Shown here: piece by piece, positions 1 through 64,000 of the stretch
Layout: each line of letters starts with the position of its first letter
Numbering within the stretch: the first letter of the stretch is position 1
Assembly: GCA_020444075.1 (NCBI GenBank)
Contig: JAHLLR010000006.1
Coordinates: 1 to 64,000 of the forward strand
DNA length: 64,000 nt
Origin: Deltaproteobacteria bacterium
GTDB taxonomy: Bacteria > Desulfobacterota > Desulfobacteria > Desulfobacterales > Desulfosarcinaceae
Direction of reading: 5' to 3'
The notes under the pieces: model-generated
What the model was told of the DNA's origin: nothing
What the model saw: only the letters and a program-made list of their open reading frames with translations
Database searches by the model: none
Program-made: the position numbers and the translations under genes

Positions 1-1
1 T

Positions 2-190
2 GCGTTGCCAGACGGATTCGAGCGATCGGTGTTCTATAGGGTGGTTAAACAATTTAAGCATTCCCTGACGGTTATCGGCAGCCGACCGCCAAGCCATCGG
101 CTCCTCTGCAAAACCGGGTGTTTTCGTTCAGCGATGCACTATTTCCTTGATCCGGAGGCCGCCAATGATTACGGTCCGGTGTCGATATAA
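2..190 (+). CDS. possible 3' end of an upstream gene (partial)
   Basis: A reading frame is open from the window edge and ends at a stop at 188-190, giving at most 62 C-terminal residues ending DYGPVSI. It lies 28 bp upstream of the next rightward gene, which would suit a co-transcribed neighbour. No domain is recognisable and the stretch is short enough to be chance in GC-rich DNA. I cannot say what it encodes. Confidence 0.25.
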   Translation, partial: ALPDGFERSVFYRVVKQFKHSLTVIGSRPPSHRLLCKTGCFRSAMHYFLDPEAANDYGPVSI

Positions 191-218
191 AAATGCGTAA
201 AGGAGGCACCGCCATCCT

Positions 219-740
219 GTGGGACCCATTGACACACTGATAAAAAAATTAGTCATCCGCCTTTCCCGAACCGGATTTGTCCAATCGGCCATTGCCGAAG
301 GGGCGGACCTGAGGGCCTTTCGCCGCCGGCCTGACCTGAGGGTGATTTCAGGTGTAACCGCCATCGCCTTCAGTTATGCGATCGGCTGGCCTCTGATTGC
401 CATCTTGGGCATTGCGGCCGTCCACTACCGTAATGCCAGCATCGTAGTGGTTGGCGGCCCGGTAGCCTATGGGCTTTCCCATCTGGTGTTTTTGCTGGGC
501 ATGTACCTGGCCGGTGCCAAATACAGCCGGATTTTTCTGCGATGGGCCGTTTGCCGGGGGATGACGCTGCTCATGGTACGGTATCGGCTACCTCTTCCCA
601 CCCCATCGCTCCCTGATGTTGCGGTGGTGGCAGGCCACGATGAACACGGCGGTTACCATGGCGCCGATGCCTCCCTGCCAGTTCCCTCCTTCTGCCAGAG
701 CTGTTCCTGCGGCCAAAAAGAGGACCATGGCAAAGGATGA
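219..740 (+). CDS. small integral membrane protein of unknown function
   Basis: The GTG start at 219 follows a clear AGGAGG at 201-206. The protein has a basic N-terminus (residues 1-42, with a RAFRRRPDLR stretch) and two strongly hydrophobic segments at about residues 44-69 and 73-100, then a basic segment. Up to about residue 125 it looks like a normal membrane protein. The remaining 48 residues are unlike it and lie antisense to the 3' end of the convergent plsY gene, a 153-bp overlap. The true C-terminus may therefore be nearer residue 125, with the stop lost or a frameshift present. I do not recognise the family. Position next to the lipid locus suggests an envelope role, by inference only. 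Confidence 0.55.
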   Translation: MGPIDTLIKKLVIRLSRTGFVQSAIAEGADLRAFRRRPDLRVISGVTAIAFSYAIGWPLIAILGIAAVHYRNASIVVVGGPVAYGLSHLVFLLGMYLAGAKYSRIFLRWAVCRGMTLLMVRYRLPLPTPSLPDVAVVAGHDEHGGYHGADASLPVPSFCQSCSCGQKEDHGKG

Positions 741-1169
741 GAGAAACGGCGTTCGCCAGGCCAGGTGTGCCGCACCCCAGACCAGGGCACCGAGGGCGGC
801 CCATGCCGGTGCGACGACGGCCGTAAACCCCAGGTAGTTGGCCACCCCCTTGCCGCCTTTGAAGCCGTGAAAACAGGGAAACCGGTTGCCCACAACCAAT
901 CCCAATCCCACCCATGGCACCTGCCAGAAGGGCGCCAGCGCTTCGGCCACCAGGGCCACGAGGACCGCCCGTCCCATATCCAGCAGCAGGACCGCGGTAG
1001 CCCACCCGATGCCGGCCTGTCGATAGACATTCGTGGCGCCGGGGTTGCCGCTGCCGTGATGACGCGGGTCGCCGCGACCGGTGAAGCGAAATGCCAGAAT
1101 GGAAAAATTTATCGAACCGGCCACATAGGCAGCGACAAGCAGCAAGACGAATGTCGGCAGACCGGTCAT
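588..1169 (-). CDS. plsY: PlsY-like glycerol-3-phosphate acyltransferase
   Basis: This 193-residue polytopic inner-membrane protein resembles PlsY, which transfers an acyl group from acyl-phosphate to glycerol-3-phosphate. All three family motifs are visible: GSGNPGATNV, then GNRFPCFHGFKGGKGVA (Asn where many members have His), and a C-terminal HHRNIRER. I chose the ATG at 1169 because it forms a 4-bp ATGA overlap with the stop of the upstream dehydratase-PPTase gene, placing it last in the leftward lipid operon. An upstream TTG at 1175 is possible. Since PlsY is normally a housekeeping gene, this copy may be a dedicated paralogue that loads the cluster's acyl product onto glycerol phosphate (inference). 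Confidence 0.85.
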   Translation of the reverse strand: MTGLPTFVLLLVAAYVAGSINFSILAFRFTGRGDPRHHGSGNPGATNVYRQAGIGWATAVLLLDMGRAVLVALVAEALAPFWQVPWVGLGLVVGNRFPCFHGFKGGKGVANYLGFTAVVAPAWAALGALVWGAAHLAWRTPFLSSFAMVLFLAAGTALAEGGNWQGGIGAMVTAVFIVACHHRNIRERWGGKR

Positions 1170-2671
1170 GACCAATCATCCATGATAAGCACGGTGAACA
1201 GGTGACCGTCAATGGTTGCATGAGTCGCGGCCTGTGGCTTCCCTCCGTCAACTTCCAGCAGGCTGGATTCAGGGCCCACGGCCATTACCCGCGTACGTTC
1301 CCAGGAATCAGCGAGATGGATTCCCAGGGCTTTGGCGGCCGCTTCCTTGGCGCTCCAGACCCGCAGGGAGGCATCTGCCCGGCCCAGGGGAGATTGGTTT
1401 ACCACGGTTTGTTCACCGGCGTCCATATAGAGGTGCATGGCCCCGAGCGGCTTTGGCGACAGCGGCTCCACATCCACGCCCACCGGCTGTCCGGCGGCAA
1501 CGGCAATGGTGAAGCGCCGGTCATGGGATACGGCGCAATCGGTGCGGGTGCCGTCAGCCAGCGGGCATTGGGGGGACTGGCCGTTTTCGGCAACGGTTTC
1601 AATCTCCCGGGATGGCCGGTAATCGCCGTCGCCTGACAGCGATCGGCTGAGTCGTTTGAGGGCCAGTCGCGCGGACAGATACCCCCGGCCCCGGTCCGGG
1701 ACCATCGGTGTCAGCCGTCTTTTTTCGTTCTCGGAAAGCGCGGTTACGGCAAACGTGGCTGCGGCGTCACGCTCCAGCAGCACCATGCCTGAAAGGCGTC
1801 TGCGAAACGGGGTGAGGGGGTCGCCATGGGTCTGCAGCCGGAATCCCTGCGGTGGTATGGTGCGGCCGCCGCTGATGTCCCGCATGTGAACGCCGTTGGC
1901 GGCCTCGCACAGCCTGCCGGTATCATCATAAATGAAGATGTCGAAGACGAAGGGCTCATGACCGGTCTGTACCGGCACCACGCGTGCCGTGTAGACCTCG
2001 TCCAGCCGGGTGGGGTGGACGGCGGTGCGCCGGTCCATGGAGACGGGAAAAGCCACGATGCCGCAAAATCTCTGGCACCAGACGCAGGCGGCATGAAAGG
2101 CCGCATCCAGCACGTAGGGGGACCCCAGGTAAAGATCGCTGCGGGGATCGACCGGATGGGGTGAACGCACCCGGGCCAGGGCGCCGTCCGCTGAAATCAG
2201 CAGCGGTCCGCAGAGGTTGCGGTAGGACGGGCCAAAGGGAACCATCTCCCGATAGATGCGGGCCGGGTCCACGGCAGTGCAGACGCCGGTAATGGATGCG
2301 GCTGCTTCGAGGGGCGGTTCGATCGCCGCCGGCAAGTCTCGCCCAAGTGTCAGCGAGACGTGTCCCAGGGTGCGGGAAATCCTGGCCCCGGGGGATTTGA
2401 AACGGGTGATCAGGGTTGTGCGTATGGATCCGTCGTCATTCTCATCTACCTGGTTGAACGCCGGGAGCGGATCAGGCGTGTCCAGAGGGAGAAACCTGTC
2501 GAAGCGAATATCCGCCAGCCGGCGGCCGTCAACACCCGGGAAACGGCGACAGGTGTCCGCGGTGAGGTGTTCCATGGCCTCCACAGCTGCGAAAACAGGC
2601 CGGTCCTGCACGTGATGATCCCTGAAAAATGGCGGTGGATGTATCTTTATGGGAAAGGATGTCGATTTCAC
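1166..2671 (-). CDS. double-hotdog dehydratase fused to 4'-phosphopantetheinyl transferase
   Basis: A 501-residue fusion. Residues ~10-290 look like a polyketide-synthase dehydratase: the N-terminal hotdog has the FRDHHVQDRPVFAAVE segment with candidate catalytic His, and the second hotdog has VPFGPSYRNL and an LDAAFHAACVWCQ segment matching the Asp/Gln half of the site. Residues ~310-501 are a Sfp/EntD-type phosphopantetheinyl transferase, with VGVDVEPLSP (magnesium-binding acidic residues) and WSAKEAAAKALG (the W..KEA motif). It should dehydrate beta-hydroxyacyl-ACP and activate the cluster's ACPs. I chose GTG at 2671 because it overlaps the thioesterase stop as GTGA; the ATG at 2692 is possible. 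The gene overlaps plsY downstream by 4 bp. Confidence 0.85.
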   Translation of the reverse strand: MKSTSFPIKIHPPPFFRDHHVQDRPVFAAVEAMEHLTADTCRRFPGVDGRRLADIRFDRFLPLDTPDPLPAFNQVDENDDGSIRTTLITRFKSPGARISRTLGHVSLTLGRDLPAAIEPPLEAAASITGVCTAVDPARIYREMVPFGPSYRNLCGPLLISADGALARVRSPHPVDPRSDLYLGSPYVLDAAFHAACVWCQRFCGIVAFPVSMDRRTAVHPTRLDEVYTARVVPVQTGHEPFVFDIFIYDDTGRLCEAANGVHMRDISGGRTIPPQGFRLQTHGDPLTPFRRRLSGMVLLERDAAATFAVTALSENEKRRLTPMVPDRGRGYLSARLALKRLSRSLSGDGDYRPSREIETVAENGQSPQCPLADGTRTDCAVSHDRRFTIAVAAGQPVGVDVEPLSPKPLGAMHLYMDAGEQTVVNQSPLGRADASLRVWSAKEAAAKALGIHLADSWERTRVMAVGPESSLLEVDGGKPQAATHATIDGHLFTVLIMDDWS

Positions 2672-3150
2672 GGTTTCGGAAAAATGTCCCACAGATGGAC
2701 GGTTTTGGGATCAACCTCCACCGGTGTGCCCGATGCGTTGACTGCGCAATGGCGGGTGAATCCTTTGCAGACGATGTCACCGGATTCCTGGTGGGTGATC
2801 ACATAGTCAAACTGGAGCCGCACCCGCTCCAGCACCGACGGCCGGGTATGGACCCACATGGCGTCGTCGTAATACAGGGGCCGGAAATAGTCGATGTCCA
2901 CCTTGATGATGGGGTAGACATAGCCGCTTTCTTCCACGGCCTTGTACGGGTAGGCGGCATCGCGCATCAGCGAGGCCCGGCCGAATTCAAAATAGCGCAG
3001 GTAGTTGGCGTGGTAGACCACCTGGGAGCGATCCGTGTCCGCATAGAGGGTGCGGGTTTCGCAGCGATGCCAGACAATATCGCTGGTGCGGTCCCGGACA
3101 TACTGCGGGTGGCCGTTTAACGAGACAGGAATAAAGGGTTTGGGTTTCAT
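2668..3150 (-). CDS. YbgC/4-hydroxybenzoyl-CoA-type acyl thioesterase
   Basis: A 160-residue single-hotdog protein. Residues 37-65 contain the hallmark YADTDRSQVVYHANYLRYFE, with the Asp and the nearby Tyr/His characteristic of the YbgC/FadM thioesterase group, and the second half has the usual ending (RHCAVNASGTPVEVDP). It would hydrolyse acyl-ACP or acyl-CoA, either releasing product or editing. It starts one base after the stop of the upstream ketosynthase and its stop overlaps the next start. A thioesterase of this type also occurs in aryl-polyene loci (ApeK), which supports the comparison. Confidence 0.85.
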   Translation of the reverse strand: MKPKPFIPVSLNGHPQYVRDRTSDIVWHRCETRTLYADTDRSQVVYHANYLRYFEFGRASLMRDAAYPYKAVEESGYVYPIIKVDIDYFRPLYYDDAMWVHTRPSVLERVRLQFDYVITHQESGDIVCKGFTRHCAVNASGTPVEVDPKTVHLWDIFPKP

Positions 3151-3151
3151 C

Positions 3152-4417
3152 TCATACCCCCCGGAAGACCACGCAGCAGTTGGTCCCGCCGAAGCCGAAG
3201 GCGTTGGACAGGAAGGTGTCGTAGGCATGCCGCCGGGCCGCATTGGGCACCACGTCCACGTCGGCGAACGCGGGGTCGGGGAGATGGTTGGCCGTGGGCA
3301 GGACAATACCCTGGTGCATGCCCTCGATGGCCAGGGCCGCCTCGATGGCCGCGGCGGCACCCAGGGTATGGCCGATCTGGGATTTGTTGGACGACACCGG
3401 AATGGCCGCCAGCGAACTGCCGAACACCTCGCGCAGACTCTGGATTTCCACGGCATCGCCTTTCTGGGTGGAGGTGCCGTGGGCGTTGACATAGCCGATG
3501 TCCGCGGGCTGGATCTGGGCATCGTCGATGGCCTGGGCGATGGCCCGCACGATGGTCGCCTGGTTGGGCAGGGTGAAATGGTGGGCGTCCGATGTCCAGC
3601 CGACCCCCAGCACTTCGGCCCTGGGGGTGAGGTCATACTTCTTCAATGCCTCATCGGCGGCCATCACCAGTACGCCGCCCCCCTCGCCGAGGACGATGCC
3701 GCGGCGGTCGACGGAAAAGGGCCGTGAGGCCTGGGTGGGGTCGTCAAAGGCCCGGTCGGTGGGGCCCACCTTGATGGTGGCCCACATGTTGGCAAAGCCC
3801 TGAATGATCTCAGGGGTCAGGCAGGTCTCCACCCCGCCGGCCAGGACAACGTCGCACTCGCCGTCCCGGATCATGCGGGCGCCGATGCCGATGGCGTGGT
3901 TGCCCGAGGCACAGGCTCCCTGGGGTGAAAAGATGGGGCCGGTAAACCCCAGCATCATGCCGGCTTTGCCCGCGGGCAGATTGGCGCACAGGTTGGGCAA
4001 GAGGTAGGGGCTGACTTTGGTCGGGCCGTGTTTCGTGTAGTTGTCCATGGCAATGCGATAGGCATCGGTGCCGTTCAGTGCCGAGCCCATCAGGCAGGCG
4101 GTTCGGGGACCTGTCCGGTCATCGATTTCCAGGCCGGCATGGTCAAGCGCCCGTTTGCACAGCACCATGGTCAGCAGCACGTAATCCGCGTTCCAGTTGC
4201 GGCTGTCGACCTTGTCGATGAAGGGAAGGTCCCGGGGGTTCCAGTCCGGGATTTCTCCCACCACGTTGCTGCGTGAGCGGGTCTCGCAGCGGGTGATCCG
4301 GCGAAAACCGGCTTCCCCGCGAACGGCCCGCTGCCAGGTGGTTTCAAAGGTGTTGCCCAGGCAGGTGACGGCGTCGTAGCCGACCACGAATACCCGACGG
4401 TTCAAGGGTGGTTTCAT
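3152..4417 (-). CDS. beta-ketoacyl-ACP synthase (KAS II/FabF-like)
   Basis: A 421-residue thiolase-fold condensing enzyme. The full catalytic triad is visible: Cys169 in GACASG, His313 in NAHGTST and His350 in SQIGHTLGAA, followed by the terminal NAFGFGGTN signature. It should therefore condense malonyl-ACP with an acyl primer and is not a degenerate chain-length factor. The ATG overlaps the stop of the upstream ketosynthase by 4 bp (ATGA), so the two are probably translationally coupled. FabF-like length and motifs make the family assignment firm; substrate and chain length cannot be read from sequence. Confidence 0.9.
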   Translation of the reverse strand: MKPPLNRRVFVVGYDAVTCLGNTFETTWQRAVRGEAGFRRITRCETRSRSNVVGEIPDWNPRDLPFIDKVDSRNWNADYVLLTMVLCKRALDHAGLEIDDRTGPRTACLMGSALNGTDAYRIAMDNYTKHGPTKVSPYLLPNLCANLPAGKAGMMLGFTGPIFSPQGACASGNHAIGIGARMIRDGECDVVLAGGVETCLTPEIIQGFANMWATIKVGPTDRAFDDPTQASRPFSVDRRGIVLGEGGGVLVMAADEALKKYDLTPRAEVLGVGWTSDAHHFTLPNQATIVRAIAQAIDDAQIQPADIGYVNAHGTSTQKGDAVEIQSLREVFGSSLAAIPVSSNKSQIGHTLGAAAAIEAALAIEGMHQGIVLPTANHLPDPAFADVDVVPNAARRHAYDTFLSNAFGFGGTNCCVVFRGV

Positions 4418-5661
4418 ATTCGTCTAAATACCATACACGCATTGCACCCGCCAAACCCGAATGCATTTTTCAGCACGTATTCCTGCTCCACCTTCCGGCT
4501 GGTCTCGACCACGCAATCCATATCTATGGCCGGATCCGGGGTGTAATTGATGGTGGGGGGCAGCATGCGTGTCCGCATTCCCTCCATGGCCAGTATCGAT
4601 TCGATGGCGCTGGCGGCGCCCATGGCATGGCCGATCATGGATTTGTTGGCCGTGACCGGCGGCATCCGGCTGCCGAATACCTGGCGCAGGGCGTCGGCCT
4701 CCACCTGGTCGCCCGCGCGTGTGGAAGCGGCGTGGGCATTGACGGCGCTGATCCGGTCCGGCGTAATGCCGGCGTAGTGGATGCTTTGGGCAATGCAGCG
4801 GCGGACCGTTTCCAGGTTCGGGGCCACATGGTGGAACGCGTCCGAAGTCATGGCCCAGCCGGCGATTTCCGCCGCAACTGCCAGGCCGTGGGCCTCGGCG
4901 AAGGAGCGTTTGGCGATGATGATACAGCCGGACCCCTCGGCGACCACGAATCCCCGGCGGTTTAGCGAGAAGGGACGGCTGGCCTTTTCAGGCCGTTCTT
5001 CGGGGTCGCCCTCCTTGGGCATGAACGCACCGCCCATCGTGCCGAAGCCGGCCACGATGGGCTCGGTCAAGGGGAAGTCCACGGCCCCGCAGATGGCTGC
5101 ATCCGCCCTTCCGTCGTTGATCAGCATGGCGCCCACGATCATGGAGGTCAGGCCGGTGGCGCAGGCCGTGATGGTGGCGCTGATCGGGCCCGTGGCGCCG
5201 GTGTGCATGGAGACTTTGCCTCCCACCATGTTGATGCAGGCATTGGGGTTGACGTAGGGCGGCGGCAGCTTGCCCCGGTTCATGAGGTTGCGATCCGCGC
5301 CAAGCACGACATCCAGGCCGCCGATGGCGCTGCTGAAAGTGATGGCCGTTCGCGGGGCAAGGTCCGGCGTGATTTCGATTCCACTTTTTTCCAGGGCCCG
5401 GGATACGGTCAGCAGGGCGTATTTGAAAATGGGGGAAGGCCAGCGGGCCTGTTCACGGGGTTTTAAAAAATCGTAGGGGAGGTGATCGATATCCGGTGCC
5501 TGGCCGGCGATGCGCACGGGAAAGTCGTCGGTCAGGTCGAACCGGGTCAAGGGGCCGATGCCGCTGGTGCCGGACAGGGCTTTTTGCCATTGGTCTTCAA
5601 GATCGATCCCTAAGGGTGATATCGCATCATATCCGAGAATGACCATGGGATCGTCAGGCAT
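4414..5661 (-). CDS. beta-ketoacyl-ACP synthase (KAS II/FabF-like), second copy
   Basis: A 415-residue ketosynthase with its own complete triad: Cys167 in ITACATG, His310 in NAHAAST and His345 in SMIGHAMGAA, plus NAFGFGGCN near the end. I chose ATG 5661 because the protein then starts directly at the first strand (MVILGYDAISPLG). The longer frame to 5712 begins with TTG and adds an unlikely tail. It precedes and overlaps the other ketosynthase by 4 bp. Adjacent KS pairs usually form KS-chain-length-factor heterodimers in which one partner has lost the Cys. Here both look active, so they may act separately. Confidence 0.88.
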   Translation of the reverse strand: MPDDPMVILGYDAISPLGIDLEDQWQKALSGTSGIGPLTRFDLTDDFPVRIAGQAPDIDHLPYDFLKPREQARWPSPIFKYALLTVSRALEKSGIEITPDLAPRTAITFSSAIGGLDVVLGADRNLMNRGKLPPPYVNPNACINMVGGKVSMHTGATGPISATITACATGLTSMIVGAMLINDGRADAAICGAVDFPLTEPIVAGFGTMGGAFMPKEGDPEERPEKASRPFSLNRRGFVVAEGSGCIIIAKRSFAEAHGLAVAAEIAGWAMTSDAFHHVAPNLETVRRCIAQSIHYAGITPDRISAVNAHAASTRAGDQVEADALRQVFGSRMPPVTANKSMIGHAMGAASAIESILAMEGMRTRMLPPTINYTPDPAIDMDCVVETSRKVEQEYVLKNAFGFGGCNACMVFRRI

Positions 5662-5712
5662 AATTGATAATATCCAGGGCCGCATGAAGCGTTGCGGCCT
5701 ATCAGGGGTCAA

Positions 5713-6711
5713 TCACCAGGGGATGAACTGGTAGAGTTTGGCGAACATCTCATAGATTTCGATCCAGTTCTGCAGATCCCGGGTGCTCTGCATATGGGCC
5801 CGCTTGTTGACCATTACCCAGCTCATGTGGGCCGCGCCGTCCTTGCAGGTGCTGCAGTCCCGCGTTTCCGAGGTGCAGCAGCGATGCATGGTATTCAGGT
5901 CCGACGCCCAGCGGATGAAATTGGTCAGCCGTCGGGGCTTGGGCTCACGTTTGTCCAATGGGTCCGTCACCGATGGGCACTCCATCCAGCCGAAGGGCCG
6001 GCCCATCATCTTCCCCGTGGTGATGATTTCGTGATAGTACTTCGAGGAGATTACCGTATCCGGGTAGCTGTCCAGCACATCGTCCATTTCGCAGCGGATC
6101 TGTGCCAGTTCCTCGGCCCGCCAGTGAAACCCGTCCACCCCCTCGTCGTTGGAGAGCAGCTGCATGTGCACCTTGAGGCCCGCATCACGGATTTTTTTGA
6201 TGATCCGTTCGGTCTTGCCCAGCTGCTTGGGGGTGATGGTATACAGGTAATAGGTGTGCGGGTCGCCCGCGTAGTTTTTGCTGGATATGGAAAAAGCGTC
6301 CTTTCCGCGCAGCACCTTCTCGTCCGCTTCATCCCCCCACAGGCTGATGCCCAGCATCATGTCGGGGAAGCGGTCCCGGGGCACCTTGATAATGCCGTTG
6401 GTGGCGCAGAAGGTGGGCAGGCGCCTGTAAAAGGCCTCCACCCGGTCCATGCACAGGGTGGGTTCGCCGCCGATGAGAATGGCCAGGTTCACGCCGCGGG
6501 CCATCTCTTTGTCCACGAAGGTTTCCCAGCGGGTGATATCCATTTCCTCTTTGGCCGCTTCGTGTTCGCCGGAGGAGAAGAAGAAGCAGCCTTTGCAGCG
6601 CAGATTGCAGCGGTTGGTCACATCGTAGATCGAGCTGCGGATGTTGAGCTTGGATATGCGTTTATACCGGGCGTACCAGTGGTCGTCCAGCAGTGAGCTG
6701 ACGGTTTTCAT
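5713..6711 (-). CDS. radical SAM protein with C-terminal cysteine cluster (paralogue 1)
   Basis: A 332-residue protein with the radical SAM CxxxCxxC motif at Cys35, Cys39 and Cys42 (CNLRCKGC), a GGEPTL motif near residue 83 for SAM binding, and a C-terminal group CCTSETRDCSTC at about residues 270-285 that could hold an auxiliary Fe-S cluster (SPASM or twitch-like). It is clearly related to the gene just upstream: similar N-terminal linker, motif spacing and C-terminal cysteines. It sits between the second radical SAM gene and the ketosynthases in the lipid operon, so an acyl-ACP or lipid substrate is likely. The reaction is unknown. Confidence 0.85.
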   Translation of the reverse strand: MKTVSSLLDDHWYARYKRISKLNIRSSIYDVTNRCNLRCKGCFFFSSGEHEAAKEEMDITRWETFVDKEMARGVNLAILIGGEPTLCMDRVEAFYRRLPTFCATNGIIKVPRDRFPDMMLGISLWGDEADEKVLRGKDAFSISSKNYAGDPHTYYLYTITPKQLGKTERIIKKIRDAGLKVHMQLLSNDEGVDGFHWRAEELAQIRCEMDDVLDSYPDTVISSKYYHEIITTGKMMGRPFGWMECPSVTDPLDKREPKPRRLTNFIRWASDLNTMHRCCTSETRDCSTCKDGAAHMSWVMVNKRAHMQSTRDLQNWIEIYEMFAKLYQFIPW

Positions 6712-6724
6712 AAAAAAAGGTCCT

Positions 6725-7828
6725 TCAATTGGCTGCCAGTTCCACGCCGGGCGGGGAAACGGTTGCGTTGCACAGGTTCTTTCCCTTTACATAGCCTTTC
6801 ACCCACACGGCCAGGTAGGTGTCCACAAAGTCCAGCCAGGATCGAAAGGTGTCGGGGTTGACGGCGTGGCGGAACAGCCGGGCCGTGACCACGGCGCTGG
6901 CCGCCGCGTAGTGCCGGCAGTCCGGGCAGTCCGTATCCGGCACGCAGCAGGCCGCATCGCGGTCCCAGGTCAGGTCCGTGCGGTACTGGCGAAAGGATCG
7001 GCCCAGGCCCACATCCGTGGCGGGGTTCCGTCGGGGATAGGAACAGCCGAACAGGTCGTGGAGGCCCTTTTCGTGGGTGTGGGCCATGGCGCTGTACCAG
7101 GAAAACAAGACCGTATCCGGATATTTTTCCAGCAGCTCGATCATGGCGTGCCGGGTGTCGGCCAAACTCAGCGGCGTGTGGCGAAGATCGCCGGTGTACC
7201 CCACCGGCGCGCTGAACATGTTGAAGGTGACCTTGGCTCCCTGGTCGGCCAGCATCCGGACCACCGTCCCGGCCTGGTCGATGTTGTGCCGGGTAAAGGT
7301 GTAGACGAAGGCCGCCCGAGGATCGCCGGCGTAGTTTTCCAGCTGGCGGGTCAGCATATGTCTCGCATTGCGGGTCTGCAGGCTGGTGTCGTCGTTGCCC
7401 CACACGGAAATGTGAATACGGTAACCCACGGAATCCGGAATGCGCCTGAGGCCGTTGGTGGCGATGCATCCCAAAGGAATTTCCTCGTAGCAGACCTGGA
7501 GCAGGTCCGGTACCAGTGAGGGTTCGGCGCCGGCCAGCACCACGAAGGTGATGCCCCGCGCCTTCTCCGCGCGCATCAGCTGCCGCCAGTCGTCCGGATT
7601 GGTATTGTCCCGGGTGTTCTGTTTTTCCCCCTCGAAATAATAGCAGCCATTGCAGCGGATGTTGCATCGCCGGGTCATGTCGAAAGTGGATTCACGCAGG
7701 AAAAAATACTTGCGCACCTTCTCCCAGCGGTCCCTGACCTCGGGATCGGCGATCAGGTCCGAAAATTTCCAGGTTTGAATTCCCGGGTCTGGTTGAGGGG
7801 GTGGTTTCACATCCATGGGCAGAGTCAT
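6725..7828 (-). CDS. radical SAM protein with C-terminal cysteine cluster (paralogue 2)
   Basis: A 367-residue paralogue of the preceding entry. The radical SAM motif is CNIRCNGC (Cys55, Cys59, Cys62), with a conserved GAEPSL segment and a C-terminal CCVPDTDCPDC group around residues 295-306. It has a longer proline-rich N-terminus; an in-frame ATG at 7816 would shorten it by four residues. The start lies five bases after the stop of the ACP gene, so the two are almost certainly co-transcribed. Whether the two paralogues form a heterodimer or act in sequence cannot be told from the DNA. Confidence 0.85.
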   Translation of the reverse strand: MTLPMDVKPPPQPDPGIQTWKFSDLIADPEVRDRWEKVRKYFFLRESTFDMTRRCNIRCNGCYYFEGEKQNTRDNTNPDDWRQLMRAEKARGITFVVLAGAEPSLVPDLLQVCYEEIPLGCIATNGLRRIPDSVGYRIHISVWGNDDTSLQTRNARHMLTRQLENYAGDPRAAFVYTFTRHNIDQAGTVVRMLADQGAKVTFNMFSAPVGYTGDLRHTPLSLADTRHAMIELLEKYPDTVLFSWYSAMAHTHEKGLHDLFGCSYPRRNPATDVGLGRSFRQYRTDLTWDRDAACCVPDTDCPDCRHYAAASAVVTARLFRHAVNPDTFRSWLDFVDTYLAVWVKGYVKGKNLCNATVSPPGVELAAN

Positions 7829-7833
7829 AATCG

Positions 7834-8100
7834 TTACGCAGCCAGCTTTTTCCGAATATATTCCCCGATCAGCCGCACGGTTGTGAGTTTGGGGTAATCG
7901 TCTTCATCGATCCGCACCGCGTATTCATCCCGCAGCACCAGGGCCACGGTAGCCAGGTCCATGCTGTCGATGCCCACCTCGTCCACCAGGTCGATGTCCG
8001 CGTCGAATGTCTCGGGGGTGACATCCTCCAGCTTGAGTTCGTTGATCATGATCTCCGCGATGCGAAGGATGATTTTATCCGTTTCAACTGCCATGTTCAT
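7834..8100 (-). CDS. acyl carrier protein
   Basis: An 88-residue acidic ACP with the phosphopantetheine-attachment serine in GIDSMDL (Ser46). I chose the ATG at 8100 because it overlaps the stop of the upstream dehydratase gene as ATGA; the frame upstream of it is antisense-like noise. It is one of two ACPs in the operon, as in aryl-polyene loci where two carrier proteins divide initiation and elongation. The fused PPTase in the same operon probably modifies it. Confidence 0.9.
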   Translation of the reverse strand: MNMAVETDKIILRIAEIMINELKLEDVTPETFDADIDLVDEVGIDSMDLATVALVLRDEYAVRIDEDDYPKLTTVRLIGEYIRKKLAA

Positions 8101-8462
8101 CGGTCTCCTTGTTTCTCTGTTCCCAGCCGGATCAGGCCGCTGCAGATCAACCCCTGATCTCCGGCGATGCGGAAGCTGTGGCTGGCGTCGGCATCGCCGG
8201 CCTTTACCGTCAGGGTCAGGGCCTGATCGGGATGGATCATCTGCTTGAAGCGCACCCGGCTGACCTGCCTGACCGGCAACCCTTGATTGTATATCCGGCA
8301 CAACAGGTCGTGGACCATACCCAACTGGGCAACTCCGGGGAGCACCGGCGCATCGGGAAAATGACCGTCGAACCAGGGCGAATCCGCAGGTACACGGATA
8401 TGGGCCTTAACTTCACCATCCGCCTCCTGATTGTCAAACGACCACTCATACCACAATGTCAT
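8097..8462 (-). CDS. FabZ/FabA-like hotdog dehydratase
   Basis: A 121-residue single-hotdog protein with the motif FDGHFPDAPVLPGVAQLG, matching the HFP...PG.. active-site region of 3-hydroxyacyl-ACP dehydratases. It resembles the ApeI-type member of aryl-polyene clusters. It overlaps the ACP gene by 4 bp. The usual second-helix acidic residue (Glu in FabZ) is not obvious after the motif, where Gln and Gly stand, so catalytic competence is not certain and a structural or chain-handling role is possible. Confidence 0.8.
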   Translation of the reverse strand: MTLWYEWSFDNQEADGEVKAHIRVPADSPWFDGHFPDAPVLPGVAQLGMVHDLLCRIYNQGLPVRQVSRVRFKQMIHPDQALTLTVKAGDADASHSFRIAGDQGLICSGLIRLGTEKQGDR

Positions 8463-8569
8463 TGGTTTTTCTAACCTGCTTTTGACGGTTTCGTAAATCT
8501 AATTTTTACGGTTCCATGACCCATCTGCCAGTGGCATCCTGTCGGGCAGTTCCGCCGGTCGGCATCGAC

Positions 8570-9922
8570 TCAGCGGATCAGATACTCCCACAAGGGGCCT
8601 GAAAAGCCTTTTTCATACATGCGGTCGAGGGTGGCGGCGGTCGCTTCGCCGCCTGCGCCAATTACCCAGTTGACGCGGCCGGCGGCCTTTTCAACGACTC
8701 TGCGCCGGATCGCCTCATCATCGATTGTCCCGCCGTGGTAAAAAACCGGTTCAAGCAGATCCGTCTCCGGTGCAAGATGCCCTTTTTCCGCACACTGATG
8801 AAACAGGGCGGTATGGGGATAAATCCGCATACCGCAGAAAAGGAAAAGAACGGTTTTGCGAAGCTTGTCGGTATGGCCCAGGGTCTCGTCCAGGGTCTGC
8901 GGGGTTTCGCCGGGTCCGCCCAGCAGAAAGTAATGGGCCACGTGGCGGCCGGCAGCCAGCGCCGCCTCGTGGGCGGCCACTACCTGCTCGACCGTGAAGG
9001 GCTTTTTGTAGAACCGGAGTACCGCATCGGACAGGGAATCCGTGCCGAATTCCACATGCTTCAAACCCGCTTCGGCCAGCGTTTCAAAATATCCGTCCGG
9101 CAGGGTCAAGGGGGTGAAGAACGCCCCCCAGGGAATGGTCAGTCCGGCTTTTTTGAATGCCCGGGCCACTTCCAAGGAATGGCCGATGTCGGCATTGAAC
9201 GAGGAATCCGTAATATACAGATACCGGGCACCGGCAGCTTCCAGCGCCAGGGCCGTCGCCGCCGCGTCGCCGGGGGCCACCAGGCGCAGGTTGTGTCCCT
9301 CGATCAGCGGGTAGGTGCAGTAGATGCACCGAAACGGGCATCCCCGCTTGGTCTGCAGGTTCAACATGGCGCTGTGCTTCAGGTACCAGGACAGATGCGT
9401 TCCCTGATTTGCCGGACGCGGTTTGCATTCACCGGTCCATGGCGACGGGAAAGGGATCTCTTCCGTGTCGGGCAGGATGATGCCGGGCAGGCCGCTTGGA
9501 TTCCGTCCGGCTTCGAGTGCATCGATCAACCCGTTCAATCGCTCTCCCTCGCCAACGATGCCGAAATCCGCCCCCAGTTCTGCCAGCACCCGGCGGGGAA
9601 ACAGGGTGAACCCGCTTCCTCCGAGTACCACCGGCGCGGTAGACACTTGCCGGACGGCCTCCATCACCCTTCGGTAGCCACCGATAAACCCGACGGGATC
9701 CGTGGTGTCGGTGTTGTCGATATTGCGCAATGAGATGCCGATCAGCTCCGGTTCAAATTTACGAAGACTGTCGGCCAGTCCACCGATATCCTCCAGAACG
9801 TTGAGGTCTTCGATCCTTACGCGGTGCCTGGCAGGGATGGATGCGGCCACGTGATCCAGTCCGATGGGATAAACCGGGTAGGGTACTTTCAGTGTGTTTG
9901 CGGAGACCAGAAGGATTTTCAT
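8570..9922 (-). CDS. cobalamin-binding-type radical SAM protein (lipid locus, copy 1)
   Basis: A 450-residue protein with an N-terminal Rossmann-like B12-binding-type domain (residues 1-130, with VVLGGSGFTLFP) and a radical SAM domain with CPFRCIYC at Cys195, Cys199 and Cys202. No DxHxxG lower-ligand motif is visible, so any cobalamin would bind without that His. Family members perform methylations, ring contractions or cyclisations at unactivated carbons, and some act in lipid pathways. Its place between the ACP and dehydratase genes points to an acyl substrate. The reaction itself is not predictable. Confidence 0.85.
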   Translation of the reverse strand: MKILLVSANTLKVPYPVYPIGLDHVAASIPARHRVRIEDLNVLEDIGGLADSLRKFEPELIGISLRNIDNTDTTDPVGFIGGYRRVMEAVRQVSTAPVVLGGSGFTLFPRRVLAELGADFGIVGEGERLNGLIDALEAGRNPSGLPGIILPDTEEIPFPSPWTGECKPRPANQGTHLSWYLKHSAMLNLQTKRGCPFRCIYCTYPLIEGHNLRLVAPGDAAATALALEAAGARYLYITDSSFNADIGHSLEVARAFKKAGLTIPWGAFFTPLTLPDGYFETLAEAGLKHVEFGTDSLSDAVLRFYKKPFTVEQVVAAHEAALAAGRHVAHYFLLGGPGETPQTLDETLGHTDKLRKTVLFLFCGMRIYPHTALFHQCAEKGHLAPETDLLEPVFYHGGTIDDEAIRRRVVEKAAGRVNWVIGAGGEATAATLDRMYEKGFSGPLWEYLIR

Positions 9923-9964
9923 TGTGTTAACGTTGAAAGATTGAAGACATCGATGGGGCTGGCG

Positions 9965-10243
9965 TCAATCCGTTGTCGGCAAGGACGGGTCGCTGATGAA
10001 TTCGGCGAGCGCCCGGACAGAAGCGAAGACCCGCGCACCCAGTTCCCGGTTGTCGATGGTCAACCCGTAGTTCTTTTCCACCAGCATTACCATCTCGAGG
10101 ACGTCGATGGAGTCGATTCCCAACCGGCCGCCCACCAGTTGTTCGTCCGGATCGATCTCTCCCGGGGCGACGTCCTGAAGATTCAGGGCTTCGACGATCT
10201 TTTCCCGGAGTTCATTGATCAATTCAATCCTTGGGTCATCCAT
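9965..10243 (-). CDS. acyl carrier protein (first gene of leftward operon)
   Basis: A 92-residue ACP with the attachment serine in LGIDSIDVLE (Ser45) and an acidic flank. The ATG at 10243 follows AAAGGA by a proper distance. It is the first gene of the leftward operon, 42 bp upstream of the cobalamin-type radical SAM gene. It differs from the second ACP in the operon (GIDSIDV against GIDSMDL, and a longer insertion before the serine), so the two are probably not interchangeable. Confidence 0.88.
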   Translation of the reverse strand: MDDPRIELINELREKIVEALNLQDVAPGEIDPDEQLVGGRLGIDSIDVLEMVMLVEKNYGLTIDNRELGARVFASVRALAEFISDPSLPTTD

Positions 10244-10304
10244 GGGGCATTTCCTTTACAGGCCTGCTCGATTCGTGTAGTATCCAGCTCTTGTGAAAAC
10301 CGGC

Positions 10305-10333
10305 ATACTAATGTTGATCAATAGCCTTTTCAA
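10305..10333 (-). promoter_or_regulatory. sigma-70-like promoter of the leftward lipid operon
   Basis: On the minus strand TTGAAA (10333-10328) is separated by 17 bases from TAGTAT (10310-10305), 60-70 bp upstream of the first ACP start. It is the best -35/-10 pair in the divergent spacer. On the plus strand TATAAT lies at 10341-10346, too close to the rightward start at 10349 to be its ordinary promoter. Confidence 0.45.
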
Positions 10334-10348
10334 GCCTTTTTATAATCC

Positions 10349-10798
10349 ATGTCACCTGCCGCCTGGGAGCCAGACCCGTTAACTGCCGAAACCCTCCTGC
10401 CCCATCGCGGCCGGATGCTGCTGGTGGACCGGATTCTTGCGTTGGACGACGAGCAGGCGACCACCTTGTCCGTTGCCCGGCGAAACTGGCCGCTGTTCAC
10501 AGCGGGGAGCATCAGTCCGCTGATTCTGGTGGAACTGGTGGCGCAGACCGCCGGCATCCACAATGGCCTGAAACGCTTGAAAACCCGGGGCGACGGTTCC
10601 GAAACCCGGGGGTGGCTGGTGGGCGTAAAAAAAGCGGTGTTCCATGTGGATGCCATTGCCCTGGGGGAACCGGTCACGACGACGGCCAGAAATGCCTTTG
10701 TATTTGAAAATCTCCGTGAAATCACGGGGACTGTATCCATCAACGGCAGGCAGGCCGCCGAGGTGATTCTTCAGGTGGTGGAGGCGGAAAGTAGCTGA
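10349..10798 (+). CDS. ApeP/FabZ-like 3-hydroxyacyl-ACP dehydratase
   Basis: A 149-residue hotdog protein with LLPHRGRMLLVDRI near residue 16 and SPLILVELVAQTAGIHNG near residue 52. These are the PHR..MLL.D and E..AQ signatures shared by FabZ relatives and the ApeP-type dehydratases of aryl-polyene loci; the Glu in LVELVAQ is the expected catalytic acid. It is the first rightward gene, divergent from the long lipid operon. No ribosome-binding site precedes ATG 10349 and a TATAAT ends three bases before it, so the start is uncertain or translation is leaderless. Confidence 0.8.
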   Translation: MSPAAWEPDPLTAETLLPHRGRMLLVDRILALDDEQATTLSVARRNWPLFTAGSISPLILVELVAQTAGIHNGLKRLKTRGDGSETRGWLVGVKKAVFHVDAIALGEPVTTTARNAFVFENLREITGTVSINGRQAAEVILQVVEAESS

Positions 10799-10831
10799 CA
10801 GCTCATTGCCGATGGCTGATAGGGAGAAAAC

Positions 10832-11569
10832 ATGACAGTTGGTCAAGAACGACCCGTGGCCCTGGTGACCGGCGGCTCCAAAGGCATCGGCCGGGCGATT
10901 TGTGTAGAACTGGGCCGGAGCGGGTATGATGTGGCGGTCAACTACCGGTCCGACGAAAAGGGCGCCCTTGAAACCCTCAAACTGGTCAACGATCAGGGGG
11001 GCGGCGGCCGGGTCCTGGGATTCGATGTGCGGGATGCGCAGGACTCCCGGCAGGCCATCGAAACGCTGCTGGATGATGTGGACTCGCTGGATGTTCTGGT
11101 GAACAATGCGGGTGTCACCGCCGACGGACTGTTTCTGATGATGTCCCGGGACAACTGGAAAAAGGTGGTGGACACGACGCTGGACGGCTTTTACCATGTC
11201 ACCCGTCCGGTTATCGAAAAAATGATCCGTCAGCGCAGGGGCTGTGTGGTTTCCATCGCCTCGGTGTCCGGGCTGGTGGGCAACCGAGGGCAGACCAACT
11301 ACAGTGCAGCCAAAGCGGGTCTTATCGGCGCCAGCCGCAGCCTGGCCGCCGAAGTTGCCCGATTGGGCATCCGGGTGAACGTGGTGGCCCCGGGACTGAT
11401 CCAGACAGACATGATCAAGGATCTGCCGCTGACCAACGTCAAGGCCATGATTCCCATGGCCCGGGTGGGAAGGCCCGAAGAAGTGGCCCGGGTGGTGCGG
11501 TTTCTCTGCTCGGACGATGCATCTTATATCAGCGGGCAGACTATCGGCGTGAATGGCGGCATGTGTTAA
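10832..11569 (+). CDS. fabG: 3-oxoacyl-ACP reductase (FabG-like SDR)
   Basis: A 245-residue short-chain dehydrogenase. It has the NADPH-binding TGGSKGIGRAI near residue 11, NNAG near 92, the catalytic serine in SIASVSG, the YSAAK dyad near residue 159 and the usual C-terminal ISGQTIGVNGG. It reduces beta-ketoacyl-ACP to the hydroxyacyl form. AGGGAG precedes the ATG. It lies 33 bp after the dehydratase, matching the dehydratase-ketoreductase neighbourhood (ApeP-ApeQ) of aryl-polyene loci, so it probably serves this pathway. Confidence 0.9.
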   Translation: MTVGQERPVALVTGGSKGIGRAICVELGRSGYDVAVNYRSDEKGALETLKLVNDQGGGGRVLGFDVRDAQDSRQAIETLLDDVDSLDVLVNNAGVTADGLFLMMSRDNWKKVVDTTLDGFYHVTRPVIEKMIRQRRGCVVSIASVSGLVGNRGQTNYSAAKAGLIGASRSLAAEVARLGIRVNVVAPGLIQTDMIKDLPLTNVKAMIPMARVGRPEEVARVVRFLCSDDASYISGQTIGVNGGMC

Positions 11570-11676
11570 GTGGGCGTCCAGAAGCGGCATCCTGCGGCCC
11601 AGGCCGGCGTTCTCGCCAAATTGAAGTCCTTGACGTAGCGCTGCTACGCCTGCGGTTTAACCATCGCTGAAGCCTT

Positions 11677-11830
11677 GATGGCCTCGTAAAAAGTCCCCGA
11701 GGTGTCATTCCCGCGGAGGCGGGGCACGTAGTGAAGCTTTAGCGCTATCTATAACTATTTGAATCTTATGGATCCCCGTCTTCACGGGGATGACAAAAAA
11801 ACTGAGATCTCGACTTTTTACGATTCCATC
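11677..11830. repeat. MITE-like inverted-repeat element with short target duplication
   Basis: Nineteen-base terminal inverted repeats (GATGGNNTCGTAAAAAGTC at 11677-11695 and its complement at 11812-11830) differ at two positions and share a perfect 12-bp core. Inside is a second palindromic layer, GTCATTCCCG...GGGGATGAC. The seven bases AGCCTTG occur on both sides (11671-11677 and 11831-11837), as expected of a target-site duplication. There is no coding capacity. It separates fabG from the LolA-like gene and occupies most of this 310-bp spacer. Confidence 0.7.
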
Positions 11831-11879
11831 AGCCTTGGCCTGAACCACAATCCACCTTATTTATGGACGGACATTGATA

Positions 11880-12551
11880 ATGAGACAGCCTATTTTCATC
11901 CTTGGAGACTGCTTAACCAACCCCTATAAAAGGTGGTTGAGGCAGTTTGCAGGACGTTTGTCATGCTTTGCTTTGGTAATGGCCGCCGTCCTGTGCCTGG
12001 GATGGGCGGAGACCTGGGAAGGCATCCGGGCTGCCGCCAAGGGCGTGGACAGCATCAGTGCCGACTTCGTCCAGGAGAAGCACCTGCCGATTCTGGCTGC
12101 GCCACTGGTATCCACCGGCCGACTTTTGTACCGGCGTCCCGACTCGCTGCGCTGGGAATATACTTCCCCGGTGAAAAATATTCTGCTTATGCACGACGGG
12201 ACGGCCAGACGCTTTGCCCAGTCCGATCAGGGCCTGGTGGAGGACGCCAGCGTCCACATGCAGGCCATGCAATTCGTGATGCCGGAAATCAGCGGCTGGC
12301 TGGGGGGGCGTTTTGAAGGCAATCCCCTGTTTGACGCCAGCCTTGACGGGGCGAATAAAATCCAGTTGGTGCCCAAAGACGCGGGCATGGCCCGGTTCAT
12401 TCAGCGTATTGAATTGCTCATGTCGGACCGGCCGGGGGTGATCGAAGAGGTGGTGATTTTTGAAAGCGACGAGGCCTTTACCCGCATGGTTTTCATCAAC
12501 ACCCAGGTCAATCCCGCCATAGACGATCGACTTTTTCAGGAAGCGCAATGA
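11880..12551 (+). CDS. LolA-like outer-membrane lipoprotein carrier
   Basis: A 223-residue exported protein: a basic N-terminus, a hydrophobic signal segment (about residues 25-42, CFALVMAAVLCLGWAETW) and a LolA-fold body with the typical F.QEK..P.L start and GRLLYRRPDSLRWEYTSP segment. LolA shuttles lipoproteins across the periplasm. LolA-like proteins also accompany aryl-polyene clusters, where they are thought to carry the product. I chose ATG 11880 over a TTG two codons upstream. It overlaps the next gene by 4 bp. Confidence 0.8.
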   Translation: MRQPIFILGDCLTNPYKRWLRQFAGRLSCFALVMAAVLCLGWAETWEGIRAAAKGVDSISADFVQEKHLPILAAPLVSTGRLLYRRPDSLRWEYTSPVKNILLMHDGTARRFAQSDQGLVEDASVHMQAMQFVMPEISGWLGGRFEGNPLFDASLDGANKIQLVPKDAGMARFIQRIELLMSDRPGVIEEVVIFESDEAFTRMVFINTQVNPAIDDRLFQEAQ

Positions 12552-13195
12552 AACGACTTCCACTGGTGTTCCTGCTGCTGCTGAGTGCGTGCGCCCACCT
12601 CCCGAATGTTCAACCGGTGGATGGAGATCGTCAATCCCGGATCGAGGCGGATTGCCAATCCCATTTTCTCCGGGGGCGCTGGCAATTGGTGCATACCATC
12701 AACGCACGCCTCTATGGCGGCCGTGAGACGGCCTTGACCGGAGTGATCATTTTGTCAACCGCGGAGGCATCGATCCATTGCGTGCTGATGACCTTGGAGG
12801 GATTTGTGCTTTTCGAAGCGAAAAGTCATGGCGGGGTATCCGTCAAGCGGGCTTTTGGCCCCTTTGCCAACGCCAATTTTGCCAGGGGGGTCATGGATGA
12901 TATCCGGTTTCTGTTTTTCGCCCCCGAAGGCAGCATCATCGCTGCCGGCAGGTTCGACGGCGATACCGATGGCTGCCGCTACCGGGCGGCCCGACAGCAA
13001 TCCGTGGACCTGGTCGAGCAGCCCGATGGCGGCTGGCGGATGCAACTGGATGATCCTTCCGGCTGCCCGTTGCGTACCGTCACGGCTGGCCCACCGGATC
13101 CCAACGGCCTTTCCCATCGAATGACCCTCGACGCCCATGGCCGCCATGCCTACCGGCTTTCAATGACACTGGTGGAGGCGGTCCGGCTGCAATGA
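12548..13195 (+). CDS. DUF3261-like lipoprotein
   Basis: A 215-residue lipoprotein precursor: signal peptide with lipobox LLSAC (Cys15), then a beta-rich body. The arrangement directly after a LolA-like gene, with ATGA overlap, is the one seen for the DUF3261 lipoprotein (ApeN-type) of aryl-polyene clusters. The sequence pattern (short lipoprotein, EG.VLFEA..., AGRFDGDT) is compatible. It probably works with the LolA-like protein in moving or anchoring the pathway's lipid at the outer membrane; this is inferred from context. Confidence 0.65.
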   Translation: MKRLPLVFLLLLSACAHLPNVQPVDGDRQSRIEADCQSHFLRGRWQLVHTINARLYGGRETALTGVIILSTAEASIHCVLMTLEGFVLFEAKSHGGVSVKRAFGPFANANFARGVMDDIRFLFFAPEGSIIAAGRFDGDTDGCRYRAARQQSVDLVEQPDGGWRMQLDDPSGCPLRTVTAGPPDPNGLSHRMTLDAHGRHAYRLSMTLVEAVRLQ

Positions 13196-13225
13196 ACCGC
13201 GTTTGCCCATAAAGGTAATCGGTTA

Positions 13226-14485
13226 ATGAAATTCAAATTGATTTATCCCCGCTGGCCCAAACTGATGCGCCAGACCGAGTTCCACCTGCCCCCCCACGGC
13301 CCGGTGGTCTTTGCCGCCACCCTGCCCCCTGATGTGGAGGTGGAATTCGTCGACGAAAATCTTGAATCCCTGGATTTCGACACCCAGGCCGACGTGGTGG
13401 GTATTTCCATGATGCTCACCGCCCAGGTGAAGCGGGGGTGGGCGATCGCCGATCTCTATCGGGCCAAAGGGGTGCCGGTGATATTCGGCGGCATCGCCAC
13501 CATGCTTCACGCCGAAGAGACCCTGAACCATGCCGACGCCGTGTTCCTGGGCGAGGCTGAAGGGCGCATGGAACAGGTGCTCGCCGACCTGAAGGCCGGC
13601 CGTCTGAAAAAGATATACGACTACCTGTCCGAGCCGCCCCCGGTGGAACGGGTGGGGCCGGCCCGGCGGGACATCCTGAAAAGGGAGCTGTACAATTACC
13701 GCGGCATCCAGATGGTTGACCTGGTGCATGCTTCCCGGGGGTGCCGGTACAACTGCTACCCGTGCTGCGTGGCTTATCTGGGTGGGAGGCAATTTCGGCC
13801 CCGTCCCATCGACAAGGCCGTGGCCGAAATGGCTGGCATCGACAACAACCGCCTCTTTATCGTGGATAACTCGCTGGCCCAGGACACCTGCTGGGAGATG
13901 GACCTGTTCAGGGAAATGATCCCGCTGAAAAAAAAATGGTGCTGCCATCCCATCGAGGACAACCCCAAAGTACTGGATCTGGCGGCCCAGGCCGGCGCCT
14001 GGTACGTCTACCAGGCGGTGTTCGACACCTCGGATACCATCCGGGAGCGGATCAAGCGTTACCATGACCACGGCATCGGCGTGGAGGGAACCATTCTGCT
14101 GGGGCTGGACAACCACACCGAGGACGGCATCCTCAGGCTGATCGACTTTCTCCTGGAAATTGAACTGGACCTCGCCGAGTTCACTGTCCTTACGCCCTTT
14201 CCCCATACCAAAGCCTACGAGGACCTGAAGCGGAAGAACCGCATCCTTTCTTTTGACTGGAACGAATACACGGCGGACCGGGTGGTTTTTCAGCCCAAGC
14301 ACATGCGCGCCGAACGGCTTCAGGAACTGTTGACCCATGCCTGGGATTCCTTTTACCGGACCGAATCCCAGGGCATGAAGATGTCAAATCTGTTTCAGCA
14401 GGTAATACGCAAAGAGAAAGCGGACGGCACCTTCCGCCCGCGAAACCGGTCCTTGGCCCGGCAGGCGTTTGGCCGGTCAATCTAA
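13226..14485 (+). CDS. cobalamin-binding-type radical SAM protein (lipid locus, copy 2)
   Basis: A 419-residue protein with an N-terminal B12-binding-like Rossmann domain (VVGISMMLTAQ near 58, VIFGGI near 85, HADAVFLGEAE near 102) and the radical SAM motif CRYNCYPC at Cys173, Cys177 and Cys180, preceded by VHASRG. As with copy 1, no DxHxxG lower-ligand motif is seen. It lies 30 bp after the lipoprotein gene and closes the rightward lipid set. It differs strongly from copy 1 in motif and length, so the two probably catalyse different steps. Confidence 0.82.
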   Translation: MKFKLIYPRWPKLMRQTEFHLPPHGPVVFAATLPPDVEVEFVDENLESLDFDTQADVVGISMMLTAQVKRGWAIADLYRAKGVPVIFGGIATMLHAEETLNHADAVFLGEAEGRMEQVLADLKAGRLKKIYDYLSEPPPVERVGPARRDILKRELYNYRGIQMVDLVHASRGCRYNCYPCCVAYLGGRQFRPRPIDKAVAEMAGIDNNRLFIVDNSLAQDTCWEMDLFREMIPLKKKWCCHPIEDNPKVLDLAAQAGAWYVYQAVFDTSDTIRERIKRYHDHGIGVEGTILLGLDNHTEDGILRLIDFLLEIELDLAEFTVLTPFPHTKAYEDLKRKNRILSFDWNEYTADRVVFQPKHMRAERLQELLTHAWDSFYRTESQGMKMSNLFQQVIRKEKADGTFRPRNRSLARQAFGRSI

Positions 14486-14539
14486 TTCTTGACAATTGAT
14501 TGTCGAACGGATCTATTCATCGGCTGGTGGTGGCAGGAT

Positions 14540-14565
14540 TGGCGGGGGAGCGAGGATTCGAACCG
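14540..14565 (-). pseudogene. tRNA 3'-end-like fragment
   Basis: The minus strand reads GGTTCGAATCC, then CTCCCCCG and CCA, which looks like a T-loop, acceptor 3' strand and encoded CCA of a tRNA. No matching 5' acceptor (GGGGGAG), D-arm or anticodon arm lies 60-90 bases upstream on that strand, and the T-stem is only partly paired. It is probably a tRNA remnant or a former integration-site copy. Confidence 0.4.
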
Positions 14566-14623
14566 AGCCAGAATATCGGCTTTCGGGCGCAAGGGGCCAT
14601 TCAGGGAAGGAAAGCAGGGGACT

Positions 14624-15409
14624 ATGGGGCTTAAAGAGCACGAATACATCAGGCAGACACTGGAGCGCTACACCAACTGCAAGCTGGAGGATTTTTGCAG
14701 CCACGTGCTGATCACCAACTTTCGCCAGTACATTAAATCCTTTTCCGAGCAGACCGGCTGCGAAATCCATGAAGGCAATTTCCGGATCGTCAACGTACCC
14801 GAGTTGGACTGCACCATGATCGATTTCGGCATCGGCTCACCCCAGGCGGCATTGGTAATCAACGGCCTGGCCTACCTGGACAACCTGAAGTCGGTCGTCA
14901 TGCTCGGGATGTGCGGCGGCATCGACGATATCCTGGAAGTGGGCGATTTCGTGGTGCCGACGGCCGCCATCCGGGGGGAGGGGACCAGCCGCCATTACCT
15001 GCCCATGGAATTCCCGGCCCTGCCGGCCATGTCCGTGAACCTGCTGTGCATCGGGGCCGTCAAGGCCCGCAAGATTACTCCCCGCTGCGGCATCGTCTAC
15101 ACGACGGACCGCCGCTTGTGGGAGTTCGACGAAGATTTCGTGGAACACCTGCGCTGCCAGCGAATTCTGGCGATCGAGATGGAGCTGGCCACGCTCTTCT
15201 CCGTGGCATACCGGTATGAAGTGCCCATCGGTTCGATCATGCTGGTGTCAGACATGCCTCTGCAGCGGCGCGGCATCAAAGATAAAAAACTGCACGAGGA
15301 AATCTACAAGAATCACATGAGCATCCACATGGATATTGCGATGGATGCCATTTCCAATCTCAAGGCCCGATGGCCGGATGTGGAACGGCAGCTGCACAGC
15401 GAGTGGTAA
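14624..15409 (+). CDS. amn: AMP nucleosidase (short form)
   Basis: A 261-residue nucleoside-phosphorylase-fold enzyme. Matching features of the short AMP nucleosidases are LITNFRQY near residue 30, IDFGIGSPQAA, MLGMCGGIDD, the AAIRGEGTS loop, VYTTDRRLWEFDE and IEMELATLFSVAYR, and the C-terminal HMSIHMDIAMDAI. It should hydrolyse AMP to adenine and ribose-5-phosphate, in purine balance. I chose ATG 14624, preceded by a purine-rich GGAAAGCAGGGG; the longer frame runs through the tRNA-like fragment. It converges on the DtxR-type gene with 8 bp between stops. Confidence 0.85.
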   Translation: MGLKEHEYIRQTLERYTNCKLEDFCSHVLITNFRQYIKSFSEQTGCEIHEGNFRIVNVPELDCTMIDFGIGSPQAALVINGLAYLDNLKSVVMLGMCGGIDDILEVGDFVVPTAAIRGEGTSRHYLPMEFPALPAMSVNLLCIGAVKARKITPRCGIVYTTDRRLWEFDEDFVEHLRCQRILAIEMELATLFSVAYRYEVPIGSIMLVSDMPLQRRGIKDKKLHEEIYKNHMSIHMDIAMDAISNLKARWPDVERQLHSEW

Positions 15410-15417
15410 TGGACAGG

Positions 15418-16185
15418 CTATGTCGGCAGGATCACTTCCAGTTCGATCTTTGAAAAGTCGTCTTTGCGAAGGGACAGGTGGTAGCCGCGAACCTTGATGC
15501 TGATTCTGTCTTCGGATGTCTCCACATCCTCCAGTTCGATGATGCTGCCCGGCGTGATGTCCAGTTCCTTTAACTTGTCCACGATGGAGCCTTTGCCTTT
15601 GACGCGGATAAGCCGGGCGACCTGACCGGACTCGAGGCTTTCCAGGGTGATCGTCTCCCGCCGGGCCTGTTGAAAATGCTTTTGGCGCCTTTTTAGATCA
15701 TCGAGGCATTTGGTAATGGCGTTTTCGCACCCGGAGAGGGCGTCGTCCTTTTCGCAGAACTGGCGGAATCCCCCGATCCACTCCTCCCCTCCGCGGGGGC
15801 AAATCTGGATAAATTCCACAAAACGCACCAATCGGTCGATGATAATCGGCGAAACGGCATGCTCCATTTTGCAGGCGTTGTCTTCCGCTTCCTGTTCGTC
15901 AACATCCAGCACTTTGGTAAAAAAATCCTTAAGAATTTCGTGGCGGCGCACAATGTCCCGAGCCAGGATTTCACCGCCGGGGGTCAGGGTGATCACGTCG
16001 TAAGGGGCGTAGTTGATGTGGCCTTTTTCCGCCAACAGACGCAGGGCTCCGGTGACCGATGCGCTGTTGACCGCCATGCGAACGGCAATGTCCTTTGCCC
16101 GAGCGGCCTTTTTTTCGGAGACAATATGGTATATGGTCTCCAGATAATCTTCCATGTTGGCGCTCAGTCGCTTGCTTTTCGGCAT
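15418..16185 (-). CDS. DtxR/MntR-family metal-dependent repressor
   Basis: A 255-residue protein with an N-terminal winged helix (LSANMEDYLETIYHIV, then the SASVTGALRLLAEKGHI recognition region), a central metal-binding/dimerisation domain with ACKMEHAVS (Glu-His ligands) near residue 112, an unusual cysteine-containing insert (ICPRGG, FCEKDD, GCENA) and a C-terminal FeoA/SH3-like domain (residues ~180-255). The longer middle region is characteristic of anaerobe DtxR proteins. It probably senses Fe(II) or Mn(II). I chose ATG 16185; a TTG at 16206 would add seven residues. The divergent rubrerythrin-like gene is a plausible target. Confidence 0.85.
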   Translation of the reverse strand: MPKSKRLSANMEDYLETIYHIVSEKKAARAKDIAVRMAVNSASVTGALRLLAEKGHINYAPYDVITLTPGGEILARDIVRRHEILKDFFTKVLDVDEQEAEDNACKMEHAVSPIIIDRLVRFVEFIQICPRGGEEWIGGFRQFCEKDDALSGCENAITKCLDDLKRRQKHFQQARRETITLESLESGQVARLIRVKGKGSIVDKLKELDITPGSIIELEDVETSEDRISIKVRGYHLSLRKDDFSKIELEVILPT

Positions 16186-16452
16186 GGCATTACTTATTTT
16201 CGACAAAGGTATGATTTCGAGAAGAATAGAGTCATGCGATCATTATCGCGGACGACGGATCCGGCGAAGATGCTTTGCAATTGCCGGGGAAGTGTACACG
16301 GGTCTCTGAAAAGGTGTCAAGATGATTTTGGAGTTCCTAAAAAAGCAAGGATAATCGATAATCCTGCCTGCCATCCAACGGTTGATAAACTATTAAAATA
16401 ATGCAAATTCGTCAATGGCAGGCTTCTCATTTAAACCCACAAGGAGAAACGG

Positions 16453-16950
16453 ATGACGGAAAACAGTACGCTGAATATTCTTAAACATGCGATCCTACTT
16501 GAAAAACGGGGAAAAGCCTTTTATCGGACGGCGGCCGATCAGTCCACAAACAGTGATGTAAAGGCATTTTTTGAAACCATGGCCGGAGAAGAGGTTCAGC
16601 ACGTCAAGATTCTTTCCGATCAGTTCAAGGCCTTCAAGGAGACCGGCAAATTCAAGGCGCCGGATACCTCGGAAATGGGTACCATCTCCCAGAACGTATT
16701 GACGCCGGAGGTCAAGGCGCGCATTGCCGCCGCAGATTTCGAAGCCGCAGCCATCTCGGCGGCCATGCTCATGGAAGAACGCGCCATCTTCCTGTATGCC
16801 AAACGGGGAAATGAGGCGCAGGACCCGGAAGAGAAAAAGCTCTACCAATGGCTGGCCGATTGGGAAAAGGAACACCTCGAGTTTCTTGCCGCCATCGATG
16901 CGGAACTCAAAGAACGAATCTGGAACGATAGCGGGTTCTGGCCCTTCTAA
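16453..16950 (+). CDS. rubrerythrin-like ferritin-fold diiron protein
   Basis: A 165-residue four-helix protein. Carboxylate/His ligands expected of an erythrin domain are visible: ILLEKRGKAFYRTAA (Glu17), GEEVQH near residue 46, MEERAIFLY near 110 and EKEHLEFL near 137. There is no rubredoxin domain (no CxxC pair), so it is an erythrin-only member and would need an outside electron donor. Such proteins reduce peroxide in anaerobes. AAGGAG lies before the ATG. The 267-bp spacer shared with the DtxR-type gene suggests metal-linked control. Confidence 0.85.
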   Translation: MTENSTLNILKHAILLEKRGKAFYRTAADQSTNSDVKAFFETMAGEEVQHVKILSDQFKAFKETGKFKAPDTSEMGTISQNVLTPEVKARIAAADFEAAAISAAMLMEERAIFLYAKRGNEAQDPEEKKLYQWLADWEKEHLEFLAAIDAELKERIWNDSGFWPF

Positions 16951-17006
16951 AATTGGGTGCTGCGACCTTTGAGGCCTTTGACCATTGGCTTCGATAGTTG
17001 GATATA

Positions 17007-17033
17007 CCCCGTGGATGGTCACCGTCCACGGGG
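17007..17033 (+). terminator. perfect 9-bp GC-rich hairpin after the rubrerythrin-like gene
   Basis: CCCCGTGGA at 17007-17015 pairs perfectly with TCCACGGGG at 17025-17033 around a nine-base loop. No T-tract follows, so intrinsic termination is doubtful; it may simply stabilise the 3' end of the transcript that ends at 16950. Confidence 0.35.
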
Positions 17034-17111
17034 AATGGTCACCTGCCTTTTTCCTATCAATTCCCTACCATCGTTGTGGCTCACCGAGCCATTGAAAATA
17101 GGTTGTGCCGC

Positions 17112-17132
17112 CTTATCATTTCTAATGATAAG
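17112..17132. promoter_or_regulatory. perfect 9-3-9 inverted repeat, operator-like
   Basis: CTTATCATT, TCT, AATGATAAG: a perfect inverted repeat with the size and A/T character of Fur- or DtxR-class operators. It sits 165 bp upstream of the TPR gene and within 1 kb of the DtxR-type gene. No regulator can be assigned from sequence alone. Confidence 0.4.
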
Positions 17133-17296
17133 TGTATTCAAGATTGCCATGGATGGGTGAATCCATTGCTGAACTGCATGGGAAGGGAAGGTGATCTGGC
17201 TGGTTTCTTTAGCTCTCTTTTTCCATCCTGTGGCGTCGCTGCTTAAACACCAACATCACCGTGGGTGATGATTGTATAAAGGAGGAATATTCAACC

Positions 17297-17806
17297 ATGG
17301 AAAAGAAAAACGCCAAAGATTTATTTGCCGCGGGTATGGGCGAATTTGCCATTTCCCACTACGACAAGAGCATCGACCTGTTGACCCGTGCCATCGAAGC
17401 GGACCCTCACTATACGCTGGCGATCGTCAGCCGCGGGGCGGCCTTCCTCAAGCTGGACATGCTGGATCAGGCCCGGAGTGATTTTGACCGCGCCATAAAG
17501 ATCAACCCCGCTTATGCCCGCGCTTATCACCTGCGGGGGCTGGTCAGTGAAAAAAAGGGGGACAGCCACAGCGCCCTGGACGATTTAAACCGGGCCATCG
17601 AGCTGGATCCTGAATACGGCGCCGCCTATTACAGCCGAGCTACCCTGCACGCCAATATGGCCCACACGGAAAAGGCCCAAAGCGACATCGCAATGGTAAC
17701 CCATCTGGGGTGTCGCAACATGGAATCCTTCATGAATGAAAACAACGTCTGGCAGACCCAGCACATGCGCGTGGAGGACGCCATCGAAACCGAATTGCAG
17801 CGGTAA
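17297..17806 (+). CDS. tetratricopeptide-repeat protein
   Basis: A 169-residue soluble protein made of three consecutive TPR units (about residues 14-47, 48-81 and 82-115; repeats such as ALDDLNRAIELDPEYGAAYY). No signal peptide or catalytic domain is present, so it is probably a protein-protein interaction module in the cytoplasm. AAAGGAGG sits just upstream of the chosen ATG; an earlier in-frame start at 17261 would bury that site. It stands alone between the operator-like repeat and the structured leader of the next operon. Confidence 0.8.
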   Translation: MEKKNAKDLFAAGMGEFAISHYDKSIDLLTRAIEADPHYTLAIVSRGAAFLKLDMLDQARSDFDRAIKINPAYARAYHLRGLVSEKKGDSHSALDDLNRAIELDPEYGAAYYSRATLHANMAHTEKAQSDIAMVTHLGCRNMESFMNENNVWQTQHMRVEDAIETELQR

Positions 17807-17825
17807 ATGGCCGCGACAAATTACC

Positions 17826-17855
17826 TTGACGCGATCGGCGGGAATAGGGTAATAA
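17826..17855 (+). promoter_or_regulatory. sigma-70-like promoter upstream of DUF3842-cooT
   Basis: TTGACG (17826-17831) and TAATAA (17850-17855) are 18 bases apart, 20 bp after the TPR gene stop. This would start a transcript with a leader of about 140 bases before the TTG start at 18005. Confidence 0.4.
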
Positions 17856-17899
17856 TCCGGATACCAAGATGACGCCAAGAAGGCGTTGCGATAAACAAT

Positions 17900-17976
17900 A
17901 AGTTCGAACTTTTTTAAGGCCACGAAGGCATCGGCAGATGATGAAACATCTGCTTTGACTTCGCGGCCTTTTTTAT
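17900..17976 (+). promoter_or_regulatory. structured leader with two hairpin/T-tract elements
   Basis: AAGTTCGAACTT (17900-17911) is a perfect palindrome running into a T-tract. It is followed at once by a long hairpin (AAGGCC.CGAAG at 17916-17927 with CTTCG.GGCCTT at 17959-17970), which encloses CAGATG...CATCTG and ends in T5ATTTT. Downstream of a promoter candidate and 30 bp before a gene, this could be a terminator for the TPR transcript or an attenuator for DUF3842-cooT. It matches no riboswitch class I know. Confidence 0.5.
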
Positions 17977-18004
17977 TTTCATCTGTCGGAAAGAGAAGGT
18001 TTGC

Positions 18005-18430
18005 TTGAGAAAAAGAATCTGTGTGATTGACGGCCAGGGGGGCGGCATCGGCTCGACGGTGATTAAATACCTCAAGGCCGCTTATGGAGAAAACATCGAA
18101 ATGATTGCTCTTGGCACCAACGCCATCGCCGCATCCCAGATGCTGCGGGCCGGGGCAAACAAGTGTGCTTCCGGAGAAAACGCCATCTGCCAAACGGCGG
18201 CCCGGGTCCATTGCATTGTCGGTCCGGTAACCATTACCTGGGCCAATGCCATGCTCGGTGAGGTGACCCCCAAAATTGCGGAAGCGGTGACGTCCAGTCC
18301 GGCATTCAAGCTGCTTTTGCCCCTGTTCCAGGAAAATGCGGAAATCATCGGGGTGACATCCGAACCCCTGCCCCACCTGGTTCAAACCCTGGTGGAAAAA
18401 CGTTTAAAGGAGGTACTCGATCATGTGTGA
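18005..18430 (+). CDS. DUF3842 family protein
   Basis: A 141-residue protein matching the DUF3842 pattern: ICVIDGQGGGIGSTVIKYL at the N-terminus (nucleotide-binding-like glycine run), then ALGTNAIAASQMLRAGANKCASGENAI and IVGPVTITWANAMLGEVTP. Its function is unknown. It starts with TTG, supported by AGAAGG eight bases upstream. It overlaps the CooT-type nickel protein gene by 8 bp, which links it to metal (nickel) handling by association. Confidence 0.8.
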   Translation: MRKRICVIDGQGGGIGSTVIKYLKAAYGENIEMIALGTNAIAASQMLRAGANKCASGENAICQTAARVHCIVGPVTITWANAMLGEVTPKIAEAVTSSPAFKLLLPLFQENAEIIGVTSEPLPHLVQTLVEKRLKEVLDHV

Positions 18431-18608
18431 AGCCAATGCCTATATACTTAAAGACGGGGAAGAATCCCTGCTTATGGAGTCGGTCGATCTGGTGGAACCT
18501 GAAGCGGACGGCACGATCCGCCTGGTGGGAATCTTCGGCGATCAGATTGTCATCAAAGGAAAGATCAAACGCATGAATCTGGTGGACCACCGGATTCTGA
18601 TTGAATAA
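18423..18608 (+). CDS. cooT: CooT-family nickel-binding protein
   Basis: A 61-residue protein beginning MCEANAYILKDG, the conserved start of CooT proteins, in which the N-terminal Cys2 is a nickel ligand of the dimer. The remainder (IRLVGIFGDQIVIKGKIKRMNLVDHRILIE) is the small beta-barrel. CooT was first described in CO-dehydrogenase maturation. No CODH gene is in this window, so the client here may be another nickel enzyme encoded elsewhere. It is translationally coupled to the DUF3842 gene. Confidence 0.85.
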   Translation: MCEANAYILKDGEESLLMESVDLVEPEADGTIRLVGIFGDQIVIKGKIKRMNLVDHRILIE

Positions 18609-18659
18609 TAGGGTCTATCGCAAGGCCCGCCTTTTAATTGCGAGGCCGAGGGTCTTGTA

Positions 18660-18679
18660 CCCCGCTGCCTGCGGCGGGG
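18660..18679. terminator. GC hairpin between convergent genes
   Basis: CCCCGC and GCGGGG flank a short loop in the 116-bp gap between cooT and the leftward HesB-like gene. There is no T-tract on either strand, so this is a weak terminator candidate. Confidence 0.25.
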
Positions 18680-18724
18680 CAGCCCATTCCCGAAATCTCA
18701 TGGATGACTTCTGCGGTACTGAAA

Positions 18725-19039
18725 TCAGGACGAACAGCAGCTGCCGGCGGTGCCGCAGTTCCGGCACCCGCTCTCCAACTGAAGATTCGAGGAAATCCGG
18801 AATTCCATGTTCGTATAGTCGATTTCCACCGGCCCCGCCTGATCCAGCAGCGCCTGGTCCATGATAAACTGGAAACCGCCCGCCTCATGAACCGCATCGG
18901 CGGGCGCTACATCGTCCACGGCCATGGCCAGTTGCTGGCCGCCGCAGCCTTGGGTGAGGAATATTCTTACGGGCTTAACCTGCATGGTGTTAAAGTATTC
19001 AGCCACCGCCTGGATGGCGGATTCGGTGACGTTAAGCAT
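18725..19039 (-). CDS. HesB/IscA-like small protein (Cys form)
   Basis: A 104-residue protein of the HesB/IscA fold: AIQAVAEYF, RIFLTQGCGGQQLAMAVDD and FIMDQALLDQAGPVEIDYT, then a cysteine-rich C-terminus (GCRNCGTAGSCCSS). Deltaproteobacterial relatives include selenoproteins with Sec at the GCGG position; here the codon is Cys. It could carry or transfer Fe-S clusters. I chose ATG 19039, preceded by AAAGGA. It is the last gene of the Hdr-like operon. Confidence 0.75.
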   Translation of the reverse strand: MLNVTESAIQAVAEYFNTMQVKPVRIFLTQGCGGQQLAMAVDDVAPADAVHEAGGFQFIMDQALLDQAGPVEIDYTNMEFRISSNLQLESGCRNCGTAGSCCSS

Positions 19040-19096
19040 GATCGGTTCCTTTCTCGAGTATCGTTGACATCTGAAATTCCTCATTCCCCATTTCGG

Positions 19097-19585
19097 CTAC
19101 TTCCCTTCCACCAGTCCGCTGAAAATGATCCGCAGGTCATGATCGGTCAAAGGGGGAATCCAATCTTCTTCCGATTCCATGTCGGGCTGGCGTGGTTGTC
19201 CTTCCGGCCGCGCTTTTTCCCTGAACGATCTTTTGACCGTGCTGCAGCGCTCGGCAATCATTTCCAGGGGCATGCGCTCCCGATTGTTCTCGATCCAGCG
19301 GTCGCATTCATCATGGGTTCCCACAAACAACAGGTACAGGTCATCACCCTGCTTCAGGGTGATCAGGCGGTATCCGGCGCCCAGGTTGTATTTGCGGCAG
19401 CCTTTGATGCGTCCCTCGCCGTAGCGGGTAAAGGCACAGACATCTTTCGGCGGGATTTTTCCGCGCTGGAGTTTCTCGATGATGCCTGCCGTCCGATCGG
19501 CGGCGAGACAAGCTCGGCGGCTGCCTTTTTTCAACACTTCCAGGCATTTTTCCAGTTTGGGATCCAGGTGTATCCGTTCGATCAT
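19097..19585 (-). CDS. RelE-like fold protein of an Hdr/MvhD operon
   Basis: A 162-residue basic protein. The middle part (GEGRIKGCRKYNLGAGYRLITLKQGDDLYLLFVGTHDECDRWI, residues ~55-98) has the strand order and basic residues of RelE/HigB-type proteins, but the N- and C-terminal extensions are foreign to toxins of that class and no antitoxin gene adjoins it. Its ATG overlaps the MvhD stop (ATGA), so it is co-translated with a redox subunit. Function unknown; a regulatory or RNA-binding role coupled to redox metabolism is a guess. Confidence 0.6.
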   Translation of the reverse strand: MIERIHLDPKLEKCLEVLKKGSRRACLAADRTAGIIEKLQRGKIPPKDVCAFTRYGEGRIKGCRKYNLGAGYRLITLKQGDDLYLLFVGTHDECDRWIENNRERMPLEMIAERCSTVKRSFREKARPEGQPRQPDMESEEDWIPPLTDHDLRIIFSGLVEGK

Positions 19586-20037
19586 GATGCAACCCCCTCG
19601 ATGGAATGGGGGGGCCGGTGTTTGGCAAATCGAGACGCCGGTCCCAGTGCCCGTATTTTTTCAGTCACCTCGTTGACCACCTTGACGAATTTGGTGGATT
19701 CGGCGGACGAAATCCAAGAGAATTGAACCCGGTCCGGTTCGACGCCCATGAAGGTGAGCAGGTTGGTCAACAGGGCAAATTTTCTGCGGGCATAATAATT
19801 CCCCTCGATATAGTGGCAATCCCCCGGATGACAGCCCGAGACCCAGACGCCGTCGGCGCCTTCCCTGAGGGCGGCAAGGATGAATTTCGGACTCACGCGT
19901 CCGCTGCACGGCAGCCGGATGACCCGGATGTTGGCTGGATACTGAAACCGGCTCACACCGGCGAGGTCTGCGGCACCGTAGGTGCACCAGTTGCAGAAAA
20001 AAGCCATAATTTGAGGTTCGAAATGATCGGATTCCAC
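19582..20037 (-). CDS. mvhD: MvhD-like iron-sulfur protein
   Basis: A 151-residue protein matching MvhD/HdrA-associated delta subunits: FFCNWCTYGAADLAG near residue 13, RVIRLPCSGRVSP near 38 and GVWVSGCHPGDCHYIEGN near 62, each with conserved cysteines for a [2Fe-2S] cluster. MvhD passes electrons between a donor and HdrA in flavin-based bifurcation complexes. I chose the GTG at 20037, preceded by AGGAAG; a TTG frame extends upstream to 20058. It sits downstream of the DUF1573 gene, separated by it from the HdrA piece. Confidence 0.85.
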   Translation of the reverse strand: MESDHFEPQIMAFFCNWCTYGAADLAGVSRFQYPANIRVIRLPCSGRVSPKFILAALREGADGVWVSGCHPGDCHYIEGNYYARRKFALLTNLLTFMGVEPDRVQFSWISSAESTKFVKVVNEVTEKIRALGPASRFAKHRPPHSIEGVAS

Positions 20038-20064
20038 TGGTGTCTTCCTTTCATCCAATTAAAC

Positions 20065-20802
20065 TCAAGTGCTTTTGGCCGTGATGCGGCCGATGACAAA
20101 AAGGGTCAGGTGCGGCCGAAGAACGCTGTCGGTTATCAACACAATCCTTCCCCGGTATTGGCCCGGTTGGGCCATGCGGTTGCGGACGACGATTGAATAG
20201 GACCCCTTGCTTGGTTCCATATGCACTTCGATCTTGTCGGCAAGGCATGCATCCGGGATAATCTTTACGATGTGGAACGGATACCGGGGTTCTGGAGCGA
20301 TGGACGTTGTCGCCTGCAAATCCTCGCCGACCTCTCCAAGCAAACTGATCCCGCCCGGTTCAATGCGGGCAAAAACGGCTACCGGTCCTTTAAGTTGCAA
20401 CCGTATCCGCGGCTGAATGGCGTCGTTGGTGGAAACGGTGATGGTTTTATTAAAAATGCCGCCTCCATAGCCATGGGTGTCGCCTTTTACCACGATTTGG
20501 GCACTTGTGCCGGGAGCAATGGAATCCGGTCGCTGGGCAGTCGTGCAACCGCAACTGGTGTGGACATCGAGCACCCGCAACGATGCGGTGCCCTGGTTTT
20601 CAATAATGAAAGCATGGGTGACGACTTCTCCTTCCAGAACTTCATCGAAGGTGAAGTCTCTTTCTGCCACAACCGCTATTGGGGCCTCGACCATGGTCTG
20701 ACTGACGGGTGGATCAGAGGCGACGGCAAGCTTGATGCCCACAGGTGCGATCGTAAAGATACAAAGTGATGAGACAAAAATGATGATCTCTCGCTTTTTC
20801 AC
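20065..20802 (-). CDS. exported DUF1573 protein
   Basis: A 245-residue protein with an N-terminal signal peptide (about residues 4-28) and a DUF1573 domain with the conserved DVHTSCGCTTAQ segment, followed by an ASPM-SPD-2-Hydin-type beta-sandwich. It should be periplasmic. The start is a GTG with GAGG nine bases upstream. A periplasmic protein between cytoplasmic HdrA and MvhD genes is out of place. It begins 18 bp after the premature-looking stop of the HdrA piece. Confidence 0.8.
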   Translation of the reverse strand: MKKREIIIFVSSLCIFTIAPVGIKLAVASDPPVSQTMVEAPIAVVAERDFTFDEVLEGEVVTHAFIIENQGTASLRVLDVHTSCGCTTAQRPDSIAPGTSAQIVVKGDTHGYGGGIFNKTITVSTNDAIQPRIRLQLKGPVAVFARIEPGGISLLGEVGEDLQATTSIAPEPRYPFHIVKIIPDACLADKIEVHMEPSKGSYSIVVRNRMAQPGQYRGRIVLITDSVLRPHLTLFVIGRITAKST

Positions 20803-20820
20803 TTCCGTTGCCTCTGTTTT

Positions 20821-21216
20821 TTAATTGGTGAGTACCGGCTGGTCGGAGCAAGTCGTTACCGGGCAAGCTTCCACACATGCCCGGCAGCCGGTGCAGCGAT
20901 CCATGTGGATGCTTCGCGCCCGCTTTCTGACAACCGCATTAAAATGACCGGGTTCACCCGAGACTGATTCAAGCCGGGCATAGGTGATCAGTTCGATATT
21001 GGGATGCCGACCGGCGGTGACCAGATAAGGGGCGAGAATACACATGGAGCAGTCGGTGGTGGGAAAGGTTTTATCGAGCTGCGCCATGGCGCCGCCAATG
21101 CCGGGTGTCTTCTCTATGACATAAACGAAAAATCCTGAATCGGCCAGGTCCAGGGCTGCCTGAATACCCGCCACACCGCCACCGACCACCATCACCGCAC
21201 CGTTTGCTTGAGTCAT
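20821..21216 (-). CDS. N-terminal HdrA piece (FAD site plus one ferredoxin motif)
   Basis: A 131-residue protein that matches the start of Hdr[20 protein letters not shown] (FAD-binding), [32 protein letters not shown] (HdrA-specific Cys pair), then [14 protein letters not shown] full HdrA runs to more than 600 residues, with the rest of the flavin domain and more clusters; this ends at a TAA soon after the ferredoxin motif, so it is not a selenocysteine stop. It may be a genuine mini-HdrA or the remains of a deletion. GAAGGAAG precedes the ATG. Confidence 0.7.
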
Positions 21217-21251
21217 TGTTCTTCCTTTTCACCATACTCGATGGCGGACGG

Positions 21252-22595
21252 TTATTCCTTATGCGCAAATGGATTGGGCGTCCCCGGTTCGCCGGGCAGC
21301 CATACGTCTTTCAAGTCATCGCCCAGATACTCCCGTTCATTGTCGGCCAGGATGCCCAACGACAGCGCGATGATCGTCCACAGGTGAGTCACCTGATAGT
21401 TGCCGCCGAAATGGTCGGCCAGATCGTGAATCTGGGCGTGGCAGTTGTGGCAGGGGGTCAGGCAATAGGCAGCGCCGGTGGTGATGATCTGGTCGAATTT
21501 GATTCTGCCGTACTGCCGTCGGGCCTCCGTGTAGCCGGACTGCAGGTAGCCGCCACCGCCGCCGCAACAGAAGTTGTTGGATTTATTAGGGAACATATCA
21601 ACAAAATTTTCTTCACCCACACAGGCTTTGACCACGTAACGCATTTTGTCGGCCTGTTCGTCACCATAACTTTTGCGGATCTGGTTGCAGGGGTCCTGGA
21701 CGGTGAACTTGATTTTGAGGTCCTTGTTCCAAGCGGAACTGACATTCAGTTTTCCTGATTTGATCCATTCGTAGTAGTAGGCAACCATGGGCGCGATTTC
21801 CAGATCCGTGTTGATATTGAAGCGTTTGTCGGCCGCCCACACCGAATAGGTCGAATGGCCACATTCCGTATTCAGGTAGACCTTGCAACCCAGATTCTTG
21901 GCCGTCTGGAGGGTGCTGGATGCGATCTTTTTCCAGTTCTCGTCATCGGCAAGAAACATACAATAATTTTCTCCACCCCAGGCCGAGCAGCTGTAGGTCC
22001 AATCAATGCCGGCCAGGTGAAATATTTTCCACAACGGGACCATCTCGTCCGGTTCGGTTACCGGTTCGCGGGAGTTCTGACTGACGAAGAAGTGGGCGCC
22101 CTGCTTGTCGATGGGGGCTTGCAGATCTTCCCATCCCGGTTGGGTTTCGCGCACTTCTTCCAGAACATCCTCCACCACAAACCGGAAATCCTCCGGCGGC
22201 GTTCCCATGGCGCTGCAGCTCTCATTGCGCAATGCCATATCACACGACCCCAGGATACCTTTGGGCCGCTTCTCCCGGGGCCACAGCTTGCGGGCTTCGA
22301 AAACCAACGCGGAAATGTTGATCTCCATGGGGCATACATGGGTGCAGCGGGCGCACATGGAACACATCCATACCCAGGGGTGACCGGCGATCTCGTCATC
22401 CAGTCCCAGGGCTGCCAGGCGTAGGAATTTGCGTGGATCCATGCCTTCAAGGCCGGTGGCCGGACAACCCGAAGCGCAGGCGCCGCAGGTGAGGCACAGG
22501 TTCAGGTTGCCTCCTTCGGGAAGAAGCTTTTTCACTTTTTCAATGAACGCGCTTTGGCGGTGGGGTTGGATTGTTATAGCTTTGGCTTCATCCAT
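21252..22595 (-). CDS. HdrD/HdrBC-like iron-sulfur protein with CCG domains
   Basis: A 447-residue cytoplasmic protein. Two [4Fe-4S] ferredoxin motifs occur near residues 33-45 (CLTCGACASGCP) and 78-90 (CSMCARCTHVCP). A CCG-type half follows, with ECGHSTYSVW near residue 243, and a better-formed second CCG region with NNFCCGGGGG near 343 and TPCHNCH near 378. This is the catalytic-subunit architecture of heterodisulfide-reductase relatives, which reduce disulfides or pass electrons in respiratory complexes. It is the first gene of the leftward operon; AAAGGAG precedes ATG 22595. The substrate is unknown. Confidence 0.82.
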   Translation of the reverse strand: MDEAKAITIQPHRQSAFIEKVKKLLPEGGNLNLCLTCGACASGCPATGLEGMDPRKFLRLAALGLDDEIAGHPWVWMCSMCARCTHVCPMEINISALVFEARKLWPREKRPKGILGSCDMALRNESCSAMGTPPEDFRFVVEDVLEEVRETQPGWEDLQAPIDKQGAHFFVSQNSREPVTEPDEMVPLWKIFHLAGIDWTYSCSAWGGENYCMFLADDENWKKIASSTLQTAKNLGCKVYLNTECGHSTYSVWAADKRFNINTDLEIAPMVAYYYEWIKSGKLNVSSAWNKDLKIKFTVQDPCNQIRKSYGDEQADKMRYVVKACVGEENFVDMFPNKSNNFCCGGGGGYLQSGYTEARRQYGRIKFDQIITTGAAYCLTPCHNCHAQIHDLADHFGGNYQVTHLWTIIALSLGILADNEREYLGDDLKDVWLPGEPGTPNPFAHKE

Positions 22596-22956
22596 GGTCA
22601 CTCCTTTCGGGTGTTCGTTATCAGGCTGCCGAAAAACGATTGTGTTTGACCCTACGGCGCTAAAAGTCGGCTCGAATACTCATTTATCTTTTATAATTGA
22701 GCGTTTTCGCCGAATTCTGACTATCCTTGAGCAGGGTCTATTAACGTTTGGGGTAACGACACGGTGCGCAGGAATGCGGCATTCCGGTCTTATGCGGTGC
22801 ATACCAACCCGGGCAGCGAACCTGGGCACCGTCATGTAAAACCGAAAAACCGAAACATGGATGAATCCTCGGGATAGGCGGTTGAATGTCTGCCATCCAA
22901 TCTCTCAAGCCAGGTAAAAAGTCAAATTTATTGTTTCAATACTTCGGGGTGTTTGT

Positions 22957-22998
22957 ATAGATATTAACTGTTTGACTAATCAAGTATCCCAATCTAAT
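22957..22998 (+). promoter_or_regulatory. promoter-like element, copy 1 (upstream of selC-selB)
   Basis: ATAGATATTAAC, TTGACT and TCTAAT occur at offsets 0, 15 and 36. The same three blocks at the same offsets recur at 25271-25312 upstream of the MauE-rhodanese genes; 32 of 42 positions agree, with differences concentrated in the spacers. That is the pattern of a shared promoter with an upstream regulator site. Confidence 0.5.
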
Positions 22999-23011
22999 GA
23001 ATCTGACCTGT

Positions 23012-23141
23012 CAGGATGTTGAAAAGCTTTTGTGCCTGGCGATGCAGTGTTGGACGTCGGTTGAAAATGCTCATTTTCCAGCCGTAAAATCCGTCATTTT
23101 ACCTTGTCTTGCCTGCTCCCATGACGTTATTCAACACCCTG
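23012..23141. repeat. 130-bp inverted-repeat element, copy A
   Basis: The ends CAGGATGTTGAA (from 23012) and TTCAACACCCTG (to 23141) are near-perfect inverted repeats. The right part (CCTTGTCTTGCCTGCTCCCA) recurs in diverged form at 36571-36706 and 38021-38090. It carries no coding capacity and is probably a dispersed MITE-like family. Confidence 0.55.
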
Positions 23142-23177
23142 GCCAAGCTTGATATTCCCATTGCAGACAATTTTTGC

Positions 23178-23269
23178 AGGGGCAATGGTGCTGGGCACCC
23201 CACGGTCTTCAAAACCGCTGGCCTCGCCTGAAAACCGAGGAGGAGGTTCGATTCCCCTTGCCCCTTCCA
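23178..23269 (+). tRNA. selC: tRNA-Sec (anticodon TCA)
   Basis: A 92-nt cloverleaf with an 8-bp acceptor (AGGGGCAA with TTGCCCCT), a long tight D-arm (GGTGC TGG GCACC), anticodon loop CTTCAAA giving TCA, a long variable arm (CCTCG...CGAGG), T-loop TTCGATT and encoded CCA. The long acceptor, extended variable arm and UCA anticodon identify selenocysteine tRNA. It ends 15 bp before the selB start, so both are probably on one transcript. Confidence 0.92.
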
Positions 23270-23284
23270 GAAAGGCCAGTCCGC

Positions 23285-25228
23285 ATGCAAACAGGCATCA
23301 CTATCGGCATTGCCGGCCACGTGGATCATGGGAAAACGTCTCTGGTCAGGGCGTTGAGCGGCATCGATACCGACCGCATGAAGGTAGAAAAAGAGCGCGG
23401 CCTTTCCATCGAGTCCGGGATCGCTCCACTGATCCTGCCGGGGGGGGCCACCGTGGCCCTGGTGGATGTCCCCGGCCATACGGATTATTTGAAGAATACC
23501 ATTCGCGGGCTCAGCGGTGTGGATCTGGCCATATTGGTGGTGGCTGCCGATGACGGCATCATGCCCCAGAGCCGGGAGCACCTGGATATCCTTAAGTTTT
23601 TCGGCGCAACAGGCGGGATCTGTGTTCTCAGCAAGGCCGACCTGGTGGATGAGGAAACCCTCGAGATCGCCGAGATGGAGCTGCAGGAGATCCTGGCCGG
23701 GTCCTTCCTGGAGGGAAAGCCGGTGGTCCGGTTTTCAGCCGGGTCCGGCCTCGGCGGGGATGCAATTGTCCGTTGTCTGGAACAGGAGATAGCCGGCCTG
23801 CCAAACAAAAGCAGCACGGCACCCTTCCGGCTCTGGATCGATCAGGTGAAAACCATCACCGGTCTGGGGACCGTGGTCAGCGGAACCGTGCGCTCAGGGT
23901 CCCTATCGCTTAACGATACGGTAGTCGTACTCCCCCCGCAGATCACTACCCGTATCCGATCCATGGAATCCCATAATCGGCAGACTGACCGTGTTTGTTC
24001 CGGACAGCGGGTAGGTATCAACCTGCACAACGTTCACACCCGTTCCCTGGCCAGGGGGATGCTGCTCGCTGGTCCCGAAATCGCCGGCAGCAGTTATCTG
24101 TTGAATGCGGAAATGGAGCTGTTGGCGCGGACCGTCTCGCCGCTCAAGAATCGACAGCGGGTCAAACTGTACGTGGGCACCGCTGCTGTCAATGCCATGG
24201 TCGTGCTCATGGAAAAGGAACATGTGGCGCCTGGAGACCGGACCCTGATTCAATTCCGCCTTCAAAAACCCTTGTCTGTGCTTCCCAGAGACCCATTTGT
24301 CATCACGTCATTGAATATTCCCACCGTTATCGGTGGAGGCACCATCTTGGAGGTGCCTGCCGAAAAATACAGAAAAGCCAAAACCCAACGGATTTTGCCC
24401 TATCTGGAAGCGCTCCGCAGCGGAAATATCAGCGCCTTTGTCGATGCCTATTTTGAATCAACCATAGAAAAATACACCGATGCACAAACCCTGTCACGAT
24501 CAACCGGACTTTCCCGGGCAGCCTTCGAAGCGCAGATCAGTGCACGGGTCAACTCCGGTGAATTTGTCTATCTGAAGCGCCATGGTGCCTATCGCCGGGA
24601 TAAATTCGAGCAGATCAAAGCTCAACTGTTCGCCGTCATCGAAAGGGCATTTAAACAGAATCCACTGAAGAAAAACGTCAACCGGATTGAATTGATGAAT
24701 TTGCTCGACATTTCCCTGGACGACATCCTTTTCACGCAACTGGTTGAAACCCTGTGCTCCGGGGGAAAATTGAAAAAGAGTGACGGCGGGTATCAGCTCC
24801 CGGACAGCCGGGGGCATCTGTCCGGTGAGCATGAAAAACTGGCCGATGCGCTGCTTGCCTACTCCCGGCGATCGGACATGACTCCATTCAGTGCGGATAC
24901 CTTCTGGAAAGAGCATGATAAAAACCATGAAAAAGAAGCGATCAAAGAACTGCTCAACTATCTGCATAACCGGAAAAAGTTGATTCGGCTGAACGATCAG
25001 CGTTTCCTTTCCCTCGAGGCACTCGATAAAATCAAGGACCGTGTTGCCCAATTTATCCGGCAACACGGGTGCCTCCGGCTGGCTGACTGCAAAGCCATAT
25101 TAGGTTACGGCCGGTGGGGCGGCGTCCACGTTTTCGATTACCTCGATAAAATCGGTTTCACCTCACGGGTGGGCGACAAGCGACTGCTCCGGCAGCCATC
25201 GGGAGGGTCCGGCGAACCAATCCATTGA
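23285..25228 (+). CDS. selB: selenocysteine-specific elongation factor SelB
   Basis: A 647-residue translation factor that brings Sec-tRNA to the ribosome at SECIS-marked UGA codons. The GTPase domain shows GHVDHGKTSL (G1), DVPGH (G3) and SKADLVDE (G4); two beta-barrel domains follow, and residues ~400-647 form the winged-helix repeats that bind the SECIS hairpin (ending LADCKAILGYGRWGGVHVFDY). I chose ATG 23285; the longer frame would run through the tRNA. With selC directly upstream, the cell evidently makes selenoproteins, though I see none with an in-frame TGA in this window. Confidence 0.95.
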   Translation: MQTGITIGIAGHVDHGKTSLVRALSGIDTDRMKVEKERGLSIESGIAPLILPGGATVALVDVPGHTDYLKNTIRGLSGVDLAILVVAADDGIMPQSREHLDILKFFGATGGICVLSKADLVDEETLEIAEMELQEILAGSFLEGKPVVRFSAGSGLGGDAIVRCLEQEIAGLPNKSSTAPFRLWIDQVKTITGLGTVVSGTVRSGSLSLNDTVVVLPPQITTRIRSMESHNRQTDRVCSGQRVGINLHNVHTRSLARGMLLAGPEIAGSSYLLNAEMELLARTVSPLKNRQRVKLYVGTAAVNAMVVLMEKEHVAPGDRTLIQFRLQKPLSVLPRDPFVITSLNIPTVIGGGTILEVPAEKYRKAKTQRILPYLEALRSGNISAFVDAYFESTIEKYTDAQTLSRSTGLSRAAFEAQISARVNSGEFVYLKRHGAYRRDKFEQIKAQLFAVIERAFKQNPLKKNVNRIELMNLLDISLDDILFTQLVETLCSGGKLKKSDGGYQLPDSRGHLSGEHEKLADALLAYSRRSDMTPFSADTFWKEHDKNHEKEAIKELLNYLHNRKKLIRLNDQRFLSLEALDKIKDRVAQFIRQHGCLRLADCKAILGYGRWGGVHVFDYLDKIGFTSRVGDKRLLRQPSGGSGEPIH

Positions 25229-25270
25229 CACCACTTGGAATTTAAAAAATCGATGCTGTCGAGCAGTTGG

Positions 25271-25312
25271 ATAGATATTAACATTTTGACTTATGTATTC
25301 CCCCCGTCTAAT
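25271..25312 (+). promoter_or_regulatory. promoter-like element, copy 2 (upstream of MauE-rhodanese)
   Basis: This has the same three blocks (ATAGATATTAAC, TTGACT, TCTAAT) with the same internal spacing as the copy at 22957-22998. It lies 185 bp upstream of the MauE-like gene. Confidence 0.5.
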
Positions 25313-25496
25313 CAATCCAGCCTGAGCATGACGATGGCATCGCAGGCACCATTTGTGGGGAACAGGTGCGGGGTCGCGATACCGGTTGAAGATTTTATTC
25401 TTTTCTGAAAACCGGAAAAAGGGAGTCGGTGCCCTTGCCCTTTTCATCAACCGATCACCAATAGGCGCTTTGATCATCTTTGCCGGGAATCCCATA

Positions 25497-25997
25497 ATGC
25501 CTCTGCTTAGTTGGATGTATCGACTCCTGCGCTGGTTGCTTGGCGGCCTTTTTATCTATTCCGGCGCGACCAAACTCCTGGCACCCCACCTCTTTGCCGT
25601 GCTGATCGACGCCTATGGGATTGTTCCTGATGGCCTGCTCATGCCTGTGGCCGTGATCCTGCCGGCACTGGAGGTGCTTGCCGGCGTCGGGCTGCTTTTC
25701 GACATCCACGGCAGTCTCGTCGTGATTACCGGTTTGCTGCTGCTGTTTGTGGCTATCCTGGGATACGGCATCTGGATGGGTCTGGATGTGGATTGCGGTT
25801 GTTTCGGCCCTGAAGATCCGGAAGCCGAGGCATTTCACGGACTCAGGCCGGCTCTCTACCGGGATATGGTCATGCTGACGGCGGTCGTTTTTTTATATGG
25901 ATGGCGTCGATACCGTCGCGTGCAAACCAGGAAAATATCCCTGTTGATGGATAAATGGTTAACTCGTTTCAATCGACACATTTTAAATGAACAGTAA
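25497..25997 (+). CDS. MauE/DoxX-like membrane protein
   Basis: A 166-residue polytopic protein with four hydrophobic segments (about residues 8-27, 41-62, 68-92 and 118-136) and a conserved DCGCFGPEDPE motif at the end of the third, the cysteine pair typical of MauE-type proteins linked to disulfide or thiol transfer across the membrane. I chose ATG 25497, where similarity-like sequence begins. It is followed 16 bp later by an exported rhodanese, so the pair may deliver reductant or sulfane sulfur in the periplasm (inference). Confidence 0.75.
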   Translation: MPLLSWMYRLLRWLLGGLFIYSGATKLLAPHLFAVLIDAYGIVPDGLLMPVAVILPALEVLAGVGLLFDIHGSLVVITGLLLLFVAILGYGIWMGLDVDCGCFGPEDPEAEAFHGLRPALYRDMVMLTAVVFLYGWRRYRRVQTRKISLLMDKWLTRFNRHILNEQ

Positions 25998-26013
25998 ACA
26001 ATGAGGAGAATGG

Positions 26014-26553
26014 ATGATGCTTACGGGTAAATGGATGCTGAAACTGACGATGATTGGTGTCCTGGTGTTTGGGCTGTCGTATCCCGCAATGGCCTTTCTC
26101 GAAAACAAATTCGAAAAGGAAGTGGAGAAGGAGGCCGGTGCGGTTAAGCTCGTACGGGAAGTCCAGCGTGGCGGCTACGACCTGGTCTCAACCGCAGAAC
26201 TCAAAAAATGGAAAGACAGCGGCAAGGATATGGTGGTCGTGGACACCATGCCCTATGAGGACAGTTACAAAAAGATGCATGTGCCGGGAGCGGTTCAGTT
26301 TTTGTTTCCCATTCCGGACATGGACGCCTGGGACACCAAGGAGACTGGCGGCAAAACCCAGGACGATTTTATTCAGCTGCTGGGCAGCGACAAAGACAAG
26401 ACCATCGTGGTTTACTGCGGTTTTGTCAAATGCACGCGCAGCCACAATGGTGCGGCCTGGGCGGTCAAACTGGGCTACAAGAATGTTTTTCGTTATTCAG
26501 GCGGTGTCTTCGCCTGGAAAGGGGCCAAGTATCCACTGGAGAAAGTCGAATAG
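26014..26553 (+). CDS. exported rhodanese-like protein
   Basis: A 179-residue protein with a signal peptide (about residues 1-28, ending YPAMA) and a rhodanese domain: VVVDTMPYEDSYKKMHVPGAV near residue 73 and the active-site loop VVYCGFVKCTRSHNGAA near 130, which has two cysteines. Rhodaneses carry persulfide sulfur. The signal places it in the periplasm. It is co-oriented and closely spaced with the MauE-like gene. Confidence 0.85.
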   Translation: MMLTGKWMLKLTMIGVLVFGLSYPAMAFLENKFEKEVEKEAGAVKLVREVQRGGYDLVSTAELKKWKDSGKDMVVVDTMPYEDSYKKMHVPGAVQFLFPIPDMDAWDTKETGGKTQDDFIQLLGSDKDKTIVVYCGFVKCTRSHNGAAWAVKLGYKNVFRYSGGVFAWKGAKYPLEKVE

Positions 26554-26721
26554 GTTGGATTCATAAACGGCATCTTTCACCCGACTTTTGGGATGGGAGT
26601 CAGATCCGAATCCTCGAAAGGGTTCATATAATCCTCCGGTTCGAATCCGATTCCCGCCTTGAACCCGGATGAAATCCACCATTTATGGATAGGCGCCACC
26701 AACTACGTGATGAGATTTTGA

Positions 26722-27288
26722 ATGGAACCGATGGAAGGAAAAATAGACGGCAACGCCGAAGCATTGGTCGCCCGAATCCGGGAGCGCGCACGCAACCTTT
26801 ATGAGACCCGGCAGCTGCTGTGCACCGAGGCGGTGTTTTCGGCCTTGAATCATGGATTGAAAGGCGGCCTTACCGACGCGCAGGCAACGGCCCTGGCCGC
26901 CCCTTTCTGCGTGGCATTAGGGGAAAGCGGCTGCCTGTGCGGGGCGCTCAGCGGAGCAGTGCTGGCATCCGGCCTGCTGTTGGGAAGAGATCGACCCTAT
27001 CGTCATCGCCAAGCGATGCGCGACACTTCCCGCCAGCTGCACGATGCCTTCAAGGCGGCCAACGGCGCCACCTGCTGCCGGGTGCTTTCCAAAAAGGTCC
27101 GGCACGACAAAAAAGCCCATTTCCGGCAGTGTGCCGACCTCACCGCCCAGGCTGCCGAAATGGCGGCACGGATAGTGTTGGAGAAACGACCCGAATTGAT
27201 CGGGCAGGTGGACAACCGATATCTGGCCAAACGGCAGTCGGCCATTGGCGGGGTCTTCCTGCGGCTGGTCAATCTTTTTTCACGTTGA
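26722..27288 (+). CDS. C_GCAxxG_C_C-type redox protein
   Basis: A 188-residue cytoplasmic protein with the spaced cysteines of the C_GCAxxG_C_C family: LCTEAVFSAL near residue 34, GCLCGALSGAVLASGLLLG near 79, CC near 119 and a further Cys in FRQCADL near 139. Family members are thought to bind clusters or act in thiol redox, but no reaction is established. It ends 13 bp before the double-cubane-type gene, an association that suggests a common electron-transfer function. Confidence 0.75.
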   Translation: MEPMEGKIDGNAEALVARIRERARNLYETRQLLCTEAVFSALNHGLKGGLTDAQATALAAPFCVALGESGCLCGALSGAVLASGLLLGRDRPYRHRQAMRDTSRQLHDAFKAANGATCCRVLSKKVRHDKKAHFRQCADLTAQAAEMAARIVLEKRPELIGQVDNRYLAKRQSAIGGVFLRLVNLFSR

Positions 27289-27301
27289 ACAGGAGAACAT
27301 C

Positions 27302-28591
27302 ATGAGCGAAGACTACCGGCGGATGTGGAAAGACCTCGGGCTGGATCTCGAGGCCCACGACGCCCTTCTTAATGTGCTGGGACAGGGGTACCGGCAGGTG
27401 TTTCTATCCCAGAAAAACCGGCCGGAGGGAATGGGCTATTTCGACTTTGTCATGAGCGAAGTCCACGGCCTTCGCATCAAAGAACTGCTGGATGAAAAAG
27501 CCGCCGGGCGCAAGATCATCGGGTCCTACTGTGTCTTCGTTCCCGAAGAGATCGTCCTGGCCGCCAATGCCACCCTGGTGGGGCTTTGCGCCGGTGCCGA
27601 TTTCGCCATGGATGCCGTGGAGCAGGTCCTGCCGAGAAACACCTGCTCGCTGATCAAATCCACCTTCGGCTTCAAGCTGGGTAAGGTCTGCCCATACCTG
27701 GAGGCCTCGGACATGATCGTGGGAGAAAATACCTGCGACGGCAAGAAGAAGGCTTATGAGATTTTCGACGGACTGGTGCCTAACCTCTACGTGATGGACA
27801 TCCCCCAGATGAAGTCGGCGGCGGGCCGGGATCTGATGAAAAAGGAGTACAACCAATTCAAGGACGCGCTGGAAACACTCACCGGGGTGACCATCAACAG
27901 CGATAATCTCAGGGCAGGGATCGCCGCGGTCAACGCTAAACGCAAGGCCATGCACCGCCTGGCCGATCTTCGCAAGGCCGACCCCGCTCCCATTTCCGGC
28001 CTGGATGCCCTGCTGGCCAACCAGGTCTATTTTTACGACAATCCGGCGCGGTTTACCGATAGTGTCAACAAGATCTGCGATGAACTGGAGCAGCGCATTG
28101 CCCGCAAGGCAGGGGCCGTGGCCGCCGGTGCTCCACGCATTCTTATCTCCGGATGTCCCATGGCCGTGCCGAACTGGAAGCTGCCCATGATTGTGGAAAA
28201 TGCCGGAGCGGTCATCGTGGGTGAGGAGAGCTGCGTGGGCGAGCGGGGCACCCGCAACCGGGTGGACGATTCCGGCGACACGGTGGACGCTCTGATGGAG
28301 GCCATTGTGGACCGATATTTCAAAGTGGACTGCGCCATCTTCACCCCCAATCCGGAGCGGCTGGACCACATCGAAACCATGGCCCGCGAATACCGGGCCG
28401 ACGGGGTGATCCATTTCGGCCTCCAGTTCTGCCAGCCCTATCTCATGGAATCGCTGCCGGTGGAAAAGGCCTTGAAGGAAAAAGGCATTCCCATGCTGCG
28501 CGTGGAAACCGACTACAGCTCTGAAGACGTCCAGCAGCTGCAGACCCGGGTGGAGGCGTTCCTGGAACTGCTGCCTAAGCAGGAAGCCTGA
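27302..28591 (+). CDS. double-cubane/2-hydroxyacyl-CoA dehydratase (HgdB)-type iron-sulfur protein
   Basis: A 429-residue protein with two HgdB/BcrB-like halves. Candidate cluster cysteines are in GSYCVF, RNTCSLIKSTFG, KVCPYLEAS, GENTCDGKKKA, SGCPMA, EESCVGERG and QFCQPY, and the CDGKK motif is diagnostic. As a single fused-type subunit without an HgdA partner, it fits the double-cubane cluster proteins (DCCP), low-potential ATP-driven reductases of unknown substrate, better than true dehydratases. No activator ATPase (HgdC type) is adjacent. GGAGAAC precedes the ATG. Confidence 0.82.
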   Translation: MSEDYRRMWKDLGLDLEAHDALLNVLGQGYRQVFLSQKNRPEGMGYFDFVMSEVHGLRIKELLDEKAAGRKIIGSYCVFVPEEIVLAANATLVGLCAGADFAMDAVEQVLPRNTCSLIKSTFGFKLGKVCPYLEASDMIVGENTCDGKKKAYEIFDGLVPNLYVMDIPQMKSAAGRDLMKKEYNQFKDALETLTGVTINSDNLRAGIAAVNAKRKAMHRLADLRKADPAPISGLDALLANQVYFYDNPARFTDSVNKICDELEQRIARKAGAVAAGAPRILISGCPMAVPNWKLPMIVENAGAVIVGEESCVGERGTRNRVDDSGDTVDALMEAIVDRYFKVDCAIFTPNPERLDHIETMAREYRADGVIHFGLQFCQPYLMESLPVEKALKEKGIPMLRVETDYSSEDVQQLQTRVEAFLELLPKQEA

Positions 28592-28993
28592 CACGTTCCG
28601 GGTCAATGAACGGTAGATCGACCTGTTCGGCAGGGCTCCGGTTACGCCGGCATCGAGCCGTCCATGCCCCTGCGCCTGCTGCGGTGAACCCACCATGGCG
28701 TCCATACTGGCGTCGGTGGACCGCCAGGCAATTTGTCGGGGTGCCTGGCCAAGGGTGCTTTTGAAATCCTAAAAAAATAGCCGGCACCCTCATCCCTGTC
28801 TTTCCGGAACATCTTCGGTGATTTATCAAGAAAGATCGGATGCGATCCCTCGCCCCAGGGATCGGGTTACATTCGCTTCAATGGTTGTTATTCGACGATG
28901 GGTTTGATATATTTGCCTTTCCTGCATGGGTGAATCCTCACCTACTGACAGTGAAGAAAACGTGGGAACCCATTTTCCGGATAAGGCGACCCG
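28592..28993. other. 402-bp intergenic stretch
   Basis: There is no gene-like frame. One perfect hairpin lies at 28843-28864 (CGATCCCT and AGGGATCG around six bases) without a T-tract. It does not match c-di-GMP riboswitch sequence despite preceding a GGDEF gene. I see nothing else in it. Confidence 0.5.
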
Positions 28994-29944
28994 ATGGAAA
29001 GCAGTCCCGAATTCTATCCCATTCTCCTGGCTGAAGACGATCCCATTTCGCGGCGGTTGTTCGAGAAAATTCTGATTAAAGAGGGGTTTGCGGTGACCAC
29101 GGTGGAAAACGGACGCAAAGCCCTTGACCTGTTCCACCAGCGGTTTTTCCCCATCGTGCTGACGGACTGGCAAATGCCGGAAATGGAAGGGCCGGAATTG
29201 TGCCGGGCCATCCGGGAGGAGAATCCGAACCGTTATGTTTTCATTATCATGCTTACTTCCAAGGGCTCCAAGGACGACATCATTTCAGGCCTGGGTGCCG
29301 GCGCCGACGACTACCTCACCAAGCCGGCCCACTATGCGGAACTGGTGGCCCGCATTAAAACCGGCATCCGCATCCTGGAGCTGGAAAAGTCGCTGAAGGC
29401 TGCCGTTGATGAGATCCACCTCCTGTCCATCACCGACCCGCTGACCGGCATTTACAACAGGGGCTATATCAACGAGCGGTTGCCCCAGGAGATCCGCCGG
29501 GCCAACCGTTACGGTCGTGATTTCTCCTTGATCATGTGTGACATCGATCATTTCAAAAAGGTCAACGATACATACGGCCACCTGGCCGGGGATGCGGTGC
29601 TCAAGGAATTCGTCCGGTGCCTCACCTCGGTCATCCGGCAGCAGGTAGACTGGGCCGGGCGGTACGGCGGAGAAGAGTTTCTCGTCGTTCTGCCGGAAAC
29701 GGATCTGGCCGGGGCCATGGTGCTGGCCGAGCGTCTCAGAAAAACCGTCCAAAGCTGTGAGACACGGCTCGACGGCTGTACCATTCCTGTTACCGCCAGT
29801 TTCGGCGTTACCGGTTTTTCTCCACGAGGCGGGAAGGCGGTGATCAAGTCGGAAGCCTTGCTCCAGAAGGCTGACACCTTCCTTTACGAGGCCAAGAAGG
29901 CGGGGCGCAATCAGGTAGTCGGACGTCCCCTGGTGGAACCCTGA
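28994..29944 (+). CDS. response regulator with GGDEF diguanylate cyclase domain
   Basis: A 316-residue PleD/WspR-like protein. The receiver domain (1-125) has acidic AEDD, phospho-acceptor Asp58 in LTDWQMPEM and Lys in LTKPAHY. A short coiled linker leads to GGDEF (about 155-310), with DPLTGIYNRGY, CDIDHFKKVNDTYGH and the active motif GGEEF. It should make c-di-GMP when phosphorylated. The RxxD inhibitory site is degenerate (QQVD), so feedback inhibition may be absent. No histidine kinase is adjacent, making it an orphan regulator. Confidence 0.9.
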   Translation: MESSPEFYPILLAEDDPISRRLFEKILIKEGFAVTTVENGRKALDLFHQRFFPIVLTDWQMPEMEGPELCRAIREENPNRYVFIIMLTSKGSKDDIISGLGAGADDYLTKPAHYAELVARIKTGIRILELEKSLKAAVDEIHLLSITDPLTGIYNRGYINERLPQEIRRANRYGRDFSLIMCDIDHFKKVNDTYGHLAGDAVLKEFVRCLTSVIRQQVDWAGRYGGEEFLVVLPETDLAGAMVLAERLRKTVQSCETRLDGCTIPVTASFGVTGFSPRGGKAVIKSEALLQKADTFLYEAKKAGRNQVVGRPLVEP

Positions 29945-30112
29945 TTAGGCCTGCCGCATTTCTGGAATTTCACACGCCATTTCCTGCGCGTCGGCCTTCA
30001 CCCCGAGGAAGCTCATCACTCATTTGGAGCTGCCTGGTGAGCGGCTTCCACCCGCGACCCCTGTACGTTGGGAAGTGCCCTATCGCGGCAGGGCACCGCT
30101 CGCCGTTAAGGG

Positions 30113-30718
30113 TCATTTGGCTGCGGAATACATATCGTTCACCCGATCCCAGTTGACAACATTGAAAAAGGCGCCGATGTAATCCGGCCGACGGTTCTGG
30201 TACTTCAGGTAATAGGCATGCTCCCAGACGTCGATTCCCAGGACCGGCGTTTTTCCCTGGCTGACGGGGTTGTCCTGGTTGGGTGTCGCCACGATCTCGA
30301 GCTTGCCCTGGTCCAGCACCAGCCACGTCCACCCGCTGCCGAAAAGCAGGGCGGCAGTGCTTGAAAACGTTTCCCTGAATTTTTCATAGCTGCCGAACCG
30401 TTTGGAAATGGCATCGGCAACAGGTCCGCTGAAAGCAATATCTTTTTTCAGCATCGGCCACCAGAACGCATGATTGGCATGCCCCCCGCCGTGATTGCGA
30501 ACGGCCGTCCGGATGGTTTCGGGAATTGCATTGAGATCCTTCAAGAGCGCTTCGGCGCTTTTGTCCTGCAACGCTTCATGTCCTTTAAGGGCCGCATTCA
30601 GTTTATCCACGTAGGTCTGATGGTGCTTCGTGTGATGAATTTCCATGGTCCTGGCATCGAAATAGGGTTCCAGGGCGTCGTATGCGTAGGGAAGTGTGGG
30701 CAGTGTATGGCTCATCAT
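30113..30718 (-). CDS. sodB: superoxide dismutase (Fe/Mn type), cytoplasmic
   Basis: A 201-residue protein with all metal ligands: His in [13 protein letters not shown] (about 27), His in HANHAFWW (about 81), and Asp and His in [17 protein letters not shown] (about 163-167). No signal peptide is present. It dismutates superoxide. Fe or Mn use cannot be settled by eye. GGAGG precedes the start. It is divergent from an OxyR-like regulator, a sensible partnership for oxygen exposure in an anaerobe. Confidence 0.92.
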
Positions 30719-30792
30719 TAATCCTCCAGATTGTTATTTCTCATGGGATGACCCACCGGGTCGGTTATTTCTATCGATCCTATTCCTAATCA

Positions 30793-30820
30793 GGCTGATC
30801 CGATATGGCTGATCCGATAT
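30793..30820. repeat. perfect 14-bp tandem repeat in the sod-oxyR spacer
   Basis: GGCTGATCCGATAT occurs twice in a row, ending on the first base of the oxyR -35 candidate. It may be a pair of regulator half-sites or a simple duplication. Confidence 0.5.
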
Positions 30821-30848
30821 TGACAAATAATGGCGACGCCCATAACAT
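30820..30848 (+). promoter_or_regulatory. sigma-70-like promoter for oxyR
   Basis: TTGACA (30820-30825) and TAACAT (30843-30848) are separated by 17 bases, about 50 bp before the oxyR start, in an otherwise A/T-rich leader. Confidence 0.5.
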
Positions 30849-30896
30849 AAATCAAATCGATAATTATTATATTAACATCAAAAAAATTTATATTAT

Positions 30897-31853
30897 ATGA
30901 TTTCCCACACCCAATTGGAGTACCTGGTGGCCGTGGATCGCCACGGGAGTTTTTCGGAAGCGGCCGCACGATGTTTCGTCACTCAGCCGACCCTGAGCAT
31001 GCAGATTCAAAAACTGGAAGCGGAGCTGGGGGTGGCCCTGTTCGATCGGGGCCGGAAACCGGTTGCGGCCACACCTATCGGCAAGGCCGTCATTGATCGG
31101 GCATACCGGACACTACGGGAATTCAAGGGCATCGTCGAGGTGGTCCGCGAGCAGCGGGAGACAGTGTCAGGAGAGCTGCGCCTGGGTATCATTCCTACCC
31201 TGGGACCATACCTGCTGCCCCGGTTCATACCGGATCTGCTCGCCTCCTATCCGGAGATCCGGGTGACGATTCAGGAACGGCCTACCGCGGACATTGTCGA
31301 GGGATTGCGCCGGGACGTGCTGGATGTGGGCATTGCCGCCACGCCGTTAGCAGATAAAAGCATCCGGGAAGCTCCCCTGTTTTACGAACCCTTTTACGGC
31401 TATGTGTCGGCCGGCCACCGGCTGGCCGATAAAAAGCGCCTGTCCACCGAAGACCTCGCGCCGGATGAGATGATTCTGCTGGACAGCGGCCACTGCCTTT
31501 CCGGGCAGGCTTCTCAGTTGTGTACCGGCACCCAGGATTTGAGCAATGAAGCGTCGCCGAGGCTGCGATTTGTGGGAGGCAGCCTGGAGGGACTGATGCG
31601 TATTGTCGAATCGGGCCACGGAATCACCCTGCTTCCCGAACTGGCGGTCACGAATCTGCCGCCGGCATTCAAGGGGTTGCTGCGTCCATTCGAATCGCCG
31701 GTGCCGGTGCGGGAGGTGAGCCTTATCACTCACGGCGACGGCGTAAAGACCCGACTGCTGGAAATTCTCAGGAGATCGATCCTTGATGGAGTTCCCGATG
31801 GCCTGAAAGTAAAAGGAAGCGGCTGGCGAATTATCGGCGCGAAACCGGCCTGA
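30897..31853 (+). CDS. oxyR: OxyR-type LysR peroxide sensor
   Basis: A 318-residue LysR regulator: N-terminal HTH (HTQLEYLVAVDRHGSFSEAAARCFVTQPTLSMQIQKLE) and a substrate-binding-fold sensor. Redox cysteines at 200 and 209 (GHCLSGQASQLC) coincide with Cys199/Cys208 of E. coli OxyR, so it very probably senses peroxide by disulfide formation. It likely controls the divergent SOD and other oxidative-stress genes. Its 3' end overlaps the convergent EamA gene by 23 bp. Confidence 0.9.
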   Translation: MISHTQLEYLVAVDRHGSFSEAAARCFVTQPTLSMQIQKLEAELGVALFDRGRKPVAATPIGKAVIDRAYRTLREFKGIVEVVREQRETVSGELRLGIIPTLGPYLLPRFIPDLLASYPEIRVTIQERPTADIVEGLRRDVLDVGIAATPLADKSIREAPLFYEPFYGYVSAGHRLADKKRLSTEDLAPDEMILLDSGHCLSGQASQLCTGTQDLSNEASPRLRFVGGSLEGLMRIVESGHGITLLPELAVTNLPPAFKGLLRPFESPVPVREVSLITHGDGVKTRLLEILRRSILDGVPDGLKVKGSGWRIIGAKPA

Positions 31854-32781
31854 CCACCGCCGTCTTCGTGTTGGGAGTCAGCAGAGTGATCACGCCGGTC
31901 ACCACCACCAGGGCACCGGCAATTTCGACCAGGGAAAGACCTTCGCCAAGAATGAGGCGGGCGTAAAAAACGGCGAAAGCGATTTCGGACATCACTAGAA
32001 TGCTGACAATACCTGCCGGCAGCCGTCCAAGGGCAAAGGTGAACGCGAAAAAGGGGAAGACAGTGGAAATGGCGATCAGGCCGACAAACCACAACAGTGA
32101 GATGGCGGGAAGTGCTGGGGGAAGCAAATTTCCTGTGAAAAGCTGAAACGGCAGCAGGATCATCGTTGCGATGCCGAATGCCCAGGCGAGGATTAGCTCG
32201 GCGCGGTAGCCGCTGCGCAATGACTTGCCGAAGAGGCTCCAGCCGGCATAGAGGGCCGGAACGAGAAAACCCACCATGACGCTGCCGGCGGTAACATCCG
32301 GGGCACCCGCCTGGGTGATCCTGGAAACCAGGACCGTGCCGATACCAATCAGGACCAACGAGAAGATTTTTATGCCGTTGAGCGGTTCTTTCCAGACCAA
32401 GCGAGCCACGACCAGCACAATCCCGGGCATGGCTGCCTGTTGGATGGTGGTGATGGCCGCGCCGTTGAGACGGTACCCTAAATTCAGCGCCACATGAAAA
32501 ACGCCGAGGCTGATGCCCATCCCCGCCAGTTGCGGCCAGTCCGACCGGTGGATTCCGGTCCGGTTCCGGCGGATACGGAATGCCAGCGAAAAAAAGACGG
32601 CAAAGGCCGAGGCATCCCGCCAAAACGCCAGGCAGAGGGAGGAGACGGGACCGGACGCCATGATCAGCTTGACGAAAATGCCCGATGCCCCCCAACAGGC
32701 GGCTGCAGACAGGACGGCAATGATTCCGGAAACCATCGCGGGAACTGGACCGGTTACGGTCGGCAATGGGTTTTTTCCCAT
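31831..32781 (-). CDS. EamA/DMT-family transporter
   Basis: A 316-residue inner-membrane protein with ten predicted hydrophobic segments in two EamA repeats (ACWGASGIFVKL in the first; LPAGIVSILVMSEIAFAVFYARLILGE in the second). Members export metabolites or amino acids; the substrate cannot be inferred. I chose ATG 32781; a GTG at 32820 gives 13 more residues. Neither has a good ribosome-binding site. Confidence 0.8.
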   Translation of the reverse strand: MGKNPLPTVTGPVPAMVSGIIAVLSAAACWGASGIFVKLIMASGPVSSLCLAFWRDASAFAVFFSLAFRIRRNRTGIHRSDWPQLAGMGISLGVFHVALNLGYRLNGAAITTIQQAAMPGIVLVVARLVWKEPLNGIKIFSLVLIGIGTVLVSRITQAGAPDVTAGSVMVGFLVPALYAGWSLFGKSLRSGYRAELILAWAFGIATMILLPFQLFTGNLLPPALPAISLLWFVGLIAISTVFPFFAFTFALGRLPAGIVSILVMSEIAFAVFYARLILGEGLSLVEIAGALVVVTGVITLLTPNTKTAVVRPVSRR

Positions 32782-32865
32782 GTGATCGAAGTTACTCAAA
32801 AAGCCGCCGCCATCAGGCACCTATCGAAAACGGGGGCTGTGATTCCCGCAGGCATGGCGGTCGTG

Positions 32866-34302
32866 CTATTTCCAGCTTTTCTGCATGTCATCCAGGGCCC
32901 TGATTGTGTCTGCAGGCAGCGGTTCCGGCCGATGGGCCATCTTTTTCAGGGTCACTTCCTGAAGCCGCTGTTCGAATGGTTTGGCGCCGGCGTTTTTCCA
33001 TTGGTCATAGACCATGCGCTCAAAGATCTCGGAGTATTTAATTTTTTTGAAGTTCTTGAGGGTATGGGGATCTTGGAGGTAGTGGCCTCCCGGACCCACG
33101 CGGTGGATCACCTCCAGGGCCAGGGTCTCTTCGGTGACCGGGATGCCCTGCATGTAGTGGTTGACCGAATCGACGATGTCGTGGACCAGCACCATGAATT
33201 CCGGTGAGGCCACCGAACCGTGGTCCATCCAGCTGCTGCAGTCATGCACGAGACCCGACCCGGCCGTAGCGGCGGAGAGAATCTGGAGCGCGGCTTCCGC
33301 GCCTGCCTGGGCGTCGCAGAATTTGGCGTCCGTGGCGCCCGCGGTGCCGAAGAACGGCAGCCCATAGTTTTGGGCCATCTGGGCCATGGCTGCGGTCATC
33401 AGGCTCATCTCCACGGCACCATAGGAGAAGACCGTGGAACGCATATCCATGATGGTGGTGAAGGCCCCGTAGATAAAGGGGGCACCGGGGTTGACCAGTT
33501 GGTGGACCACCAGGCCGCTGAGAGATTCGGCGCTGGCCTGGACCAGCGCTCCGGCGAAGGTGGCCGGTGAACTGCCGCAGCACTGGGGCGCCGGGAAGTT
33601 GATCAGCGGGATGCGTTTCTCGGCGCAGTACATGACCTTGTCGATGGCCGGGTCGAAATAGACCAGGGGTGAAATGGGCTCGGAGTAGTGCACGATGGTG
33701 GGTGCCTCGTCGAACTTCTCCCTGCCGCCGCAAAGCAGCAGGGCCATCTCATAGGTGTCTTTGACGCTGTTGGTGTCCTTGCAGCAAAAGACCAAAGGTT
33801 TCTCGCAGTTTTCGAACACCTTGCGGGCGATGACCCGGTCGGCGATGTCGGCGGGCACGTCGTCGGCCATGCCGATGGTCATGCACCACTGGAAGTTGGG
33901 CAGCGAGTCGCACAGGGCGGCCGTGGTTTTGACGTTGTCGCTGACAAAGCGCGTGCGTTTATGGGTTTGGGGATCCATGTAGTCGACGCAGTCCAGGCTG
34001 GGGCCGAAAAAGCTCTTGTCCCTTTCCAGAAATATGGTGCGCTCACCGGTGCGCTTGGCCAGAACAATGCGGGACGGGGCTTTGCGGATGGCATCTTCCA
34101 CCAGCCACCCCGGAATCCTGACCCGGTCGCCGTTGACCCGGGCGCCGGCTCCGGCCAGGCGTTCCAGGGCTTTCGGGTGTGTGATCTTGATCCCCGTGCG
34201 CTCCAGCACATCCAGCGTGGCCATATGGATCTGGGCAATCTGGGCGTCGTTGACGACCTGAAGACGGGGTTTGAAGGTAAGTTCGTCCGTTGTCATTCCC
34301 AT
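32866..34302 (-). CDS. MttB-family (COG5598) methyltransferase, non-pyrrolysine
   Basis: A 478-residue TIM-barrel methyltransferase of the trimethylamine methyltransferase superfamily. The frame is continuous with no in-frame TAG, so it is not a pyrrolysine enzyme. Such members demethylate quaternary amines like glycine betaine, carnitine or proline betaine onto a corrinoid protein. The C-terminal GPGGHYLQDPHTLKNF segment is typical. AAGGAG lies eight bases before ATG 34302. No corrinoid protein or second methyltransferase gene adjoins it, so partners must lie elsewhere. Confidence 0.85.
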   Translation of the reverse strand: MGMTTDELTFKPRLQVVNDAQIAQIHMATLDVLERTGIKITHPKALERLAGAGARVNGDRVRIPGWLVEDAIRKAPSRIVLAKRTGERTIFLERDKSFFGPSLDCVDYMDPQTHKRTRFVSDNVKTTAALCDSLPNFQWCMTIGMADDVPADIADRVIARKVFENCEKPLVFCCKDTNSVKDTYEMALLLCGGREKFDEAPTIVHYSEPISPLVYFDPAIDKVMYCAEKRIPLINFPAPQCCGSSPATFAGALVQASAESLSGLVVHQLVNPGAPFIYGAFTTIMDMRSTVFSYGAVEMSLMTAAMAQMAQNYGLPFFGTAGATDAKFCDAQAGAEAALQILSAATAGSGLVHDCSSWMDHGSVASPEFMVLVHDIVDSVNHYMQGIPVTEETLALEVIHRVGPGGHYLQDPHTLKNFKKIKYSEIFERMVYDQWKNAGAKPFEQRLQEVTLKKMAHRPEPLPADTIRALDDMQKSWK

Positions 34303-34731
34303 GGATGATCTCCTTATTTTTAAAAGCATTGTTAAACCGTATGGGCAATTTAAAAAAGAGAAAAATATTTTTCTATTCTGGCTGAAAGCGTTTTCCGCAG
34401 ATTGAGAAATTTGATCTCAAGGCTTCCATCGACAGGATTCCTTTGGACAAGTTGCCAACCCTCTGATACCGGAAACGCCCGCACGCTGAATGGACTCACA
34501 AGCTTTTGAAACGTCTTGACCGATCCGAGCAAAGGCGGTAATCTTTCTCTGATTCAACGGTTTTTCCTTCACTCCGGTTTTGAAATACGTAATTCCAAAA
34601 AAAACATGATCATTGAAAGGGCGGGTAGATGCCTTCGAACCACGATTTCGATTGTCCGTTATTCAATAGCCGCCGGCCGATCGCATGCGACAATAACCCG
34701 GATGTTATCACCACCCACAGGAGATGATGCA
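34303..34731. other. 429-bp divergent spacer between mttB-like and acyl-CoA ligase genes
   Basis: It holds a perfect 16-bp A/T-rich palindrome at 34359-34374 (AGAAAAATATTTTTCT), 57 bp upstream of the methyltransferase start and a candidate operator, and the ligase ribosome-binding site (CAGGAG). I see no other gene or RNA in it. Confidence 0.4.
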
Positions 34732-36468
34732 ATGACAACAGCCCACTGGCCCACCAAAAACTGGCCCGAAGGGGTTCCCCACGGAATCGGCGATTATGAC
34801 ATGCCCCTGTTTCAAGTGATGGATGATGCGGCACGAGACTATCCGAACCAGACCTACACCATCTTCAACGATGCCTCGCGCACCTTCGCCCAGGTCAAGG
34901 ATACTGCCGACAGGATTGCCCATTTCCTGCACGCAAAGGGCATACGAAAGGGTGACCGTGTGGCTATTTTCCTGCCCAATCTGCCCCACTACCCGGCCAT
35001 CTTCTTCGGTATCCTCAAGGCAGGAGCCGTCTGTGTGACCTGCAACCCCCTCTACACGCCGTCCGAACTCAACTATCAGCTCAAGGATGCCGGCGCCAGG
35101 GCGCTTTTCTGTATGGATCATCCTCAATTCTATCCCACGACCGAAAAGGCCGTTCAGGGCACCGGGGTGGAAACGGTGGTGGTCTGCAACGTTAAATCCT
35201 ACCTGCCCTGGCTGAAGGGCTTCCTGGGCGGCATTCTGGGCAAGATCCCCCACGCCGGGCGGCACGCTCCCGGGCATTTGATGTTCGACGATATCGTGGC
35301 CGGCGCCCAACCCGCTCCGCCGGCGGTGGACATCGATCCGACCGAAGACCTGGCGCTGATCATATATACCGGCGGCACCACCGGCGTGCCCAAGGGGGCG
35401 GCCCTGACTCATTCCAATTTCATGTACGATCTGACGGCCATGAGCGCCTGGCTTAGACTCGTTCACGAGGATGGCCAGGCGCCGGAAGCGGTCCGCAAGG
35501 GCGGTTATCACTGTTACCTGGGCGTGCTGCCATGGTACCATAGTTTTGGCATGACCTGCGCGATGCTGTCGGCTTGTGCCTCGGGCAGCCGCCTGATCTG
35601 CGTACCGGACCCGCGCGCCGGCGACCCGCCATTTACGGAGGTGCTCAGGCTGGTCCAAAAGCACCGTCCCACCCTGATGCCTGCCGTGCCCACGATTTTT
35701 GTGGCTTTTGCGAATCATCCCCTGCTGGACCAGTTCGACCTGACTTCAATCATGGGGTGCTTTTCGGGCGGGGCGCCGCTGCCCCCGGAGGTGTGCAAAC
35801 AGTTCGAGGAGAAGACAGGCGCCGTGATCTTCGAGGGGTATGGCCTGAGCGAAACGGCCCCGGTGGCAACGGTCAACCCCACCTTTGCCGCTACCCGGAA
35901 GATCGGCTCCATCGGTTTTCCCTTGCCCGGCACCGACATCAAGATTCTGGACGCCGAGACCAGCCAGATCGAAATGCCGCAGGGAGAAGACGGGGAGGTG
36001 GCCATATGCGGCCCCCAGGTCATGCAGGGTTACTGGAACAGACCGGATGAAACAGCCGAGGTGTTCCGGGAAATCGACGGCCGCCGCTATTTTCTCACCG
36101 GCGATATCGGTCACGTGGACGAAGACGGTTACGTGACCATTACGGACCGCAAAAAGGATATGATCCTGGTGGGAGGCTTCAATGTCTACCCGCGGGAAGT
36201 GGAGGATATTCTCTTCACCCATCCCAAGGTGGCTATTGCCGCCGTGGTGGGGGTGCCGGATGCCAAGAGCGGCGAGTCGGTCAAGGCCTTTATTCAACTC
36301 AAGCCCGGTGAGACCGGCACCGAGGAGGAACTTCGTGAATTCTGCAAAGCGAACATGGCCGGGTATAAACGGCCCAAGATGATTGAGTTCCGCGACACGA
36401 TTCCGGTTTCCAACGTGGGCAAGGTGCTGCGCCGCGTATTGCGGGACGAGGAGCGGGGAAAAGCATAA
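34732..36468 (+). CDS. long-chain acyl-CoA ligase (FadD-like)
   Basis: A 578-residue AMP-binding enzyme. The P-loop YTGGTTGVPKGAALTHSN starts near residue 211, GYGLSETAP (A5) near 369, YFLTGDIGHVDEDGY near 456, and the C-terminal domain has RKKDMILVGGFNVYPREVE and the catalytic Lys in SNVGKVLRR near the end. It activates fatty or aromatic acids to CoA thioesters through acyl-adenylates. CAGGAG precedes the chosen ATG. It stands alone. Confidence 0.88.
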   Translation: MTTAHWPTKNWPEGVPHGIGDYDMPLFQVMDDAARDYPNQTYTIFNDASRTFAQVKDTADRIAHFLHAKGIRKGDRVAIFLPNLPHYPAIFFGILKAGAVCVTCNPLYTPSELNYQLKDAGARALFCMDHPQFYPTTEKAVQGTGVETVVVCNVKSYLPWLKGFLGGILGKIPHAGRHAPGHLMFDDIVAGAQPAPPAVDIDPTEDLALIIYTGGTTGVPKGAALTHSNFMYDLTAMSAWLRLVHEDGQAPEAVRKGGYHCYLGVLPWYHSFGMTCAMLSACASGSRLICVPDPRAGDPPFTEVLRLVQKHRPTLMPAVPTIFVAFANHPLLDQFDLTSIMGCFSGGAPLPPEVCKQFEEKTGAVIFEGYGLSETAPVATVNPTFAATRKIGSIGFPLPGTDIKILDAETSQIEMPQGEDGEVAICGPQVMQGYWNRPDETAEVFREIDGRRYFLTGDIGHVDEDGYVTITDRKKDMILVGGFNVYPREVEDILFTHPKVAIAAVVGVPDAKSGESVKAFIQLKPGETGTEEELREFCKANMAGYKRPKMIEFRDTIPVSNVGKVLRRVLRDEERGKA

Positions 36469-36570
36469 AGCCTTCGGTCGACCACCGGCATCAGGTGCAA
36501 AACAAGCGGGGCCGCTCTATATTCCGTGATCGGATCACCTTCTCCGGTTTTTGCCGGAAGTATAGATCAA

Positions 36571-36706
36571 TGGCGTGTTGAAATACAATTATGGGGGGCC
36601 AAGCCGGATTAACCTTCGGTTCAAGATCCTCAGGTATCATTCATAAACTCCGTTTTCGTCGAATTTTTCCTTGTCCTGCCTGCACTCATGAGGGTTTCAA
36701 CACCCT
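36571..36706. repeat. inverted-repeat element, copy B
   Basis: The ends are TGGCGTGTTGAAA and TTTCAACACCCTG, with the internal segment CCTTGTCCTGCCTGCACTCA, matching the right half of the element at 23012-23141. It lies 100 bp left of the IS4-type remnant. Confidence 0.5.
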
Positions 36707-36802
36707 GTATGAGGTCCTCCGGGGGTGGATCCCTGACAGATCGCCATCCCCCAGCGAGAAACTGTCAAAATTTCGCATCCATACAGTTAAATTTTATATA
36801 TA

Positions 36803-37995
36803 ATTAACTGAAGTTTCGCAGTTAAAATTCAAAGCAAAGAAAAGGATAATTTTCTGAAATTCCAAGGGAAACAATTGAAAACGGCTCGATTTTTAGTATA
36901 TTAGACATCGCCAAACACCTAATAACACTAAAAAAAAGAACCGCTATGAATTCAATTAATACATTTTCCCTCTCTTTGCAAAAACAAATTCAAAATCAAT
37001 CCGTTTCCATCGACACGGAAATCAACCGCGCCTTTCGGGAACTAAAATGTAGATCGCTTCTTAGGCAACTGTTATTTGCAATTGGGTTATCATAATGGGA
37101 TCAATTTCTATCCTGTTGACGTGGCCTTGAATGCGTCCAGCAACCGGCAGGGTTCAAAACTTAGAGAGATTGACAAGAGAACCTGCGGCTGGAAAAGACG
37201 AAAAGAGGCCTTGGATAAAAAGACCACTGCGTTGCTGCAGATGGTAGACAGGGCGTGGCACGCAGGAATTGACGCCTCCTTTGTTCTTTTCGACAGTTGG
37301 TTCGCTCATGACAAAATCATTCAAGGTATTTGCTCTGTTGGGTACGGTGTGATCTGTCGTTTAAAAAAAGGCCGGGTAAAATACGGTTATCACGGACAAG
37401 CATATACGCTCAAACAACTATGGCAGCAGGTAGCAAAAAAGAAAACAAAATGGTTATCTCAGCACAACGTAAAAGGTGTTTGCCTGAATGTGACCCTACC
37501 GAAAACCGGGGAAGTTCGCTTATTGTTTGTATCCGACGGTCGAAAGAGCTGGCAACCACTGCTTTGCACAGACCTGGAGATGGAAGCCTCCCAGATACTG
37601 GACTACTATGCGTGGCGCTGGTCTATTGAAGTGTTTTTCAAAGACGCGAAGCAAATGCTGTACATAGCAAAGGAGCAAAGCAATACCTTTGACGCACTGG
37701 TCGCCTGCCATAGCCTAGTAATGGTCCGCTACCTGCTATTGGTGTATATCTTGAGTAAACGCAGAATGAATGGACCGGTTGGCCCCTTGTTCCGGCAAGG
37801 GTCGGACGATCAAAGCCTGCTGGCGATGTCCCAATCGCTATGGCCATTTGTCAAAGAGCTGATTATCAGGTCAGGTGATGTGCTTTGTTACAAGATCGAA
37901 CCTGATACCTTGTTTCATTTTATCGATATTATTGAAAATACAATCATTGGGCAGACGCGAATAGCATCTGCGAAACTTTAGCAGTGAATTAACAT
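36803..37995 (+). mobile_element. decayed IS4-family insertion sequence
   Basis: The ends carry an 11-bp perfect inverted repeat (AAGTTTCGCAG at 36811-36821, CTGCGAAACTT at 37968-37978) with AATTAACTG-type outer bases on both sides. The roughly 1.2-kb element contains a broken transposase. Its A/T-rich base composition contrasts with the GC-rich neighbours, a sign of transfer. No clear target duplication is visible. Confidence 0.7.
36946..37981 (+). pseudogene. IS4-family transposase with internal deletion/frameshift
   Basis: The N-terminus (49 codons from ATG 36946, MNSINTFSLSLQKQIQ...) stops at 37093. The C-terminal 300 residues continue in another frame from 37076. The C-terminal part keeps DSWFAHD (second catalytic Asp) and YAWRWSIEVFFKDAKQ (the YREK/Glu signature), but the segment that should hold the first catalytic Asp is missing between QLL and QLGYHNG. 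The transposase is therefore inactive. Confidence 0.8.
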
Positions 37996-38020
37996 TCGAC
38001 TGAAGCTGCTCCGCGTCCTC

Positions 38021-38090
38021 CCATAAACTGCGCGCTCTATCCGGTTTTTGGATTGTCTTGCCCCGCTCGTGACGTTTTTCAGCGTTCTTT
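38021..38090. repeat. partial copy C of the dispersed repeat
   Basis: CATAAACTGCG, then GGATTGTCTTGCCCCGCTCG and TGACGTTTTTCA, matches the right half of copies A and B. The other half is missing, as if lost during the nearby IS insertion or deletion. Confidence 0.4.
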
Positions 38091-38123
38091 AAACACCGGC
38101 ATCGAAAAGGAAAGGGGAATGAA

Positions 38124-39755
38124 ATGAGAAAACGAGTCTATCAGTTTACAGGTCTCGCCTTAATCATCGTCATCATCGCCACCGGCTGTTCCGGCATGCA
38201 GGCTGGCAGGATGGCTCCCGATTCGGGGAAAACCAAAAATGTCATTCTGATTATCGGCGACGGCATGGGTCCGGAACAGGTCGGGCTGCTGCTCAGCTAC
38301 GCCAGGCAGGCCCCCCATACGGTGATCAAAGATAGAAAGACAGCCTTTGACAGAATGATGAACGATGGGGGCGTTATGGGGATCTCGATGACTTACCCCA
38401 GCGGTGTTCTCGTCACGGATTCCGCCGCGTCCGGCACCCAGCTGGCGACCGGCCAATTTGCCGGATCTGAAATGATCGGGGCCGACAAGGACGGCAATCC
38501 CGTGGAGACCATTTTAGAAAAAACAATTAAAACGGGCAAGTCGACCGGGCTCGTCTCGGATACGCGTCTCACTCATGCGACACCGGCCGCTTTTGCCGCC
38601 CATCAGCCCCATCGGAGCATGGAAAATGAAATTGCCGTAGATATGTTGAATGCCGGTCCCGATGTGATGCTTTCGGGGGGATTGCGCTATTGGATTCCCC
38701 AGGAAGCCAACGATAAGGATTCCGCGGTATACAAAGAACTGGCGCAGATGACGCAGGGCTCCGTCAAAATCAAGTCCAAACGCGAAGACAGCCGGAATCT
38801 GCTGAAAGAGGCGCAGGAAAAAGGCTATGCCCTGGCCTTTAACCGCGCCCAGATGGAAGCCGCGGAAGGCAGGCTCTTAGGTCTTTTCGCCTACTCGGCG
38901 ATGCCTGACGGCATCACGGTGACCCACACCCTGAACAGCCCCGAGCGGACCATTCCCACGCTGAAAGAGATGTCCGCCAAGGCGCTGCAGGTCTTATCCA
39001 AAAACGAGAAGGGCTTTTTCCTGATGATCGAGGCCGGCATGATCGACTGGGCCGCTCACAATAACGATACCGGGTTGATGCTTCATGAGATGATGAGGCT
39101 CAACGAGACCGTCGACTACGTCCTGGACTGGGTGAAAAATCGTGAGGACACCCTGGTTATTGTCACGGCTGACCATACCACCGGGGGCTTCGGGATCAGC
39201 TACAATGCAAAAGACCTTCCCGACGGCCGGAACTTGTCCGGCACCCTGTTTCAGGGAAGAGAATTCAAACCCGGGTATAACTTCGGCAATCCCGATGTGC
39301 TCGATAAAATATACAACCAGCAATTGAGCTACGGCGATATTTTTTATGGCAGGTTTGACAGTCTGCCGAAAGAACAGCAGACTCCGGCCATGCTGGCGAA
39401 AATCGTCAACGAGTATACGGAATTCGATATCAGCGAAGACCAGGCCGCCAGGGTTCTGGCTACCGAAGAGAATCCGTTTTTCGTAGAAGGACACAGTTCT
39501 CTGGGGAACAAGCTGGTGCCTAAAATGGGTCCGACCGGCGCCTTCTTCGTTTATCAGACCGACGACAACCGCCAGAATCTGCTGGCCAGAGAGGTGGCGG
39601 CTGACCAAATGGTGGTCTGGAATACCGGCACGCATACGGCCACCCCCGTGCTCGTGTTTGCCAAGGGCTCACCGGGGGCAATGGCACCCTTCGGCGATGT
39701 GCTGCATCACACGCAGCTGAGCCGCTACGCCATCGAAGTCATCACGAACCGATGA
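38124..39755 (+). CDS. phoA: lipoprotein alkaline phosphatase (PhoA family)
   Basis: A 543-residue exported phosphomonoesterase. The signal has a lipobox ending at Cys22 (IIATGCSG), so it is probably membrane-anchored in the periplasm. Metal ligands and nucleophile are visible: GDGMG (Asp46), VTDSAASG with Ser100, DTRLTHATPAA, IEAGMIDWAAHNND and TADHTTGGFG, and the late His in NTGTHTATP. It releases phosphate from organic esters. A 142-bp spacer with repeat debris precedes it; no Pho box was recognised. Confidence 0.9.
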   Translation: MRKRVYQFTGLALIIVIIATGCSGMQAGRMAPDSGKTKNVILIIGDGMGPEQVGLLLSYARQAPHTVIKDRKTAFDRMMNDGGVMGISMTYPSGVLVTDSAASGTQLATGQFAGSEMIGADKDGNPVETILEKTIKTGKSTGLVSDTRLTHATPAAFAAHQPHRSMENEIAVDMLNAGPDVMLSGGLRYWIPQEANDKDSAVYKELAQMTQGSVKIKSKREDSRNLLKEAQEKGYALAFNRAQMEAAEGRLLGLFAYSAMPDGITVTHTLNSPERTIPTLKEMSAKALQVLSKNEKGFFLMIEAGMIDWAAHNNDTGLMLHEMMRLNETVDYVLDWVKNREDTLVIVTADHTTGGFGISYNAKDLPDGRNLSGTLFQGREFKPGYNFGNPDVLDKIYNQQLSYGDIFYGRFDSLPKEQQTPAMLAKIVNEYTEFDISEDQAARVLATEENPFFVEGHSSLGNKLVPKMGPTGAFFVYQTDDNRQNLLAREVAADQMVVWNTGTHTATPVLVFAKGSPGAMAPFGDVLHHTQLSRYAIEVITNR

Positions 39756-39778
39756 TCGCCGGCCCGATTTTGATGAAA

Positions 39779-39880
39779 TGGTAAAAATCCGGAAATTGCT
39801 CGTCGTCGCCGTTTTCGTGGAGGCGGGGCACGGGGTGATGCCTTCGCGCTATTCTATGTTTTTGAATGCTTCCGGCCCCC
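39779..39880. repeat. degenerate relative of the 11.7-kb MITE-like element
   Basis: GTAAAAATCCGG, then GGAGGCGGGGCACG, GCGCTAT and TTTGAAT occur in the same order as in the element at 11677-11830. No matching right end is seen, so the call is tentative. Confidence 0.25.
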
Positions 39881-40030
39881 GTCGCATAGACGTTCGTGCC
39901 CCGGTTTTGAGCCGTCGAAGTTCCGCTATGACCGCGCAATCGGTGAACCTCGAAAGCGAGCGCATGCCCCTCGGCTTGCCGCGGAGAGGATTCAATCCTT
40001 AACCCTATAATTATAATGCGGAGATAAAAA

Positions 40031-40861
40031 ATGGCGTTGTTGACCATAGACGAGAAGACCTGCAATCGGGATGGTATCTGTTCAGCCGTATGCCCCGTGG
40101 GGATCATCGATTTTAAGAAAGGAGAGCTGCCGAAAGCTTCCACCGATGCCGCTGAACTGTGCATTGCCTGCGGCCACTGCGTGGCGGTATGCCCCACGGC
40201 CAGTATCTCCCATGCGAAAATGGCGGCGCAGGAATGCCCGCCCGTTCAAAAGGACTTTCAGCTGTCTGCCCGGCAGTGTGAGCATTTCCTTCGCAGCCGG
40301 CGATCCATCCGTACATACAAAGATAAACCGGTTCCCCGGGAAGAAATTGCCCGACTCATAACGGTGGCCAGCCATTCGCCGTCGGGGCACAACACCCAGA
40401 GCCCCCGGTGGCGGGTGATCGACAACCGGGCGCAAATCCAAAAACTGGCGGGAATCGTCATCGACTGGATGGGGTGGATGGTTGAAAACCAGCCGGAGAT
40501 TGCCGCAGACCTGCACATGGCCCGCGCCATCCGACGCTGGGAGAGTGGTACCGATGTGATTCTTCGCGGCGCACCGGCGGTGGTCGTGGCCCATGCCGGG
40601 AAAACGGACCGGACGGCTCCGGCGGCCTGTACCATTGCCCTGGCCACCATGGAACTGGCCGCCATGTCCATGGGGCTGGGAACCTGCTGGGCCGGTTATT
40701 TCTGGGCGTCGTCGTTGAGCTTCCCACCCATGGTGAAAGCCCTCGCCCTTCCCGAGGGCCACCAGTCCTTCGGTGCTATGATGCTGGGATACCCCCGGTT
40801 TGCCTACCACCGGCTGCCTCTGCGTAAGCCCCCCGTTATCTCCTGGTGGGAAGAGCGCTGA
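40031..40861 (+). CDS. ferredoxin-nitroreductase fusion protein
   Basis: A 276-residue protein. Residues 1-65 hold two [4Fe-4S] motifs (CNRDGICSAVCP and CIACGHCVAVCP); the rest is an FMN-binding nitroreductase domain starting at RSRRSIRTYKDKPVPREEI, with SPSGHNTQSPRW for flavin and a GLGTCWAGYF segment. It would move electrons from a ferredoxin-like donor through flavin to an unknown acceptor. GGAG precedes the ATG. It stands alone. Confidence 0.88.
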   Translation: MALLTIDEKTCNRDGICSAVCPVGIIDFKKGELPKASTDAAELCIACGHCVAVCPTASISHAKMAAQECPPVQKDFQLSARQCEHFLRSRRSIRTYKDKPVPREEIARLITVASHSPSGHNTQSPRWRVIDNRAQIQKLAGIVIDWMGWMVENQPEIAADLHMARAIRRWESGTDVILRGAPAVVVAHAGKTDRTAPAACTIALATMELAAMSMGLGTCWAGYFWASSLSFPPMVKALALPEGHQSFGAMMLGYPRFAYHRLPLRKPPVISWWEER

Positions 40862-40890
40862 TCCGTGGTCTTAAATGGGCGGTCATTCGA

Positions 40891-41169
40891 TTATCCGTTG
40901 CCGTAAAGGTTGTCCAGCACCTTTTTCAGGTAGCTGTCTTTGGCTTTGAGAAGCTTCGAGCCGCGGGTGATTTTGCAGAGGCTGATCTTGTGTTCGGCAG
41001 CAATCCTGCGCTGGGTTTTGCCCTCGTAAAGATCCTTGAGCAATTGCCAGCGCAGGGTAAGGGTATCGATCTCGCTGGGGGTGAAGATTTCCCGGAACAG
41101 CGCTTCCATTTCTTTGCGATCCTCTGTCCGGGCGAAGACGTCAATCAGTTCCCGGGTGACAGTTTTCAT
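40891..41169 (-). CDS. trpR: TrpR-like repressor
   Basis: A 92-residue all-helical protein matching the Trp repressor/YerC family: FREIFTPSEIDTLTLRWQLLKDLYEGKTQRRIAAEHKISLCKITRGSKLL, the last part being the helix-turn-helix. The ligand is probably tryptophan or a related amino acid. I chose ATG 41169, preceded by AGGG. It is divergent from an ABC importer of the TrpXYZ type, so autoregulation and control of uptake are likely. Confidence 0.82.
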   Translation of the reverse strand: MKTVTRELIDVFARTEDRKEMEALFREIFTPSEIDTLTLRWQLLKDLYEGKTQRRIAAEHKISLCKITRGSKLLKAKDSYLKKVLDNLYGNG

Positions 41170-41287
41170 GGAGGTGGCCCTTTTGTGGCGGCAGGATGCC
41201 GTCGGGTTCATTCATATTGCATGCAAGCGCCTCGGCAAGAAATCATTGCACCATCATTTCCTGCTGCGGCCTCAGGGGAAAAAGAGC

Positions 41288-41349
41288 TTGATTTTGACCG
41301 CCTGCCTATATACTTAAGGGGCGACCGTAAGCGTTTCTGTATGACAGAA
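41288..41349 (+). promoter_or_regulatory. promoter and inverted repeat upstream of trpXYZ-like operon
   Basis: TTGATT (41288-41293) and TATACT (41309-41314) are 15 bases apart. TTCTGT, ATG, ACAGAA (41335-41349) is a perfect inverted repeat just downstream of the expected transcription start. A repressor bound there would block transcription; the neighbouring TrpR-like protein is the obvious candidate. Confidence 0.4.
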
Positions 41350-41387
41350 CATAGAGAAAATCCTGTGGAAAGGAAAGGAAAAAGTTC

Positions 41388-42377
41388 ATGAAAAAGCTCT
41401 GCCGCGCCTTGACCGTCTTGTTCGCAATCACTGCAATGACGTATCCTGCACCGGTTGCTGCGTCTGATCCGATCCTCATCGGTATTTCCAAAATCGTTGC
41501 CCACCCGGCGCTGGATGCCATTGAAAAAGGAATCCAGGAAGTGGTGAAAGCCCAGTACCCCGATGCCCAATTCGATCTTCAGAATGCCAACGGGGAAATG
41601 TCTACCGCCTCATCCATCGCCCAGAAGTTCAAGTCGGAAAATGTGACCCTGGCTGTCGGTATCGCCACACCCACGGCCCAGGCCCTGGTCAACGCTCTCA
41701 AGGATCGTCCGGTGATTTTCAGCGCGGTTACCGATCCGGTGGGTGCGGGGTTGATCGCTTCTACGGAGAAGGGGGAGAAAAATGTAACCGGTATTTCCGA
41801 CATGACCCCGGTGAAAGCTCAGATCGAACTGCTCAACCGCATCAAGCCCATTAAGACGCTTGGCCATGTCTATGCCAGCAGTGAGGCCAATGCCGTCAGC
41901 CTGGCCACTATCGCCCGTCAGGTGTGCAAGGAGCTGGGCATCAAGTTTGTTGAAACCACCGTGTCCAATTCCGCCGAGGTGAAGCAGGCCGTTCAGACCA
42001 TCGCCGGCCGGGTGGACGGTATCTACATTTCCAACGACAACACCGTGGTATCGGCCCTGGCCGCCGTAACCAGCGTGGCCAAAAAATACAAAATCCCGGT
42101 GATGTCGGCCGATCCCAGCAGCGCCCAAACGACCCCGGTGCTGGCCGCCTGGGGATTCGATTACTACAAGATGGGCAAGGCCACCGGCCGCCTCGTGGTC
42201 CGCATCCTCAACGGGGAAAAACCCGAAACCATCCCGACCATTTACATGACCGAGGCATCTGACGTGGATCTGTTGATCAACATGGATGTGGCCGACGAGC
42301 TGGGGCTGACCTTTCCGGAAGATGTCATCGCCGGCGCCAATACCATCATCGAGGAAGGGGAACTGATTAAACAGTAG
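41388..42377 (+). CDS. trpX: ABC transporter substrate-binding protein (TrpX/DUF534 type)
   Basis: A 329-residue exported protein: signal peptide (1-25, ending PVAAS) and the DUF534/TrpX body (ILIGISKIVAHPALDAIEKGI, GIATPTAQAL, YISNDNTVVSALAAV). Relatives bind tryptophan or tyrosine; adjacency to a TrpR-like gene favours tryptophan. AAGGAAA precedes the ATG. A hairpin after the stop probably sets a higher dosage of this subunit relative to the permease. Confidence 0.85.
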   Translation: MKKLCRALTVLFAITAMTYPAPVAASDPILIGISKIVAHPALDAIEKGIQEVVKAQYPDAQFDLQNANGEMSTASSIAQKFKSENVTLAVGIATPTAQALVNALKDRPVIFSAVTDPVGAGLIASTEKGEKNVTGISDMTPVKAQIELLNRIKPIKTLGHVYASSEANAVSLATIARQVCKELGIKFVETTVSNSAEVKQAVQTIAGRVDGIYISNDNTVVSALAAVTSVAKKYKIPVMSADPSSAQTTPVLAAWGFDYYKMGKATGRLVVRILNGEKPETIPTIYMTEASDVDLLINMDVADELGLTFPEDVIAGANTIIEEGELIKQ

Positions 42378-42407
42378 GTTGCAGAATCTGAAACCCGAAC
42401 GCGAAAG

Positions 42408-42446
42408 AAGGCGGAAGGCCCGAGGATGACGGCTTTCCGCCTTTTG
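42408..42446 (+). terminator. intercistronic terminator-like hairpin in trpXYZ operon
   Basis: AAGGCGGAA (42408-42416) pairs with TTCCGCCTT (42435-42443), followed by TT. It lies between the binding-protein and permease genes, where partial termination or 3'-end protection is common in ABC importer operons. Confidence 0.55.
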
Positions 42447-42472
42447 TGCCACTATGAAAAGACAGATCCATC

Positions 42473-43369
42473 ATGCTTGAAGGCATTTTTGTCGAAGGGC
42501 TGATTTACGCCATCATGGCCCTGGGGGTGTTTTTCACCTTCCGTATTCTCGATTTTCCCGACCTGACCGTGGACGGCAGCTTCCCCATGGGCGCGGTAAT
42601 CATGGCCACTGCGCTGAGCGGCGGGATCAACCCGCTGGCGGGACTGCTCCTGGCTTTTTCCGGCGGGGTGCTGGCCGGATTCGTCACCGCGGCCATCCAC
42701 AACCGGCTCAAGGTTCCCCACCTGCTGGCCGGCATTCTCACCATGACCATGCTCTATTCGGTGAATATCCGCATCCTGGGGAACCGGGCCAACCTGCCTC
42801 TTTTGCGCGTGGATACGATCATCACCCACGTCAGTGTTGCTACCCGGGGCCTGATTCCCGCCGACTGGGCTTCGCTGCTCTTTTTCGCCATGGTCGTGCT
42901 GGCCATCAAGTTCGCCCTGGATCTGTTTTTCCACACGGACATGGGACTGGTGTTCGGCGCCCTGGGCAACAACGAGCAGATGGTCAAGGTCCAGGGGGTC
43001 AATCCGGCCACCCTCAAGCTCATCGGCGTGGGGCTGTCCAACGGGCTGGTTGCCCTGTCCGGGGCCTTCGCCGCCCAGTACCAGGGATTTGCCGACGTGA
43101 ACCTGGGGCAGGGGATCGTGGTGTCCGGGTTGGCCTCGGTGATGCTGGGCGAGTTCATCATCAAGTCCAACCGCATCGGCATGCTTACCCTGCGGGTGAT
43201 CCTGGGTGCGATCCTGTTCAAGGCCATCATGTACCTGGGCCGGTTTTACGGCTACTATATCAACATGACCCCCAACGACCTGAAGCTGATCGCCGGCATC
43301 CTGATCATCGCCTCCCTGGCCGTGACCAACTACCGCCGTATCCGCGGAAAGGGAGGCACCGCCGCATGA
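42473..43369 (+). CDS. trpY: ABC transporter permease (TrpY type)
   Basis: A 298-residue inner-membrane protein with about eight hydrophobic segments and the LivH-like pattern of TrpY permeases: YAIMALGVFFTFRILDFPDLTVDGSFPMGA at the N-terminus and LVFGALGNNEQMVKVQGVNP in the cytoplasmic coupling loop near residue 160. It would form the channel dimer for the aromatic amino acid importer. Its 3' end overlaps the ATPase start by 4 bp. Confidence 0.85.
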   Translation: MLEGIFVEGLIYAIMALGVFFTFRILDFPDLTVDGSFPMGAVIMATALSGGINPLAGLLLAFSGGVLAGFVTAAIHNRLKVPHLLAGILTMTMLYSVNIRILGNRANLPLLRVDTIITHVSVATRGLIPADWASLLFFAMVVLAIKFALDLFFHTDMGLVFGALGNNEQMVKVQGVNPATLKLIGVGLSNGLVALSGAFAAQYQGFADVNLGQGIVVSGLASVMLGEFIIKSNRIGMLTLRVILGAILFKAIMYLGRFYGYYINMTPNDLKLIAGILIIASLAVTNYRRIRGKGGTAA

Positions 43370-44163
43370 TAAGCCTCCAGAACCTCACCTGCACCTTTCA
43401 CGCCGGCACCCCCAACGCCAAAACGGTGATCCGCGATCTGAACCTGACGGTGGACGCCGGTGAATTCGTCACCATCATCGGCAGCAACGGTGCCGGCAAG
43501 ACCACCCTGTTCAACCTCATTTCCGGCAACCTGCTGCCCACATCCGGTAGGGTTTTTATCGACGGGGAGGATGTCACCGCCCACCCGGAGTACAAGCGGG
43601 CCAGAACCATGGGCCGGATTTTCCAGGATCCGCTGGCAGGCACCGCCTCCAATATGACCCTGGAAGACAATATGATGATTACCTGCAAAAAGGGGTTCAA
43701 GTGGCCGGTGATCAGCCTCAACCGGAAGATGCGGGCCTATTTTTGCGAACAGCTGGTGAACCTGAAGATGGGGCTGGAATCACGGATGAAAGAGAACATC
43801 AGCACCTTGTCCGGCGGCCAGCGTCAGGCATTGACCCTGCTGATGATGGTGCTTTCCAATCCGGCTATCGCTTTGCTGGACGAGCACACCGCGGCACTGG
43901 ATCCGCGCAACGCCGCCATCGTGATGGACCTGACCACCCGGTTCATTACCGAACACCGTCTGACCACCCTGATGATCACCCACAACATGAACCATGCCAT
44001 TGCCTACGGCAGTCGATTGCTCATGATGGATGCCGGTGAGATTATCATCGATGTCTCCGGTGCGGACAAAGCCAGGCTCACCGTTCCGAAGTTGCTGGAG
44101 ATGTTCTCCACGGTCCGCCGCAAAGCATTCGAGAACGACGAGGTGCTGCTGGCGGCAGGGTGA
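43366..44163 (+). CDS. trpZ: ABC transporter ATP-binding protein (TrpZ type)
   Basis: A 265-residue cytoplasmic ATPase with Walker A GSNGAGKTTL near residue 38, Q-loop FQDPLAG, signature LSGGQRQAL near 146, Walker B ALLDEHTAALD and H-loop ITHN. It powers the importer and completes the binding protein-permease-ATPase operon. The start overlaps the permease stop as ATGA. Confidence 0.9.
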   Translation: MISLQNLTCTFHAGTPNAKTVIRDLNLTVDAGEFVTIIGSNGAGKTTLFNLISGNLLPTSGRVFIDGEDVTAHPEYKRARTMGRIFQDPLAGTASNMTLEDNMMITCKKGFKWPVISLNRKMRAYFCEQLVNLKMGLESRMKENISTLSGGQRQALTLLMMVLSNPAIALLDEHTAALDPRNAAIVMDLTTRFITEHRLTTLMITHNMNHAIAYGSRLLMMDAGEIIIDVSGADKARLTVPKLLEMFSTVRRKAFENDEVLLAAG

Positions 44164-44396
44164 CCGGTAGCGGAAACCTGCGGGCCGATGCCTGAAAAAT
44201 GGAAAACACCCGGTAAAGACGGATATCAGATTGCCAACATCTCCGGGCAGTGGTCATGGCATCATCGCCCATCAGATGGGACCCTGAACTTTTTTTCCCA
44301 GAATTACGGAATTTTATTCATCATCTCCGGCCTGCCATAAAACTAAAAAATTATTTTCATACTGATTTTATTGACAGTTTTCATTACCTTTAATTC

Positions 44397-44412
44397 TGGT
44401 ACAGGGATTGCT
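44397..44412 (+). promoter_or_regulatory. sigma-54 promoter
   Basis: TGGTACAGGGATTGCT has the invariant GG (44398-44399) and GC (44410-44411) ten bases apart, as the -24/-12 elements of RpoN promoters require. It lies 125 bp upstream of a tiny Arg-rich gene with a good ribosome-binding site. The rest of the 373-bp spacer after trpZ shows no gene. Confidence 0.6.
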
Positions 44413-44536
44413 TTTGGAATTTACAGGGCAGAAACCCTGTATTTCACCCGCGACGGATGGCCGTTTAAGCGGCCATTGGCAAAACGATTTAAAATCGAAA
44501 CGGTAAATAGAAAACAAATATAGCGAGGATTAAAAA

Positions 44537-44704
44537 ATGATCGATAGAATAGATCATCATCCCACTCCGACTGGCTACGGCGATAATGAAGAACGAAGTG
44601 GGAAGGACAGGCGAAAGATTCATACCATGCTCGATCCGGATATAGACAAAAGGAAAGGCGATAGGCGTAAAAGGAAATATCGCAGAGCCGCTCAAGGCAG
44701 GTGA
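44537..44704 (+). CDS. small Arg/Asp-rich protein (DRR motif), first of two
   Basis: A 55-residue protein starting MIDRIDHH, with two basic motifs: ERSGKDRRK near residue 19 and KGDRRKRKYRR near 40. GAGG lies nine bases before the ATG. The ERR.GKDRR motif is shared with the next small protein, which argues that both are real. It has no signal or membrane segment. I do not recognise the family; high positive charge suggests binding to RNA, DNA or acidic surfaces. Confidence 0.55.
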   Translation: MIDRIDHHPTPTGYGDNEERSGKDRRKIHTMLDPDIDKRKGDRRKRKYRRAAQGR

Positions 44705-44796
44705 TGCGTTTGATTTTTACAAAGAATGAATTACCATGATGATTGAGGGCGCCCCTGCAGCAATTCGACGACCATCGACGGATAGAGGTTGCTTCA

Positions 44797-45012
44797 ATGC
44801 AAAAAAACAATCGATCATTCATTGAAAGACGGACAGGGAAGGACCGGAGACGGCTTTTTTCAATTAAAGGACTGTTTCTCAGCAAACAAGACAGGCGCAA
44901 AAATCAGGAAAGAAGATCGGATACCGAAAACCGTAAAAACTGGGTCCGTGTCAGCAAATGGTCCAGTGTACCCCTGAAAGGTTTAAAAATATCGAAATAT
45001 CTTCTGAAATAG
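44797..45012 (+). CDS. small Arg/Asp-rich protein (DRR motif), second of two
   Basis: A 71-residue protein starting MQKNNRSF, with ERRTGKDRRRLF near residue 9 and DRRKNQERRSD near 31, then a basic tail (SVPLKGLKISKYLLK). GAGG lies eight bases before the ATG. It shares the [DE]RR...KDRR pattern with the preceding gene, 92 bp away, and probably the same sigma-54 promoter. Function unknown. Confidence 0.55.
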   Translation: MQKNNRSFIERRTGKDRRRLFSIKGLFLSKQDRRKNQERRSDTENRKNWVRVSKWSSVPLKGLKISKYLLK

Positions 45013-45135
45013 TCCCATCTCAACAGCAGCACTCCCTCACCATCACGCCCGGATCCTATTCAGGTATGTAACCGTCTGAGAAATCTTCCTTCGTCGTCCG
45101 TTTTACGGGTCCGATCAGCTTTCCGGGTTCCGGCC

Positions 45136-45981
45136 TCAGTCTTCAATTTTAAGCAACCCGGCGGCGTTCTTCCCGCAGACCGCGTCCATTTCCTCCCGAT
45201 TCAACCCGCCTTCATGCATCTCCTTGAAATAGCGGTCGGGTTTGAGCAGTGGGTAATCGGTCCCCAGCAGGACTTTGTCCAGGCCAACCAGGTCTTTGGC
45301 GTATCGGTAAATCCGGCTGTCGTAGAGAAACGGGGATGCGGCGGTGTCGTAGTAGACGTTTTTCAGGGTCTCTTTGACTGCTTTTTTTAGCAGGTTATAA
45401 AAGAAGATTCCTCCGCCCCAGTGGGCCAGCACGATGGTATTGCCCGGAAAACGGGCCATGGTTTCGTAGATCTGGGTCATGGTGTTGGGTGTCTTGCCCG
45501 GGTAGAGGTGGCCCACCTCCTCGTTGGTGTGCAGCAGCACCGGCACATCGAACTCCCGGCACATGCCCATGATGGGGTCCAGGCTCAGCTGGCATTCACC
45601 GTCGATGCCGCAGCCATAGAAAGCCAGTTCCCCGACGCCGCTCAAACCGGCGTCCAGGCAGCGTCGCACCTCTTCGACCGCATCCGGATTAAGGCTGTCC
45701 ACGCAGCACAGGCCCCGCAACCGGTGGGGATACCGATCCACCGCCTCGATGACATAATCGTTGTTCCGCCGGCAGGTGTCGGGTGTCCGCCAGGGAAACC
45801 CGAACACTACCGACATATCCACCTCCTGGTCGTCCATCATGTCGATGATGTCCGATGCGGATACCAGTTTGGATTTGGGGGATTCATACAGCAGCTTGAA
45901 TTCCGGTTCGGCATCAAAAAAGCGATCCCGATGATCCCGGATTTCAGCGGGGAAAGTGTGGACGTGGAAATCGATGATCAT
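45136..45981 (-). CDS. amidohydrolase-family protein (COG2159 type)
   Basis: A 281-residue metal-dependent TIM-barrel hydrolase/decarboxylase. Metal ligands are visible: DFHVHTFP at the N-terminus, VLLHTNEE near residue 149, VLAHWGGG near 187 and the late Asp in LLGTDYPLLKP near 240. The set matches the ACMSD-like amidohydrolase-2 group, which decarboxylates or hydrolyses aromatic and cyclic acids. AAGGAG precedes the ATG. The substrate is unknown and neighbours give no hint. Confidence 0.85.
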   Translation of the reverse strand: MIIDFHVHTFPAEIRDHRDRFFDAEPEFKLLYESPKSKLVSASDIIDMMDDQEVDMSVVFGFPWRTPDTCRRNNDYVIEAVDRYPHRLRGLCCVDSLNPDAVEEVRRCLDAGLSGVGELAFYGCGIDGECQLSLDPIMGMCREFDVPVLLHTNEEVGHLYPGKTPNTMTQIYETMARFPGNTIVLAHWGGGIFFYNLLKKAVKETLKNVYYDTAASPFLYDSRIYRYAKDLVGLDKVLLGTDYPLLKPDRYFKEMHEGGLNREEMDAVCGKNAAGLLKIED

Positions 45982-46070
45982 GGGCTTGCTCCTTGATGGG
46001 TGCTGTCGGCCAGAGGCGCTTACCGATAGGATCGGCCCTGTCGGTGCGGCCTCAGGACAATCGGGTGTGT

Positions 46071-46310
46071 TTATTCATGGTCCAGATTATGTGCCCGCAG
46101 GGTCTGGCAGGTATCGCACCATTTTTCAGCGATCTCGATGACTTCCTTTTTCAATGCCTGGTGCTGCACCTTGCAGGTTTCGGGGACATCGCCGCCGCGA
46201 ATCAGCCGGCTGGAGTTCTCCACCAGCTGAACGAGTTCGGTGGCAATCACGGCGTTGATCTTGATCATGTCTTTGAGCATATCGGCGATAGGCAGGCGGT
46301 TGTCGGTCAT
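46071..46310 (-). CDS. small helical protein of unknown function
   Basis: A 79-residue protein (MTDNRLPIADMLKDM...) predicted to be mostly helical, with a CDTC pair near the C-terminus and another cysteine in ETCKVQ. GGAG lies six bases upstream of ATG 46310; in-frame starts at 46322 and 46388 are less well supported. It lies between the amidohydrolase and a divergent zinc-ribbon gene. Family not recognised. Confidence 0.5.
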   Translation of the reverse strand: MTDNRLPIADMLKDMIKINAVIATELVQLVENSSRLIRGGDVPETCKVQHQALKKEVIEIAEKWCDTCQTLRAHNLDHE

Positions 46311-46441
46311 GGGTGACTCCATGTAAAGCGTTTTTGCATATTGACTATGGGTCTTTTTCTTATACAATACAACCCGAGCTTGCAACACTCAAGAATTGGC
46401 CACCCTGATCATTGATGGGCAGGTGGCTTTTCAGGGACATC

Positions 46442-46756
46442 ATGTTTTTAATCGCCGGGGTTCAGCCTAAAACCAGACGGGTGAATGATCATCCCCAACG
46501 ATGCCCCGCCTGCGGGCTGACACAGGCCTATACCACCCGGGTGGACCACTACCTCAGCCTTTTTTTCATTCCCCTGATCCGGGTCAGGCGGGGAGAGCCG
46601 TTTTTATTGTGCGAAGGCTGCCAGCGGCCGGTGGATGTCGGCCGGACAACGGTTCAGGAGGTGCCGTTGTCGGGGACTTCCTCTGTTTGCGTGGCCTGCA
46701 AAAGGGTGTTCGACAGCTCATTCAACTATTGTCCGCACTGCGGACAGCGGGCCTGA
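46442..46756 (+). CDS. zinc-ribbon protein
   Basis: A 104-residue protein starting MFLIAGVQPKTRRV, with CPACGLTQAYT near residue 21, CEGCQRPV near 59, CVACKRVFDS near 84 and a final CPHCGQRA: four CxxC pairs forming two zinc ribbons around a hydrophobic middle (LSLFFIPLIRV) that could insert in or touch the membrane. Function unknown; it may scaffold protein contacts. It is 60 bp upstream of the M48 protease gene and co-oriented. Confidence 0.75.
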   Translation: MFLIAGVQPKTRRVNDHPQRCPACGLTQAYTTRVDHYLSLFFIPLIRVRRGEPFLLCEGCQRPVDVGRTTVQEVPLSGTSSVCVACKRVFDSSFNYCPHCGQRA

Positions 46757-46816
46757 TCGTGGACATTCAAAAAAAGCGTCTAAAACAACGAAAAATACCA
46801 TAAATTTGAGGTGCAT

Positions 46817-48148
46817 ATGCGGGCTTCGACAAGGGCATTCAATGGGTTGAGTCGCCGTGAATTTATCATCATGACGTCCATGGCGGCCACCGGACTGGCC
46901 ATGGGCTGTGCCACCAATCCCGTGACGGGTAAATCCCAGTTCATGATCATGGATGAGAAGCAGGAGATTGCCGTGGACCGGCAGCAGGCTCCCCACCAGT
47001 TTTCATCCGATTATGGAACCGTCCAGGACGGGGGCCTGCAAAACTATGTACAGACCTCCGGCATGCGACTGACCCCCAACACCCACCGCAGTCACATGCC
47101 CTATAACTTTCGCTGCGTGAATGCCACTTATGTGAATGCATACGCCTTTCCCGGCGGCAGCATTGCGTGCACGCGGGGAATCCTGCTGGAACTGGAGAAT
47201 GAAGCCGAGCTGGCCGCCCTGCTGGGGCATGAACTGGGCCACGTCAATGCCCGGCATACCGCAGAGATCATGTCCAAGGCTCGGTTGACCAACATGGCCG
47301 TGGGGGGGCTGGCTATCCTCACCAGCGTGGCGGTCGGTTCCGGAGCGGGCAACCTTGCCGGCCAGCTGGGGCAGCTGGGCTCCGGAGCTTTGCTGGCTTC
47401 ATACAGTCGTGACAACGAGCGCCAGGCGGACAGTCTGGGTATGGAATACATGGCCCGGTCCGGTTACGGCCCCCAGGGTATGGTGGGGCTTATGGAGATG
47501 CTCAACAGCATGAACCAGCACAAAGCAGGCGTCACGGATCTTCTCTTTGCCACCCACCCCATGTCCTCGGAACGCTACCAGACCTCGGTGAATCAGGCCA
47601 CCAACGATTACCGGCAGTACAGCGGCCAGCCCCTGTATCGGGATCGCTACATGGACAACACCGCCGGCCTGAGAAAAATCAAAGGAGCCATCAAGAAGAT
47701 GCAGGATGGTGAAGAGGCGATGGGCAAAGAACAGTTCAGCCAGGCGGAAGGGCTCTTCAAACAGGCCCTGGACGAAGCGCCCGGCGACTATGTGGGGCTG
47801 CTGCTCATGGCCAAGTGCCAACTGGTTCAGAAAAAAGACAGCGAGGCGGAGCGCTATGCCGACCGGGCCAAGCAGGTTTATCCTGATGAGCCCCAAGCTT
47901 ACCATATCAGCGGCATCACCAAGATCCGCAATAAAAAATACGACGCCGCCTACGAGGATTTCAGCATCTACGAGCGGCGCCTTCCGGGCAACCCCAATAC
48001 GGTTTTCTTCCAGGGGCTGTCACTGGAGGGCATGGAAAAAGTCGAGCCGGCCGCTCGGGCCTACAACGCGTATTTGAAGCAGGTCCAGCAGGGAAAGCAG
48101 GCCCAGTATGCGTATCAGCGGCTGAAAGAATGGGGCTACATCAAATAG
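46817..48148 (+). CDS. M48-family lipoprotein metalloprotease with TPR domain
   Basis: A 443-residue BepA/YfgC-like protein. The N-terminus has SRREF (Tat-like) and a lipobox (GLAMGC), so it is exported and lipid-anchored. The zinc site is HELGHVNARH near residue 135, with the third ligand in ERQADSLGMEYM near 198. Residues ~290-440 are TPR repeats. Such proteases oversee outer-membrane protein assembly. I chose ATG 46817, with GAGG five bases upstream; a GTG lies two codons earlier. Confidence 0.88.
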   Translation: MRASTRAFNGLSRREFIIMTSMAATGLAMGCATNPVTGKSQFMIMDEKQEIAVDRQQAPHQFSSDYGTVQDGGLQNYVQTSGMRLTPNTHRSHMPYNFRCVNATYVNAYAFPGGSIACTRGILLELENEAELAALLGHELGHVNARHTAEIMSKARLTNMAVGGLAILTSVAVGSGAGNLAGQLGQLGSGALLASYSRDNERQADSLGMEYMARSGYGPQGMVGLMEMLNSMNQHKAGVTDLLFATHPMSSERYQTSVNQATNDYRQYSGQPLYRDRYMDNTAGLRKIKGAIKKMQDGEEAMGKEQFSQAEGLFKQALDEAPGDYVGLLLMAKCQLVQKKDSEAERYADRAKQVYPDEPQAYHISGITKIRNKKYDAAYEDFSIYERRLPGNPNTVFFQGLSLEGMEKVEPAARAYNAYLKQVQQGKQAQYAYQRLKEWGYIK

Positions 48149-48302
48149 TACCTTTGCGGAAACGGTTATTTTGCCCGATATCTGCGTTACGCTCAAAATT
48201 TTATCCTCGGAATGTCAACTATATGCCTGCGGTAAAATTTCTCGCAAGCCTTGATATCGACCAAAATCCCTCGTTCCCGGACCGATACCTGATTGGGGTG
48301 AT

Positions 48303-48794
48303 ATGGACGATGCCGTGGGTTGGACAAATAACGGTCTGGAACGCCATGTGGTGCTGGTGGCGCCCGAAATCCATTGGAACACCGGAAACATCGGCCGTAC
48401 CTGCCTGGGGGCCGGTGCCCGTCTGCACCTGATCCACCCGTTGGGATTCTCCCTGGACAGCCGACAGGTGAAGCGGGCCGGCCTGGATTACTGGAGCCGG
48501 GTATCTCCCGGCATCTGGGATAGTTTCGATGCGTTGTGTGAGGCGCTCAATCCCGTGGACGGTGAGATGGCGCTGTTCTCCAAGGGGGGAGACCGGGTTT
48601 TCTGGGAGATGCCGGCCCGACGGCGGATGTTTCTGGTGTTCGGATCTGAAACCGGGGGGCTCCCTGAAGCGATTCTCTCCCGCTACCCCCGAGCCTGCTA
48701 CCGGATTCCCATCAATGGAGAGATTCGTTCGTTGAACCTGTCCACCGCAGCGGGTATCGCCCTGTATGAGAGTATTCGATGCGGAAAGGGATAG
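48303..48794 (+). CDS. trmL: tRNA (cytidine/uridine-34-2'-O)-methyltransferase TrmL
   Basis: A 163-residue SPOUT enzyme. SPOUT motifs are clear: VVLVAPEIHWNTGNIGRTCLGAGARLHLI (motif 1), LVFGSETGGLPE (motif 2) and the knot-forming RIPINGEIRSLNLSTAAGIALYE (motif 3). It methylates the wobble ribose of tRNA-Leu using SAM, improving codon recognition. Length equals the family's. GGGG lies upstream of the ATG. Confidence 0.92.
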   Translation: MDDAVGWTNNGLERHVVLVAPEIHWNTGNIGRTCLGAGARLHLIHPLGFSLDSRQVKRAGLDYWSRVSPGIWDSFDALCEALNPVDGEMALFSKGGDRVFWEMPARRRMFLVFGSETGGLPEAILSRYPRACYRIPINGEIRSLNLSTAAGIALYESIRCGKG

Positions 48795-48831
48795 GTGTGG
48801 ATATAAGAATAACCGAGGCGGGCGCTAAACG

Positions 48832-49770
48832 ATGGTAAGGCTTATTCTCATCGGCCTGCTGTCCGGATTTTTCTTCAGTTCCACGTTTGTGCTCAACCGG
48901 ATGATGAGTCTGGGCGGCGGTCACTGGGTGTGGAGCGCCAGTCTCCGCTATGCCTATATGATTCTTCTGCTGACGGCCTGGTTGCTGGTGTTTCGGGGAA
49001 CGGCCGCCTTGGCCCGCACCCTGGGCCTGTTTTTCAACCACCTGGCTTTCTGGGTGGCGGCGGGCAGCATCGGCTTCGGGGCTTTTTATGCCTTGATCTG
49101 TTTCAGCGCCGATTATGCACCCGGCTGGATCGTTGCCACCACCTGGCAGTTTACCATCATCGCCACGCTGGTGGTGCTGACGGCTTTCGGCCGGCGCTTT
49201 CCCCGACGGATCTGGCTATTTTCCACCATCGTCTTTGCCGGTGTATTCATGGTCAACATCAGCCAGGCCGGGGCGGTCGATCCAGGGGAATTGGTCAACG
49301 GTGCCCTGCCCGTGTTGATCGCCGCTTTCTGCTATCCCATCGGCAACCAGTTGGTGTGGGAAGCCAAGACCGGCCACGGCCGGTTGCCTGACATCAGCGG
49401 ATCGGAACTGGAACACCCCTTTGTCAAGGTGCTGCTCATGTCCCTGGGCAGCGTTCCCTTCTGGTGCCTGCTGGTGGCCGTGACCGCACCGCCGCCGCCT
49501 GCCGTCGGGCAGATCGTGAACACGGCCCTGGTGGCCCTGTTTTCAGGCGTAATGGCCACGAGCCTGTTTCTCTTTGCGAGGAACGAATCGAAAACCGGCA
49601 GTCAACTGGCCGCCGTGGATGCCACCCAATCCAGCGAGGTGATCTTTGCCCTGGCCGGGGAGGTCCTGATCATCGGTGCCGCTCCGCCCAATGCCCTCGG
49701 CGTGCTGGGGATACTGGTCACCGGTGCGGGGCTGGTGCTTTTTGTCCGGTTTCAGGAAACGCTGTCCTGA
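48832..49770 (+). CDS. multidrug-resistance-efflux/EamA-like transporter
   Basis: A 312-residue inner-membrane protein with about ten hydrophobic segments. The start RLILIGLLSGFFFSSTFVLNRMMSLGGGHWVWSASLRY resembles the EmrE-like multidrug efflux transporter family within the DMT superfamily. The substrate is unknown. It begins 37 bp after trmL and may share its transcript. Confidence 0.75.
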   Translation: MVRLILIGLLSGFFFSSTFVLNRMMSLGGGHWVWSASLRYAYMILLLTAWLLVFRGTAALARTLGLFFNHLAFWVAAGSIGFGAFYALICFSADYAPGWIVATTWQFTIIATLVVLTAFGRRFPRRIWLFSTIVFAGVFMVNISQAGAVDPGELVNGALPVLIAAFCYPIGNQLVWEAKTGHGRLPDISGSELEHPFVKVLLMSLGSVPFWCLLVAVTAPPPPAVGQIVNTALVALFSGVMATSLFLFARNESKTGSQLAAVDATQSSEVIFALAGEVLIIGAAPPNALGVLGILVTGAGLVLFVRFQETLS

Positions 49771-49864
49771 AAGCCGGTCATTGTGGTTCCAATTCTTGAT
49801 GGACCCGTCAATCCTCAAGACTTTAACAACCGTCTTCGCGGACTACCGAAAAAGGAGAAAAACC

Positions 49865-50590
49865 ATGGCAACCATTCCCGTTATCAACCCGCGCCTTATT
49901 GTTCATTCATCGGTTCTGGCGGCCTGTGCCCTGGCTGCCCTGTTTCTCTTACAGTGCGGCAGCGGTGTCGGTTCGGCCATTTTTGTTATGGAACCGCTGC
50001 CATACAGTCAGGATGCCCTGGCCCCTGCCATCAGTGCCGACACCATGGGGTTTCACTACAACAAACACTACGCCGGCTATGTGAAAAAGGCCAATGAGCT
50101 GACCAAAGGGATTGGTTTTTCCGGCAGGAGCGCCGAAGCGGTGATCCAGATGACGGCGGGTGACGCGTCCAAAGCGGCCGTCTTCAACAACGCCGCCCAG
50201 GCATGGAACCATGCCTATTTCTTCAAATGCCTGAAGCCGGGCGGCGGGGGCGCCCCGGAGGGCCTGCTGGCGGAGATGATCGATGAATCCTTCGGTGGTT
50301 TCACGGATTTCAAGAAGCTCTTCATCACTGCCGCCAAGGACCAGTTCGGCAGCGGCTGGGTGTGGCTGGTGCTGGACGAGGGAAAGCTGGCGGTGGTCAC
50401 CGGCGCCAATGCGGACACGCCCCTCGCCCATGGTCTGATTCCGCTGTTCACCGTGGACGTGTGGGAACATGCCTACTACCTGGACTATCAGAACCGGCGG
50501 GTGGATTTTGTCAAATCCGTGCTGGACAACCTGGCCAACTGGGATTTTGTGGCAGATCAGCTGGAGAAAGCTCAACCGTCCAAAGAGTAA
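49865..50590 (+). CDS. exported superoxide dismutase (Fe/Mn type)
   Basis: A 241-residue SOD with an N-terminal hydrophobic signal (about residues 12-35, containing FLLQCGSGVGS) absent from the cytoplasmic enzyme encoded at 30.1-30.7 kb. Ligands are present: FHYNKHYAGYV, NHAYFFK, and [17 protein letters not shown]. The second-ligand helix reads HAYFFK rather than HAFWW. It should detoxify superoxide outside the cytoplasm. AAAGGAG precedes the ATG. The residue before the possible lipid-anchor Cys is Gln, so I favour a secreted rather than lipidated form. Confidence 0.88.
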   Translation: MATIPVINPRLIVHSSVLAACALAALFLLQCGSGVGSAIFVMEPLPYSQDALAPAISADTMGFHYNKHYAGYVKKANELTKGIGFSGRSAEAVIQMTAGDASKAAVFNNAAQAWNHAYFFKCLKPGGGGAPEGLLAEMIDESFGGFTDFKKLFITAAKDQFGSGWVWLVLDEGKLAVVTGANADTPLAHGLIPLFTVDVWEHAYYLDYQNRRVDFVKSVLDNLANWDFVADQLEKAQPSKE

Positions 50591-50707
50591 GTCTGTTAAT
50601 AACCGGCTGCCGCAGGACTTCACTTCCGGAGGGCCGGCGTGCCGACGCCGTTGCCGGTCAAATCCGTCGGTGGACCGATCACGCAGTCTGAGAAAAGGAT
50701 TCCCGCT

Positions 50708-51511
50708 ATGGACATGAAAGCCGCGACTGTCGACTATCTCGATACCATCAGGACCACCGCCCCCCTGGTGCACAACATCACCAACTTCGTAGCGATGAAT
50801 TCGTCGGCCAACATCCTGTTGGCCCTGGGGGCATCCCCGGTGATGGCTCACAGCCGCAAGGAGGCGGCGGACATGGCTGGTATGGCCGGCGCCCTGGTGC
50901 TGAACATCGGCACCCTTGCGGAAAAATGGATCGAGGCCATGGTACTGGCAGCCACGGCGGCCAATCAACGAGGCATCCCGGTAATATTGGACCCGGTCGG
51001 TGCCGGTGCCACCCCTTATCGCACCCGAGCCGTGAAGCACATCCTTGGAGAAGTAAAAATATCCATCATCCGGGGCAACGCATCGGAGGTGCTCTCCCTG
51101 GCCGTTGACGATGTGAAGACCAGAGGCGTGGATTCATCCTTGTCCCTGTCCGGCGAGATTGTGGACGCCGCCGGCGTCATCGCCCGGCAGCACGGCTGCA
51201 TCGTGGCCATTTCCGGGGAGAAGGATGTGATCACCGACGGCGGTCGGGTGTTCCGGGTGGCCAATGGAGTGCCCCTGATGACCCGGGTGACCGGGCTGGG
51301 GTGCGGACTCTCGGCGGTCGTCGGGGCATTCTGTGCCGGGGCCCGCGATGACCTGCTGACTGCTGCCGCTGCCGCATTCGGCTTCTATGGCCTGTGCGGA
51401 GAGCTGGCCTTGGGTATCAGCAACCGGCCGGGCAGCTTTTTTGTGGCATTTCTTGACTGCCTTTATTCGGCAGGCAGCGCTGAAATCCATGCGCATCTGA
51501 GAATCGAATAG
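50708..51511 (+). CDS. thiM: hydroxyethylthiazole kinase ThiM
   Basis: A 267-residue kinase that phosphorylates the thiazole alcohol in thiamine salvage. The family pattern is visible: VHNITNFVAMNSSANILLALGASPVMAH at the N-terminus, ILDPVGAGATPYRT near residue 98, RGNASEVLSLA near 122 and the anion hole in VTGLGCGLSAVVGAF near 198. AAAGGA lies before ATG 50708. No ThiE or ThiD is adjacent, and no TPP riboswitch was found upstream. Confidence 0.9.
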   Translation: MDMKAATVDYLDTIRTTAPLVHNITNFVAMNSSANILLALGASPVMAHSRKEAADMAGMAGALVLNIGTLAEKWIEAMVLAATAANQRGIPVILDPVGAGATPYRTRAVKHILGEVKISIIRGNASEVLSLAVDDVKTRGVDSSLSLSGEIVDAAGVIARQHGCIVAISGEKDVITDGGRVFRVANGVPLMTRVTGLGCGLSAVVGAFCAGARDDLLTAAAAAFGFYGLCGELALGISNRPGSFFVAFLDCLYSAGSAEIHAHLRIE

Positions 51512-51554
51512 TCACGGTTTATTGGATCGGCGATACGAGCAGGAGGGATAAATC

Positions 51555-51965
51555 ATGACGTCGTGCAGAGAATGCGACCATCAGGTGAGTGAGCAGGCTG
51601 TCGCCTGCCCGGGCTGCGGGGCACCTTATCCGGCTCGTGAACATTGGGATGGCTACGGCTTTGAGTACAAAAGCCATGCCGCTATTTTAGGACTTCCCCT
51701 GCTGCACGTCTCTTTCAAATACCGGCCCAATCGCACGCCTGTGGTGGCCAAAGGAGTGATCGCCGTGGGGCAGTTCGGCGCCGGAATTATCAATATCTCC
51801 CAATTTGGCATCGGCGTGATCAGCCTGAGTCAGTTCACCATTGCCGGGTACGCCCTGGCCCAGTTCGCCCTGGCTTATTCCTGCATCGCCCAGTTCGGGC
51901 TATACCTGGATCGGGGGTATGGCCAGGTTGTGGTTCAACTGGCCGATATGCTGGGACGCTTTTAG
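51555..51965 (+). CDS. zinc-ribbon protein with decapeptide QF repeats
   Basis: A 136-residue protein: a zinc ribbon at residues 4-21 (CREC, CPGC), a linker, then five tandem ten-residue units at about 72-121 (GQFGAGIINI, SQFGIGVISL, SQFTIAGYAL, AQFALAYSCI, AQFGLYLDRG). The hydrophobic, glycine-rich repeats suggest either a beta-solenoid or a membrane-inserting segment. GGAGGG precedes the ATG. I do not recognise a characterised family. Confidence 0.7.
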   Translation: MTSCRECDHQVSEQAVACPGCGAPYPAREHWDGYGFEYKSHAAILGLPLLHVSFKYRPNRTPVVAKGVIAVGQFGAGIINISQFGIGVISLSQFTIAGYALAQFALAYSCIAQFGLYLDRGYGQVVVQLADMLGRF

Positions 51966-51981
51966 AAAGGACGCTGTAGAT

Positions 51982-52734
51982 ATGAAATCCAACTTCCGAA
52001 AACGGCTGCTTCAGGGGGATCGGCTGACGGGCACGATTGTCAGCCTGCCTTGCCCGCAGATCGCCGAGCTGCTTTCCCGGTCCGGCTTCGACTGGCTCTT
52101 CATCGATGGCGAGCACGGCTGCCTGTCCGTGGGCGACATTCAACTGCTGCTGCAGGCGGCCCAGCCTCAGTGTCCCTGCGTGGTTCGTGTGGCGGCCAAT
52201 CATGAAGTATACATCAAGCAGGCCCTGGACACGGGAGCGGACGGCGTCATCGCCCCGCTGGTCAACGATGCGGAAACGGCGGCCCGGGTGGTGGCGTGGG
52301 CCAGGTATCCGCCGCTGGGCAAAAGAAGCGTGGGGATCGCCCGGGCCCAGGGATACGGGTTTGCCTTTGCCGATTATGTGAACCGCGCCAACACGGATGT
52401 CGCCGTGATCATCCAGGTGGAACATGTCGACGCCGTCGCCAACATCGCCTCGATCCTCGATGTGGCCGGCATTGACGGGGTGTTCATCGGCCCCTACGAC
52501 CTTTCCGCCAGCATGGGAAAACCGGGAGATATCAATGACGCCGATGTCCGGCACCAGATCGAAACGGTCCGTCAGGCGTGTCTGGAACGCCGGATGGCTT
52601 TAGGAATTTTCGGGGTGGATGCCGCCGCGGTGCAGCCTTTTATCCGGCAGGGCTATACGCTGGCTGCCGTGGGGATGGATACCCTGCTGTTGGGTCAGTC
52701 GGCCCGGCTTGTCCTGTCTGCATTGAAACCGTGA
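51982..52734 (+). CDS. HpcH/HpaI-family aldolase
   Basis: A 250-residue class II pyruvate-dependent aldolase. The family markers are DWLFIDGEHGCLSV near residue 33 (catalytic His in GEHG), GADGVIAPLV near 82, YPPLGKRSVG near 104, VIIQVEHVDAV near 134 (metal-binding Glu) and FIGPYDLSASMG near 161 (metal-binding Asp). It cleaves 4-hydroxy-2-oxoacids to pyruvate and an aldehyde. AAAGGA precedes the ATG. Its substrate is not evident. Confidence 0.88.
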   Translation: MKSNFRKRLLQGDRLTGTIVSLPCPQIAELLSRSGFDWLFIDGEHGCLSVGDIQLLLQAAQPQCPCVVRVAANHEVYIKQALDTGADGVIAPLVNDAETAARVVAWARYPPLGKRSVGIARAQGYGFAFADYVNRANTDVAVIIQVEHVDAVANIASILDVAGIDGVFIGPYDLSASMGKPGDINDADVRHQIETVRQACLERRMALGIFGVDAAAVQPFIRQGYTLAAVGMDTLLLGQSARLVLSALKP

Positions 52735-52842
52735 TGCGGCACCAATCGCTGGATGCAGCCGTGTTTGGGGATGTCACGCAATGTGGTGGCCGCATGGGCC
52801 TCATCGAGGTTGTCCTGCGAAGTTGCCTCTCTACGGTACGGT

Positions 52843-53565
52843 TTACCGGCAGTCGGCCTCCCGGATGGCCGCTCCCAAGTCAAAGGCGAGCCGCTCGTAA
52901 TCGTCGGCAAACCGGTCCCAGTCCGGCAGTGTGCGTCCCCTGGCGGTTTCCATCACTGCCAGTACACGGGTGACCGTTCGTTTGAGCCGGATGCAGACGG
53001 GCACGCGGGTGGCGGCATCGATGTCTTCAAGCATAAGTTCCATCTCCATCAGACGGGCACTGGACAGGTAGTAGACTGCCGAAACACTCTCCGGGGCCAG
53101 GCGGTACAGCGCTCGAGCCGCTTCAAAAAACCGGACCCGGGTCTGTTCGGCCGCTTCACCGGATTGCAGTTCCCGCAGACTGCTCAGGGCTTCGCAAAGG
53201 TTCTGCTGAAATTGAAGCTGAACACCGGCATCGTCCCAGGACGCTTTCACGGTCAGCCCTTCGGCCAGTTCGTCGGCGGCGCAGGCGAAATTAACGGCGG
53301 GTTCCCGGTCCCTTTTGGCCAGGCGAAAACAGGCCTCACCCTTGATCAGGTGAAGCTGGCCGCACTCCTCGGACGCATTCCTGCACGTGATTGCCTGGGC
53401 GGCGATCCATTGGTGGTCGCCGCGTGCCGCGTGCTTGCGGAATTGACCCAACTGCAGGCTTGCACAACCGGAGAATATCAGGATCAGCGCCAGGCAGGAG
53501 GCCGGAGTCGCGTACCTCCGCTTCGAGGGGGATCGATGAACCGGTGGAGGGGGTTGCGGCGTCAT
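52843..53565 (-). CDS. hypothetical helical lipoprotein
   Basis: A 240-residue lipoprotein precursor with a proline-rich basic N-terminus, hydrophobic segment and lipobox IFSGC (Cys34). The mature part is helical and cysteine-containing (CRNASEECGQLHLIKGEACF), with alanine-rich TPR-like helices. GGAGG lies ten bases before the ATG. It might be a periplasmic TPR-type adaptor, but I cannot name a family. Confidence 0.65.
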   Translation of the reverse strand: MTPQPPPPVHRSPSKRRYATPASCLALILIFSGCASLQLGQFRKHAARGDHQWIAAQAITCRNASEECGQLHLIKGEACFRLAKRDREPAVNFACAADELAEGLTVKASWDDAGVQLQFQQNLCEALSSLRELQSGEAAEQTRVRFFEAARALYRLAPESVSAVYYLSSARLMEMELMLEDIDAATRVPVCIRLKRTVTRVLAVMETARGRTLPDWDRFADDYERLAFDLGAAIREADCR

Positions 53566-53791
53566 GCGCCCGTAGCCTCCTTTCTCCTCTTTTCTAAAGT
53601 GTTCATCAGGGGTGGGAAGATCGGTGCCGCCGCCGGCGAAACGAATCTTCAGGTATCGCGGTCACGGCGGACGTTTTTAACCGGATTGTTCGGGCTGGCG
53701 GATCGGGCGTATCGGAAGGGGAGAACCAGCGATACGGGCCTGTCCGGCTGTTGAAAAAGAATTGCCCGTGCTGAGGTGCATGCCCATTTTG

Positions 53792-53977
53792 CTAAAGCCG
53801 CGGCTTTCGCCGCCGCTCCCGGTGAATGGAAAACAGTTTTTCGCTGATCGCGTCGAATATGAATTCACTGGGGGTGATGCCTCTGGATTTGCAATAGTCT
53901 TCGACGCGGTCGTACAATGCTTGGGGAATGTCCGTGCAGATGCAGTCATCCCCCGTCGCTTCTAATTTTTCACTCAT
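53792..53977 (-). CDS. small ribbon-helix-helix-like protein
   Basis: A 61-residue protein: ICTDIPQALYDRVEDYCKSRGITPSEFIFDAISEKLF has the strand-helix-helix pattern of a ribbon-helix-helix DNA-binding protein (strand CTDIP, then two helices), followed by a basic tail RERRRKPRL. AAAGG precedes the ATG. It may be a small transcription regulator; no toxin gene adjoins it. Confidence 0.6.
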   Translation of the reverse strand: MSEKLEATGDDCICTDIPQALYDRVEDYCKSRGITPSEFIFDAISEKLFSIHRERRRKPRL

Positions 53978-54199
53978 CTTATTGACCTTTCAGGGGCTTC
54001 CCGATTCTGCGGATTCAATTCGTGTGCCGTATGTCTGATAATATAGGGTTCCGCTTGGGATATCGTCAAGTTCAAAGATTGACGGAAATCGTCTGCAGAT
54101 GAGACCTATTTTCATTTTTCCGGAGGGATACGCTTATTATCGCGCTTATCGACCATCCCCAGACCAGGATGCCGAACAAGATTACCCGTTCACCCTCGA

Positions 54200-55447
54200 T
54201 TACATGTTTTCGGCAATGGTAATTGTCCGGTCGCCAAGCATATTTACGTAGCTGCCCATCTCGTTGTCGTACCAGCCGTAGATCACGGCCTGGGTGACCG
54301 GTGCGCGAACCACCGTGTCCGTGAGGCTTTTCAGCACGGACTGGGAAAAGCCGGGAATACTGGCCAGGTCCAGGCTCAGGTCGGCCGTGCGGGTATGGGT
54401 TTCATCTCCCTCGATCACCGCCGCTGCCTGGGGAGAGCCGAGAATATCCCCGGAAACATTCTGTTTCTCGGTATATTTCAGATAGCCGTTGGGATCCAGC
54501 TGGGCTGCCTGCTCGTAGACACTGTTGATCACGCCGCGGCGAACCGGTTCTTCGGAAGGGGTTTCCTGAATACTGAGTACCAGGATGATCAGGGACCCCG
54601 AACTGACGGGCACCCGCACCGACTCGGCAATGAATCCGATGTGCTCCATTTCTGGAATCACCAGCCTCAGGGCCTTTGCCGCACCGGTTGAGGTGAGGAT
54701 AATATTGTTTAAAATCGACCGGTTTTTTCTCAGGTCGGTCTTGCCGGCTTTGGGCAGGCGATCCAGGACCTGCTGGGAGCCGGTAGCGGCATGGATCGTG
54801 GCCATGGAGGCCGACAGGACCCGTTTGGCACCGAATGCGTTGATCAGGGGCTTCATCATGTGGGCCAGGCAGGTGGTCGTGCACGAGGCGTTGGAAACGA
54901 CCCGGTGGCGCCGGGGGTCGTAGTCGTTGGCGTTGATCCCCATCACCGTCGTGACCGCATCGGCGGGCATGGCGGCGCCTTCTTCCTTTATCTTGAAGGG
55001 GGCGGAGACCACCACTTTTTCGGCGCCGGCTTCCAGGTGTCCCCTGACCGATCCTTTGGGATGGTCGGCGGGAATCGTAGGGTCCAGGAACTGACCGGTG
55101 GTGTCCACTACCAGGCGCACGCCGTGAGCTTTCCAGTCGATGGCCTGGGGGAGGCGTGCGTTGCGCAAAAGCCGCACGGTGATGCCGTCCACAACCATGG
55201 TTCCGGCGCTGTCGTCGATGTCGGTAATCACCGGCTTGGCCTGGTACCCGTGGAGAAAGGCATGCAGGGCGCCATAGGTGGAGTCCCGTTCCAGGTAGTG
55301 GGCGACGTCAGCCAGGCCCGTGCCGGCCTGACGACCGATATTGACCACGATTTCGTTAAAGTATCGCCGTCCCACATGATGCCACACCGTGAGTTTGCCG
55401 ATACGGCCGAGCCCGTTGATACCGATTTTCATCTGTCCTTCGTTCAT
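54200..55447 (-). CDS. gap: glyceraldehyde-3-phosphate dehydrogenase
   Basis: A 415-residue GAPDH, longer than the usual ~335 because of insertions in the N-terminal half. NAD-binding INGLGRIGKL is near residue 9, the catalytic Cys is in SNASCTTTCLAHMMKPL near 198, and the C-terminal WYDNEMGSYVNMLGD is intact. CAGGAG eight bases upstream supports ATG 55447. The enlarged form resembles a class often found beside unusual PPDK-like genes. It lies 15 bp downstream of the giant kinase-like gene, so they probably form one operon. Confidence 0.9.
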   Translation of the reverse strand: MNEGQMKIGINGLGRIGKLTVWHHVGRRYFNEIVVNIGRQAGTGLADVAHYLERDSTYGALHAFLHGYQAKPVITDIDDSAGTMVVDGITVRLLRNARLPQAIDWKAHGVRLVVDTTGQFLDPTIPADHPKGSVRGHLEAGAEKVVVSAPFKIKEEGAAMPADAVTTVMGINANDYDPRRHRVVSNASCTTTCLAHMMKPLINAFGAKRVLSASMATIHAATGSQQVLDRLPKAGKTDLRKNRSILNNIILTSTGAAKALRLVIPEMEHIGFIAESVRVPVSSGSLIILVLSIQETPSEEPVRRGVINSVYEQAAQLDPNGYLKYTEKQNVSGDILGSPQAAAVIEGDETHTRTADLSLDLASIPGFSQSVLKSLTDTVVRAPVTQAVIYGWYDNEMGSYVNMLGDRTITIAENM

Positions 55448-55462
55448 GGTATTTTCTCCTGA

Positions 55463-58400
55463 TCAGGCTTCACGGATCTTCATGGTTCCTTGATAAACCG
55501 AACCCTCCCGACCGTCAATGCTAATATGGTCTCCCGACCGGATGACCACCTCGTTGAAAAGGGCGTTTTTTTCCTTTTCGTTGCACACCAGGGTGCCGCA
55601 TCCTACCACGCAGGTCTTGCCCAGCCGGTGGGCCACCACCGATGCATGGCTGGTCAGCCCGCCCCTGGCGGTGAGTACCCCGTCACTGGCGTAAATCTCC
55701 TTGATATCGTCGGGAACGGTGTCTCCGCGAATCAGGATAAGGGCTGTGGCCGGTTCCGTTTCCCGCCAGTGGTCGATTTCGTCCAAGGTAAAGACCGCCC
55801 GGCCGACCATGGCTCCGCCGGCAACGCCGATGCCGTGTCCCAGGTAGCGATTTCCCGGATCGGCCTCCACGTCGAAGGCAAGCACGGTTTTGCGCTCCCG
55901 GATGGCCATGTCACGGGTTTGAAGCAGATAAATGTCCTTGGCTGAAGTACCTTCGAAAGTAAATTCCATCTCCTGGGGGCTCCAGCCTTTTTTGTAAATG
56001 AGCTGGGCCGCCCATTTGCGGATGGCCGCATAAATGGCCGGGTAGTGGGTCTCCAGGGTGATGTCCGTGTCCCGCATCTCTATTTCCTGCTGTTTGACCG
56101 AAATGGGCAGGGTCCTCACCAGGCCGGCCACCACGTCTTCGCCCTGGTTTTCAAGGGTGAAATCGCCCCACGGGCTCAGGGTGTCGCCGGACCAGCGGGG
56201 ATTGTGGGTGAAAAAAACTCCGGAGCCCGCCTGGGGGGAGATATTGCCGAAAACCATTTCCTGGACGGTGACGGCGGTGCCCCAATCGTCCGAAATGCCC
56301 ATGATCTTCCGGTAGGTCTGCGCCCGGGGGGATTCCCAGGAGGAGAAAACTGCGTTGATGGTCATAAAGAGCTGATCCATGGGGTCTTCGAGCATTTCCA
56401 CGCCCGCGTCCTTGATCCGGGCTTTGTAAGCCAGGGCCACCATTTTCATCTGCCCGCCGGTGAATCCTTTTTTCAGGGGGATGCCCAGCCGTGACTTGAA
56501 TTCGGCAATAATGGCGTCAAAATCGTCGCGCTCCAGCCCGAAGGCCATGCCGTAGCACTGCAGGAACCGACGGTAGTTGTCCCAGGCGAACCAGGGATTG
56601 TCCCTCTTGTGGGCCAGGCCCGCGGCAATTTCCTCGTTGATTCCTACATTCAGAAAGGTTTCCATCATGCCGGGTTGAGAAATGGAGGCACCGCTGCGCA
56701 CCGAGAAGAGCAGGGGGTTGGCCGGGTCTCCGAATCGTTTCCCGCTGATCTTCTGAAGCTGGTTGATGTGCCGCCGAACCTGCTGCCGGAAGTTCTTCTT
56801 TACCGGAGCAAAGCCATCGATCAGTTCCCGGCAGCGAAAGGCTTCGGTGGTGACGATGAAACCCGGGGGCACCGGCAGTCCCAGGTTTTTCAGCTTGAGC
56901 AGGTTCAGCCCCTTGTTGCCCATATAGATGATGCCGACGGCGTTGTTGTTGACCTGTTCCAGGCCGGTGATGATCCGCTGGGGGTCATAGTTGAGCAGCA
57001 GGTGGAGCTTGTCCTTGGGGAGCATGTTGGACTGGTGAAACAAGGTGTTGAGTATCCGGGTTAAAAACAGGTCCAGCTGCTGCAGGCCCAGGGAGGTGGC
57101 GATGCGGTCGCGGAAAAAGATCTCGGAGACGCGGTGCTTGAGCTTCTCCGCATCCACCGCGTGCTCTTGCGGAAGGTATTTTTCCAGGATCCGGTCCATG
57201 GGCATATGAGAGAGAATGCGCGTCAGATTCTGCCCGTGAATGTTGTTGAAATAGTCGTTGATGATGTTTTTGACGGCAACGGCGAATCCCTTGAAAATAT
57301 CCAGGTACTGGGTGAAGGTGAATCCCCTCACTTCCAGGGCGTGGGCCAGCAGATCCAGCTGGCGCTCCAGCTCCACCGAATAGATGCCGTCCAGGCGAAG
57401 GGCCTTGTCAAACAGGGTGAGCCGTTCATAAATGTCGTGAAACGTGGCCCGGGTGATCAGGCCCAGATTGATCTGGTCCACCAGCTCTTCGAACAGCACG
57501 TTGATCAGGGATTCGACCCGGAAGGTAAGCCCCAGTGCATCGAACTTGCGTTCGTGGTAACTGCCGTACATGGAGGGGATATCGATGGTAATGTGGCGTT
57601 TTTTGTATATGTCCGCCCGGATTTCGTAAGTCTCCTCGGAGAGAATGATCGCCTTGAGGCGCTCCAGGTAGTCCATCAGCATGAACAGCCGCCGCTTCAG
57701 GTCGGGCTCGTCCAGGGCGGCGCGCAACCTCTCCAGGTCCGGAAAGGACTCCCTGTCCAACTGCTTCAGGTGGTGTCTGAGGGATTTATAGTCCAGCTGA
57801 TACTTGTGATAAAGCAGTTTGTAAAAGGCGGCGAGGAGCACCACCCGTTCGGTGTCGACGGCATGGGGGCCGGGTGATTCAGCCAGCAGCGCATGGATGC
57901 GTTCGTTTTCCTCCACGAGCAGTTCTTCGGGAAGCGTCATGCCCCGGTTGCTCAGATGGGCGAACAGGACGTTGACCCCGTCGATGTATTCCCCATGGGT
58001 TTCGATTTGCTCGAAGATGCTGGGGGGGACAAAGGGCTGAAGCGGCGCCTTGTCTCTTGTTTTCCAGAAGTGCAGGACCGCCTCCATGAACCGGATGATG
58101 CGGTTGGAACTCTCCACATGGCTTTGTTTTCGCAAAAAATGGATGAGTATGTCCCGACGGTGGGTGATTTCATCCAGCCGGGTGGAGATATCACGCAGGG
58201 CGCCTTCTGCGCCGATGTCGTTAAAATAGGACGGAAAGAGGCGGGTCAGCTGTTTGGCAAGATTATAGACCGGCCCGATTTCACTGTTGAGAAAACGGGT
58301 GATGTCCCTGGGGAACAGGTCCGTGTCTTTGATGAAGATTCCGGATAACGAGAGTTTGATGATCAGGCTGGAGAGCAGTCGCGAGGACCATTTGGGTTTG

Positions 58401-59668
58401 CACTCGATCAGTTCCATCCAGGTGCGGATGTTCTGCAGGTGAGCCGAATTGACCTGGATCTGCCAGTCGTTGCCCACGCCGCCCAGCATGGGGGTCTGGA
58501 ATCCCAGATCCACCACCCGGTCGATAAAAAAATTCACCTGGTCGATCTCATCGGTCTTGTAGACCCCCTGACCCATGTTGAGAACGCAGGTGAGGGTCGT
58601 TGCCGGAAACTGCTCCGTCCGGGTTTTCAGGATGTACAAGGTTTTTTCGATCAGGTCTCCGATGTGCCGGTAGCTCTCATTTTCGATCAGCCAGCCGACG
58701 GTACGGTTGATGTCGCGCAAGGCCTCTTCATGGATCAGGTTCAGGCCGGAAATACTCATGATATGAAAGAGAAAAATAACCTTCCACTGGTTGCCCTGCC
58801 CGGCGTCGCTGCCTGCCTCCATCAGCATCTGGGGCATCTTGCGGTAACGTTCGACGATGGCGCTGAAATCCGTCAGGGAGAGCAGCTGGTTGAATATCGA
58901 CGGGGCATCGCCTTCCGGCAGGTTTTCGATCTGGTGCAGATGGCCTTTCAGGGCGTGCAGCACTTCATGGGAAATTTCTGAAAAACAGGCGCGGACGGGC
59001 TCCGGATCCCGGATCTGGCCCGCCGCCGCCTGAAAAGACTCCCACGGGTCTTTGACCTCGCACCAGAAATCATAGGTGACGTTGAAGGTGCGGATTAAAA
59101 GTCGATTGAGCACCCTATAGTCGGTGATGGCGCTGTTGCCGCGATCTCCCAACAGCCGAATGATGCGTTTGATCGGGTAGAAACTTTTGACAAAGAGAAA
59201 AAACCGCTCGTCCGGGCAGTCGTGGATCCAGTTGAAAGCCGTGTTGAGTACCGGCAGAAAATCGGGAAGCCGGTCACGCGAATCGCCGATAATCTGCTGC
59301 AGATACAACAGCAGGTTGTCCACCGCATCGGTGCGGACGTCATCATCCACATTGGCCTCGATGACTTCGCTGAATATCCCTACCATGGCCCCCGCCGCTT
59401 CCACGCCCCGGGGGTGGGACTGATACAGATGGAAGTAATCCAGTGCATATCCCCTGGCCTCCCCCACGATAAACTGCCAATTGCGATAGGGATGGCTCAG
59501 TTCCCGAAGGAAGGTGTTCACCCCTTCCATCAACCCGAAGTAGCGGGACATGACTGCCTGGATGCATTCATACCGGGCATCGATGGTCACATCCACATAG
59601 GTGTTGGCTAGGTTGGCTTCAAGGGCTTTGGACTTGATCATTGTCATCTTTGCAGAAGATTCCCTCAT
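55463..59668 (-). CDS. giant PPDK-like phosphotransferase lacking the PEP/pyruvate barrel
   Basis: A 1401-residue cytoplasmic protein. Residues 1 to about 900 are helical and unrecognised. From about 905 there is a PPDK-type ATP-grasp domain (GNKGLNLLKLKNLGLPVPPGF, SVRSGASISQPGMMET, LLQTRD), then the swivelling phosphohistidine domain with GGLTSHASVVAHRLG (His near 1343). The protein ends right after that domain, so the C-terminal barrel that binds PEP/pyruvate in PPDK and PEP synthase is absent. It can probably form phosphohistidine from ATP, but the phosphate acceptor is unknown. Co-directional with gap. Alternative starts are at 59647 and 59641. Confidence 0.8.
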   Translation of the reverse strand: MRESSAKMTMIKSKALEANLANTYVDVTIDARYECIQAVMSRYFGLMEGVNTFLRELSHPYRNWQFIVGEARGYALDYFHLYQSHPRGVEAAGAMVGIFSEVIEANVDDDVRTDAVDNLLLYLQQIIGDSRDRLPDFLPVLNTAFNWIHDCPDERFFLFVKSFYPIKRIIRLLGDRGNSAITDYRVLNRLLIRTFNVTYDFWCEVKDPWESFQAAAGQIRDPEPVRACFSEISHEVLHALKGHLHQIENLPEGDAPSIFNQLLSLTDFSAIVERYRKMPQMLMEAGSDAGQGNQWKVIFLFHIMSISGLNLIHEEALRDINRTVGWLIENESYRHIGDLIEKTLYILKTRTEQFPATTLTCVLNMGQGVYKTDEIDQVNFFIDRVVDLGFQTPMLGGVGNDWQIQVNSAHLQNIRTWMELIECKPKWSSRLLSSLIIKLSLSGIFIKDTDLFPRDITRFLNSEIGPVYNLAKQLTRLFPSYFNDIGAEGALRDISTRLDEITHRRDILIHFLRKQSHVESSNRIIRFMEAVLHFWKTRDKAPLQPFVPPSIFEQIETHGEYIDGVNVLFAHLSNRGMTLPEELLVEENERIHALLAESPGPHAVDTERVVLLAAFYKLLYHKYQLDYKSLRHHLKQLDRESFPDLERLRAALDEPDLKRRLFMLMDYLERLKAIILSEETYEIRADIYKKRHITIDIPSMYGSYHERKFDALGLTFRVESLINVLFEELVDQINLGLITRATFHDIYERLTLFDKALRLDGIYSVELERQLDLLAHALEVRGFTFTQYLDIFKGFAVAVKNIINDYFNNIHGQNLTRILSHMPMDRILEKYLPQEHAVDAEKLKHRVSEIFFRDRIATSLGLQQLDLFLTRILNTLFHQSNMLPKDKLHLLLNYDPQRIITGLEQVNNNAVGIIYMGNKGLNLLKLKNLGLPVPPGFIVTTEAFRCRELIDGFAPVKKNFRQQVRRHINQLQKISGKRFGDPANPLLFSVRSGASISQPGMMETFLNVGINEEIAAGLAHKRDNPWFAWDNYRRFLQCYGMAFGLERDDFDAIIAEFKSRLGIPLKKGFTGGQMKMVALAYKARIKDAGVEMLEDPMDQLFMTINAVFSSWESPRAQTYRKIMGISDDWGTAVTVQEMVFGNISPQAGSGVFFTHNPRWSGDTLSPWGDFTLENQGEDVVAGLVRTLPISVKQQEIEMRDTDITLETHYPAIYAAIRKWAAQLIYKKGWSPQEMEFTFEGTSAKDIYLLQTRDMAIRERKTVLAFDVEADPGNRYLGHGIGVAGGAMVGRAVFTLDEIDHWRETEPATALILIRGDTVPDDIKEIYASDGVLTARGGLTSHASVVAHRLGKTCVVGCGTLVCNEKEKNALFNEVVIRSGDHISIDGREGSVYQGTMKIREA

Positions 59669-59904
59669 GGCTCCGGTTGTCTGTTTAAAACTAAACTATC
59701 AGAGCGATGCCTGTATTTCAAGCTGAGCCTTATCCGGTTTTCGATTTCCGTTTTGAGAAAAATGTGATATTTAGAAAATACCCTCTGGAATCATAGGGTT
59801 GACCCGCCTCCGGTGCTCCGGCTGAGCATGACGGCAACCACCACGCCGGCATGAATGCACCAGGGGCCGCCAATTTGCCTTTTCACCCCACACAGGTCAT
59901 GGTC

Positions 59905-62151
59905 ATGGATGAAAAAGAAATATACCTGGATGCTGCCGCAGAACAGCTTTTTTCCCAGCTTGAAGGAATCGAAGAACACAAAAAAGGCCGGTCGGCCGCT
60001 GAAATGATGGCTGAGAGCCTGGCCGAAGAACAGAAACAGCAGGATGTCTGGCGGATTTTGCTCTGTGAAATTATACATCACATTGCCGGCTATTTTCAAC
60101 GCATGGATCTGGACGCCCGGCAAACCGAAGAGCGTCAGACCTTTGATCAACTGGGGGAGACCCTGGGCAAACTGTCCCAGTTGCCCCAGCAGGCGGGGCG
60201 GATTCTGGTCCGCTATCGAGGACTTTCCGCGAATTCGGACATCCCCGAACGGTTGGACTACGAAATCCTTTTCGGGAATATGGTCGTGGACCTGGATTTT
60301 GTGCCCACGATGATCAAACGCCACGGGTCCCTGCTTGCCCACCTGATGGGCCAATTGCTGGACGCTTTCGGAATCTTCTCTGACCGGGGCATCAACAACC
60401 TGCACCTGAACCTGCCCAAAGGCGATCCCGATTCTCTGGACCGGTTGCGTCGCAGTCTTCACATTCTTTGCCGGCTTTACCGGGCACACGAGAATCAGCG
60501 TGACATTGTCCTGGGAGCCGGAAAAGAGAATCTGGTGCCCATGGTATCCGATGAAAAGGGGGGCCTCAGTACCAATCTGACCCTGGTGGCCGGCGTCAAC
60601 CGATTGGGCGCCAAAACCATGCGCAACCTCGTCACCAAAGTAGATGCCTGGATGCAGAAAAAAGAGGCGTCCGACGAAGGCTGTCAGTATACCAGCGTGT
60701 ACAATGCCATTTTCGGTCTGCCCAAACTCAGCGCTCAACTGATTCCTCCACCCATTGAGATCAACAACCTGGATTGGCTCATGCGGGGGGAGAGTGAAGA
60801 AAATTTTACCCGGGAAAAAGCCAAAGTGGCAAGGATTATCGCCAGCGTGGAAGCCTCACCCGAAAAAGCCGCCAAGGTGATAAAAAGCGTTTACGGTGAC
60901 GACTACCAGAAGATTAATTCTCACCATCTGGAGGAGCGGCTGGGGCTTTCCTCCGATCTGCTTCGGGCCATTGACAACAAGCCTAAAAGCGAAGATGCCC
61001 GGCAAGAGGTGCTGACCAACCTGAAACAGCGCCTGGACACCGTGAGAGACGACGTGTTCGACAACCTGTATTTCACCCGCTCCGAAGACAGCGAGGTGGG
61101 GGCGCGCGGGTCCATCCTGGGTGCAGTCCACCGGCAGCTGTATAAAATGGTCTCTTTTTTCAAAGGGCGATCCTCCACCCGTAAAAAGATGACTTCCATG
61201 GTTCACGGCACCATCCAGTTTGAAGAGCGGGATTTTGAGGTCCTGGCCGAGGACTTTGACATCGATATGGATGAAGCCCGCCAGTTGGTTGATGTGTTGA
61301 AAAAGTGTTTCAACGAGAAGGGCCGCTTCCTGAAATCGTCTTTTGCCGACGCCCTGCCCCGGTTCGCCCGCTACGAGAAAAAGATTTTCGAATTCCTGTG
61401 GCGGCATCTCAAGGATGTGGTGGCACCGGAAGACCGTACCGCTTTCCTCAATGCCCTGCAGATGCTTTCCGCCAGGATGAACCAGCCCAAGCGGGCGTTC
61501 AAGATTCTGCTGGAGGATTTTCTCAAGGATTCCGGCGATATTCAATTTTCAGACGCCAAGGCCCTGGTGCTGGCCAACCTCATCCTCCACGAATATGACA
61601 AGAGCCTGGCCGACATCGAAATAACGCCGGAGGATATCCTTTTCAACCAGCGTGGCCTTAACCAAGAGGTGGCACGGTATGCCGCCTGGCGCATGGATCG
61701 AGACCAGGAAGCCTTTTTCGACAAGGTCCGGATCATTCATCAGGGGCTGTGCGAAGCCCTGGAATTTGGGATGACACGCAGGCACCGCCTTTCCGCCAGG
61801 GATCTTTTAGGTCTGGAGCGGGAGGTTTATATCTTTTTGTCCATGATCGAAACGACCGTGGGGCGATCGGTGCTGCGCAGTGCCGTTACCGAATACGGCA
61901 GCCCGGAATCGGACCTTTACTTTCTGAAGGAGAGCGACCGGTTCATGTCCCACCTGCTCCAGAATCTGCGGATTGCCATTCGTGGGCTGGCGAATATCGG
62001 CAGCATGGATAGCTTGCCGTCCCTGGAAGCGGTAAAAACGAGGGAGGAGGTCTTTCAGCGCCTCAAGAAAACCAAGGCGCACCGTGATCAGTCGCGGCTT
62101 ATTTCGGAATGGGTGGACGAGGCGGTCAAGATTATCAAGTTCCGTGCGTAG
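59905..62151 (+). CDS. large helical protein of unknown function, divergent from the PPDK-like gene
   Basis: A 748-residue soluble, mainly helical, charged protein with no signal, membrane segment or recognised motif. It contains low-complexity acidic and basic helices (IYLDAAAEQLFSQLEG, KSEDARQEVLTNLKQRLD, FKILLEDFLKDSGDIQFSDAK) and no obvious catalytic signature. I chose ATG 59905, where AGG lies eight bases upstream; ATGs at 59899 and 59851 are alternatives. The short divergent spacer (236 bp) with the giant kinase-like gene suggests they function together, for instance as its acceptor or regulator (inference). Confidence 0.75.
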   Translation: MDEKEIYLDAAAEQLFSQLEGIEEHKKGRSAAEMMAESLAEEQKQQDVWRILLCEIIHHIAGYFQRMDLDARQTEERQTFDQLGETLGKLSQLPQQAGRILVRYRGLSANSDIPERLDYEILFGNMVVDLDFVPTMIKRHGSLLAHLMGQLLDAFGIFSDRGINNLHLNLPKGDPDSLDRLRRSLHILCRLYRAHENQRDIVLGAGKENLVPMVSDEKGGLSTNLTLVAGVNRLGAKTMRNLVTKVDAWMQKKEASDEGCQYTSVYNAIFGLPKLSAQLIPPPIEINNLDWLMRGESEENFTREKAKVARIIASVEASPEKAAKVIKSVYGDDYQKINSHHLEERLGLSSDLLRAIDNKPKSEDARQEVLTNLKQRLDTVRDDVFDNLYFTRSEDSEVGARGSILGAVHRQLYKMVSFFKGRSSTRKKMTSMVHGTIQFEERDFEVLAEDFDIDMDEARQLVDVLKKCFNEKGRFLKSSFADALPRFARYEKKIFEFLWRHLKDVVAPEDRTAFLNALQMLSARMNQPKRAFKILLEDFLKDSGDIQFSDAKALVLANLILHEYDKSLADIEITPEDILFNQRGLNQEVARYAAWRMDRDQEAFFDKVRIIHQGLCEALEFGMTRRHRLSARDLLGLEREVYIFLSMIETTVGRSVLRSAVTEYGSPESDLYFLKESDRFMSHLLQNLRIAIRGLANIGSMDSLPSLEAVKTREEVFQRLKKTKAHRDQSRLISEWVDEAVKIIKFRA

Positions 62152-62453
62152 TCTCCATTCCTATAGGGCCTCTTGCGGTCCCTATCTGCATTCCCGGGTT
62201 TTTGAGCATGCAGTGAAGATTCAGCGCTATCCCCGATGTCGCACGGCTGCGCCCGTATCGCTCCGACGGCTGCGCCATCCTGCTCAAAAAACCAATTATT
62301 CCTGATGCCATCTGTCGGCCGACACCTGCAAGCCCTTCTGCAATAAAAATTAAACTTTCGAACTCATTTATTTTATTTAGAATTCAGCGCAGCCGCCGAT
62401 CTTTGCTGCCGATCTACGATTCCTGTTATTTTGAGCGAAAGCAAAAAAACTGC

Positions 62454-62482
62454 TTGACGTTTTATGAGCTTATACTTAATTT
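62454..62482 (+). promoter_or_regulatory. sigma-70-like promoter for the MinD-ferredoxin pair
   Basis: TTGACG (62454-62459) and TAATTT (62477-62482) are 17 bases apart in an A/T-rich stretch, about 95 bp before the first gene. The rest of the 427-bp spacer from 62152 shows only a weak hairpin (ATAGGG...CCCTAT) after the preceding stop. Confidence 0.4.
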
Positions 62483-62578
62483 GGAATCGGTCAAATACTT
62501 GTTTGCATGCGGATTGCCCGCAGGCCGACGGGGCGAAATGAACGCCTGCAGGGCTGTCATTCAGAAAGGTTTGAATAC

Positions 62579-63433
62579 ATGATCATCAGCATCGCCAGCG
62601 GGAAAGGGGGCACCGGAAAGACCACCGTGGCCACCAACCTTGCGGTATCGGTAGACGGTCCGGTCCAGTTGTTGGACTGTGACGTGGAAGAACCCAATGC
62701 CCATCTGTTTCTGCGGCCATCCATCCAGGAAACTAAAACCGTCACCACCCCCATTCCTGAAATTGACCTGGAAAAGTGCAACCAATGCAAAAAATGCATG
62801 GAGATCTGCCGGTTCAGGGCTATTGCCGTGATCGGGGATACGGTGCTCACATTTCCCGAGCTTTGCCATAGCTGCGGGGGGTGCATGGCGGTCTGCCCCG
62901 AGGGGGCAATCATCGAAACGGGACGGGAACTGGGCGTTCTGGAAACCGGTACCGTGAACGGCGTCTCCTTTGTCCACGGGAGACTGCGGGTGGGGGAAGC
63001 CATGTCTCCCCCGCTGATCCGGGCTGTCCGGGACCGCACCCGGGCCGGCGGCCTGACATTGATCGACGCCCCGCCGGGCACTTCATGCCCGGTAATCGCC
63101 GCCATGAAGGATACTGATTTTGTCCTGCTGGTCACCGAACCGACGCCCTTCGGCCTTCACGATCTGAAACTGGCCGTGGAAGCGGTGAAAATACTGAAGA
63201 TTCCCATGGGGCTGGTGATCAATCGCGCCGATATGGGTGACGATCGGGTCAGGACCTATGCCAGAAGCGAAAGGATTCCCATCCTGATGGAGATTCCCTT
63301 TGACCGGCAGATCGCCGAAAGCTATTCCCGCGGGGAAATGTTCACCCTGGCCCTCCCCGAATGGAAGGCCCGTTTTCGTGGGCTGCTTGAAGATATCAAA
63401 ACCCTGGTCGGAAAGGGGGCAGGCACAAAATGA
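62579..63433 (+). CDS. MinD/Mrp-type ATPase with inserted ferredoxin domain, first copy
   Basis: A 284-residue P-loop NTPase of the COG1149 type. The deviant Walker A is SGKGGTGKTTVATNLA near residue 7. Two [4Fe-4S] motifs are inserted (CNQCKKCMEICRF near 63 and CHSCGGCMAVCPE near 92), and the switch DAPPGTSCPV is near residue 164. Such pairs are linked to Fe-S or metal-cofactor insertion. AAAGG precedes ATG 62579. Its stop overlaps the second copy's start as ATGA. Confidence 0.88.
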   Translation: MIISIASGKGGTGKTTVATNLAVSVDGPVQLLDCDVEEPNAHLFLRPSIQETKTVTTPIPEIDLEKCNQCKKCMEICRFRAIAVIGDTVLTFPELCHSCGGCMAVCPEGAIIETGRELGVLETGTVNGVSFVHGRLRVGEAMSPPLIRAVRDRTRAGGLTLIDAPPGTSCPVIAAMKDTDFVLLVTEPTPFGLHDLKLAVEAVKILKIPMGLVINRADMGDDRVRTYARSERIPILMEIPFDRQIAESYSRGEMFTLALPEWKARFRGLLEDIKTLVGKGAGTK

Positions 63434-64000
63434 AAGAACTGGTTATCTTAAGCGGAAAAGGGGGCACCGGTAAGACCAGCCTGACAGCCGCTTTTGCCAC
63501 CTTGGCTGCCGGCTGCCTGCTCTGCGATGCGGATGTGGATGCGGCGGACCTCCACCTGCTGATGCAGCCCGATATTCGCAAGCGGACCGATTTTCAGGGT
63601 GGCGGGATGGCGGTGATCGACCTGCAGCGATGCACCGGCTGCGGGACGTGCATCGACATGTGCCGGTGGTCGGCCATCGGATCGGACTTTGTCGTCGATC
63701 AGATTGCCTGCGAAGGCTGTGGCGTCTGTGTGGATTTCTGCCCGGAGCAGGCCGTTGATTTCCCGGTTAAAACCTGCGGTCAGTGGTTTGTTTCCGATAC
63801 CCGCTTCGGACCCATGGTGCATGCACGGCTGGGCATTGCCGAGGAGAATTCCGGGAAGCTGGTGACCCTGGTACGTCAGCAGGCCAGGCAATTGGCCGAA
63901 GAGAAAGGTCATGACCTGATCCTCACTGACGGACCGCCGGGAGTGGGATGTCCGGTGATCGCCTCGGTCGGCGGTGCCACCAGCGTGGTGATCGTTGCCG
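63430..64000 (+). CDS. MinD/Mrp-type ATPase with inserted ferredoxin domain, second copy (partial)
   Basis: The first 190 residues of a paralogue of the preceding gene, cut by the window edge. Walker A is SGKGGTGKTSLTAAFA near residue 8, the ferredoxin motifs are CTGCGTCIDMCRW near 68 and CEGCGVCVDFCPE near 94, and the switch is DGPPGVGCPV near 167. The two genes are translationally coupled and probably form a heterodimer. Further cofactor-assembly genes may follow outside the window. Confidence 0.88.
   Translation, partial: MKELVILSGKGGTGKTSLTAAFATLAAGCLLCDADVDAADLHLLMQPDIRKRTDFQGGGMAVIDLQRCTGCGTCIDMCRWSAIGSDFVVDQIACEGCGVCVDFCPEQAVDFPVKTCGQWFVSDTRFGPMVHARLGIAEENSGKLVTLVRQQARQLAEEKGHDLILTDGPPGVGCPVIASVGGATSVVIVA

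Follow-up and report, generated by a model that had tools for sequence, protein, structure and literature searches.

The analysed window, a 64,000-nucleotide stretch of contig JAHLLR010000006.1 (assembly GCA_020444075.1), carries the gene of a giant dikinase-like protein related to pyruvate, phosphate dikinase (PPDK), together with that of an enlarged glyceraldehyde-3-phosphate dehydrogenase (GAPDH) and an oppositely oriented neighbour. The genes and the features assigned to the giant are as follows.

54200..55447, minus strand: enlarged, divergent GAPDH of 415 amino acids (long GAPDH), 15 bases downstream of the giant (ORF, Pfam, alignments)
55463..59668, minus strand: giant PPDK-like dikinase without a barrel, 1401 amino acids (ORF, Pfam, PPDK alignment, residue conservation)
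58517..59668, minus strand: residues 1-384 of the giant, N-terminal helical region, a generic alpha-solenoid (AlphaFold model and fold comparison)
57014..58516, minus strand: residues 385-885, helical module with most of the invariant loops, proposed acceptor site (invariance, model)
55910..56926, minus strand: residues 915-1253, ATP-grasp domain with Lys919, Arg991, Glu1235, Gln1250, and Arg1252 (Pfam, NCBIfam, 1kbl_A alignment, conservation)
55475..55876, minus strand: residues 1265-1398, phosphohistidine swivel domain (Pfam, 1kbl_A alignment, conservation)
55646-55648, minus strand: catalytic His1341 of the giant (computed coordinates)
59851..62151, plus strand: divergent neighbour on the opposite strand, 766 amino acids (748 from Met19), judged to lie outside the system

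The first 890 or so residues of the giant are helical and match no family; they are followed by a complete PPDK-type ATP-grasp domain and a phosphohistidine domain. A Pfam scan placed PPDK_N (E 1.1e-30) and PEP-utilizers (E 3e-16) above cut-off within residues 957-1389; no further family was detected at E <= 0.01, no barrel family was among the matches, and neither PF05524, the HPr-binding/His domain of enzyme I, nor a carbohydrate-binding family was present in that scan. The top NCBIfam model was that of PPDK (TIGR01828), which the giant missed with 393.8 bits against a cut-off of 843.45; the PEP-synthase model TIGR01418 was likewise missed (78.3 bits, cut-off 739.75). The last 505 residues aligned with residues 17-514 of the 873 residues of PPDK chain 1kbl_A (E 1e-91), so the missing half is the barrel half, and the C-terminus coincides with the end of the His domain, leaving no room for a C-terminal barrel. 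AlphaFold models of residues 9-886 and 385-885 were helical and without a barrel, and hhalign comparison of the N-terminal profile with seven further dikinase-type proteins encoded in this genome, PPDK included, gave probabilities of at most 2.1%. A cryptic PEP-binding barrel in the N-terminal 900 or so residues, named beforehand as the finding that would speak against the original prediction, was rejected on the basis of the Pfam scan, the helical models, and hhalign. The architecture that had been predicted, with intact ATP-grasp and phosphohistidine domains, no PEP/pyruvate barrel, and about 900 N-terminal residues outside known families, was thus borne out.

Residue conservation was examined in an alignment of 118 rows, consisting of 117 locus sequences and the window's own protein (identical to L001), from which rows shorter than 1300 residues, rows below 300 bits, and identical rows were left out. 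His1341, Lys919, Arg991, and Glu1235 were invariant in all 118 rows, and Gln1250 and Arg1252 in 117. Within the N-terminal module, the invariant residues were W402, H410, D448, D450, GAEG486-489, R492, R513-K514, and H517, as well as K690-R691-H692, PS698-699, Y701, Y704, E706, K708, and R717. Full-length giants from other genera of the same order were 56-64% identical, which indicates that the protein is more than a chance product.

Fold searches showed a resemblance of the N-terminal third to HEAT/ARM-type solenoids, a likeness that is generic. The best VIA match, bearing on residues 1-384, was a designed repeat protein (Z 10.4, rmsd 17.5, 329 residues aligned), and a further VIA comparison gave a membrane protein as its best match (Z 9.4, rmsd 3.3, 105 aligned), both Z values lying within the tool's range for helical models without true relatives. 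The helical models gave no PDB match at E <= 1e-3 and none among viral models; RPH, EI, and PPDK chains were not among the fold-search matches listed, and none of the PDB and VIA fold matches identified the acceptor module. A PDB sequence search with the N-terminal region returned nothing convincing (single match, E 1.7), a search of plasmid records no match, and hhalign comparison of the helical module with one RPH-like protein of the same genome, used as a single sequence, a probability of 0.2%. A RIF-binding-type acceptor domain may nevertheless be present, since the lack of RPH among the listed folds does not speak decisively against one.

The enlarged GAPDH, correctly predicted to stand in tandem with the giant, has both Gp_dh domains over the Pfam cut-off. 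With type I GAPDH it shares these two domains and, by alignment, the catalytic residues Cys189 and His219 and the phosphate-site residue Arg278. It differs in several insertions, in a score of 321 bits against the type I equivalog TIGR01534 (cut-off 367.2), and in Gly38-Arg39, which occurred in 21 of 21 long GAPDHs where 8 of 8 ordinary GAPDHs had Asn-Asp, at a place where the alignment can shift by two residues. The Gly38-Arg39 motif may point to the use of NADPH rather than NADH, and we regard the long GAPDH as probably of the NADPH type.

When profiles of the giant and the long GAPDH were searched in the same 395 genomes of one phylum, the giant was found in 117, the long GAPDH in 116, and both in 114. 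The five exceptions were two genomes with a distant relative only and three incomplete genomes. This near-obligate co-occurrence is our strongest result. The pair was spread over 37 family-level groups of the phylum, with sulfate reducers among the carriers. Of 60 relatives, 53 had the giant, six had their own PPDK as the only match, and one had no match.

Gene order was compared in two sets of loci, one from a contig scan with near-relative patterns (75 loci, many of them short) and one from the phylum genomes (39 loci). Among loci with 3 kb of downstream sequence, the long GAPDH was the next gene on the same strand in 56/57 of the former and 23/36 of the latter. In ten of these 36 phylum loci, all with 3 kb or more of downstream sequence, the stretch contained no long GAPDH, yet all ten genomes encode one. 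The giant and the best long GAPDH lay on different contigs in 23 genomes; because this does not prove distance, as illustrated by G125, where an additional partial GAPDH adjoins the giant at a contig end, the ten loci were used as the evidence for non-adjacency. Where the long GAPDH was away from the giant, phosphoglycerate kinase (PGK) was located within 1 kb of it in five of nine tested genomes (G073, G146, G203, G213, and G251, with G234, G264, G266, and G440 as the remaining ones). Other giant loci adjoined GAPDH-PGK-TPI genes, and a CODH/ACS methyltransferase gene was directly upstream of the giant in 20/59 contig-scan and 2/38 phylum loci. By these neighbourhoods and the co-occurrence, the giant has a strong tie to GAPDH and triose-phosphate genes, which bears out part of the original interpretation, and we consider it probable that the giant is a His dikinase functionally tied to the long GAPDH; it may be either a phosphorelay protein or a metabolite kinase. 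Two further measures were tried and discarded. The CODH/ACS marker CdhC was present in 35/40 pair-bearing and 30/40 pair-lacking genomes (Fisher p 0.25), showing no association with the pair in these 80 genomes, though CODH/ACS genes adjoin the giant in some. Species-to-species distances of the giant gave Spearman coefficients of 0.87 with the ordinary GAPDH (21 loci) and 0.78 with the long one (23 loci), and this correlation did not discriminate, the ordinary GAPDH tracking the giant no less than the long one.

The divergent neighbour, originally put forward as acceptor or regulator, behaved differently. The length first given for it, 748 residues, results from taking Met19 of the 766-residue ORF as the start; this is plausible, since alignments with homologues from other genera begin near residues 14-21. 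It matched nothing in Pfam or NCBIfam at E <= 0.01 and nothing convincing in a PDB sequence search (single match, E 0.81), so that the profile and structure searches once suggested for both proteins yielded no family for either and, for residues 1 to about 900 of the giant, no PDB fold at E <= 1e-3. The neighbour adjoined the giant in 7/75 contig-scan loci (six Desulfosarcina and one 86% identical relative), in 0/39 phylum loci, and in G047, from another family, and 24 of the 60 relatives had no match to it. As it adjoins the giant in no genomes but the Desulfosarcina-like ones and a single further one, it was rejected as a component of the system; the expected co-occurrence of three genes held for the giant and the long GAPDH and failed for this protein.

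With PPDK (PDB 1kbl), the giant has in common the ATP-grasp and phosphohistidine domains from end to end, the catalytic His, and the ATP-site residues, whereas it lacks the PEP/pyruvate barrel, carries some 890 additional helical residues at the opposite end, and scores 394 bits against 843. Both PF05524 and the PEP barrel of PTS enzyme I are absent from it by Pfam. In RPH, the ATP-grasp domain is followed by the acceptor domain and then by the His domain. The order in the giant is helical module, ATP-grasp, His, with the putative acceptor module before the ATP-grasp domain and far larger than in RPH-type proteins, and with an ATP-grasp domain closer to that of PPDK. Two papers describe RPH, HpeHI, CreHI, and PpsAB as joining, like the giant, ATP-grasp and His swivel domains to an acceptor module that is not a barrel, and the His domain of RPH-type and two-component dikinases as moving between separate sites (PMC4844700, PMC12167813). 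In PspR, a PPS-like repressor of Haloferax mediterranei, the ATP-binding and His domains are reported to be kept, and the acceptor part to have taken on a new function; PspR is described as closer to RPH and DNA-binding (PMC10948481), whereas the association of the giant is with a GAPDH gene. No title or abstract opening describing the giant/long-GAPDH system was found in the literature.

In our best reading, the giant is a PPDK-derived dikinase with a swivelling histidine. ATP would be cleaved in the ATP-grasp domain and His1341 would take the phosphate, after which the His domain would swing to the N-terminal helical module, the substitute for the pyruvate barrel, where an acceptor may be bound among the invariant charged loops. 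The giant and its dedicated, probably NADPH-type GAPDH would act together in the sugar-building direction. That such a dikinase with a new acceptor module is paired with this GAPDH in sugar synthesis is our leading but tentative reading. The weakest step is the acceptor. Our first guess, unlikely as it stands, is that the giant would turn a carboxylate at the GAPDH node (3-phosphoglycerate or a sugar acid akin to it) into an acyl-phosphate, which the partner GAPDH would then reduce. Quite unlikely, in our estimate, is the specific form in which triose-phosphate entry would be energy-driven, the dikinase converting ATP to AMP and handing an acyl-phosphate (1,3-bisphosphoglycerate or the phosphate of a related sugar acid) to the NADPH-type GAPDH; if true, it would provide CO2-fixing members of the phylum with a practically one-way gluconeogenic route as an alternative to PGK/GAPDH, comparable to PEP synthase versus pyruvate kinase. 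The map of central carbon metabolism is generally regarded as complete. Given that the giant is rarely seen without its unusual GAPDH partner, the two may represent an uncharacterised step or control point in sugar building; if the giant is an enzyme, the acceptor modules known for swivelling-His dikinases would grow by one, and gluconeogenesis may gain a step.

A pyruvate dikinase making PEP, with pyruvate on the helical module or on a barrel in trans, would fit the closeness of the catalytic half to PPDK, and LGS26_08520 is listed as a phosphoenolpyruvate synthase in a genome paper, though the PEP-forming domain is absent (PMC8780430). This is very improbable given the lack of a barrel in the giant, scores far below the PEP-synthase and PPDK equivalog cut-offs, an ordinary PPDK already encoded in the same genome (1083 bits, cut-off 843), and the absence of a recurring barrel protein from the neighbourhoods compared. 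Hardly any weight can be given to a glucan dikinase acting on glycogen, like plant glucan water dikinase: a cluster with one identified member of starch-synthase type was present in 4/41 compared neighbourhoods, but the starch-synthase domain PF08323 occurred in 36/40 pair-bearing and 33/40 pair-lacking genomes and so had no association with the pair, and no carbohydrate-binding family matched the giant. The least probable reading is that the giant replaces PTS enzyme I and uses ATP to phosphorylate HPr, PtsN, or EIIA-Man. It is prompted by rpoN-hpf-ptsN-rapZ-EIIA-Man genes directly upstream of the giant in a subset of loci, with rapZ in 11/39 phylum loci; against it, rapZ was found in 0/75 contig-scan loci, many of them short, and enzyme I (PF05524) was retained in 36/40 pair-bearing and 39/40 pair-lacking genomes, the window's own included.

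The giant might instead be a protein phosphotransferase of the long GAPDH or of a pathway protein, or an ATP-sensing scaffold controlling triose-phosphate flux, with the alpha-solenoid as a protein-binding surface, which we regard as somewhat doubtful. HEAT/ARM-like solenoids such as that of the N-terminal third often bind proteins, one particular GAPDH co-occurs with the giant even when unlinked, and the haloarchaeal PEP-synthase-like protein offers a precedent for conversion into a DNA-binding regulator (PMC10948481). The solenoid likeness is generic, however; the fully conserved catalytic residues speak against a merely structural role, and in our judgement the invariant charged loops resemble a site for a small anionic ligand more than a protein interface. 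As a regulator, the giant would bring the GAPDH node under a form of control that is new. Control rather than replacement of a step would be expected to leave the ordinary enzymes in place. PGK was present in 40/40 pair-bearing genomes tested, G087 included (in G032 as a 62-position fragment only), which makes it less likely that the giant simply replaces PGK, and an ordinary GAPDH in 39/40, so that neither step obviously needs a substitute; in G087, G124, and G283, the long GAPDH was the sole Gp_dh_C match.

The gene pair and its divergent neighbour were called as follows in the window:

54200-55447, minus strand, long GAPDH (enlarged, divergent GAPDH), 415 aa
55463-59668, minus strand, giant (PPDK-like protein), 1401 aa
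59851-62151, plus strand, neighbouring ORF, 766 aa

The giant and the long GAPDH lie on one strand, giant first, only 15 bases apart, in the tandem arrangement originally noted. A Pfam scan placed PPDK_N and PEP-utilizers domains in the last third of the giant and gave no further match at E <= 0.01, and residues 17-514 of 873 of PPDK (1kbl_A) aligned with its last 505 residues (E 1e-91). The giant thus contains the ATP-grasp/His half of PPDK, and the scan and the alignment both uphold the proposed absence of the barrel. In a conservation alignment of 118 rows (117 locus sequences plus the protein encoded in the window, which is identical to that of locus L001; rows shorter than 1300 residues were excluded), His1341, Lys919, Arg991, and Glu1235 were present in every row, and Gln1250 and Arg1252 in 117. 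These are catalytic residues, placed by the 1kbl_A and conservation alignments, and their retention agrees with the view that the ATP-grasp and phosphohistidine domains are intact.

Judged by its domains, the giant is neither a PPDK nor a PEP synthase. In a genome paper on Dissulfurimicrobium hydrothermale, LGS26_08520 is nevertheless listed as phosphoenolpyruvate synthase, flanked by the GAPDH tags LGS26_08515 and 08525, with PGK (LGS26_08510) next but one, and CO2 fixation through the Wood-Ljungdahl pathway plus gluconeogenesis is inferred (PMC8780430). Genome G159 has the same gene order; it carries two equally scoring copies of both the long GAPDH and PGK (C1:505470-507924 and 1777503-1779957), the GAPDH-PGK segment having been duplicated recently. 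Replacement of enzyme I by the giant was also rejected, as 36 of 40 pair-bearing genomes keep enzyme I. The window's genome also encodes an ordinary PPDK and a protein labelled here as RPH-like (rifampin phosphotransferase), which scored under the RPH cut-off; the N-terminal module of the giant showed no similarity to either. The same genome carries an 881-residue protein (L088:1069-3711, contig C155) with ATP-grasp and His domains, matching positions 6-467 of 798 of the PEP-synthase profile, whose approximately 300 C-terminal residues had no match at 1e-20; it may be another dikinase without a barrel. A protein of similar size is encoded at L089 (C90).

The N-terminal 885 residues of the giant contain many invariant polar residues. 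Present in all 118 rows were W402, N407, H410, D448, D450, G486-A487-E488-G489, R492, T496, D499, R513, K514, H517, K690-R691-H692, P698, S699, Y701, G702, Y704, E706, K708, F709, and R717. AlphaFold models of residues 9-886 (38 sequences, mean pLDDT 81.8) and 385-885 (29 sequences, mean pLDDT 76.5) were helical, and fold searches with them returned nothing beyond generic helical similarity. Chain ends excepted, the low-confidence loops of the 9-886 model coincide with the invariant stretches, a predicted picture that an empty binding site could fit.

The giant query matched in 59 of 60 relatives; six (G027, G034, G038, G046, G049, and G055) had a PPDK-type match alone, leaving the giant proper in 53. 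Across the phylum, the N-terminal profile was found in 117 of 395 genomes (71 of 246 genera), the long-GAPDH profile (E <= 1e-75) in 116, and both together in 114, spanning 37 family-level groups (Fisher p = 3e-93, a figure that ignores shared ancestry, so that independent support is smaller than it looks). The giant occurred without the long GAPDH in G171 (76% complete) and, as a distant relative only, in G367 and G441; the reverse was seen in G064 (79% complete) and G136 (62% complete). The distant full-length relative (G367, L160:6872-11326, 1485 aa; also G441) has a PPDK_N match and no PEP-utilizers match at 1e-4, and its host genomes have no long GAPDH; these proteins are a second branch of the giant family with other partners.

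Among the 75 loci of the genome-contig set, 57 extend 3 kb downstream of the giant; in 56 of these the long GAPDH follows directly in the same orientation, and in L041 it comes further along. Of the 39 loci in the phylum set, 36 reach 3 kb or more downstream; in these the long GAPDH directly follows on the same strand in 23, lies on the opposite strand in three more, and is absent from the fetched stretch in ten, from eight families (G073, G146, G203, G213, G234, G266, G274, G316, G394, and G440). Because all ten genomes still encode the long GAPDH elsewhere, the tie appears functional; in five of nine tested genomes with the long GAPDH away from the giant, PGK lies within 1 kb of it. The two proteins are a real, conserved pair, undescribed within the literature searched. 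The 766-aa gene, proposed as acceptor or regulator, fared differently: co-occurrence of three genes held for the pair and failed for this neighbour. Some kind of match was found in 36 of 60 relatives, but it adjoins the giant in only 7 of 75 genome-contig loci (Desulfosarcina-like), none of the 39 phylum loci, and G047, where it is divergent as in the window; in the other genera examined it has different neighbours. It is not a required part of the system.

The long GAPDH retains Cys189, His219, and Arg278 and carries several insertions. It is the sole Gp_dh_C match in G087, G124, and G283 (three of six genomes tested in the genus), and is therefore probably a working GAPDH. Gly38-Arg39 occurs in 21/21 long GAPDHs, in a region in which 8/8 aligned ordinary GAPDHs have Asn-Asp, and Asp32 of GAPDH is described as binding the NAD 2'-hydroxyl (PMC3728087); a preference for NADPH is thus likely from this motif, at which the alignment can shift two residues. 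A tRNA-Pro (ggg) call at 54745-54815, on the strand opposite the GAPDH gene, is probably false.

Among the 59 genome-contig loci that extend 1.2 kb or more upstream, 20 have a CODH/ACS methyltransferase gene there on the same strand, as do 2 of 38 phylum loci; the CODH/ACS gamma and alpha/beta subunit genes come next in many loci. The fetched stretches of the 39 phylum loci contain ordinary GAPDH in 22, PGK in 14, and TPI in 14. The fullest arrangement, in L128, reads kdsA-kdsC-lptC-lptA-lptB-rpoN-hpf-ptsN-rapZ-EIIA-Man-rimI-GAPDH-giant-long GAPDH-PGK-TPI-SecG (kdsC, lptA, lptB, and rimI labelled from domain matches, lptC by position).

The giant probably represents a new type of swivelling-His dikinase. 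Kinases that make acyl-phosphates are familiar beside reductases that use them, one example being aspartate kinase with aspartate-semialdehyde dehydrogenase; the giant's partner is likewise an acyl-phosphate-consuming reductase. In RPH and the two-component dikinase HpeHI, the His domain is described as shuttling from the ATP site to an acceptor site that lies apart from it (PMC4844700, PMC12167813); by analogy, the giant would move phosphate from ATP to an acceptor bound in the helical module. We tentatively favour a dikinase with a new acceptor module and a dedicated, probably NADPH-type GAPDH in sugar synthesis. That it makes, by ATP-to-AMP chemistry, an acyl-phosphate for this GAPDH, as an undescribed gluconeogenic alternative to PGK/GAPDH, we consider unlikely. 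PGK was found in all 40 pair-bearing genomes tested (one a mere fragment) and ordinary GAPDH in 39; such consistent retention weakens the simplest kinase/reductase form and lowers our confidence in both readings. The pair may provide an energy-driven second route beside PGK/GAPDH, the acceptor may be another sugar acid, or the giant may regulate GAPDH. The anabolic direction assumed in the favoured reading is drawn from the CODH/ACS genes nearby, a single autotroph, and the coenzyme motif. The CdhC marker did not separate pair-bearing (35/40) from pair-lacking (30/40) genomes, and between-species distance correlations did not discriminate either.

Elsewhere in the window, two adjoining ORFs at 62507-63999 have CbiA/ParA-type P-loop and 4Fe-4S ferredoxin matches, and 32866-34329 encodes a protein of the trimethylamine methyltransferase (MttB) family. 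A tRNA-Sec call (23178-23269) overlaps the start of a SelB-type elongation factor ORF (23174-25228), so the organism likely uses selenocysteine and the listed ORF start is too early.
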